A stretch of DNA of 32,783 nt from Chloroflexales bacterium (GTDB taxonomy: Bacteria; Chloroflexota; Chloroflexia; Chloroflexales; Chloroflexaceae). A program made the position numbers and the translations under genes. Positions 1-32,783 of the stretch are shown piece after piece. The DNA is taken from positions 1 through 32,783 of the forward strand of contig JAKSDJ010000741.1 in the NCBI GenBank assembly GCA_022360155.1. Direction: 5' to 3'. Within the stretch, counting starts at the first letter, position 1; each line of letters begins with the position of its first letter. Below the pieces are notes generated by a model. That model made no database searches, was not told where the DNA came from, and was given only the letters and a program-made list of their open reading frames with translations.

Positions 1-225
1 ATCCTCTTCATTGCCAAAGAGGCTATGCTTACCAAAGCTCATGCCCTCGTCAATAAAGACGAATACGTTCTTTGTTGGCCCTACCAGGCCGAAGATTTGC
101 TGGCGCGCGTACGTGCGCTGCATAACTCGATTCACAATAATACCAACACTGCTGGTATGACCTACAACTCTGCGCTATCCAACAGCGCTAATAGATGGTG
201 TTCGACATCTTCCGCGCTGGATTGA
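1..225 (+). pseudogene. Response-regulator receiver domain, C-terminal fragment (5' cut by window edge)
   Basis: The frame is open from base 1 to the TGA at 223-225. The first 40 or so residues read like the last third of a CheY-type receiver domain: a hydrophobic strand (ILFIA), a spacer, then DEYVLCWPY followed by EDLLARVRAL. In the family this is the strand-5 Lys-Pro-[FY] motif followed by helix 5 (EELLARVRALLRR). Here the conserved Lys is replaced by Trp (CWPY), and after helix 5 the reading becomes low-complexity (NNTNTAG) with no DNA-binding domain. Loss of the Lys and of any output domain suggests a decayed or atypical receiver. The phospho-acceptor Asp would lie outside the window, so activity cannot be judged. 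Confidence 0.45.
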
Positions 226-653
226 TCCGAGCAAGATTCGTGCGCGCAGATCCCAAGCGCGGAAGAAGCTTTCTCTGACCTCTTTATCCTCACTCGATTG
301 AGAACATACGTCGAGGGATTGGTTCACAATCCCCCTAAGCACGCAACACCAGCGCTGCCGCGCCAGTCAAAGAATGCAGCCCGCCCCCTCATAACAAGGC
401 CGTCATACCACATCTGACGAAACGGTTGCTTTGCTGATCATTCCCCGCCGCCATTGGCAGATGATCGCTTCAAGCATACCGTCTCGCTTGTGATGGTTCT
501 GACTCTTATGAATACGTGCAATCTCGTCTGCGCCGCTATCTGCATATCTAAGACAAGTTCTTGGAAACTGTACTGTTTGGCCTCGTCGCCTCGCGCATCA
601 AGGGCGTGTCGTCAAGTTGAAACGGCCTAGGCTGAAACCTTGCCTATGTTGTA
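226..653. other. Gene-poor stretch, no recognisable gene
   Basis: About 430 bases between the receiver fragment and the promoter of the next gene. Short frames exist on both strands but none has a ribosome site, a protein-like composition or a family motif I recognise. It may be decayed coding sequence continuing from the receiver fragment, but I see no proof of that. Confidence 0.4.
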
Positions 654-682
654 TTGACCTGTCCTAGCGCAATCGCTATAAT
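654..682 (+). promoter_or_regulatory. Sigma-70-type promoter (TTGACC-17-TATAAT)
   Basis: TTGACC at 654-659 and a perfect TATAAT at 677-682, separated by exactly 17 bases. Transcription would start near 689, about 7 bases before the ATG at 696, giving a nearly leaderless mRNA. The promoter overlaps the upstream in-frame start at 654, which argues against using that start. Confidence 0.75.
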
Positions 683-695
683 ACAGCCATTGTCT

Positions 696-2651
696 ATGAA
701 GCAACATGATACGACAATCGAACGAAGCTTCCGTTTCTGGTTGCGCACTTGCACCGCATCTGAACGCAAAACGCTGGCTCAGGCGTGGGGGATGTCGCCT
801 TCGATCCAACGTGATGCCGAAGACGCTACCACCCTAGCCAATGTTTTACTGACACCTGATGCGATCAAACAGATGTTAGCAACACTCAATGCACAGGAGT
901 ATGCCGCCTTGGAACGCGTGCTTGCTGAAGGCGGGCAGATTCCGGCAGCAGTTCTTGAGCGCGAGTTTGGCAGCATACGCCACCACGAAGGCTACCCCAA
1001 CCCTCGCGCTTATCTGCTAGCGCTTCAGCAGCTCCCTTCCGCCACCGAGCGCCTCTTCATCCTCGGGTTGATCCAGATTGAAGGCCGAGGGCGGCAACAG
1101 CGATATAGTGTTCCGGTTGATTTAAGCGCACTCTTGCCTGGGGTTACATTGCGTGATTGGACCTTGCACCTCGCCAGCGTCCCCCAACCGCCCGTCGTGG
1201 TTGAAGCCGTTATTCAGGAGCTCGAATACAATATTGTTACTGTCCTTGGCCTGGCTCAGGCAGATGCACTTGTGGTCGTTCCAGAACGCGGCTTGAACAA
1301 AGCCAGTCTGCTGCGCCTGGCCAAACGCTGGGGCATGAGCAAGGACGATCTGCGCGGTATTACCTACGAGCAGCACTGGCGTTATCTGCACTTCTTGCGC
1401 ATTGTCCTGCAGAGTGCGGGCTTGCTCCACGTTACGGCCGACAACCATCTGCGCCCAACGAAGGCGACCATCGACTGGCTCCAGGCGCCGCGCAGCAAAA
1501 GGCTGCACTGGCTCGTCGAAGGATGGGTGACAAGCGATTGGGATGAGCTCAAACGCTTCCTTGGCATATCGATCAAAGGGTTTGCGTTTGACCGCAATCT
1601 GGCTGCGACCCGCCGCGCAATCCTGAAGTTTCTCAGCCAGGCGCCGCCAGATGCCTGGATCGCCTGGGATGATCTGATCGACGAGGTCTATCGGGTCGAT
1701 CCTGATTTTGCGCGCCCCGACGGCCGCTACGACACCTGGCGCTTGGTGGACTATCGCGGTCAGTCGCTCGACGGGTTCGACCACTGGTACGATGTCGAAG
1801 GCGAACTGTTGAAGGCGACGATTGGCGGCAGTCTGCGCTGGCTAGGCATGACCGACTACGGCGGCGTCAAGGATGCCGATGATCATGGTACACCAACTGC
1901 TTTTCGCCTCAATGCGAATGGCGCCGCAGTGCTAGGCCTGACATCTGCTCCTGCTGATGAAGCGTATGATCGACTGGTCATCCAAGGGACGTTTGATCTC
2001 GTCGTCCCGCCGCATGCCACGCCATTCGACCGCTTTCAGTCCGGGCGAGTGGCCGCATGGGTCTCTGGCAGCAGCCACGAAGAGGCTGAGATTTACAAAA
2101 TAACGAAGGTGCAAGTACAAACGGCAGCCGAACACGGGATCGCCGCCGACGCGATTATCGCGTTCCTGGAGCAGTCCAGTGGAACAACCTTGCCGCCCAA
2201 CGTGACCTATAGTTTACGCGAGTGGGTTAGCAAACAAGGCCAACTCGCCGTACGCCAAGGGGTTATACTGCAATCCAATGATCGGCTCCTACTCGAACAA
2301 GTGCGGCGTGATCGACGGGTGCGTACGCCGCCGCTCGAAACACTGGATGCACAGACATGGTTGCTCGGCGAGGGCGATGCAGTAAAACTCATAACCGAGT
2401 TGCGCAAAGCGGGGTACGGTCTAACCGGAGATGTGCATATCGATGATTTGCCGTTCAAAGAGCGCGATCTGACAGTGCTGGCGGCAGCGTTGAAGTTCTA
2501 CGCCTATGCCTGCGCCGAACTTGACATCGAGAGCCAGGCGAGTGCAGCGCTGGGACAACGCATTGCCCGATTGCTGACGCAACGCCAGCGTGACACCGTC
2601 GACCGGATTGCCCATGCGGCGCTTACCGCCCTGCGCCAGAAGGTAAACTAA
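696..2651 (+). CDS. XPB/Ssl2-like helicase-associated domain DNA-binding protein
   Basis: Protein of 651 residues. The central-to-C-terminal part (about residues 426-546) matches the bacterial 'helicase conserved C-terminal domain 3' / XPB-Ssl2 N-terminal-like family: LVIQGTFDLVVPP, then a helical region, a LPPNVTYSLREW segment and a RQGVILQSNDRLLLEQV segment. No Walker A or DEAD-box motor is visible, so it is probably a DNA-binding accessory protein, not a helicase. Two WxMS-type segments (WGMSPS, RWGMSKDDLRG) may be winged-helix recognition parts. The start at 696 is chosen because the strong promoter at 654-682 overlaps the earlier start; there is no SD, as expected for an almost leaderless message. 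recO follows 98 bases later on the same strand. The cellular role is not established. Confidence 0.8.
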   Translation: MKQHDTTIERSFRFWLRTCTASERKTLAQAWGMSPSIQRDAEDATTLANVLLTPDAIKQMLATLNAQEYAALERVLAEGGQIPAAVLEREFGSIRHHEGYPNPRAYLLALQQLPSATERLFILGLIQIEGRGRQQRYSVPVDLSALLPGVTLRDWTLHLASVPQPPVVVEAVIQELEYNIVTVLGLAQADALVVVPERGLNKASLLRLAKRWGMSKDDLRGITYEQHWRYLHFLRIVLQSAGLLHVTADNHLRPTKATIDWLQAPRSKRLHWLVEGWVTSDWDELKRFLGISIKGFAFDRNLAATRRAILKFLSQAPPDAWIAWDDLIDEVYRVDPDFARPDGRYDTWRLVDYRGQSLDGFDHWYDVEGELLKATIGGSLRWLGMTDYGGVKDADDHGTPTAFRLNANGAAVLGLTSAPADEAYDRLVIQGTFDLVVPPHATPFDRFQSGRVAAWVSGSSHEEAEIYKITKVQVQTAAEHGIAADAIIAFLEQSSGTTLPPNVTYSLREWVSKQGQLAVRQGVILQSNDRLLLEQVRRDRRVRTPPLETLDAQTWLLGEGDAVKLITELRKAGYGLTGDVHIDDLPFKERDLTVLAAALKFYAYACAELDIESQASAALGQRIARLLTQRQRDTVDRIAHAALTALRQKVN

Positions 2652-2658
2652 AGCATCG

Positions 2659-2676
2659 AGACCAACTGGCTGGTCT
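2659..2676 (+). terminator. Weak stem-loop after the helicase-domain gene
   Basis: AGACCA (2659-2664) pairs perfectly with TGGTCT (2671-2676) across a six-base loop, eight bases after the stop codon. There is no proper U-run, so it may be only an mRNA 3' stem or a partial attenuator before recO. Confidence 0.25.
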
Positions 2677-2701
2677 TGGATACTCGTTTCTCGAACATGA
2701 A

Positions 2702-2787
2702 AGTGTATGGCTGAACGACTATATCGAACCGAATCGATTGTGCTAGTGTATGGCTGAACGACTATATCGAACCGAATCGATTGTGCT
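2702..2787 (+). repeat. Exact 43-bp tandem duplication over the recO start
   Basis: Bases 2702-2744 are repeated exactly at 2745-2787, head to tail. Each copy holds the first 12 codons and part of the thirteenth of recO with its ATG (2707 and 2750). Since 43 is not a multiple of three, the first ATG runs out of frame: it reads 16 codons (the recO N-terminus followed by LVYG) and stops at TGA 2755-2757, just inside the second copy. The functional recO start is therefore the second ATG. Confidence 0.95.
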
Positions 2788-3499
2788 GCGGCGGAGCGAC
2801 TTTAGCGAGTCCGACCGTCTGATCTTGCTGGCAACGCCGCTGGGCAAACGGCGGGTCGTTGCGAAAGGCGTGCGCAAAACCATGAGCCGTCTCGCAGGAC
2901 ATGTCGAGTTGTTCACCCATAACACCATGTTGCTCGCGCTCGGTCGCAATCTGGATATTATCACTCAGAGTCAGACGATCCACGGGTTCAGCTCGCTCCG
3001 CTCCGACTTGGCGCGTATAAGCTGCGCCTACTATGTAGCCGACGTGTATGACCAGTTCACCCAGGAAGAAGAAGAGAATCGTCCGCTATTCGAATTGCTC
3101 GTGCAGGTTTTCGATGGCTTGAACACCAGGAATAATACCGATCTCGCGCTGCGTTGGTATGAGCTACACATACTTCACCAAACAGGGTATCGTCCGCAGT
3201 TGCACTACTGCGCCGTATGCCAGGAAGCGCTGACCGAAGAAGCGAATCGCTTCAGCCCCACAATAGGCGGAGTATTATGCCCGCGTGATGCACAAGCCGA
3301 CCGCACGGCCTTGCCAATGGGAAATGCATGCTTTCGGCTGCTCCGTTATTTGCAGAGCCAGCCGCTTGAAATTGTCGACACGATGACGATCTCGGCAACG
3401 GTGCGCGCTGAAGCCGAGCGCTTGTTGCGGACCTATGTCCGGTATATCATCGAGCGCGATCTTAAATCGGTGACGTTCCTGAACTCACTCCGAACGTAA
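2750..3499 (+). CDS. recO: DNA repair protein RecO
   Basis: Protein of 249 residues, the normal length for RecO, which loads RecA with RecR in RecF-pathway recombinational repair and anneals SSB-coated DNA. The N-terminal OB-fold signature is clear (residues 1-80: ESIVLRRSDFSESDRL, then RRVVAKGVRKTMSR), followed by the helical domain. The zinc-finger region has Cys154, Cys157 and Cys177; the usual fourth Cys position (180) is Asp, so zinc may be absent or bound differently. The start lies in the second copy of the 43-bp duplication; its former upstream signals now precede the first copy, so initiation may depend on coupling to the 16-codon decoy frame, whose TGA sits just after this ATG. No SD is visible immediately upstream. 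Confidence 0.9.
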   Translation: MAERLYRTESIVLRRSDFSESDRLILLATPLGKRRVVAKGVRKTMSRLAGHVELFTHNTMLLALGRNLDIITQSQTIHGFSSLRSDLARISCAYYVADVYDQFTQEEEENRPLFELLVQVFDGLNTRNNTDLALRWYELHILHQTGYRPQLHYCAVCQEALTEEANRFSPTIGGVLCPRDAQADRTALPMGNACFRLLRYLQSQPLEIVDTMTISATVRAEAERLLRTYVRYIIERDLKSVTFLNSLRT

Positions 3500-3599
3500 C
3501 GATGAGCATCCATGGTACGTTATGTGTAATACAATAGACATTTGATAATCGCAGCATGCCTGCCCGGCAAAGTATAACGAGCTATGAAGGAGTTGCGCC

Positions 3600-4295
3600 A
3601 TGGCCTATATCGACGAGCTACTTGGGCGCGGCGAACAGATTCTCTATGTTGCACGACAGCACGTTTTTGTGTTAGTGAGTCATATTCTCACCGAGTTAAC
3701 ACTGATCGCAGTGCTGGTAGCTGCTGGTGTCGCTTCGGACATCGCGTTTCGCACCAACACAACAATCCTGTTCGGCGCTATGACAGCCAGTTCATTCATT
3801 CTACTCATCTGTGCAGTGATCAGCGTGATCGTGTTGATCAGCGGGTTTCTCGACTTTCTGCGCTGGAACACCGAACAATATATCATCACCGACCGGCGCG
3901 TCCTCCAGATCCGCGGCGTTCTGAACAAGTCGGTGATCGACTCATCACTCGAGAAGATCAACGACGTCGGGCTGCGCCAAAGCATCCTTGGGCGGATGTT
4001 CAACTTTGGCACCATCGAGATCTTGACTGCTTCCGGGGACGAAGGCGTCAATGTGATGGACCGCATCACCGCGCCTTTGGAATTCAAGCGCGCAATGCTG
4101 GAAGCCAAACACAATTATGATCGAGGTTATGGTTATTTGCCATCACAAACCGCCTATGAGTCAACCGAATACGCCAACTCCGCCCACGGCGACATTCAGC
4201 GCACCCTCGAAGAACTTGCCGCACTGCGCGACCGCGGGATTCTTTCTACCGACGAGTTCGAGGCGAAGAAGCGTGAAATATTGAGTCGAATATAG
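3600..4295 (+). CDS. Membrane protein with bacterial PH-like (YdbS-type) domain and C-terminal SHOCT motif
   Basis: Protein of 231 residues. Two hydrophobic helices (about 28-48 and 60-86) are followed by a bPH2/DUF304 domain (about 88-170) with the hallmark YIITDRRVLQIRGVLNK and a following LEKINDV..RQSILGR segment. Residues 197-230 form a SHOCT motif (LEELAALRDRGILSTDEFE), a short oligomerisation or peptide-binding helix pair often at protein ends. The domain sits on the cytosolic membrane face; its ligand is not known for this family. AAGGAG at 3587-3592, eight bases before the ATG, supports this start. It stands 100 bases after recO and 84 before the phosphorylase, probably without functional linkage. 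Confidence 0.8.
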   Translation: MAYIDELLGRGEQILYVARQHVFVLVSHILTELTLIAVLVAAGVASDIAFRTNTTILFGAMTASSFILLICAVISVIVLISGFLDFLRWNTEQYIITDRRVLQIRGVLNKSVIDSSLEKINDVGLRQSILGRMFNFGTIEILTASGDEGVNVMDRITAPLEFKRAMLEAKHNYDRGYGYLPSQTAYESTEYANSAHGDIQRTLEELAALRDRGILSTDEFEAKKREILSRI

Positions 4296-4379
4296 AGTAC
4301 AATGAAGTGAGGATAGTACTAATTTTCATCGTTTCCGCAATCGCTCTGAGTCGCTTGCGTTGTATGTTGTTGTAATGCT

Positions 4380-5210
4380 ATGTATGAACAGATAGAAGCC
4401 GCTCGTGCGATCATTGCCGCTCGTACGAGCCTGACACCGTGTGTCGGCCTCATCCTTGGTTCGGGATTGAGTGCTCTGGCTGATGACTTGCAAGAACCCA
4501 CGATCATCCCCTACGCTGAAATCCCTCATTTCTTCACTCCAACTATCCCAGGACATCGCGGTGAATTGGCCATTGGCCGACTCGGCGGTCAGCCGGTAGC
4601 AGTACTGCGTGGTCGCTTCCATTTCTATGAAGGCTATAGCATGCAGCAAATCACCTTTCCAGTGCGTGTGCTGCGCGCCATTGGTTGTATCGCGCTCATC
4701 GTCACCAACGCGGCGGGCGGGATGAATCCCGATTGGCAGGTCGGCGACATCATGCGTATTGCCGACCAGATTTTTCTGCCAGGGATGGCCGGCCATCACC
4801 CGCTGCGCGGTGAACACGACGAGCGCTTTGGTCCACGGTTTCCGGCAATGGTTGGCGCTTTTGACAATGACCTGACACCCATCGCCCACGCTGTCGCCTC
4901 AGCGCAGGGTCTAACGCTGCGTGAAGGCGTTTACATTATGTTGAGCGGACCGCATTTCGAGAGCGCTGCTGAGTTGCGTATGCTTCGCTCGTGGGGGGGT
5001 GACGCCGTGGGGATGTCCACCGCGCCGGAAATCATTGTCGCGGTGCAAAGCGGGATGCAAACGTTGGGCTTCTCCCTCATTACCAACCTGGCCCTGCCCG
5101 ACGGCTCACCGGCCAACCATGCCGAAGTGCTCGCCGCCGGAGAAGCGGCTAAACCCAAATTCGCTGCGCTGATCCGGGGAATTCTGGAAAAGATGAACAC
5201 GGAGGGATAG
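4380..5210 (+). CDS. Purine nucleoside phosphorylase (trimeric type)
   Basis: Protein of 276 residues in the trimeric PNP/MTAP family, which splits inosine or guanosine with phosphate into base and (deoxy)ribose 1-phosphate for purine salvage. Visible motifs: GSGLS (27-31, phosphate site), PGHRG with His59, RGRFHFYEG (78-86, phosphate and ribose contacts), TNAAGGM (109-115), GPHFESAAE with Glu194 at the purine-binding position, VGMSTAPE around Met212, and Asn236 in ITNLALP at the base-recognising Asn position. Asn there favours 6-oxopurines over adenosine. No SD precedes the ATG, and the start is the only good one near the conserved N-terminus. The dual-protease gene begins 46 bases after the stop. 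Usual symbols would be punA or deoD; I leave the symbol open. Confidence 0.9.
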   Translation: MYEQIEAARAIIAARTSLTPCVGLILGSGLSALADDLQEPTIIPYAEIPHFFTPTIPGHRGELAIGRLGGQPVAVLRGRFHFYEGYSMQQITFPVRVLRAIGCIALIVTNAAGGMNPDWQVGDIMRIADQIFLPGMAGHHPLRGEHDERFGPRFPAMVGAFDNDLTPIAHAVASAQGLTLREGVYIMLSGPHFESAAELRMLRSWGGDAVGMSTAPEIIVAVQSGMQTLGFSLITNLALPDGSPANHAEVLAAGEAAKPKFAALIRGILEKMNTEG

Positions 5211-5256
5211 ACCCGGCGACAGTACGCCTAGTTCACCCTTCCACACCTGTACTCCT

Positions 5257-8148
5257 ATGCCTGAACTAACACTGCTCGAAACCATCGCTGAGTTTGACGA
5301 GGCGACGCGAAAAACGCTTGCCGAGTATTGGATCGCCAGCGCTGAAGAGTTTGTCACGGTTGCGCGTTCCAGCAACCGTCAGTTTGGCAATGGCCTAACA
5401 GCTTTAGGTAAGATCCTGAACCTAGAACCCAATCAGGTTGAGGCATTGCTCCAGGCTGCCGATCGGGTCATACCGCCGCATTTTTCCTTTGCCATTGAAG
5501 CTGAATTGGAAGTTGGCACGGGCGCGATCTTCGAAGGCATGGAGATTGTCGAACCGGTCTCCTTTGATGTGCCAACCGAAGCGTTACCGCCCGAGATCTG
5601 GTTGGGCACCGACCTGCCGCCGCCGCACCACCAGGGCAAGCGCAACACCTGTGTCGCCTTCGCGGTCATCGCGATGTATCAACACGCCAGCGGCGACACC
5701 ACCGACCTTTCCGAACAATTCCTCTATTGGGCTTGTAAAGAACGCGACGGCATTCGCGGCGATGTGGGCACGCTTCCTGACCTAGCGCTACGTTTGCTTG
5801 CTGAAACGGGCGTCTGCGTCGAATCGACCTGGCCCTATCATCCTGATTTGAACCCAAGCAATGCCGGACAGGGGCCGCCACCTGCCGGTGCAGAAGAAGA
5901 GGCGCAGCAACGGCGTATCACCGGCTTCAGTGTGTTACCCGCGAAGGAAGTGCGTGCGCTGCAGGCTGCGCTGGCGCAGGGCCAAACCGTGTTGTTTGGC
6001 CTGCCAATCGATGAGCATTGGACCAACACCTACCAGGCGCGTACATTGGGGCGAGTACGCAAGCCGCTGCCCGGTGAGGGAAATATGGGCGGGCATGCGA
6101 TGTGCGCCGTAGGCTATCGCGATGATGCAAGCGTTCCAGGGGGCGGGTATTTCATTGTGCGCAATAGCTGGGGCTCGGATTGGGGCAAGGAAAACCCGGA
6201 TGGGCCGGGTTACGCCCATGTCCCCTACCGGTTGGTCTTCGAGAGCAATTTAGTCGCCCTGGTCATCGATGGGATTGTGCAAAGCGACCAGCCAGCGCTT
6301 GGCGACACAAAGCAAGCCAGTAGTGCAAAACCAACTGTGGGTGAATCATCTACGGCAGAGACTGAGCAGACCGCCGCGTTCGATCCTCAAAGTGGAATAG
6401 ATGTCCAGGCGATCTATGCTGAAGCGCTGGTGATCCAGCAACGACTCAACGTTTTAGTGGAGCAACTGGCGGTCTTAGCTCAACGCCAGCCGCCGCCAGC
6501 CGATCCCAGTACACAACCTCAAGGCGTTCCTGAGAGCGCGTCCACTGATGGCGCCACATCCTATGCCGCTGGCGCGTCGCCCCCATCGGGATCACTCATC
6601 CTGATTGCCGAGCATGATTCGAGCCAGCGCGTTGATCTGCCGCCCAACGGCATTAACGGCATCACCGGCCAACCGCTCGTCGCGATCGATGCCGCCGCTG
6701 CTGAACACTTGGCGCACCAGACTCCCGATCCGCCTGAGCTACAACGCCTGCATCAGGCCAAGCAGAATCAAGGCAAGGATCATCTTGGTGTGGTTGCCGG
6801 CTTCGATGTAGACAGCATCGAGGATTGCCGCTGGGCAGTCGTGGTCAACGCCAATGACGATACAGCCATTTTGAAGGCAATAACCCCGCTCATCCAGCAT
6901 CGCAGCGCCCAGCAAGGCATTACCTTGCCGCCACTGGAGTTCCGCGACGGTGAGCGCTGCGGCGAGTGGCTACAACGTATTGCACCCGACACACACCTGC
7001 CCTGGCAGCAGCGCCCGCCGGTGTTGCTCTACCAGCCCGGCGAGGACTGGCTGGCCCGCCACAATGTCTCACAAGGGCCGGTAGACCCGTCGCGCGGCGT
7101 GCCGTTCTACCTGATGCTACTGGGGCGGCCTGGGCCGCTGACCAAGGGCGATACCGCTTTTATCCCTTTTAGCTTTCAGTACCAACTCGACATGTTCTGG
7201 GGCGTCGGGCGGCTGTGCTTCAACGATATGTCAGGTCAGCACAACTTGGCAGCATATGAAGCCTATGCCGAGCAAGTCGCGGCCTTCGAGCAAGCCGCCC
7301 CCATGTTACGCAAGCACGTAGTCTATTTTGGCGCCCAACATGACCTGGATCGCGCCACAGCGCTCAGCGCGCAGGAGCTGGTGACGCCGCTAGCGCAGGG
7401 CGTCGCCGGCCAAAAGCCCGTCGCAGAGCGATTTGGCTACACCCAACAACTCTTCTTGGCTAGCGACGCGACACGCGCGAATTTGGAGCAGATTCTGCGG
7501 GGCGGCGATGCAGAACGAGCGCCGGCCCTCCTCTTCACGGCAACCCACGGAATCGGCCTCCCCCCCGACGACCCGCGGTTGCTGGCGCAGCAGGGTGCGC
7601 TCGTCTGTCAGGATTGGACCGGTTTTGGCAGCATTAAACGCGAACACTGGTTCGCTGCTGAAGATGTGCCGGCGCAGGCGCGCGTTCTGGGCCTAATTGC
7701 CGTTTGTTTCGCGTGTTACGGTGCGGGTTGCCCACACGACGATCAGTTTCTCTTTGAGCACAATAAAGCCCGCCCCATTATCGCCCCTTACCCCTTCATC
7801 GCCCAACTGCCGCAACAACTGCTGGCCCGCGGGGCGCTGGCCGTGCTGGGTCATATTGATCGAGCCTGGAACTACTCCTTTAACACACCCAACACACCAG
7901 CCCAATCACAAGCGTTCGCGGATGTGATTGGGCGGATCCTCACTGGCAAGCGTTTGGGGTTCGCCACCGACCAGTTCAATATGCGTCAAGGAGCGCTCGC
8001 CACACTGCTGGCTGATACCCTGGAGAGTGTTGAATTCGGTAAGCGGGGGGCGCCATCAACCCTTGGCCCCATCTGGATTGCGCGGAATGATGCACGTAAC
8101 TATGCATTGCTTGGCGATCCTGCTGTTCGCCTTCCCTTTAACAGCTAA
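5257..8148 (+). CDS. Dual cysteine protease: papain-like (C1) domain fused to caspase/CHAT-like (clan CD) domain
   Basis: Protein of 963 residues without signal peptide or membrane helix, so probably cytosolic. Residues 1-72 are a small helical domain resembling a helix-hairpin-helix/SAM-like module. Residues 108-340 are a papain-fold peptidase: Cys132 in RNTCVAF, His280 in GGHAMCAVGY and Asn303 in RNSWGSDWG form the triad. Residues 341-445 are a Pro/Ala/Gln-rich linker with one amphipathic helix (about 381-410). After a domain of unclear fold (446-690), residues 750-963 resemble CHAT/gingipain clan CD peptidases: TATHG with His764, a hydrophobic strand ending FACYG with Cys820, RGALAVLGHIDRAW, and C-terminal YALLGDPAVRLP. 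Both catalytic sets look intact. It follows the phosphorylase by 46 bases with no SD. A regulated proteolysis, cell-death or defence role is inference from CHAT and caspase homologues. Domain boundaries are by eye. Confidence 0.8.
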   Translation: MPELTLLETIAEFDEATRKTLAEYWIASAEEFVTVARSSNRQFGNGLTALGKILNLEPNQVEALLQAADRVIPPHFSFAIEAELEVGTGAIFEGMEIVEPVSFDVPTEALPPEIWLGTDLPPPHHQGKRNTCVAFAVIAMYQHASGDTTDLSEQFLYWACKERDGIRGDVGTLPDLALRLLAETGVCVESTWPYHPDLNPSNAGQGPPPAGAEEEAQQRRITGFSVLPAKEVRALQAALAQGQTVLFGLPIDEHWTNTYQARTLGRVRKPLPGEGNMGGHAMCAVGYRDDASVPGGGYFIVRNSWGSDWGKENPDGPGYAHVPYRLVFESNLVALVIDGIVQSDQPALGDTKQASSAKPTVGESSTAETEQTAAFDPQSGIDVQAIYAEALVIQQRLNVLVEQLAVLAQRQPPPADPSTQPQGVPESASTDGATSYAAGASPPSGSLILIAEHDSSQRVDLPPNGINGITGQPLVAIDAAAAEHLAHQTPDPPELQRLHQAKQNQGKDHLGVVAGFDVDSIEDCRWAVVVNANDDTAILKAITPLIQHRSAQQGITLPPLEFRDGERCGEWLQRIAPDTHLPWQQRPPVLLYQPGEDWLARHNVSQGPVDPSRGVPFYLMLLGRPGPLTKGDTAFIPFSFQYQLDMFWGVGRLCFNDMSGQHNLAAYEAYAEQVAAFEQAAPMLRKHVVYFGAQHDLDRATALSAQELVTPLAQGVAGQKPVAERFGYTQQLFLASDATRANLEQILRGGDAERAPALLFTATHGIGLPPDDPRLLAQQGALVCQDWTGFGSIKREHWFAAEDVPAQARVLGLIAVCFACYGAGCPHDDQFLFEHNKARPIIAPYPFIAQLPQQLLARGALAVLGHIDRAWNYSFNTPNTPAQSQAFADVIGRILTGKRLGFATDQFNMRQGALATLLADTLESVEFGKRGAPSTLGPIWIARNDARNYALLGDPAVRLPFNS

Positions 8149-8365
8149 CCTTAAAAAGACAATGACACGCTGCAGTCACTAGATGCAGCAGCCGCGCTAG
8201 AACCACGCGCCCTCGCTCCGTGATAGGTCGCAGCTCAGCTAGCAGCAGCTCAAAAGGTAGCAGCCGTACGGAAGACGCGGCGTTAGAGATATGGCGGCTG
8301 TTTCCCGCTAGGCTCAACGGGAACAGAGACGAAGTTTTTACAAGCGAGGTAAATCGGCGCAATGG

Positions 8366-8412
8366 TATGATCAAAGATCATAATTTGTATCTTAAATATA
8401 TATTTGTATTAT
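8366..8412 (+). promoter_or_regulatory. Inverted-repeat operator candidate next to promoter-like hexamers
   Basis: TATGATC-AAA-GATCATA (8366-8382) is a perfect 7-bp inverted repeat with a 3-base centre. Three bases further, TTGTAT (8385-8390) and TATTAT (8407-8412) lie 16 bases apart, like a sigma-70 promoter. The dyad would be placed for an activator or a repressor of the downstream sulfide genes; the regulator is unknown. Confidence 0.4.
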
Positions 8413-8531
8413 AGTACAGTCCCTGCTATGATAGAGCCATCTCAAAAATGGTTTGAAATGGGGCTTGCGTGAAAGTCTGGGGCCGCCTGCTTCCAGGACT
8501 ATTCCTTGTTGCGCGGTGTGTGTGCTCGAAT

Positions 8532-8588
8532 GCCCCAATAAGAACGACGGGGCCTGGTCTTGGCCATATGTGGTAAACGAGACGCCCC
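8532..8588 (+). promoter_or_regulatory. Mutually exclusive GC stems in the SQR leader
   Basis: GGGGC (8549-8553) can pair with GCCCC upstream (8532-8536) or with GCCCC downstream (8584-8588). Such competing stems can form an attenuator-like switch in the transcript, but five-base arms are short and no ligand-binding fold is recognisable. Confidence 0.25.
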
Positions 8589-8705
8589 AACCCTAGCATT
8601 GCACAAGCAGCTATTCGTTACTCTACGCTCATCCCAGTATCGCTTACCGAGCGACATGCCTCCATCGAACTAATGAGCGACTATAGCTGCAAACAACTAC
8701 GACAA

Positions 8706-8711
8706 TATAAT
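8706..8711 (+). promoter_or_regulatory. -10-like TATAAT upstream of SQR
   Basis: Perfect TATAAT 68 bases before the SQR start codon. No good -35 hexamer lies 16-18 bases upstream, so it would need an activator or be a chance match in AT-rich sequence. Confidence 0.35.
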
Positions 8712-8779
8712 CAGCCAGACAGGCATACGTTAGTTTCTCGCTATTGGGAAGTGGTATATATTAAGGAGGCAGTGTTGCT

Positions 8780-9973
8780 ATGCAGTTTCAACTCCATCAC
8801 CAAGTCGTTATTGTTGGAGGCGGCGCCGCTGGCATCAGCGTCGCTGCTCGCGTGCATCGAGCGCTCAAAAGCGCTGACATTGCAATCATCGAACCCTCGC
8901 GGAAGCACTACTATCAACCCCTTTGGACACTCGTCGGCGGCGGAGTTGTACCGAAAGAAGTCAGCGAACGCGACGAAGCTTCGCTCATTCCCGAAGGCGT
9001 TAAATGGCTCCACGATGCAGTAACAGAGTTTTGCCCACAGGACAACTGTGTTCTCACCCACGACGGCAAACGCGTGAGTTACGACTTCCTTGTCGTTGCA
9101 CCAGGCATTCAGATCGACTGGGATAAGATACCAGGGCTACGCGACAGCCTCGGCAAAGATGGCGTGTGCAGCAACTATGCGTACCAGTACGTCGATACGA
9201 CCTGGGAAGCGATTCGTACGTTCAAAGGCGGTACGGCCATCTTCACTCAGCCTAGCACGCCGATCAAGTGCGGCGGCGCCCCGCAAAAGATCGCCTACCT
9301 AGCCGAAGATTATTTCTGCCAATCGAGCGTGCGCAATCGGACGAACGTTATGTTCATTACTGGCACGGCAACCATTTTCACAGCTCCATATTATGCGCCT
9401 GCGCTCATGAAAGTTGTTGAGCGCAAAGGCATCCAGCCGTGTTTCAAGCATGACCTGATCGAGATCATACCGGCAAGCAAAGAAGCTGTTTTCAAAAATC
9501 TCGATACGGGCGAACTCATTGTACTCAAGTATGACATGATCCACGTAACGCCGCCAATGAGCGCGCCTGATTTTGTCAAGCAGAGCCCTCTGGCTGATCC
9601 AGCGGGATGGGTCGATGTCGACAAATGGACGCTTCAGCACAAGCGCTACTCCAACATCTTCGGCCTGGGCGACGCCAGCAACCTGCCAACCTCGAAGACT
9701 GGAGCCGCCGTTCGCAAGCAAGCAGTCACTGTCGCACAGAATCTGGGTGCAGCCCTGAAGGACAATCCCTTGAATGCGCGCTACAATGGCTATACCTCTT
9801 GTCCACTCATCACCGGCTACAAAAGCTTGATTATGGCCGAGTTCGATTATGACCTGAAGCCCAAAGAAACCTTTCCTTTTGATCAATCAAAGGAGCGGTA
9901 CAGTATGTATCTGCTGAAGCGATACGGCTTACCGCAGATCTATTGGCATGGCATGTTAAAGGGTCTTGTATAG
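8780..9973 (+). CDS. Sulfide:quinone oxidoreductase, type II (SQOR-like)
   Basis: Protein of 397 residues. A membrane-associated flavoprotein that oxidises sulfide to persulfide/polysulfide and passes electrons to quinone. The FAD-binding start GGGAAG (13-18) is intact. HYYQPLWTLVGGG (43-55) is typical of the type II (mitochondrial-like) group. The redox cysteine pair is present: Cys164 in PIKCGGAPQK and Cys341 in SCPLITGY; a further Cys130 lies in GVCSNYAY. GLGDAS (295-300) is the second FAD site, and the hydrophobic C-terminus may dock to the membrane. AAGGAGG at 8763-8769 lies ten bases before the ATG. The next gene, a persulfide dioxygenase-rhodanese fusion 34 bases downstream, would consume the persulfide product; together they form a sulfide detoxification or oxidation operon. 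Type II SQRs usually serve detoxification, not autotrophic growth. Confidence 0.9.
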   Translation: MQFQLHHQVVIVGGGAAGISVAARVHRALKSADIAIIEPSRKHYYQPLWTLVGGGVVPKEVSERDEASLIPEGVKWLHDAVTEFCPQDNCVLTHDGKRVSYDFLVVAPGIQIDWDKIPGLRDSLGKDGVCSNYAYQYVDTTWEAIRTFKGGTAIFTQPSTPIKCGGAPQKIAYLAEDYFCQSSVRNRTNVMFITGTATIFTAPYYAPALMKVVERKGIQPCFKHDLIEIIPASKEAVFKNLDTGELIVLKYDMIHVTPPMSAPDFVKQSPLADPAGWVDVDKWTLQHKRYSNIFGLGDASNLPTSKTGAAVRKQAVTVAQNLGAALKDNPLNARYNGYTSCPLITGYKSLIMAEFDYDLKPKETFPFDQSKERYSMYLLKRYGLPQIYWHGMLKGLV

Positions 9974-10007
9974 GCCCACTGTCCATATACATCTTAGGAG
10001 GACTGTA

Positions 10008-11423
10008 ATGCTCTTACGTTATTTCTATGACCAGAAGTTAGCCCATGCATCGTACCTGGTTGGTTGCCAGGCTACCGGCGAAGCGCTTGTAATGGACCCC
10101 GGCCGCGATATCGACCCATATGTAGAAGTCGCAGAGAGCCAGGGGATGCGCATTGTGGCGGTCACCGAAACCCATATTCACGCCGATCTCCTCTCCGGCG
10201 CACGCGAGCTGGCCGAGCGCACGGGTGCGCAGCTCTTTTTAAGCGATGAAGGAGACGCAGACTGGAAATACCAATACCACCATAACTATGACCATCATTT
10301 GGTTAAAGACGGCGATATCTTCAAGATTGGCAATATCAAGTTTAAGGTGCTCCATACGCCAGGCCATACGCCAGAGCATATCTCCTTCATTATCACCGAC
10401 ACGGCTGGTGCTAACAAACCGATGGGCATTTTCACGGGCGACTTTGTTTTTGTCGGTGATGTCGGTCGTCCCGATCTGCTCGAAGCGGCAGCAGGCATTA
10501 AGGGCACTGCCGAACCCGGTGCGCGGCGGATGTTTCACTCATTACAACGCTTCAAGGCATTGCCGGACTATATGCAGGTCTGGCCGGCCCACGGCGCCGG
10601 CAGCGCTTGTGGCAAGGCGCTCGGCGCTATCCCCTCCAGCACGGTTGGCTATGAAAAGCTGTTCAATTGGGCCATGAACTACACCGATGAAGACGCCTTT
10701 GTGCAGGCTCTGCTCTCCGGGCAGCCAGAGCCGCCCCGCTATTTCGCGATGATGAAGAAGCTAAACAAAGAGGGGCCAAAGGTTTTGCACAGCGCGCCAA
10801 TGCCCGAGCAGCTCCCTTTTACCCATCTGGCTGATCTCCTGGCGCAAGGGGCGATGTTGGTAGACACCCGTTCAACCGACGCCTTTGCTGCTGCGCATAT
10901 CCCTGGCACGATCAACATTCCTTTCGACAACTCGTTCACGACATGGTCTGGATGGCTGCTCAATTATGAGACGCCCTACTACCTGATCGTCGATGCACAT
11001 CTCCTTACTGATGTCGTCCGAGCGCTGCGCTCCATCGGTCTGGATAATGTTCTCGGGTACAGTGAGACATCGGCGATTAGCGCTTGGCCCAAAAGTGGTC
11101 GTCACCTACAGAGTTACGAGGTTGTAACGCCCAAACAGGCTGCCGATAAGGTCTTGAATGGTGAGATGTTCGTTCTGGATGTGCGTAATTCTTCCGAATG
11201 GGCAGAGGGTCACTTGCCGGGCGCCAACCATATTATGCTTGGCTATCTATCGGCGCGGTTCACCGAAGTGCCGACCGACCGACCTATCTTGGTGCAGTGC
11301 CGATCGGGCGGACGTTCGGCGATCGGTGCAAGTCTGTTGCAATCCAAAGGTGTGCCTCAGGTCATCAACCTGCTGGGCGGGTTTCGTGAATGGGCGGCAG
11401 AGGGGCTGCCTATCGAGCGGTGA
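10008..11423 (+). CDS. Persulfide dioxygenase (MBL fold) fused to two rhodanese domains
   Basis: Protein of 471 residues. Residues 1-250 are a metallo-beta-lactamase-fold persulfide dioxygenase (ETHE1/CstB-like), which oxidises glutathione or similar persulfides to sulfite. Mono-iron ligands are visible: His56 and His58 in THIHADLLSG, His120 in HTPGH and Asp145 in FTGDF; the last His of the HxHxDH motif is Leu61, compatible with a one-iron site. Residues 270-365 are a rhodanese domain with no cysteine at the active-site loop (LIVDAHLL), presumably structural. Residues 370-471 are a second rhodanese with active-site Cys431 in QCRSGGRS. AGGAGG at 9996-10001 lies six bases before this ATG, which sets the start over an earlier in-frame one at 9966. 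It is co-transcribed with SQR and ends before a hairpin terminator. Confidence 0.9.
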   Translation: MLLRYFYDQKLAHASYLVGCQATGEALVMDPGRDIDPYVEVAESQGMRIVAVTETHIHADLLSGARELAERTGAQLFLSDEGDADWKYQYHHNYDHHLVKDGDIFKIGNIKFKVLHTPGHTPEHISFIITDTAGANKPMGIFTGDFVFVGDVGRPDLLEAAAGIKGTAEPGARRMFHSLQRFKALPDYMQVWPAHGAGSACGKALGAIPSSTVGYEKLFNWAMNYTDEDAFVQALLSGQPEPPRYFAMMKKLNKEGPKVLHSAPMPEQLPFTHLADLLAQGAMLVDTRSTDAFAAAHIPGTINIPFDNSFTTWSGWLLNYETPYYLIVDAHLLTDVVRALRSIGLDNVLGYSETSAISAWPKSGRHLQSYEVVTPKQAADKVLNGEMFVLDVRNSSEWAEGHLPGANHIMLGYLSARFTEVPTDRPILVQCRSGGRSAIGASLLQSKGVPQVINLLGGFREWAAEGLPIER

Positions 11424-11475
11424 GATTCCGTCTATGTCGACGAATACGGAGTTATCCGCAGATTAACGCGAGTTG

Positions 11476-11506
11476 AGCGGGGGAAGATTGCTTTCCCCGC
11501 TTTGCA
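11476..11506 (+). terminator. Rho-independent-like terminator of the sulfide operon
   Basis: AGCGGGGGAA (11476-11485) pairs with TTTCCCCGCT (11492-11501) with one G-T wobble and a six-base loop, followed by a short T-run (11501-11503). It lies 53 bases after the dioxygenase stop. Confidence 0.7.
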
Positions 11507-11625
11507 TTGCCCAGTGGAAAATAATGAGGCATTCTACGTTTGCTGCGCCGAGCACCAAGTTTCGCGGGAGCAAGGATTGCAAGAGCCGTAGATCTGCTAA
11601 CCCCTTTGGCGGGCAAAATTGGCGC

Positions 11626-11653
11626 TTGCCACGTCTCCGTGTCGTGGTACCAT
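11626..11653 (+). promoter_or_regulatory. Possible promoter of the STAS gene
   Basis: TTGCCA (11626-11631) and TACCAT (11648-11653) lie 16 bases apart, upstream of the STAS coding frame. Moderate match only. Confidence 0.3.
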
Positions 11654-11780
11654 ACAACGCAGGTGTCGGAGGCGCCACAAGGATCCTAGTCGCAACACAA
11701 GAACATCACGCATACAACTCACCCAACGTCAGGCCACCATTGTCCTGTTTCTTATTCAGGTCAGCGCTGAAACAATCTCT

Positions 11781-11940
11781 CTAAGAGGCTGTCTGAAAAG
11801 GGGTATGGAATGCGGCAGCCATGCTGCCGCGCGCAAGCACGGCTTGCGCATTCCACATGTTGACGTGCTGATGCTCCGCTCCATCCCAGTTTGTGATCCC
11901 GTTCTTGCCGGGTCAAACGGCTTTTCAGACAGCTTCTAAG
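11781..11940. mobile_element. 155-bp MITE with 15-bp inverted ends and CTAAG target duplication
   Basis: The direct repeat CTAAG stands at 11781-11785 and 11936-11940. Inside it, AGGCTGTCTGAAAAG (11786-11800) and CTTTTCAGACAGCTT (11921-11935) are inverted ends matching at 14 of 15 positions. The interior has no gene; it contains a cloverleaf of GGAATGCG...CGCATTCC enclosing two hairpins (GCGGCAGC/GCTGCCGC and CGCAAGC/GCTTGCG). One CTAAG plus the element is 155 bp, and removing exactly that rejoins the STAS frame. The ends resemble those of DDE-transposase insertion sequences, so it was probably mobilised in trans by a related element elsewhere in the genome. Confidence 0.88.
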
Positions 11941-12899
11941 CTATTTTGCATTGATTGCGCCACAGTCAAGTGTGCTGCGACGGTTAATTGTCGGTGCGCC
12001 TGCTGTTATCATTCTTTTCATCGCCTATCTGCGCGGCTGGGAAACAGCCAGCTATCTCAATCTTCTCATTCTTACTGGGCTTGTTGTTGGTCCATTCATT
12101 ACACCAGCAACCGATCGCTCTTTCTCACCAGTATCATTCTTGCCGGTGGCGCTCACTGTTGTTATGGCCCGTCCGCGTTGGGTGCTCATTATTGCGGTCG
12201 CGATCATTCTTGCTGCTGCGCTCGGAGGGAGTTGGCCGTACATGCGGGTCGACAACCTCATCGTTTATTTTGCCTGTGTTGGCAGTATCTATGTCGGCGC
12301 CTTGATAGCAGATCAGACACGCCAACGCCTTGAAACACAGCGTGAAACGTTCCACGCAGCACACATGCGCGCCGAACAGCAAGCGCAAGAAAATGCGCAG
12401 CAGGCGGCGATCCTTGCAGAACAAACAGCACGCCAGCAACAACTCATCAATACTATTCAACTCCTTGAAATTCCCATCACCACCGTCGCTGATGGCGTTT
12501 TCCTTGCATCGTTCGTCGGCGCCTTCGACGAACAACGCACTCAGGCAGCGAGTAGCCAGATTCTCAGTGCAGTCTACAGCCAAAAGTCCCGGTTGATCAT
12601 ACGCGACATTGCCGGAATCACGCTTCTTGAGCGGGATCTTACCGAGCGGCTGCTCAGGATAAGCCCAAAGTATTCGCTTACTAGGCTGCCAGGTGGCGCT
12701 GAGCGGGATCTCAGCCACAATGTCGCAGGAGTTGATTAGCGCCAAGCTTTCCTTTGCAGGAGTTCACACGACTCGTGCAGTGCAAGACGCCCTCCGCTTA
12801 CTCCCGTCGCAGAGACTCTTCAGCGCTACAGAAGCCACCCCGCAAGTTTGGTGATGCATAGCGCTGGAGGCGTGAACACGACGGCAAGACTGCACGGGC

Positions 12900-13790
12900 T
12901 CACGCAATGAGCCCACTGGCACGGAGCAGACGGTCGATCTCGGTCTGGCCTGCTTCGTGGAGCGGCAATAGCGGGCGGCGCGGCGGCCCGCCATAGAGGC
13001 CAACCCGGTCCATCGCGTACTTGAGACCAGAAACCCCAAAGTGTAGTGTAATCGCCTTATTGATATCCATAAGTGAATACTGCACTTGGCGGGCTGTCGC
13101 TAGGTCGCCAGCCTGAAACGAGTCCATCACACGCCGTAGCGGCGCCGCCGCAATATTCGCCAGCGCCACAATTCCCCCAACCGACCCAACACTCAGAAAG
13201 GCGAGCAGCGCCCCTGCTGAGCCCGACAGAACCTGGAAGTCGGGCTGCGCGGCAAGCACTTCCGTCATCTTTACCACATTAGCGCTACTGTCCTTCGCTC
13301 CAATGATCTGCGGATGCTTTGCCAGGGTTATAAGGGTTTCCGGGGTAAAATCGACGCCGGTAAAGAGCGGCACATTGTAGATCAGGATCGGGATCGGCGA
13401 TGCATCGGCGATCGCTTGATAATGAGCCACCAAAACATCGTGGGTCATAGCTGGTTTGTAGAAGTATGGGGATAGCGCCAGCGCCGCTTCCGCTCCCAAT
13501 TCGGCGGCGATCTTGGTCAACTCAATGGTTTCGGCGGTTGTCTCGACGCCGGTACCGGCGATCAGACGCTTGCCAGAGGCGCGCAATGTCTCGGCGCAAA
13601 CCCGCCAGACCTGGATGCGTTCATCGCGGGTCAGAAATGCCGCTTCGCTGTTTGATCCTGGCATGACAATCCCGTCAAGCGGTTGGGTTACCCAGGTGCG
13701 CAGATTATCCGCCAGTTTGTCATACGCGATGTTTCCCGCTGCGTCGAATGGAGTCGGGATCGGTGGATAGAGGCCGGCCAAGTTTAGCAT
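12900..13790 (-). CDS. DapA-superfamily aldolase, closest to 4-hydroxy-2-oxoglutarate aldolase (HOGA1-like)
   Basis: Protein of 296 residues, the length of N-acetylneuraminate lyase/DHDPS superfamily TIM-barrel enzymes. The Schiff-base lysine is Lys166 in IIGAKDSS and the catalytic tyrosine Tyr138 in LIYNVP. The substrate loop reads MPGSNSEAAFLT (43-54) instead of the GTTGE of true dihydrodipicolinate synthase, and DFQVLSGSAGALLA, GGIVALANI, FGVSGLKYAMDRVGLYGGPPRRPL follow the pattern of HOGA1 and 3-deoxy-hexulosonate aldolases. It probably releases pyruvate from a 2-oxo-4-hydroxy acid rather than making lysine. The start at 13790 fits the family N-terminus (LAGLYPPIPTPF); an upstream extension to 13883 lacks family similarity. 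SD is weak. It stands alone on the minus strand, divergent from the NEW3 operon. Confidence 0.8.
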   Translation of the reverse strand: MLNLAGLYPPIPTPFDAAGNIAYDKLADNLRTWVTQPLDGIVMPGSNSEAAFLTRDERIQVWRVCAETLRASGKRLIAGTGVETTAETIELTKIAAELGAEAALALSPYFYKPAMTHDVLVAHYQAIADASPIPILIYNVPLFTGVDFTPETLITLAKHPQIIGAKDSSANVVKMTEVLAAQPDFQVLSGSAGALLAFLSVGSVGGIVALANIAAAPLRRVMDSFQAGDLATARQVQYSLMDINKAITLHFGVSGLKYAMDRVGLYGGPPRRPLLPLHEAGQTEIDRLLRASGLIA

Positions 13791-14384
13791 AAGTTTCGCT
13801 TTCGAGTTAGTGGGTTTGAGTTCTCCGCCCGTGGGCGACAGACAACGCTGCTGAAGGTAGCACAGCGCATAAGATCTTGTCAAATAACGGCAGAGATAAC
13901 CTTGTTGAGTGCTCGTTGCACTCCTTGATCCAAGACCCCATATTCACAATCAAATGATGATCCAACTTTTTTCAACATCCGCTGACAAGAGTGGTATAAT
14001 TTATTGAAGTGTGACTATTGTTGGACTGTATGCCATATAATAGGGTAGGTAGTATCACAGTCTACAGGCGACAACGGGAAATATTGTAGAGGGTACGAAG
14101 CTCGGTATCCTTTACTCTCGTGAAAACCATCACACTCTAAGCGTTGTAGTACTATAGAGAAATGTAACTCCAAGAGCGCGCCTGGAGCGATTCAACGCTC
14201 TACTATATCATCCCATCTTGCGTTTGGCCCGCTCCTGGTTTATCTTGTCCGAGGATTATCTGTGCTGGCGCAGTGGCTGCCGTAGCTTCTACGCAGTTAT
14301 TGCATGCCATATGTTCGTTTCGTTCTAGGGCGCACCCGAGCGCACCAAGGTATCGTTAGCAAGAAACAAGGAGGAAAAACGCCT
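13791..14384. other. Intergenic region between divergent aldolase and NEW3 operon
   Basis: About 590 bases, AT-richer than the flanking genes, with no credible gene. It contains two TATAAT boxes facing the NEW3 operon (13995-14000 and 14036-14041), implying a leader of about 345-385 bases. No riboswitch motif recognised. Confidence 0.5.
13972..14000 (+). promoter_or_regulatory. Probable promoter of the NEW3-ABC operon
   Basis: TATAAT at 13995-14000 with TCAACA at 13972-13977, spacing 17 bases. A second TATAAT at 14036-14041 has no good -35 partner. Confidence 0.45.
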
Positions 14385-15563
14385 ATGCGGAGAATGTCGA
14401 AACTGTCCCTGTTCGTTGCGATCTGGCTGTTTCTGTTTAGCCTCGTCACACCCACACTGGCCCAAGAGAATCAACCTCAGACCCTCTCGCCGGATCTCAC
14501 ACTCTTTACCCGGTATCCGGCCCAGGAAATTGCTATTGGTGATACTGTCACCATCAATCTGACGCTACGAAGTGATAACCAGCCCCAGATCATACGCCTT
14601 GAAGTTCGCGATCTGCCCGAAGACTGGCTTGCTTCTTTCCGCGGCGGCGGTCGTATCATTCAATCCGCCTATGTAGAGCAAGAAAATGACACACTGGTCG
14701 ATCTCCGCATCGAACCGGCAGCGAATGTTGAATCAGGCAGCTATGCCTTTGAAGTTGTCGCACAGAGCGACAGCGGTCAAGTTACGCTGCCGCTCGAACT
14801 GATCGTCAAGGATAAACTCCCGCCGAGTATGACTCTGGATGTCGACCTGCCAACCCTCCGCGGCGCTCCTGACACCACGTTCCGTTTCAATGCAACCTTG
14901 CGGAACGAGGGCGATGCCGATATGGATGTCAACTTACTAGCTGACGCCCCGCGCGGTCTCTTAGCTGACTTCAAACTGAATGGTCAGAGCGTAACCAGCA
15001 TCCCGCTTTCTGCAAACGAAACCAAGAATCTGAGTATTGAAGTGCAGGTCTTCCCCGAAATGCCGGCTGGCCCCTATGAAATCGGCGTGGTGGCGCGCGG
15101 CGGAGAGGCCGAAGCGACAACAACTGTGATCGCCGATGTGACTGGCGACTCGCGGGTAGAGGTCAGCGCACCCGATGGTCGGCTTTCTGAACAGATTTCT
15201 GCTGGTCAGACTACGCCGATCACGCTCATTTTGAGCAACACGGGCACTTCGCCGGCCCGCAACATTAATCTAAGCGCCGCACCGCCAACTGGCTGGACCG
15301 TGGAGTTTGATCCGCCGCAAATCGCCGAAATTGCCGGCAACGAGACCATCAATGTCACCGCCAATATCCAACCTTCCAATCAAGCAATTGCCGGCGACTA
15401 TGTCATCAACATCACCGCACAACCGGAGGAAGGTCGCTCTGACACAGCCGAGTTTCGCATTACAGTGATGACATCAACGCTCTGGGGTATTGTTGGTGTT
15501 GTCCTGATCGCCATCGCTGTGTTTGGCGTGGGGATAGCTGTCACACGCTTTGGGCGACGCTGA
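14385..15563 (+). CDS. Secreted, membrane-anchored NEW3-domain protein
   Basis: Protein of 392 residues. A signal peptide (Arg/Lys start, hydrophobic stretch LFVAIWLFLFSLVTPTLAQ) is followed by tandem beta-sandwich domains of the NPCBM-associated NEW3 type: repeated patterns such as DLPEDWLASF, APRGLLADF and APPTGWTVEFDPPQIAEIAGNE, each followed by residues like SGSYAFEVVA, AGPYEIGVVA and AGDYVINITA. A single C-terminal membrane helix (LWGIVGVVLIAIAVFGVGIAV) with RFGRR stop-transfer tail holds it on the outer face. AAGGAGG at 14368-14374 lies ten bases before this ATG, which decides the start over an in-frame one at 14304. An ABC ATPase and permease follow, a gene order known as COG1470 plus ABC-2 modules; the domain may bind the transported polymer or a surface glycan, which is inference. 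Confidence 0.85.
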   Translation: MRRMSKLSLFVAIWLFLFSLVTPTLAQENQPQTLSPDLTLFTRYPAQEIAIGDTVTINLTLRSDNQPQIIRLEVRDLPEDWLASFRGGGRIIQSAYVEQENDTLVDLRIEPAANVESGSYAFEVVAQSDSGQVTLPLELIVKDKLPPSMTLDVDLPTLRGAPDTTFRFNATLRNEGDADMDVNLLADAPRGLLADFKLNGQSVTSIPLSANETKNLSIEVQVFPEMPAGPYEIGVVARGGEAEATTTVIADVTGDSRVEVSAPDGRLSEQISAGQTTPITLILSNTGTSPARNINLSAAPPTGWTVEFDPPQIAEIAGNETINVTANIQPSNQAIAGDYVINITAQPEEGRSDTAEFRITVMTSTLWGIVGVVLIAIAVFGVGIAVTRFGRR

Positions 15564-15580
15564 TTGGGAAATAGCCGATG

Positions 15581-15600
15581 GTCCCCGCGTACGCGGGGAC
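15581..15600. repeat. Perfect 20-bp palindrome between NEW3 gene and ABC ATPase
   Basis: GTCCCCGCGTACGCGGGGAC is its own reverse complement. It lies 17 bases after the NEW3 stop codon and could act as an mRNA stem limiting read-through or as a protein-binding site. No U-run follows. Confidence 0.6.
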
Positions 15601-15639
15601 GTGCGCTGCGCATGGCATTAGAGGTACGCAACGAGTTCA

Positions 15640-15703
15640 CCACGAAGGGGATGAAGAAGAATTCAACCACATTATGCTTTTGAGGTCTTTAGACCCTTCG
15701 TGG
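15640..15703. repeat. 10-bp perfect inverted repeat, small dispersed-repeat relic
   Basis: CCACGAAGGG (15640-15649) and CCCTTCGTGG (15694-15703) are exact reverse complements 44 bases apart, ending just upstream of the ATPase start (15723). Repeats built on this CCACGAAGG/CCTTCGTGG theme recur in many bacterial genomes; only one copy is in this window. Confidence 0.5.
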
Positions 15704-15722
15704 CTCATCATATGGGGAAGTT

Positions 15723-16670
15723 ATGCAAGATGTTGTTCTGCAAAGTCACGACTTGACGAAACGCTATGGCGATTTTGTGGCTGTTGACAACTTGAATCTT
15801 ACTATTCACAAAGGCGAGGTTTTCGGTTTGCTCGGACCTAACGGCGCGGGCAAAACCACCACCATCTTGATGCTGCTTGGGCTGACTGAACCTTCCGCCG
15901 GCAGTGTGCAAGTATTGGGCCTTGACCCAACCCGACAACCATTAAGTGTCAAGGCGCACGTCGGTTATATTCCCGACCAGATCGGGTTCTATGATTCGAT
16001 GACCGCGCGCGAGAACCTAGCCTATATTGCCCAACTGAATAACATACGACGCGCCGAAGCTGCAGCGCGAATTACCGACGCCCTCAACCAAGTAGGTCTG
16101 CACGACGTAGCCGACCAGCGTGTCGGGACGTTCTCACGCGGTATGCGCCAGCGCCTAGGAGTCGCCGAAGTGTTGATCAAACGCCCGCAGCTCATTATTA
16201 TGGATGAGCCGACCCTAGCGCTCGACCCAGAAGCCGCCCGCGAGTTCCTCGAGTCGATCCGCAGGCTCAAAAGCGAGGGGATCACGATTATGCTCTCGTC
16301 GCACCTGTTACACCAGGTTCAGGTGGTCTGCGACCGGATTGGCCTGTTCCATCGTGGAAAGATGGTCTTGGAGGGTGCAGTTGATGAACTAGCCCGGCGA
16401 GTTATGGGAGGCGCCTACCGCATTCGGATCGAAGCTGAGGCCAACGGAACCCCGCTCGACACGACGCTGGGCAAGCTATCCGGCGTCGTCCAGGTACATC
16501 GCCCCGCTGCAAGCATCTACGAACTCGAAGCCGAGCACGATCTGCGCGCGGCTGCGGCGCAGGCGGTGATCGAAGCGGGAGGGGAGCTCCTCTCATTAGG
16601 CATGGAAATGCCTAACCTCGATGAAATCTACACCCAGTATTTCAAAGCGGAGGTACAGCATGCAGGCTAG
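15723..16670 (+). CDS. ABC transporter ATP-binding protein (ABC-2 exporter type)
   Basis: Protein of 315 residues. All nucleotide-binding elements are visible: Walker A GPNGAGKT (38-45), Q-loop region near [10 protein letters not shown], signature FSRGMRQRL (137-145, a common LSGGQ variant), Walker B LIIMDEPT (157-164) and switch His194 in LSSHLL. A C-terminal extension of about 90 residues is typical of CcmA/NatA-like exporters. It would energise the permease encoded next, whose ATG overlaps this stop by 11 bases, showing translational coupling. The upstream 160 bases carry two inverted repeats. Substrate unknown; the partner NEW3 protein suggests something at the cell surface. Confidence 0.9.
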
Positions 16671-17646
16671 CACTGCTGAGCCAATCAAGTTGCGCGAAGG
16701 ATCGCCGTGGACTGGGCTCTGGACTGTGGTGGCCAAGGAGATGGCCGACTATTTGACGAGTGTGCGGATGGTGATTCTGGAGTTGATCATCGTCTTAACC
16801 GCAGCCGGAACAGTTTTCTCTGCTTCAGAGAGCCTGCGGCAATTCGCCGGACAGGATCAGTTTCTCTTCTTGCGCCTGTTCACCGCCGCGCGCGATCCAC
16901 TGCCTGCATTTGCGGGCTTTCTGGGTTTCCTTGTCCCGCTTCTGGCCATTGCGCTGGCCTTCGACACAGTCAACGGCGAGTTCAATCAGCGAACAATGTC
17001 GAAGCTGTTAGCGCAACCCATTTATCGTGACGCACTCTTGCTTGGCAAATTCCTGGCTGGACTCTTCACCCTGGCCCTGGTGTTGGCGACGATCATGCTC
17101 TTGATTATCGGGATGGGCATTCTGCGCCTGGGGGTGCCGCCCAGCGGCGAAGAAGTCGCTCGCATCCTCTGGTTCCTGCTCGCCACTATCTTCTTTGGCG
17201 GGATTTGGCTAGCGCTGGCGCTGCTCTTCTCGATTCTCTTCCGTCAGGCGGCAACAGCGGCGCTGGCTTCGATCGCGGTGTGGCTCTTCTTCACGATCTT
17301 CTGGGGGATTGTCGCCAGCCTGCTCGCTCAGACGCTGCGTCCCACACCGCTTGGGGCATTGCAAATACAGGAAGTCCTAGCCCAGGCCCAACTCGAACTC
17401 ACCCTAAACCGCCTCTCGCCGAATACGCTTTACGCCGAGTCGATATTGGCTATTCTCAATCCAGAGACGCGCGCACTAGGCTTCGTTTTGCCCAGCCAAT
17501 TGCAAGGGGCGGTCCTGGGAACGCCATTACCGCTCGGCCAGAGTCTCTTGCTGACCTGGCCGCACCTTACCGGGCTAGTCGCCGCGACAATTGCGCTCTT
17601 TGCCATCGGCTATATTCTCTTCCAACGCCAGGAGATCCGCGCCTAA
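16660..17646 (+). CDS. ABC-2 type permease
   Basis: Protein of 328 residues with six or so membrane helices: near residues 30-50 ([19 protein letters not shown]), 80-100, 125-150, 170-225 and the C-terminal helix before a short RQEIRA tail. The [27 protein letters not shown] segment is the coupling region typical of ABC-2 permeases that contact the ATPase. GGAGG at 16649-16653 precedes the ATG at 16660, which lies inside the ATPase gene, so the two are translated together. It forms an exporter with the ATPase and probably the NEW3 protein. Confidence 0.88.
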
Positions 17647-17730
17647 CAAAACACGCTGGTGTAGATCATTTGAAGCCCTCTGCGCCAATCAGGTTCATTG
17701 GCGCTCGATATGCAACGTACTGTCGCGGAG

Positions 17731-17761
17731 AGTCTGGAAGGCCTCGATCCTTCCAGACTTT
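17731..17761 (+). terminator. Strong hairpin after the ABC operon
   Basis: AGTCTGGAAGG (17731-17741) and CCTTCCAGACT (17749-17759) form an 11-bp perfect stem with a 7-base loop, followed by only three Ts (17759-17761). It could be the operon terminator or a copy of a small palindromic repeat. Confidence 0.55.
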
Positions 17762-17797
17762 CCGGCCCGATGTGAACCGATAATCTGTTTTCATAGC

Positions 17798-17821
17798 GCA
17801 AACGTGCAAACGTGCAAACGT
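17798..17821. repeat. Three tandem copies of the octamer GCAAACGT
   Basis: The octamer stands at 17798-17805, 17806-17813 and 17814-17821, followed by degenerate copies (GTCAACCC, GCCAACGT). It lies between the ABC operon and the 3' end of the SDR gene. Function unknown; slippage-prone. Confidence 0.6.
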
Positions 17822-17880
17822 GTCAACCCGCCAACGTTGACCGCCGCATCAACCCCGACGCGAACTTCAAGAACGCTACA

Positions 17881-18693
17881 CTAGATAAATGGCAGAAGAT
17901 CCTTGAAACGGGCCACAAGTTTGTTCGTGATACTCGGCATCAAGCGGGTGAAGGCATCGATGAGGTAGGTGTCGCCGCCAATCAACACCCGCCCGGTGTT
18001 GCGCTCAATCCCTTGGACGATCCGCTCGGCGACGGTCGTTACAGGAATGCCTCGGTTGGCGACGAAGCGAGTCTCAATGTCTCGTTTGGCAGTGTCCCAG
18101 GTTCGCATGTTGCGGATGAGCCCCGTATCTACCGCGCCGGGATAGACGCAGGTCAAGCCGATCCGTGAGTTGTGGAGCTCTGCACGCAGCGCTTCGCTAA
18201 ACCCGCGAATCGCAAACTTGGTTAGACAATATGCCGTCTTGGTTGGCAGTCCGAAGAGGCCGAAATCACTCGACACATTGACAATATGCCCTTCGTCCGC
18301 ATTCCTGAGCGCTGGCAGGAAGAAGGCGCAGCCGTAGAACATCCCCCACAGATTCACGCCGACAATCCATTCAAGATCACGTATGGGACAGGTCTCGAAC
18401 GGTCCCGCCAGTGACACGCCTGCGTTGTTGACCAAGATGTGAACATGGCGATGTTTGTGGATCACAGCACCGGGCAGGATCGCCATCTGCTCCTTGTTTG
18501 CTACATCAACGCAGTGTTGCGACACACTGCGCCCCAGCCGGGTTATACGCCGGGCGGTCTCTGCCAAACCCGCTTCATTGATGTCAACCAGTGCCAGATG
18601 GCAGCCCCGCTGTGCGAGACACTCGCTGAGCACTTGGCCAATACCGCTTGCTGCACCCGTCACAACGGCAACTCGATCAGAGAATGAACGCAT
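17881..18693 (-). CDS. Short-chain dehydrogenase/reductase (SDR)
   Basis: Protein of 270 residues, classical SDR. The NAD(P)-binding motif is TGAASGIG (12-19); NNAG (89-92) stabilises the fold; the active site has Asn114, Ser142, Tyr155 and Lys159 in YCLTK; PGAVDTG (185-191) follows. The Asp37 in LVDINEAG favours NAD over NADP. Substrate cannot be deduced. The C-terminus (GRVLIGGDTYLIDAFTRLMP) resembles that of membrane-near SDRs acting on lipids or steroids, weakly. An SD-like AAAGGA about ten bases before ATG 18693 supports this start over one at 18759. It is divergent from the V4R gene. Confidence 0.85.
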   Translation of the reverse strand: MRSFSDRVAVVTGAASGIGQVLSECLAQRGCHLALVDINEAGLAETARRITRLGRSVSQHCVDVANKEQMAILPGAVIHKHRHVHILVNNAGVSLAGPFETCPIRDLEWIVGVNLWGMFYGCAFFLPALRNADEGHIVNVSSDFGLFGLPTKTAYCLTKFAIRGFSEALRAELHNSRIGLTCVYPGAVDTGLIRNMRTWDTAKRDIETRFVANRGIPVTTVAERIVQGIERNTGRVLIGGDTYLIDAFTRLMPSITNKLVARFKDLLPFI

Positions 18694-18724
18694 AGCAGTG
18701 CATCCTTTTCTTCTTACAGCAGCG

Positions 18725-18741
18725 CGCTCCCTGCGGGAGCG
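18725..18741. repeat. Short hairpin in the divergent SDR/V4R region
   Basis: CGCTCCC-TGC-GGGAGCG, a 7-bp stem with a 3-base loop, about 30 bases upstream of the SDR start. It may be in the SDR 5' leader or be an operator. Confidence 0.35.
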
Positions 18742-18941
18742 AATCGCAGTTAACATCATTTCGCAAGGTTATTGTAATGGAAGACGCTATAGCTGCACGG
18801 TACACTGCGAGCGTTCTTCGCAGCAATTGTGTCAGCCAAGCGGCAGCGCCGCTAACTGCCAATGCTATGCACTACTATAGGCAGGCATTCCTCATCATGA
18901 CCAACACACTATCATCACTCACGAAGGGAGCATTGCGTCCT

Positions 18942-19397
18942 ATGGTTACCAGTGAAATCAACACGACCTTCGACCGCCCCAAACTTGGCCAATCCGTTCA
19001 CCTGGTATGCTTTCAGTATTCCTGTACGATTGTCAATCGCCTGACCGGGCATGCACCGATTATTACTGCGAGTCGCGCCCGTGGGAATGATGCAGTAGAA
19101 GAGCACGGCTTGCTAAATTTCACCAAAGACAGCGGCGTGATGATGGAAAAGCTGAACGGGATATTCGGTGAGAAGGGAACTCGGCTCTGCCTCATACAAA
19201 GTGTGACCAGCAAGCCCAATGACGGCTATACGGTAAAGCTCACCGAATGCGCTTGCTCCTATGGTCAAAGCGCTGAAGAACCGGCCTGCTCTTACACGTT
19301 GGGCGTGATCATCGGAGCTGTTCAAGTCATTACCGGTGTTCACATGCAGGGCGCCGAGATGGCGTGTCAATCTTGCGGCGCCGATACCTGTGTCTAG
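18942..19397 (+). CDS. Small V4R-like (4-vinyl reductase type) domain protein
   Basis: Protein of 151 residues. The second half carries the cysteine pattern of V4R domains: Cys104 and Cys106 in LTECACSYG, Cys117 in EPACSYTLGVIIGAVQ, then a strand and Cys142, Cys145 and Cys151-1 (150) in ACQSCGADTCV. V4R domains bind small hydrophobic ligands and some zinc; members include BchJ-related proteins and archaeal regulators. The protein stops one residue after the last Cys, where the family usually has one more strand. AAGGGAG at 18924-18930 lies 11 bases before this ATG and is preferred over ATG 18897, which has no SD. Divergent from the SDR gene. It may be a ligand sensor; a chlorophyll role is not supported by the neighbours. 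Confidence 0.6.
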   Translation: MVTSEINTTFDRPKLGQSVHLVCFQYSCTIVNRLTGHAPIITASRARGNDAVEEHGLLNFTKDSGVMMEKLNGIFGEKGTRLCLIQSVTSKPNDGYTVKLTECACSYGQSAEEPACSYTLGVIIGAVQVITGVHMQGAEMACQSCGADTCV

Positions 19398-19511
19398 CAG
19401 ATTGATCCTATTTTATCGTAGTAGATGAATGATGAGGATGCGCTTGCTCAGTCTCGTTCAAAGATCTGGACTGTGTAAGATAACTGCTTACCAGCCGCTT
19501 TGCCTAAATGA

Positions 19512-19547
19512 CGCCAGTAGCGCGGGCGACAAACCCACGCACTGGCG
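19512..19547. terminator. Bidirectional hairpin between V4R gene and nadE
   Basis: CGCCAGT-GCG-GGG on the left pairs with CCC-CGC-ACTGGCG on the right, 13 pairs with one bulged A, one mismatch and a 7-base loop. It sits between two convergent genes, so it probably ends both transcripts. Confidence 0.55.
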
Positions 19548-19601
19548 CATTTGATATCTTCTGAACAACAAGGCTATACTAGCTTTTGCAAGATGCCAAA
19601 T

Positions 19602-21677
<2,076 letters not shown>

Positions 21678-21789
21678 CGTTCTATCCTGAGACTTGTGTC
21701 TGTATCAATGTCGCCAGTATGGCCGTAGTATACTCCGCGCAGCAATATGGCGCAATGATGTTCAGAAAAGGCCTCATACAGATCACATA

Positions 21790-21847
21790 AGATCTGACAG
21801 GTCTTGGGGAAGGCTTTCTACAGCGCCACTTTAGACCTGTCAGATCT
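21790..21847. repeat. Perfect 15-bp inverted repeat upstream of nadE
   Basis: AGATCTGACAGGTCT (21790-21804) and AGACCTGTCAGATCT (21833-21847) are exact reverse complements with a 28-base loop. Each arm also contains an internal AGA..TCT pattern. It lies between nadE and the PPOX gene, about 110 bases upstream of the nadE start, and resembles a small palindromic dispersed element. One copy in this window. Confidence 0.8.
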
Positions 21848-21968
21848 GAAGTAGACTCGATGCGAACGGTATTGCCCCAGAACGACATACGTCGCTGTGT
21901 AATTCTACGATCCGGCAATAAAACCCAACAGTTTGTGTCAGGCGCTTCGATCCTGGTCTGGGCTGCGG

Positions 21969-22385
21969 TTAGTGTCCGCGCACGCGGGTCGGTGTCACAC
22001 GGACCGTTACCGAGTAGCTCTGGGCAAAGCTTTCGGGAGTCATCTGGATGCGCTTGATGCCCTCACGATATTTCTCCAGGTAAACCGGCGCATCGGTTGC
22101 AAGCGGCGCAGAGTCGATAATCTGGGCCGTGCCAGTCAGCACGACGATATTGCCGCCTCGCCCATCGCCGTCCAGGTGTAGCGCTACCTGTGGGTTACGG
22201 GCAATATTGCGGAGTTTTGGCGTGTTCGGCTGGCTGTAGATCAGAAATGTGGCGCCGTCCCATAGAAACCAGACCGGCACTGGTTGAGGCATTTGTTGAC
22301 TGTCTACGGTGGTTAGCCAGATGATCTGTTCATCGTTCAACCGACGCACAACTCGTGCGCCGAACTCGGTCGTCGTGTCTAACAT
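21969..22385 (-). CDS. PPOX-fold FMN/F420-binding family protein
   Basis: Protein of 138 residues with the pyridoxamine 5'-phosphate oxidase-like split barrel: IIWLTTVDSQQMPQPVPVWFLWDG, FLIYSQPNTPKLRNIARNPQVALHLDGDGRGGNIVVLTGTAQI, then a Tyr-rich helix and SYSVTVRVTPTRVRG. The VWFLWDG and KLRNIARNPQVAL segments are typical of the small F420- or FMN-binding group (TIGR03667-like). It probably reduces or binds an unknown flavin-linked substrate. GGGAGGA lies directly upstream of ATG 22385 with good spacing. Monocistronic; nadE lies beyond a 15-bp inverted repeat. Confidence 0.8.
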   Translation of the reverse strand: MLDTTTEFGARVVRRLNDEQIIWLTTVDSQQMPQPVPVWFLWDGATFLIYSQPNTPKLRNIARNPQVALHLDGDGRGGNIVVLTGTAQIIDSAPLATDAPVYLEKYREGIKRIQMTPESFAQSYSVTVRVTPTRVRGH

Positions 22386-22673
22386 GAGTCCTCCCTATCA
22401 GATTATCAGTTCTCCGGCAACAGCCCGACCTAAGACGCAGATGGTTCATAACTGAGTCCAGGTTCATGATCTATGCAGGCTTGCGATCCGGTTACCTATG
22501 TATTATACAAGGATACGAAACGCACCAGCAGGAAAGATTCTTGTTGGGTCAAGGCTCCATCGAAGTAGAACGCCATGACAGATATCTGCGCTAATCGACG
22601 CACAGTTGCGTTATCTGTGTTCTATTGCAGGGCGTTGATACAATCCTAACTACTGGAACAAAACCACAGTCGA
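22386..22673. other. Intergenic region before the PPOX gene, with a minus-strand -10
   Basis: About 290 bases with no gene. A minus-strand TATAAT lies at 22502-22507 with a weak -35, about 115 bases upstream of the PPOX start. The plus strand shows nothing convincing. Confidence 0.4.
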
Positions 22674-23471
22674 TCAGATGAGCGGGTCAATGGTACATCG
22701 CTCCACTTCCATCCATTGCTGGCCGGGAGCTTCCAACAAGCCCCAGCCAAGCCGCCCTTGAGGTGTAACGATCAGGTACTGGTTGTCCAGCCACATGACG
22801 AAGGAGAGCGGGCCGCCAGGCGATGGCGCGTGTTCGAGCACCGCCCTGCCATCGACGCGAAAAGAGGATTGCTGTTCGCCCCATTCGATTTCGTAGGTGT
22901 GCCATTCGGTCATCGTCGCCGGTACGATTGCTTCGCGAATGCCAATTGTGTGCTGAATGAGCGACCAGAAACCGCGATAGAGCGGCGTAACCTGCATCAG
23001 CAAGACTGCCAGCGGCGCAATGGGCAGTAGCGCCAGAGCCCCCGGGCGTTGAGTGTCGATTGTGGCGGCTTTCCAACCATAACCAGGCGTGTGTAGATCG
23101 AGACGCATGTTTGCTGGCGGGGAAGCGTAGAAGAACCAGATTGCACGGGGCAGGCGGGGTAAACGACGCTCGGATACGATGAAGGGGTAGTTCCAGAAGC
23201 CAAAACCGGCGGTGCCGCGCAGCTCCCCAGAAGGTAAGGAAAAGCGCGCCCGCACATTTAGTCGCAGCGGGGAGCGCCGGATCAAACGTTGACCCGGACG
23301 CACCCCGTAATCATCAAGCTGCGCATCGCTGTATTGCTGAGTTGTTGTGTCGTTGGTGACGAAGCGCAGCACAGCGCCGGTTTCCTCCAATGCGGCATTG
23401 CCCAAAATGTAGCGCCGCCAGCGGATCACCGGCTCTGCACTCAAGTCTTCCATCATCGCTCCGCGACTCAC
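22674..23471 (-). CDS. Concanavalin A-like lectin/GH16-fold protein coupled to ileS
   Basis: Protein of 265 residues from GTG 23471 (259 or 260 from the ATGs at 23456 and 23453). The segment WHTYEIEWGEQQSSFRVDG followed by a WLDNQYLIVTP strand is the beta-sandwich signature of GH16-type and LamG-like domains, where a ligand or sugar packs on the sheet; an early GFGFWNYPF segment fits the same fold. The GH16 catalytic ExDxE motif is not visible, so hydrolysis is doubtful. No signal peptide is seen. GTG 23469-23471 overlaps the ileS TGA 23468-23470 (GTGA), so it is translated by coupling; it is a rare partner for ileS. Function unknown. Confidence 0.6.
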   Translation of the reverse strand: MSRGAMMEDLSAEPVIRWRRYILGNAALEETGAVLRFVTNDTTTQQYSDAQLDDYGVRPGQRLIRRSPLRLNVRARFSLPSGELRGTAGFGFWNYPFIVSERRLPRLPRAIWFFYASPPANMRLDLHTPGYGWKAATIDTQRPGALALLPIAPLAVLLMQVTPLYRGFWSLIQHTIGIREAIVPATMTEWHTYEIEWGEQQSSFRVDGRAVLEHAPSPGGPLSFVMWLDNQYLIVTPQGRLGWGLLEAPGQQWMEVERCTIDPLI

Positions 23472-26400
23472 CCCTCTTGCTTGACAATCCCCAAGCTTGC
23501 TTCGCCTTCGCCCGTCTCGATGTTCTCGACGTAGGCAGCGGCGGGGGGAGGAACAAGCACCAGATCGGTTGCCAGTGTCTCCGCCTTGATGTAATCGCCC
23601 CAGGTCGCAACAACATCGCGCAGAAAGCCGCCATTGACCGCAGCGCCATCCACAAAGAGTGCGATCCGGTCGCTGATCGCCAGGCCGGCGCTTTTACGCG
23701 CGTCTTGCACATTACGGACCAGATCGCGCGCTGCACCCTCCAGGCGCAATTCCGCCGTGATGTTCGTGTTGAGCGCAACGAGCAGGCCATCGCCCTCGGC
23801 CACGGCAAAACCGGCGGGCGCGCTCGATTCGACTAGAACCTCGTCGGGCTGCAACTCCACAGACTGGCCATCTACAGTTAGGCTGATCGCTTGACCAGCC
23901 TCGACCGCGTGAGCCATCGCCCGGGCGCGCTCGCCGCTCGCTTCGCGCAGTGCCGCCGTTAGCGCCGGAACGAGCTTGCCAAACTTCTTGCCAACCGCGC
24001 GCAAGTTTGGGCGGAAGCGATATTCCACAAAGTCAGACGATGCAGCCAGGTATCGCACCGTTTTGATGTTCAGCTCATCGGCGAGTTCCGCTTCGAAGCG
24101 ACGCAGTCCTTCGACATCAGACTGGGTGCTCGCGCGGACCCATATTTCGCTCAGGGGCTGGCGTACCTTCAGGTTAGCGTTCTTGCGTGCGGCGCGCCCC
24201 AACGAGACCACGCGCAGAAGCACCTCGGCGTCAGCGACAAGTCGATCATCGATCATGCTGACAGCGGCCTCGGGCCAACGCGCTAGATGCACGCTCTCCG
24301 CGGCTGTAGCGTCCGCATCGGTCACCAGGTTGCGGTAGATCGTCTCGCTGACGAAGGGCGTGAATGGCGCCATCAGCTTGGCGACGGTGACCAGGCAGGT
24401 GTAGAGCGTGCTATAGGCAGCCTGTTTGTCAATATCGGCCTCGCTCTTCCAGAAGCGCCGCCGGTTGCGACGCACATACCAGTTCGACAGTTCGTCGACA
24501 AAATACTCGATCTCTCGGGCGGCTGTGGTCACGTCGTAGTTTTCGAGGCTGGCCGTCACATCGCGCACCAGGCCGTGCAAGCGCGCCAGCGCCCAGCGGT
24601 CAATCGGCTGGAGATGCGGGTCAGACGCCGAGAGTTGGGATGCCACGTTCAGCTCTGCCGGGCTCCAAGAGTCGAGATTGGCGTAGGTCACAAAGAATGC
24701 ATACGTGTTCCAGAGCGTCAGCAGGAACTTGCGCAGACTCTCGCCAACCAGCCCGCTACTGAAGCGGCGCGGGTTACCGGGCGGGCTCGCCGTGAACAAG
24801 TACCAGCGCAGCGCATCGACACCGTGCTCGTCAATCACGCTCTGCGGCGTCACCACATTGCCGCGACTCTTGCTCATCTTCTGGCCTTCAGCGTCGAGGA
24901 TGTGCCCCAGGCAGATCACATTCTTGAACGCCGGCTTGTTGAAGAGCAGTGTGCTGATCGCGTGCAGAGTATAAAACCAGCCCCGAGTTTGATCAACCGC
25001 CTCGCAGATATAGTCAGCAGGATGGGCCGATGTGAAGCTGCCGGCGTTCTCGAAGGGATAATGCAACTGCGCCACCGGCATAGCGCCACTGTCAAACCAG
25101 CAGTCGGCCACATCGGGGATGCGGCGCATAACGCCGTGCGCCGGATCTTCCCAAGTCACCTCATCGACATAGGGGCGGTGCAGATCCAGGTCTTGCAGCG
25201 AGCGCCCGGTCTTCTGTTCCAGTTCAGCTAGACTGCCTACACACTCCATGTAGCCGTCGTCGGCAACCCAGATGGGCAGCGGCGTGCCCCAATAACGCTC
25301 GCGGCTGATGGCCCAGTCAATGTTGTTTTCAAGCCAGTTGCCGAAGCGCCCGTCGCGGATATGTTCCGGAACCCAGTGGATCTGCTGGTTATTGTTTATC
25401 AATTCCTGCTTGAACGCCGTCGTCCGAATATACCACGAACGCTTGGCATAATAGAGCAGCGGCGTGCCGCAGCGCCAGCAGAAAGGATAATTGTGGCGCA
25501 CGCGCCCGCTCTTGAGCAGTAATCCCCGCTGCCGCAAGTTGCTGGTGATATCGGGATCGGCCTCTTTGAAGAACTTGCCGCCAAACCCTAACTCACCGAA
25601 CTCAGACAGCACTTCGCCGCTCAGGTCTACCGAGAAGAGCGTGGGCAGGCCGTACTTACGCCCAACCTCCAGGTCGCCGTAGGCCGGAGCGATATGCACA
25701 ATGCCGGCGCCGTCTTCCAGGCTGACGAAATCGTCGGCGATGACCTGATACGCCGCGCCCCAATCCACCGTGTCGCCGGGAGCGGGCACGCCATCGAAGA
25801 GGTTCTGGTAACGCAGACCGACAAGTTCGCTTCCGGTGAAGGTACGCGCGATCGTCGTCCCGTCGCCAAGCACAGCAGCAACGAGCGCAACAGCCATGAT
25901 CAATTGTTCGTCACCATACTGGATCAGGCCATACTCAGCGTCGGGCTTGACCGCCAGCGCCACGTTGGCCGGCAGCGTCCAGGGCGTTGTGGTCCAAGCG
26001 ATAAAGCTCGCCCCAGCCAGATCGGCAGCCAACGGGTGCGCATTGCCGTCGTCCGGCCCCTTGACCCGGAACCTAACCCAAACGCTGGGATCGTCCACGT
26101 CGTCTTGGAAGCCCAGGCTGACTTCGTGGTCACTGAGACTCGTGCCACAGCGCGGACAATGCATCGTCACTTTGTAGTCGCGAAACAGCAACCCCTGATC
26201 CCAGAACTGCCGGAAGATCCACCACAGCGACTCGATATAACTATTTTCATAGGTAATATAGGCATCTTCGCTCAACCAGAATGCAATACGTTTGGTGAAA
26301 ACTTTCCATTCCTGAATATAACGCCAAACGCTCTCGCGGCACTTCGCGTTGAACTCGGCAATGCCATAACGCTCAATATCGGGCTTGCCGCGAAAGCCTA

Positions 26401-26695
26401 ACTCTTTCTCGACCTCGATCTCGACGGGGAGGCCGTGAGTATCCCAACCCTCACGCCGCCCGAAGATGCGATAACCTTGCATCGAACGATAGCGCAGAAT
26501 AATGTCTTTGAACGTGCGGCTAATCACGTGGTGCAAGCCAGGTCGTCCATTTGAAGTTGGCGGGCCTTCGTAGAACACAAAGGGCTTATCGCCGGACTGG
26601 AGCGACTTTTCGACAACATGATTCGCCTGCCACCACTCCAGAACTTCTTCTTCCAGCCTCGGAAATGCAACATTCGTTTCAACCGATTTGAACAT
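23468..26695 (-). CDS. ileS: Isoleucyl-tRNA synthetase, IleRS2-like, with GXHH signature
   Basis: Protein of 1075 residues, charging tRNA-Ile. The class I HIGH motif reads PGLHH (Gly53-Leu54-His55-His56) instead of PHxGH. KMSKS is intact (606-610, EGQKMSKSRGN). The CP1 editing domain has TTTPWTLPANVAL (235-247), which hydrolyses mischarged Val. The catalytic core (GWDTHGLPVEIEVEKELG) and the two CxxC zinc-type knuckles (HCPRCGTSLSDHE, FCWRCGTPLLYY) match the Thermus-type IleRS. ATG 26695 is preceded by TGGAG eight bases upstream, whereas ATG 26707 has no SD; the ATGGAG of the latter provides it. Transcription is controlled by a T-box leader. The following gene overlaps by four bases. Confidence 0.95.
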   Translation of the reverse strand: MFKSVETNVAFPRLEEEVLEWWQANHVVEKSLQSGDKPFVFYEGPPTSNGRPGLHHVISRTFKDIILRYRSMQGYRIFGRREGWDTHGLPVEIEVEKELGFRGKPDIERYGIAEFNAKCRESVWRYIQEWKVFTKRIAFWLSEDAYITYENSYIESLWWIFRQFWDQGLLFRDYKVTMHCPRCGTSLSDHEVSLGFQDDVDDPSVWVRFRVKGPDDGNAHPLAADLAGASFIAWTTTPWTLPANVALAVKPDAEYGLIQYGDEQLIMAVALVAAVLGDGTTIARTFTGSELVGLRYQNLFDGVPAPGDTVDWGAAYQVIADDFVSLEDGAGIVHIAPAYGDLEVGRKYGLPTLFSVDLSGEVLSEFGELGFGGKFFKEADPDITSNLRQRGLLLKSGRVRHNYPFCWRCGTPLLYYAKRSWYIRTTAFKQELINNNQQIHWVPEHIRDGRFGNWLENNIDWAISRERYWGTPLPIWVADDGYMECVGSLAELEQKTGRSLQDLDLHRPYVDEVTWEDPAHGVMRRIPDVADCWFDSGAMPVAQLHYPFENAGSFTSAHPADYICEAVDQTRGWFYTLHAISTLLFNKPAFKNVICLGHILDAEGQKMSKSRGNVVTPQSVIDEHGVDALRWYLFTASPPGNPRRFSSGLVGESLRKFLLTLWNTYAFFVTYANLDSWSPAELNVASQLSASDPHLQPIDRWALARLHGLVRDVTASLENYDVTTAAREIEYFVDELSNWYVRRNRRRFWKSEADIDKQAAYSTLYTCLVTVAKLMAPFTPFVSETIYRNLVTDADATAAESVHLARWPEAAVSMIDDRLVADAEVLLRVVSLGRAARKNANLKVRQPLSEIWVRASTQSDVEGLRRFEAELADELNIKTVRYLAASSDFVEYRFRPNLRAVGKKFGKLVPALTAALREASGERARAMAHAVEAGQAISLTVDGQSVELQPDEVLVESSAPAGFAVAEGDGLLVALNTNITAELRLEGAARDLVRNVQDARKSAGLAISDRIALFVDGAAVNGGFLRDVVATWGDYIKAETLATDLVLVPPPAAAYVENIETGEGEASLGIVKQEG

Positions 26696-26725
26696 ACAGT
26701 ACTCCATTTTGTGATTAGAGATGAG

Positions 26726-26817
26726 AGGTTGTCTGAAAAAGGCAGATTGGCAGTACTTCAGCCATCTGGAATCTCATCTAACATCGCATAGCTCTCTTCT
26801 TTTGACGCTGACAACCT
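26726..26817. mobile_element. Possible 92-bp MITE remnant in the ileS leader
   Basis: AGGTTGTCTGAAAAAGG (26726-26742) resembles the inverted end of the MITE at 11786 (AGGCTGTCTGAAAAG). The other end shows GACAACCT at 26810-26817, its 8-base reverse complement, next to CTTTTGACG. No target duplication is clear. It sits between the T-box terminator and the ileS start codon. Confidence 0.4.
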
Positions 26818-26829
26818 ATCGAGATCAAT

Positions 26830-26859
26830 AAAAAAACCTCGCCCCTAACAGGGACGAGG
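26830..26859 (-). terminator. T-box-controlled intrinsic terminator
   Basis: Nine-pair stem with one G-T wobble, loop TGTTA-like, and a run of seven Ts on the minus strand, mutually exclusive with the T-box antiterminator. Confidence 0.9.
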
Positions 26860-27087
26860 ACGAACCTCGCGGTACCACCCCGCTTCAACCAACATCTGAT
26901 GCTCGAATTCGGCTAGTAGATTTCAGATTGGCTCTCTATCCAATCCAAAATCACTCATCCAAATCTCAGTTGGTTACACTCGGTGAGGATCGAAAATCCT
27001 CTGTCCTGGTAACGGTGGACAAAACCGGATGGAACTACTAGATTTACGTCACATACAACATAACACGTCATAACCGTTGCGCATATA
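26830..27087 (-). ncRNA. T-box riboswitch (leader of ileS)
   Basis: The minus strand holds the conserved T-box GGGGTGGTACCGCG (26868-26881), which pairs with the NCCA end of uncharged tRNA. Stem I begins with CTAGTAG and closes with CTACTAG (26912-26918 on the minus strand); the 3' side of the specifier loop reads ATC-T-GAA, so the proposed specifier codon is ATC (Ile) at 26926-26928, consistent with the downstream gene. Stem I also contains a GAGGAT/ATCCTC hairpin. The terminator stem CCTCGTCCC/GGGGCGAGG lies at 26837-26859, followed by seven Ts (26830-26836). Low charged tRNA-Ile would favour the antiterminator and raise ileS expression. Confidence 0.93.
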
Positions 27088-27093
27088 TTACGG

Positions 27094-27099
27094 ATTATA
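27094..27099 (-). promoter_or_regulatory. -10 box of the ileS T-box transcript
   Basis: Minus-strand TATAAT just upstream of the T-box leader. The -35 region (GCGAAC at 17 bases) is weak. Confidence 0.5.
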
Positions 27100-27119
27100 T
27101 CGTATGTTTATGTATCGTT

Positions 27120-27649
27120 CGCTCACCAGCTCCGAGGTGATATTCTGTGTGGCTCGACCTGCCTGGCTTCCACTGTCCCAGGTTCGCTAGCGGCGATTAC
27201 ACACATACTCGTCCTCATCATCGCCTTTGGCCTAAGTATAACAATCCCGTACAGAGCCGTCAAGAATTGCAAGTACAGCACAGACAAACCAGATGGACAT
27301 GAGGCTCTCACAAGTATTTGTTCTTGCCGGCAATCCTCATCGAAGTCCTAGTCAGGTTGGCGACAAGCGCTGCCGGGTAATTTTCCCATCGCAATCGGGC
27401 AAGATACCCCATATGCGCTGCAACGTTTTCTCCTAGAAACAACTCGGGCGCATACACTACAATCTATTTTATTTAATAGCCACTTTATAGTACTACAACG
27501 AGACTTCCCGACACACCTCGTTGGAACGCCATCGAACATGTCACCCTGAGCGTCGCGAAGGGTCTCGCACCCGCTTCCCAGGAGATTCGTCACGTCGTGC
27601 AGCATGACATGGCGCGTTGTAGTAATAGAACGAGTATCCGGAGGAAATT
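27120..27649. other. Gene-poor stretch upstream of the small membrane peptide
   Basis: About 530 bases with no gene that I can support on either strand; the longest frames have no SD or family motif. It contains TCACCCTGAGCG...GAAGGGTCTC (27541-27566), a dispersed-repeat-like palindromic sequence with ACCCT/AGGGT arms, and an AT-rich patch near 27470-27495. Confidence 0.45.
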
Positions 27650-27808
27650 ATGGCAATCAACGAGCAAAATATGGCAATACATCGGTTCTCACTTCGAACC
27701 GAGACCTGGCCCGATTGGTTTGTGCAATTTCTGGCAACGTTGATTACCGCCGCGATAGTGGTAAGCGGCGCCTGGCGCCTCGATACCATCATGGTTCCTA
27801 TCGTATAG
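27650..27808 (+). CDS. 52-residue single-span membrane peptide, unknown
   Basis: A strong ribosome site GGAGG (27640-27644) lies five bases before ATG 27650; the frame ends at TAG 27806-27808. The peptide has a polar N-terminus (MAINEQNMAIHRFSLRTETW), an aromatic PDWF collar, then one hydrophobic helix (VQFLATLITAAIVVSGAW) and RLDTIMVPIV. The charge pattern (Arg/Lys before the helix) suggests N-in topology. Possible roles include a small subunit of a membrane complex; I do not recognise it. It stands isolated between the ileS T-box and the convergent AEC carrier gene. Confidence 0.65.
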   Translation: MAINEQNMAIHRFSLRTETWPDWFVQFLATLITAAIVVSGAWRLDTIMVPIV

Positions 27809-27933
27809 TATCAGCGAGATGGCGGCACATCGCTGTCCCAAGTTCTGCATTTTCCTCATGCGCCCAGTCATTACTGCGGCGCTTTTGCGCGTTTGAAAAC
27901 AAAAAAACCAAGACCAAGAAGGCTATAACATTC

Positions 27934-28839
27934 CTACAGCATTGTCAGCACCACCGTCAGCGTCACGATGCTCGCGAGATTAGAAAACAATACGGCAGTG
28001 GTCACAAAGGCGGGCATCAGATCATTCTCCATTGCAATAATCGAGACTAAAACCGCTGATGGCATACTGGCCTGGAGAATACCCGCTCTCCACGCCATCC
28101 CTTCCAAACCAAAAGGCGCAGCCAACGCAAAGCCGAGCAGCGCGCCGCCAAGCAGCCGTACTGCGCTGATCACAACGATATCGAGGTTAGGGCGGGGAAT
28201 ACCGGCGTTTGCCAGTTGCACACCAAGAACGATGAGCATTGTTGGGATAAGCGCGCCTGACAGCAATTCAACCGGCCGGGTGATGAATGCCGGCAGTTCG
28301 ACTTGGAACCAGTTGAACAACAACGCTGGAGGAAGCGCGATCAGCGCCGGTGTCTTGAATACCTCACCGATGGCATGCACCGTGCCGCCGCGTCCCACAT
28401 TTGCCGCTGCGATACAAATCACAAATGCAACGACGACAATGGTCAAGAAATAGATCGTTGCAGCCAGCAATGCCTCATCGCCAAACGCAAATTGAACAAT
28501 CGGCAGGCCAAAATTCCCCACATTCCCAAAGGTTGCTAACATAACGTAGATCGCCGTCATTTGGCGGGAGCGACGCAGCAGCCGCGCCACGGCGAATGCA
28601 ATCAATGCCGAGCCGATATAGACGACGCTGATAAAGCCGATCATACGACTGGCAAGCGCTAGCTCAATGCGCGCTGTGCTCAGAACATTGAAGACAAACG
28701 CCGGCGTCACCACAAAGTAGGCGAAGCGCGACAAGGTACGCGCTTCGAGGTGTAAGCGTGGTCCGACGATATAACCGAACAAAACCAAAAGAAAGACAGG
28801 AATTAATACATTCAAAAAGACTGCGAAGAGCTGGCCCAT
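27934..28839 (-). CDS. AEC-family (auxin efflux carrier-like) membrane transporter
   Basis: Protein of 301 residues with about ten membrane helices in two five-helix repeats: the first opens with FLNVLIPVFLLVLFGYIVGPRL and contains TFGNVGNFGLPIVQFAFG, the second ends with MPSAVLVSIIAMENDLMPAFVTTAVLFSNLASIVTL. The NVGNFGLP and QASMPSAV motifs are the crossover sites of the BASS/AEC fold. AEC members export auxin-like or dicarboxylic organic acids; substrate here is unknown. GGAGG about 13 bases upstream supports ATG 28839; the earlier ATGs at 28932 and 28863 lack SD. Divergent from the TRAP genes across an AT-rich region. Confidence 0.8.
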   Translation of the reverse strand: MGQLFAVFLNVLIPVFLLVLFGYIVGPRLHLEARTLSRFAYFVVTPAFVFNVLSTARIELALASRMIGFISVVYIGSALIAFAVARLLRRSRQMTAIYVMLATFGNVGNFGLPIVQFAFGDEALLAATIYFLTIVVVAFVICIAAANVGRGGTVHAIGEVFKTPALIALPPALLFNWFQVELPAFITRPVELLSGALIPTMLIVLGVQLANAGIPRPNLDIVVISAVRLLGGALLGFALAAPFGLEGMAWRAGILQASMPSAVLVSIIAMENDLMPAFVTTAVLFSNLASIVTLTVVLTML

Positions 28840-29190
28840 AGGGTTTGGTAATCCTCCATGCATTGACAGAACATGTGATAGCGAGTACAATAACCAAATC
28901 CAGAAATTTTCATATAATCTACTTTTTTGCAATAATTGTTAAAAAGTATCAACCGGCCTTGATGCCTAGCCAGAATAAGCTATATAGTTATATTCTGTTG
29001 TTAATGGTACCATACTTTTTGATATTTACTTATCCCTATCACTTGTATTTTTGGTTAGGCATTGTAAGCATTTCTCTGACCTCTGATCTTATCTCTTAAT
29101 CAGAAGTATAATAACTGCGCGCAGAGTAAAATAGACATAAATATTTTGGTCATTCCTTTATCGAATGAGGAAAGATAAGGAGGTGCGCTA
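28840..29190. other. AT-rich divergent promoter region (AEC / TRAP)
   Basis: About 350 bases, clearly richer in A+T than the genes around it, without a credible gene. A hydrophobic frame over 28845-29099 has no SD and is treated as chance. It holds the takQ-type promoter and a dyad (29082-29104). Confidence 0.5.
29082..29112 (+). promoter_or_regulatory. Operator-like dyad and -10 box before the TRAP genes
   Basis: TCTGAT (29082-29087) and ATCAGA (29099-29104) form a 6-bp dyad with an 11-base centre; TATAAT follows at 29107-29112. The dyad covers the -35 to -10 spacer, a typical repressor position. The -35 itself is poor. Confidence 0.4.
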
Positions 29191-29745
29191 TTGCGTAAAT
29201 TACTGCGCCTATCAAAAATCATCGACACAGTAACGGAATGGCTAGGCATCTTCACTTACTGGCTCGTCCCTGTTGTGTTGCTTGTTGGCGTCTATAATGT
29301 TGTGGTTCGTTATGTTGGTCGCAGCATTGGACAGAACCTGTCTTCTAACTTCTACATCGAGTTGCAGTGGTACATTTTCTCATTGATCTTCCTTCTTGGA
29401 GCCGGCTATGTGCTCAAGCATGACGGACATGTGCGCGTAGACGTTCTGTATAGCCGCTGGGGGCCTCGAACTAAAGCCTGGATCAATTTGTTTGGCGCTC
29501 TCTTTGCCCTGATCCCGTTCAGCGCACTTCTTATTTATTTCTCCTGGTCGGCGGTTAAATTCTCATGGGAAATACGTGAAATGTCCTCGGATGCGGGCGG
29601 CCTGCCGCGCTACCCCATCAAAACGTTTATTATTGTCTGCCCTATATTGCTGATCATACAGGGTATGTCGGAGTTTATCAAAAACCTGGCGTTTCTTACG
29701 GGTCATCTCGCTTACCACGAAGAGAGCCGCGAAAGCGTTGTTTGA
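29191..29745 (+). CDS. TRAP transporter small membrane subunit (DctQ/TakQ type)
   Basis: Protein of 184 residues with four membrane helices; KIIDTVTEWLGIFTYWLVPVVLL opens helix 1, the ELQWYIFSLIFLLGAGYVLKHDGHVRVDVLYS segment between helices 2 and 3 is the family signature, and helices 3-4 follow. TRAP transporters import organic anions with a sodium gradient; this subunit joins the large permease to form the membrane part. The start codon is TTG 29191; AAGGAGG at 29177-29183 lies seven bases before it, which decides this start. The large subunit gene begins 12 bases after the stop. The binding protein is on the opposite strand at 31189-32343. Confidence 0.88.
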   Translation: MRKLLRLSKIIDTVTEWLGIFTYWLVPVVLLVGVYNVVVRYVGRSIGQNLSSNFYIELQWYIFSLIFLLGAGYVLKHDGHVRVDVLYSRWGPRTKAWINLFGALFALIPFSALLIYFSWSAVKFSWEIREMSSDAGGLPRYPIKTFIIVCPILLIIQGMSEFIKNLAFLTGHLAYHEESRESVV

Positions 29746-29757
29746 CGGAGGAGGCCA

Positions 29758-31095
29758 ATGGATCTGGTCTTGGAGTTACTCGGGCCGACGATGTTTCTTG
29801 GCGCCCTTGTTCTGCTTGCGTTGGGCTATCCGGTGGCGTTCTCGCTGGGGGCTGTTTCAATTATCTTTGGTATTATCGGGATCGCTCTCGATCTCTTCGA
29901 GCCCATTCTCCTCCGGGCATTGCCGTCGCGTATCTTTAATATTATGTCGAACTTTACGCTGCTGGCAATCCCCTACTTTATCTTTCTTGGTTCGATGCTC
30001 GAGAAATCAGGGTTAGCCGAAGACCTGCTTGAAACGATGGGAATCTTGTTTGGTCCTCTCCGTGGCGGCCTAGCGATCGCTGTCGTCGTTGTTGGCGCGA
30101 TGTTGGCCGCCACCACCGGCGTGGTCGCCGCAACGGTGGTAGCGATGGGCTTGATCTCGCTCCCTATTATGCTGCGCTACAACTACAACAAAGAGCTGGC
30201 CAGCGGAGTGATTTGCGCTTCGGGAACCCTTGGGCAGATTATTCCGCCCAGTATTGTGCTCGTTGTGTTGGGTGACCAGTTGGGTGTTTCGGTTGGAAAG
30301 CTGTTCATCGGTTCGCTTATTCCGGGCCTGATCATGACCGGCGCGTTTGTTATCTATTGCGCTGTCCTGGCCCAGATCAGGCCGAGCATAGCGCCAGCAT
30401 TGCCCCTCTCCGAACGCTCGCTTAGCGGTGCAGCGTTGCGCAACCGAGTAATTAAAGTCATGATTCCACCCCTGCTCTTAATTTTTGCCGTACTGGGCAG
30501 CATCTTCTTCGGGATTGCGACTGCAACCGAGGCTGGCGCAGTTGGCGCTCTGGGTGCGACAATCCTGGCGGCGCTGAACCGCCGCTTGAGTTGGCAGACG
30601 ATCCGCGATGTTGCCGATTCGACAATGCGGGTTACGACCCTGGTGATCTTCATTCTGATTGGATCAACGGCTTTCGCTCTGATCTTTCGCGCACTAGAGG
30701 GCGACAAGTTTGTGTTCGATATTATGGCGAATCTACCCGGAGGGGTTATAGGCTTTATGATCGTCGCAATGCTGATCGTTTTCTTTCTCGGCTTCTTCAT
30801 CGATTTCTTCGAGATCTGTTTTATTGTCATCCCCCTCTTTGTGCCGGTGGCAGGGGCGCTTGGTATTGACTTGGTCTGGTTTGGGATTATTCTGGGCGCG
30901 AACCTGCAAACATCGTTCCTAACTCCGCCGTTTGGCTTTGCGCTCTTCTACCTGCGCGGTGTGGCGCCGCCCGAAATAACAACCGGGAATATTTATCGGG
31001 GGGCAATCCCCTTCATCCTGATCCAGGTTGTTGTACTCGCCCTTGTGATTGCGTTTCCCAACCTTTCGTTGTACTTGCCATCGTTGATCCGCTAG
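29758..31095 (+). CDS. TRAP transporter large permease subunit (DctM/TakM type)
   Basis: Protein of 445 residues with about twelve membrane helices. Clear DctM patterns: ALGYPVAFSLGAVSIIFG near the start, FIFLGSMLEKSGLAEDLLETM, GAMLAATTGVVAATVVAMG, ASGTLGQIIPPSIVLVVLGDQL (the conserved substrate/Na+ region), TEAGAVGALGATI, and near the end ANLQTSFLTPPFGFALFYLRGVAPPEI. It carries the substrate across the inner membrane. GGAGGAGG at 29747-29754 gives an excellent ribosome site. Coupled to the small subunit gene, and the transcript ends at the shared hairpin 31135-31168. Confidence 0.92.
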   Translation: MDLVLELLGPTMFLGALVLLALGYPVAFSLGAVSIIFGIIGIALDLFEPILLRALPSRIFNIMSNFTLLAIPYFIFLGSMLEKSGLAEDLLETMGILFGPLRGGLAIAVVVVGAMLAATTGVVAATVVAMGLISLPIMLRYNYNKELASGVICASGTLGQIIPPSIVLVVLGDQLGVSVGKLFIGSLIPGLIMTGAFVIYCAVLAQIRPSIAPALPLSERSLSGAALRNRVIKVMIPPLLLIFAVLGSIFFGIATATEAGAVGALGATILAALNRRLSWQTIRDVADSTMRVTTLVIFILIGSTAFALIFRALEGDKFVFDIMANLPGGVIGFMIVAMLIVFFLGFFIDFFEICFIVIPLFVPVAGALGIDLVWFGIILGANLQTSFLTPPFGFALFYLRGVAPPEITTGNIYRGAIPFILIQVVVLALVIAFPNLSLYLPSLIR

Positions 31096-31134
31096 TGTAT
31101 CGATAGCATATGACGTGTTTCTTAGCGAACACAC

Positions 31135-31168
31135 AACAGCGCCGGTTTAGCACCGGCGTTGTTTGTTT
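31135..31168. terminator. Bidirectional terminator between TRAP permease and binding-protein genes
   Basis: AACAGCGCCGGT (31135-31146) pairs with ACCGGCGTTGTT (31152-31163), 12 pairs with one G-T wobble and a 5-base loop, followed by TTTGTTTT (31161-31169) on the plus strand. It lies between the two convergent stops and probably serves both transcripts. Confidence 0.85.
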
Positions 31169-31188
31169 TGAGTTGACGAGAGGCGACC

Positions 31189-32343
31189 TCAGATTGGATT
31201 ATTCGCGACGAAGATGTTGAAGGGCTGCTCGTTCGTTTGGCTCCACGTATAGATCTTGGAGCGAAATTCCTTCCAGGGTTCGTAGACTGCCTTGAAGTCT
31301 GGATTGTTGGCCGCGTTTTCTTCGAAGAGTTCAAAAGAAGCTTGCTGCGCTGCTACCATAATCTCGTCGCTATAGGTTCGGAGTTGAACACCGCCGGTTA
31401 GCAACTCATCCAGTGCGATTCGATTGAGTGCGTCGTACTTCGCAAGCATGTCGATGTTAGCGGTATAGGCTGCCGCCGCCAGGATCTCCTGATATTCCTT
31501 GGGCAGCTTATTGTATGCGTCCAAGCTCACCTGGAGATCTAAAGCTGGACCTGGTTCCCACCAACCCGGTGTATAATAAAAGTCTGCAACCTCGTTGAAG
31601 CCAAGTTTCTGGTCATCATACGGGCCGACCCACTCGGTCGCGTCGATGGCGCCTGTCTGGAGCGCCTGATAAATTTCGCCGCCAGGAATCGTCTGGGTTG
31701 CAACGCCCAGTCGCACCATCACCTCGCCGCCCAGTCCGGGAATACGCATCCGAAGGCCCTGGAGATCGGCAAGCGTATTGATCTCGTTGCGGAACCAGCC
31801 GCCCATCTGGGTGCCGGTGTTACCGGCTGGGAAGTTGATGACATTGAATTGAGCAAACACCTGGCGCATGGCGTCGAGGCCGCCCCCGTGATAGAGCCAA
31901 GCATTCTGCTGCTGTGCTGTCAGGCCGAAAGGAGCTGAGGTAGCGAAGGCCAAAGCGCTATTGAGGCCAACGTAATAGTAAGCTGCGGTATGTCCAGCCT
32001 CGACCGTGCCCTGCTGAATGTTTTGGAGCACTTCGAGGCCAGGGAAGAGTTCGCCAGCAGGAAGCGGCGTAAGTTTGAACATGCCGTTGGTCATTGCGGC
32101 AACGCGTTCGGCAACGGTCTGCGCCCCGCCATAAATCGTATCGAGCGAAATGGGCCAACTTGTACCAATACGCCATTCCACCGCCGGCAATGCTGATCCC
32201 TGGGATGGTGCATCGGCTGAAGAGTCCGTTGCATCTTCCAAACCGCCTTGTTCCGTCGTTGCCGACGTACAGGCTGCAAGCGTTAGCGCTGCACTGCCGA
32301 GGACGCCAGCCGCCGTACCTCGGAGAAACTCTCGTCGTTTCAT
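31189..32343 (-). CDS. TRAP transporter 2-oxo-acid-binding protein (TakP-like), Tat/lipoprotein signal
   Basis: Protein of 384 residues. The N-terminus has a twin-arginine start (RREFLRG, residues 3-9) and a lipobox LAAC with Cys25, so it is probably a Tat-exported lipoprotein on the outer face. The mature part follows TakP of Rhodobacter: SWPISLDTIYGGAQ, YYYVG, YHGGG, TGTQMGGWFRNEINTLADLQ, GLRMRIPGLGGEVM, then GGEIYQALQTGAIDATEWVGPYDDQKLG and YYTPGWWEPGP. Arg200 in GLRMR is the family carboxylate ligand; Gln179, Glu237 and Trp238 stand at the Na+/pyruvate-binding positions of TakP. Substrate is therefore likely a 2-oxo acid such as pyruvate. AGGAGC precedes ATG 32343. It is convergent with the permease genes, an unusual order. 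Confidence 0.9.
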   Translation of the reverse strand: MKRREFLRGTAAGVLGSAALTLAACTSATTEQGGLEDATDSSADAPSQGSALPAVEWRIGTSWPISLDTIYGGAQTVAERVAAMTNGMFKLTPLPAGELFPGLEVLQNIQQGTVEAGHTAAYYYVGLNSALAFATSAPFGLTAQQQNAWLYHGGGLDAMRQVFAQFNVINFPAGNTGTQMGGWFRNEINTLADLQGLRMRIPGLGGEVMVRLGVATQTIPGGEIYQALQTGAIDATEWVGPYDDQKLGFNEVADFYYTPGWWEPGPALDLQVSLDAYNKLPKEYQEILAAAAYTANIDMLAKYDALNRIALDELLTGGVQLRTYSDEIMVAAQQASFELFEENAANNPDFKAVYEPWKEFRSKIYTWSQTNEQPFNIFVANNPI

Positions 32344-32385
32344 CTGTTGCTCCTGAGCATCTTATTGGGGGCTTACAATTTCTGT

Positions 32386-32414
32386 ATTATACGGAAAACC
32401 TTATTTTTTTGCAA
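32386..32414 (-). promoter_or_regulatory. Promoter of the TakP-like gene (TTGCAA-17-TATAAT)
   Basis: Minus-strand TATAAT at 32386-32391 and TTGCAA at 32409-32414 with a 17-base spacer containing seven As. It lies about 43 bases upstream of the start codon. Confidence 0.75.
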
Positions 32415-32783
32415 TGAAATACTTGTGTTTCTCCAAGGTTAGCAATTGGTAATCGCTCATGTAGCCATGCGTATTGTCAGAAAACAACGCTTATCCATTT
32501 CTTCTATATGTATGATCCATTTGTAAAGAAAGAGTAGCTGTATCAACATAGAGCAACAGAGCATAGCAACTTTTGAATGTTATGCGACAAGCTTACAAGT
32601 TATCGCTAGGACACTGCTCAAAAATATTTACATGCATCGATCCGCCTTTCATTTGTACTTTATGCCAATATGCCTGAGATCTTTCGCAGGCGATTGCCCA
32701 GAGCCCTGCGCCGCGTGTACTCTGAACCATTCGCGAGTCTGTCCTGAATCATTCGCGAGTCTGTCCTGAGCACTTCGACTGCG
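32415..32783. other. Non-coding window end with a short tandem repeat
   Basis: About 370 bases with no gene I can support. A 20-base unit CATTCGCGAGTCTGTCCTGA is present at 32728-32747 and 32750-32769 (period 22), with a partial third copy (TCTGAAC) just before. The last bases (CCTGAGCACTTCGACTGCG) resemble a dispersed palindromic repeat cut by the window edge. Confidence 0.55.

Follow-up and report, generated by a model that had tools for sequence, protein, structure and literature searches.

The window studied here is a stretch of 32,783 nucleotides from a member of the Chloroflexaceae (Chloroflexales), and at its centre of interest lies one gene, predicted to encode two intact cysteine-protease domains of unrelated families in a single chain. 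The genes and features discussed below, all on the + strand, are the following.

2750-3499, +: recO, first gene of a conserved upstream trio (PF02565/PF11967; synteny), context only
3600-4295, +: bacterial PH (bPH_2) and SHOCT protein (Pfam; synteny), context only
4380-5210, +: purine-nucleoside phosphorylase (PNP) gene punA (NF006054, E 1.9e-102; synteny), context only
5257-8148, +: fused protease gene, 963 aa, stop codon included (ORF and full-length homologues in 27 same-family genomes)
5257-5481, +: N-terminal four-helix domain, aa 1-75, putatively of the helix-hairpin-helix (HhH) type seen in the RAD51 NTD, RadA, NusA and alpha-CTD (model, Foldseek)
5581-6264, +: papain-like (C1) domain, aa 109-336, with Gln126, Cys132, His280 and Asn303 (Pfam PF00112, PDB 3ois, residues in 25/25)
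6265-6645, +: Pro/Ala/Ser-rich linker, aa 337-463 (consensus frequency 0.22-0.35 outside the coil)
6397-6492, +: predicted conserved heptad coiled coil inside the linker, aa 381-412 (consensus 0.53, heptad pattern)
6634-8145, +: C25-type clan CD half, aa 460-963, with His764, Cys820 and a C-terminal LLGDPAVRLP strand (AlphaFold2, Foldseek, paralogues)

Re-checking the ORF and the alignment returned exactly the ORF, coordinates and residue numbers of the original prediction, which had also placed the protein in the cytosol; in agreement with this, neither a signal peptide (sequence) nor an I29 propeptide (Pfam) was apparent in the fused protein. Elsewhere in the window, a gene for a metallo-beta-lactamase fold protein with a C-terminal rhodanese domain (9966-11423) lies directly 3' of a sulfide:quinone-reductase-like gene (8780-9973), and the two are likely a sulfur-oxidation pair.

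The papain half (aa 123-312) matches Pfam Peptidase_C1 (PF00112) at E 2.3e-15 and 57.7 bits, well above the curated cut-off of 20.7, and among PDB sequences the closest solved chain to aa 108-330 is that of a bacterial cysteine protease, 3ois (E 2.9e-16). In the alignment of 25 full-length homologues Q126, C132, H280 and N303 are invariant and in order in all, within the motifs Gln126-Cys132, His280 and Asn303-Ser-Trp-Gly. H764 and C820 of the other half are equally constant, so that none of the 25 fusions departs from the five catalytic residues or from the oxyanion Gln of the papain half. The proposed triad of Cys132, His280 and Asn303 is thus borne out. The fold and the Gln-Cys-His-Asn active site are common to the bacterial C1A papain-like proteases, from which the window protein differs in being headed by an HhH-type domain and in carrying a second protease after the papain half.

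For the C half, the window protein itself gave no significant Pfam match: Peptidase_C25 (PF01364) reached only E 0.1 and 12.2 bits against a cut-off of 23, and the best E-value among the aligned orthologues was 1.2e-4. A paralogue in the same genome, 37% identical to the window protein over aa 461-960, matches Peptidase_C25 at E 2.9e-11, above the curated cut-off, which further relatives of the C half likewise exceed; we therefore group this half with family C25 and not with CHAT proper. A search of PDB sequences with the C-half profile gave no matches, and Pfam CHAT (PF12770) had none in the window protein or the aligned orthologues. The AlphaFold2 model of aa 431-963, built with 35 homologues (pLDDT 86.2, pTM 0.89), has as its top Foldseek matches in the PDB Csx29/TPR-CHAT (E 9e-5, prob 1.0) and separase (E 1e-4); the TM-scores by query length are low (0.24-0.31), and the likeness is thus at the level of the fold only. 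CHAT proper was rejected for this half in favour of C25, which fits better by paralogue sequence, though the fold is nearest to CHAT/separase.

The motifs His764-Gly765 and Ala819-Cys820 are conserved; of 18 C25-only relatives, 16 retain the dyad and two differ at one or both residues. The clan CD assignment of the second half accordingly stood up: the paralogues are C25 proteases, the model matches Csx29 and separase, and neither a fold outside clan CD nor a fusion lacking His764 or Cys820 was found. With the gingipain family C25 the C half has the His/Cys dyad in common, and its plasmid relatives carry the PGAP annotation "C25 family cysteine peptidase"; the window protein differs from that family in its score below the cut-off, in its fusion to papain and in having no secretion-linked domains that we could see. 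With Csx29 (TPR-CHAT, Craspase) and separase, both of them allosterically controlled proteases, it shares the caspase-like fold and the dyad; here the differences are an identity of ~10%, no TPR array, no CRISPR partner and no Pfam CHAT match.

The small helical domain at the head of the protein is likewise supported by its model, which shows four helices and a pLDDT that stays near or above 90 through aa 1-70. Foldseek with aa 1-112 returned RAD51/RadA NTDs, NusA and the RNA polymerase alpha-CTD with probabilities up to 0.99 and E-values of only 0.33, matches that are coherent as a set and individually not significant. From this model the domain is tentatively read as HhH type rather than as a papain propeptide, an assignment that adds to the original prediction; the same HhH-type domain also heads papain proteins in other phyla. 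An I29-type propeptide is typical of Peptidase C1 and is not obligatory. It seems very improbable that the domain is a propeptide-type inhibitor, the papain half a plain zymogen that activates itself, and the C25 half a passenger: the helical domain does stand directly before the protease, where papain-family propeptides are found, but inhibitor_I29 has no Pfam match in the window protein, the N-domain fold search gave no procathepsin match, and the C25 residues are conserved as strongly as the papain ones. A death-fold identity for the N domain also found no support in the fold search.

Between the halves lies the Pro-rich linker foreseen in the original prediction, rich in Pro, Ala, Ser, Thr, Gly and Gln and varying from 95 to 207 aa across homologues. 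New is the predicted coiled coil inside it (about aa 381-412), which in the homologue alignment has a consensus frequency of 0.53 without gaps, and 7-10 of its 11 a/d positions are hydrophobic in the homologues tested. C25-only paralogues, among them those beside the Oscillochloris fusion (loci L036-L038), have the heptad helix ahead of their C25 domain, and C25 proteins of STAND loci keep it too. Its sequence pattern makes it a candidate for joining like or unlike chains into oligomers. Oscillochloris sp. ZM17-4 has three C25-only paralogues in tandem immediately downstream of its fusion (L038, G032:C172, 4139-10360, - strand); a heptad helix is clear in at least one of them, and L036 and L037 have similar single C25-only copies beside the fusion.

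The same architecture was found as a single ORF in 29 of the 41 genomes of the window's family of green filamentous bacteria; of these 29, 27 have one match over most or all of the length and two (G007 and G010) have both parts in one frame; the named genera with matches are Chloroflexus, Oscillochloris, Chloroploca and Viridilinea. In several of the remaining genomes the sequence is fragmentary or the two halves are encoded by abutting genes. In one such split (L034) the papain and C25 genes abut with a clean ATGA overlap, and another (L035, around 3770) is similar but adjoins a run of ten A, and the break there may be a sequencing error, a true split or a slippage site. Neither the other families of the phylum nor a pattern-limited scan of genome contigs gave a further fusion. 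An assembly artefact is ruled out by the single-ORF fusion in many independent genomes, and the fusion is not traced to phages or plasmids, whose matches are to single halves only. Pairwise distances of the N half and the C half are correlated (r = 0.94) with equal means (0.40 and 0.40), and distances of the fusion track those of PNP and RecO (r 0.82-0.90), which argues that the fusion is inherited vertically as a unit. As first proposed, one polypeptide thus has two cysteine-protease domains that differ in fold, both intact by sequence and kept together family-wide.

This pattern bears on the main rival to the reading that we prefer, namely a housekeeping tandem protease whose halves act in turn on the same cellular substrates or peptides, e.g. 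in protein quality control, neither activating the other nor having anything to do with death or defence. We regard it as possible, if rather doubtful. A vertical core gene at a fixed locus, active sites that are always intact and the lack of any adjoining NTPase or effector all favour it; the closest C25 paralogues, however, sit in STAND, CHAT and alpha/beta-hydrolase loci, a variable linker with a conserved coil resembles regulated assembly, and the fusion evolves faster than its neighbours (mean distance 0.43 vs 0.23-0.33).

The gene itself starts 46 bp after the end of punA, and recO, the PH-SHOCT gene and punA lie upstream of the fusion in about 20 loci. The trio is also present elsewhere in the order with no fusion behind it (L181-L190), so that the fusion gene was most likely inserted behind a pre-existing cluster; the neighbours, being ancestral, give no clue to function, and a functional coupling to recO or PNP is weakened for the same reason. 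The conserved neighbourhood of the fusion (recO, PH-SHOCT and PNP only) holds no NTPase, hydrolase or effector gene, and the PADLOC 2023 models of known anti-phage systems gave no match. Most defence genes are not vertically inherited at a fixed core locus.

Csx29 is controlled by RNA binding, and on that model the HhH domain could bind DNA or RNA and control the papain half, the position near recO reflecting a role in DNA damage. The fold matches of the N domain (RAD51/RadA NTD, NusA, alpha-CTD), the order-wide recO locus ahead of the fusion gene and one HhH-papain relative fused to a DEAD helicase speak for such gating, but HhH-like domains also make protein contacts, the N-domain E-values are not significant and the recO-PH-punA order exists without the fusion; we judge it quite unlikely. 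The helicase fusion is encoded at L083 (1-3288) in a Myxococcales MAG.

Relatives with the HhH and papain domains and no C25 half were found in Verrucomicrobia, Phycisphaerae, Myxococcales and other Chloroflexota. Outside the family, two of about nine such loci adjoin C14 caspase-FGE genes and a third adjoins a kinase-FGE gene; with caspase neighbours at so few loci, this is a lead and not proof. One relative (L084) has a weak CARDB-like match. The coil-bearing C25-only relatives, at 50% identity, adjoin genes for WD40, TPR-CHAT, NB-ARC and alpha/beta-hydrolase proteins, the WD40 neighbour having a STAND-like N-terminus by eye. The alpha/beta hydrolase is present in only 5 of 61 genomes and adjoins the C25 gene in three of those; on a Nostoc plasmid an alpha/beta hydrolase is followed by C25 and then by an nSTAND1-WD40 protein annotated as CHAT, and on a Sinorhizobium plasmid one adjoins a C25 gene.

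Kaur et al. 2020 (PMC7159879), whose text mentions papain just once, describe the pairing of caspase-superfamily proteases with alpha/beta hydrolases in conflict systems predicted for multicellular bacteria. The C25 paralogues of the C half sit in STAND/VMAP-type loci of this kind, whereas genes for an NTPase, a hydrolase or an effector are absent beside the fusion. Two further loci deserve mention in their own right. At L202 (1194-16445) an operon-like array groups several clan CD proteases, with a divergent C25, an alpha/beta hydrolase, a C11 clostripain-like protease, HSP70, a beta-propeller and a C25 protein of 1786 aa that has a weak C-terminal CHAT match. At L043 (4646-7180) a divergent relative joins a C25 protease to a C-terminal carbon-nitrogen hydrolase (nitrilase) domain, and the neighbouring gene is metalloprotease-like and includes a PPC domain.

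The role in proteolytic death or defence cascades suggested in the original prediction was only partly upheld. The STAND, NB-ARC, WD40, CHAT and alpha/beta-hydrolase surroundings of the C25-only relatives, and the caspase-FGE genes beside some HhH-papain relatives, are circumstantial evidence for it; the fusion, in contrast, has no NTPase or effector neighbours and is inherited vertically at one core position. The descent of the C half suggests death or conflict modules, the fixed core position domestication.

The reading that we put forward, at a probability of roughly 0.4, is a coiled-coil-assembled module of two proteases under control of proximity, in which one half trims or activates the other and which derives from conflict systems. 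The protein would be a cytosolic double protease of an HhH-type domain, a C1 protease, a flexible coil-bearing linker and a C25-type protease of caspase fold. Clan CD proteases often require a proximity or allosteric trigger, and assembly is therefore proposed to switch on one half. We infer that the coiled coil would gather copies of the protein, plus C25-only partners with the same helix where these are present; that a ligand or a nucleic acid would gate this assembly through the HhH domain, and that assembly would turn on one half; that the active half would cut the exposed linker or the partner half; and that an amplified burst of cleavage would then hit cellular targets. The module may have been derived from C25 parts of STAND-type conflict or cell-death systems and is now a fixed core gene of Chloroflexaceae, whose role may lie in regulated proteolysis during stress or death of the filament cells and not in that of a mobile defence island.

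Counting for the two-protease module are the invariant catalytic residues, the halves evolving in step, the abutting split genes, the shared heptad helix, the conflict-type loci of C25-only relatives, the C14-FGE neighbours and the matches to Csx29 and separase. Counting against it are ancestral neighbours without clues, the HhH E-value and the fact that only 3 of about 9 loci have FGE neighbours; a housekeeping role, too, would agree with vertical inheritance and a broad occurrence within the family. A stronger version, a death switch of filamentous phototrophs in which coil assembly, including neighbouring C25-only partners, lets the caspase-fold and papain halves activate each other, is in our opinion unlikely.

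Both protease families are known, and what appears to be novel is their combination and not a new kind of enzyme; in agreement with the original prediction, which knew of no characterised protein joining C1 and clan CD, none of the papers searched describes a C1-C25 protein. In animal cell-death protease cascades separate proteins meet on a scaffold, and by its sequence the conserved fusion suggests a cascade that is built in. Chloroflexus is culturable and the domains are clear enough for tests with point mutants. If the halves cross-activate, this bacterial core gene, with two unrelated cysteine proteases joined round a coiled coil, would be a compact model of the process, and the fusion would connect the caspase-fold conflict modules of bacteria with a role that has been domesticated and is passed on vertically in filamentous bacteria that are multicellular.

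Follow-up and report, generated by a model that had tools for sequence, protein, structure and literature searches.

What is the short, strongly folded stretch of DNA that divides a STAS-domain gene in this Chloroflexales genome, and by what route did it arrive there? The window (the whole stretch of DNA that was analysed, 32,783 nucleotides) is contig 320 of an 8.93-Mb draft assembly in 1048 contigs. The insert is very probably a non-autonomous MITE of the IS5 family (IS1031 type) that carries a REPIN-like cargo. The features of the locus are as follows.

11712–11781, plus strand: 5′ piece of the STAS gene, with ATA where relatives have ATG (alignment with 24 homologues).
11782–11784, no strand: left copy of the target site duplication TAA; the trinucleotide TNA, with N free, lies outside 91 of 94 ends in the own genome.
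11785–11936, plus strand: MITE, 152 bp, non-coding, with IS5/IS1031-type ends; 45 matches in the own genome, with ends and flanks compared across copies.
11785–11800, plus strand: left terminal inverted repeat, GAGGCTGTCTGAAAAG, 16 bp, identical to the left end of the IS at locus L177 of a related genome.
11807–11830, plus strand: REP-like palindrome 1, GGAATGCGGCAGCCATGCTGCCGC; 93 occurrences in the own genome by pattern search, none for the control.
11831–11854, minus strand: REP-like palindrome 2, GGAATGCGCAAGCCGTGCTTGCGC, forming an inverted doublet with palindrome 1 (pairing and covariation).
11855–11920, plus strand: right arm of the MITE; a divergent right arm with its REP directly follows the stop codon of a RAYT gene on contig C971 (80% identity over 127 bp).
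11921–11936, minus strand: right terminal inverted repeat, GAAGCTGTCTGAAAAG, 16 bp, identical to the right end of the L177 IS.
11937–11939, no strand: right copy of the target site duplication TAA, from flanks compared across copies.
11940–12660, plus strand: middle piece of the STAS gene, 30–35% identical to intact homologues.
12663–12854, plus strand: 3′ end of the STAS gene in another frame, following a second lesion, a frameshift near 12660.

The interrupted gene has homologues in 67 of the 82 genomes searched in the order; these were found by the genome search, and a contig search with the STAS piece as query gave no confirmed relative. The STAS domain lies at the C-terminus (PF01740, E 2.3e-15 in a homologue), and the homologues examined are mostly about 311–330 amino acids long from the first likely methionine. 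At their N-termini (M.LTQRQ...), the homologues match the piece that precedes the MITE and pass straight into the piece after it, in one frame and with no residue missing or extra at the joint. The sequence-only reading had predicted that removal of 155 bp would restore a single frame, and the two halves do join in one frame; the homologues lack the insert, and the element itself is 152 bp. The 359 codons that it proposed require a TTG start at 11619, whereas a start at the ATA codon (11712), the position at which relatives begin, gives a product of about 329 amino acids. With ATA in place of ATG, the MITE insertion and the frameshift near 12660, the STAS gene bears up to three lesions and most likely is a pseudogene; it was probably decaying apart from the MITE. 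The single-base frameshift near 12660 could be an assembly error.

The insert belongs to a multicopy family. BLAST returned 45 matches to it in the own genome, at unrelated sites and up to 99% identical; the copies were read as separate stretches, and many are cut at contig ends, so the MITE accounts for a number of the contig breaks in the assembly. The 15-mer ends lie at 11786–11800 (AGGCTGTCTGAAAAG) and at 11921–11935 on the minus strand (AAGCTGTCTGAAAAG), and a genome search for such ends, which had been suggested beforehand, recovered 39 exact occurrences against none for the reversed control. At up to two mismatches, CTNAGARGCTGTCTGAAAAG has 164 sites in the own genome against one for the control. 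The copy number is at least about 40. The element is thus short, non-coding, bounded by 16-bp terminal inverted repeats and present in many copies, as a MITE is. No coding start was detected by pattern search beside the MITE end. A scan of genome contigs for the left end together with the start of the REP matched one Chloroflexales genome repeatedly; single matches in unrelated organisms, once each, were taken as chance. At locus L009 (G000:C384, positions 2004–2394), two MITE copies of different age lie about 85 bp apart, 98% and 71% identical to that in the window. A further candidate at 26726–26740 (AGGTTGTCTGAAAAA, preceded by TGAG), previously put forward as a likely remnant, was rejected: it is a lone half-end with two mismatches and no second end nearby, either a chance match or a solo decayed end.

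Searches for known structured RNAs gave nothing credible at the Rfam gathering threshold over the window, nor over the MITE at a low threshold, and a tRNA search found none. Below the Rfam cut-off of 93, a T-box leader scores 79.3 bits (E 2e-17) at 26847–27230 on the minus strand, upstream of a class I tRNA synthetase gene (23468–26707, minus strand) whose product looks like isoleucyl-tRNA synthetase. Elsewhere in the window, two perfect 43-bp tandem copies at 2702–2787 overlap the start of a recO-like gene (2750–3499).

The motif CTAAG is found at both 11781–11785 and 11936–11940, and all five bases had at first been read as the target site duplication. Insertion of a MITE that splits the STAS gene is strongly supported by the multicopy family and the insert-free homologues, while the duplication proved shorter. 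Among MITE copies the contexts CTAAG, CTCAG, CTTAG and CTGAG are all seen, and a 5-bp duplication was rejected because the middle base varies among copies and the outer bases reflect preference only. Counting every end with a readable flank, TNA lies directly outside the GARG... end in 91 of 94 cases in the own genome and in 27 of 28 in relatives, and its N in the own genome is A in 31, T in 34, G in 17 and C in 12. At the position beyond TNA, C is preferred, making CTNAG the favoured context. Since TNA with a free N stands outside the ends across copies, the duplication here is TAA and the element is the 152 bp from 11785 to 11936; the outer C and G of CTAAG are explained by target preference and by the ends of the element. 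The 3-bp duplications match in 23 of 37 end pairs, with decayed and nested pairs and those at contig edges included in the count. Insertion at TNA with a 3-bp repeat is also documented for the IS1031 group of IS5 (PMC12016507), and the MITE has both the TNA target and the 3-bp direct repeat of that subgroup.

An autonomous element with the same ends was found in a related genus. In genome G018, locus L177 holds an 865-bp IS between CTTA and TTAG, with TTA duplications and the ends GAGGCTGTCTGAAAAG...CTTTTCAGACAGCTTC, which match both MITE ends base for base, down to the G/A difference that distinguishes the left end from the right. Its transposase scores 240 bits against NF033580 (transpos_IS5_3; cut-off 110) and carries the Pfam domains DUF4096 and DDE_Tnp_1; the partner IS thus encodes an IS5-family DDE transposase. 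The own genome contains a relative of this IS (L067), whose transposase is 67% identical to that of L177 (NF033580, 201 bits, cut-off 110), whose ends are one or two mismatches away from those of the MITE and which has a TGA duplication. An IS whose ends agree exactly with those of the MITE did not turn up in the own genome, although a draft in 1048 contigs may miss one. The search for a transposase with the same ends, suggested beforehand, thus gave an exact partner in the related genus and a relative in the own genome. Placement in the IS1031 subgroup, which rests on the TNA target and on IS length, is best regarded as provisional. Members of this subgroup, such as ISLrh (857 bp, PMC12016507), and their derived MITEs resemble the present pair in the autonomous partner of about 860 bp, the inverted ends starting GA..CTGTCT, the TNA target, the 3-bp repeat and the IS5-family transposase. 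The MITE departs from the ISs of the subgroup in lacking a transposase gene and in carrying a REP-like doublet. Taken together, the multicopy family, the terminal inverted repeats, the target duplication, the IS with the same ends and the insert-free homologues strongly support the identification of 11785–11936 as an IS5-type MITE inside the STAS gene.

The interior of the MITE forms a cloverleaf, composed of the stem of the terminal inverted repeats and two adjacent inverted palindromes just inside the left end. The sequence-only reading had called this interior unusual, and the fold is indeed far beyond chance (DNA z −8.1, RNA z −6.4); what it had not recognised is the REP-like inverted doublet. 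In an alignment of 28 copies, 96.5% of pairs are kept and two-sided changes number 17, where shuffles give 5.1; pairing falls to 36–37% when the partner is slid by one base. Because a palindrome could also be swapped as a whole, pairing and covariation speak for the predicted structure and not for a function.

The palindrome itself is not confined to the MITE. Searches with the strict pattern gave 93 occurrences in the own genome and 87 in G025, which belongs to another family of the order, plus a few in each of G013 (a relative within the same family), G024 and G002; controls stayed at zero throughout. In the own genome, a MITE end is close to 56 of 63 palindrome clusters, a sample selected in part by way of the MITE. 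None of the 40 clusters examined in G025, G002 and G024 has one nearby (0 of 35 in G025), and in these genomes the palindrome occurs independently of the MITE. In G025, tandem units of about 110 bp made of REP-like palindromes, without MITE ends, occupy positions 800–1700 of locus L096 (G025:C3:1095000–1097500). Two REP types, GGARTGCGGCAGC and GGAGTGCCGGC, are found inside MITEs of different genera. A dispersed multicopy palindrome of 20–40 bp, arranged as a doublet in inverted orientation, is what characterises REPs and REPINs, and the interpretation of the interior as an inverted doublet of REP-like palindromes with REPIN architecture is well supported by these comparisons. The GTAG (or CGTC) tag at the hairpin base is absent from the MITE palindromes, which have GGAG or GGAA; GTAG was seen only in the RAYT-flanking REPs of G011.

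REP-like palindromes lie beside a RAYT gene in two genomes, the own genome and, as a sister REP type, G011. One gene of the own genome, on contig C971, exceeds the curated RAYT cut-off (NF047646, 102.5 bits, cut-off 80); it has the motif NHYHF (HUH) in its sequence, and its only PDB match is 4ER8, TnpAREP. Upstream of this gene, GGARTCCGCAAGCCATGCTTGCGC is present twice within about 110 bp of the start, and downstream the stop codon marks the beginning of a decayed MITE copy that includes a REP, so that one of the three REPs at this RAYT sits in a decayed MITE copy. The ten other Y1-transposase (IS200-type) loci of the own genome have no such palindromes. In G011, which belongs to a different genus, a RAYT lies between arrays of inverted, GTAG-tagged GTAGTGCCGACTTTAGTCGGC doublets on both sides (L215, 700–2290; G011:C213). 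A RAYT flanked on both sides by arrays of REP doublets is called a REPtron (PMC3733652), and the G011 locus is by its sequence a REPtron in Chloroflexales. The MITE interior of the same genome, GGAGTGCCGGCTTTAGCCGGC, differs from GTAGTGCCGACTTTAGTCGGC at 3 of 21 positions, two of which form a compensating pair. The RAYT-like genes of G025, G013 and G002 do not reach the cut-off and have no such palindrome at their flanks; the REP type of the own genome was found at none of the RAYT-like loci of relatives, and G011 has the GTAG type. Overall, the REP identity of the palindromes is well supported on these sequence grounds, with the qualification that the MITE in the window lacks the canonical GTAG tag.

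The same observations bear on an alternative, in which the MITE is of the common IS5 type and its hairpins, unrelated to REPs or RAYTs, are products of chance or of drift in what was once an internally deleted IS. MITE interiors are often anonymous, the same ends occur with other interiors and the tag is not GTAG, all of which would fit. The palindromes, however, also occur away from MITE ends in G025, G002 and G024, they adjoin the one true RAYT gene of the own genome, and the MITE interior of G011 resembles the GTAG REPs on both sides of its RAYT, which makes this explanation unlikely.

Under the preferred explanation, a MITE with REPIN-like cargo inserted at a CTAAG target, duplicating TAA and interrupting the STAS-domain gene. 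Movement would depend on an IS5/IS1031 transposase that recognises the two 16-bp ends in trans and follows the usual DDE route. The REP doublet is most likely cargo that an ancestral MITE acquired from the RAYT/REP system of the lineage and that the DDE transposase has copied along since then. Two observations point this way: MITE ends and TNA contexts are present on nearly all copies, and elements exist that share the ends but lack the REP. One of these, L027_2184, has ends of this kind within a TTA duplication, and suggests that the REP is not needed for movement of the MITE; L056_1891 and L064_90 are less clean cases. A more elaborate version, to which we give only a small chance, is a chimera that uses DDE (IS5/IS1031) for jumping and HUH (RAYT) for the inner REP doublet. 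It is similarly doubtful that such a combination works through, for example, hairpins that aid amplification in replication or a MITE that spreads the REPs of its lineage, or that it is a recurrent arrangement in several Chloroflexales genera.

Much less probable still is that the REPIN is the active unit, moved by RAYT and inserted repeatedly into existing MITEs, with the IS5-type ends as bystanders. The two REP types inside MITEs of different genera are compatible with repeated entry; yet in nearly all own-genome copies the REPIN occupies one fixed position inside the left end, whole 152-bp copies are up to 99% identical with both arms included, and the duplications sit at the flanks of the whole element. 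The strong predicted fold also prompts the notion that the gene conserves these bases as a functional in-frame segment, or that they are a terminator or structured RNA evolved at the site; this can practically be dismissed in view of the roughly 40 copies at unrelated sites, the homologues without the insert, the lack of any Rfam family and a net length of 155 bases, which shifts the frame.

IS5-type MITEs and REPINs are each well known individually. We found no account of an IS5/IS1031 MITE that carries REPINs in the open-access literature searched, which is weak evidence of absence. Like the MITE interior, REPINs and REPtrons have two inverted REP hairpins, with the palindrome beside a RAYT (TnpAREP) gene as is seen in the own genome (PMC3116915; PMC8266576; PMC2817692); the MITE doublet differs in its GGAG or GGAA tag and in being enclosed in DDE-type ends and copied with them. 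The nearest nesting described in that literature is that of the GTAG-15 dimers of A. variabilis, which lie in long palindromes TATAGGA...TCCTATA and are thus also REP dimers nested in a larger inverted repeat (PMC3733652). The passage on these dimers mentions no transposase family or target duplication, and the palindrome was not seen there without the REP, whereas the ends, duplication and IS partner of the Chloroflexales MITE are identified. A close association of REPs with ISs is also seen in ISs inserted in REPs, such as ISPpu9 (PMC8450116); there the IS lies inside the REP, and here the REP lies inside the MITE.

The mechanism by which RAYTs disseminate REPs is still poorly understood (PMC8266576), and how REPs spread is an open question. 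A REP-carrying MITE would offer a second, RAYT-independent route of multiplication, and the MITE with its REP doublet may serve as a natural system in which a clear duplication signature lets the two routes be told apart.
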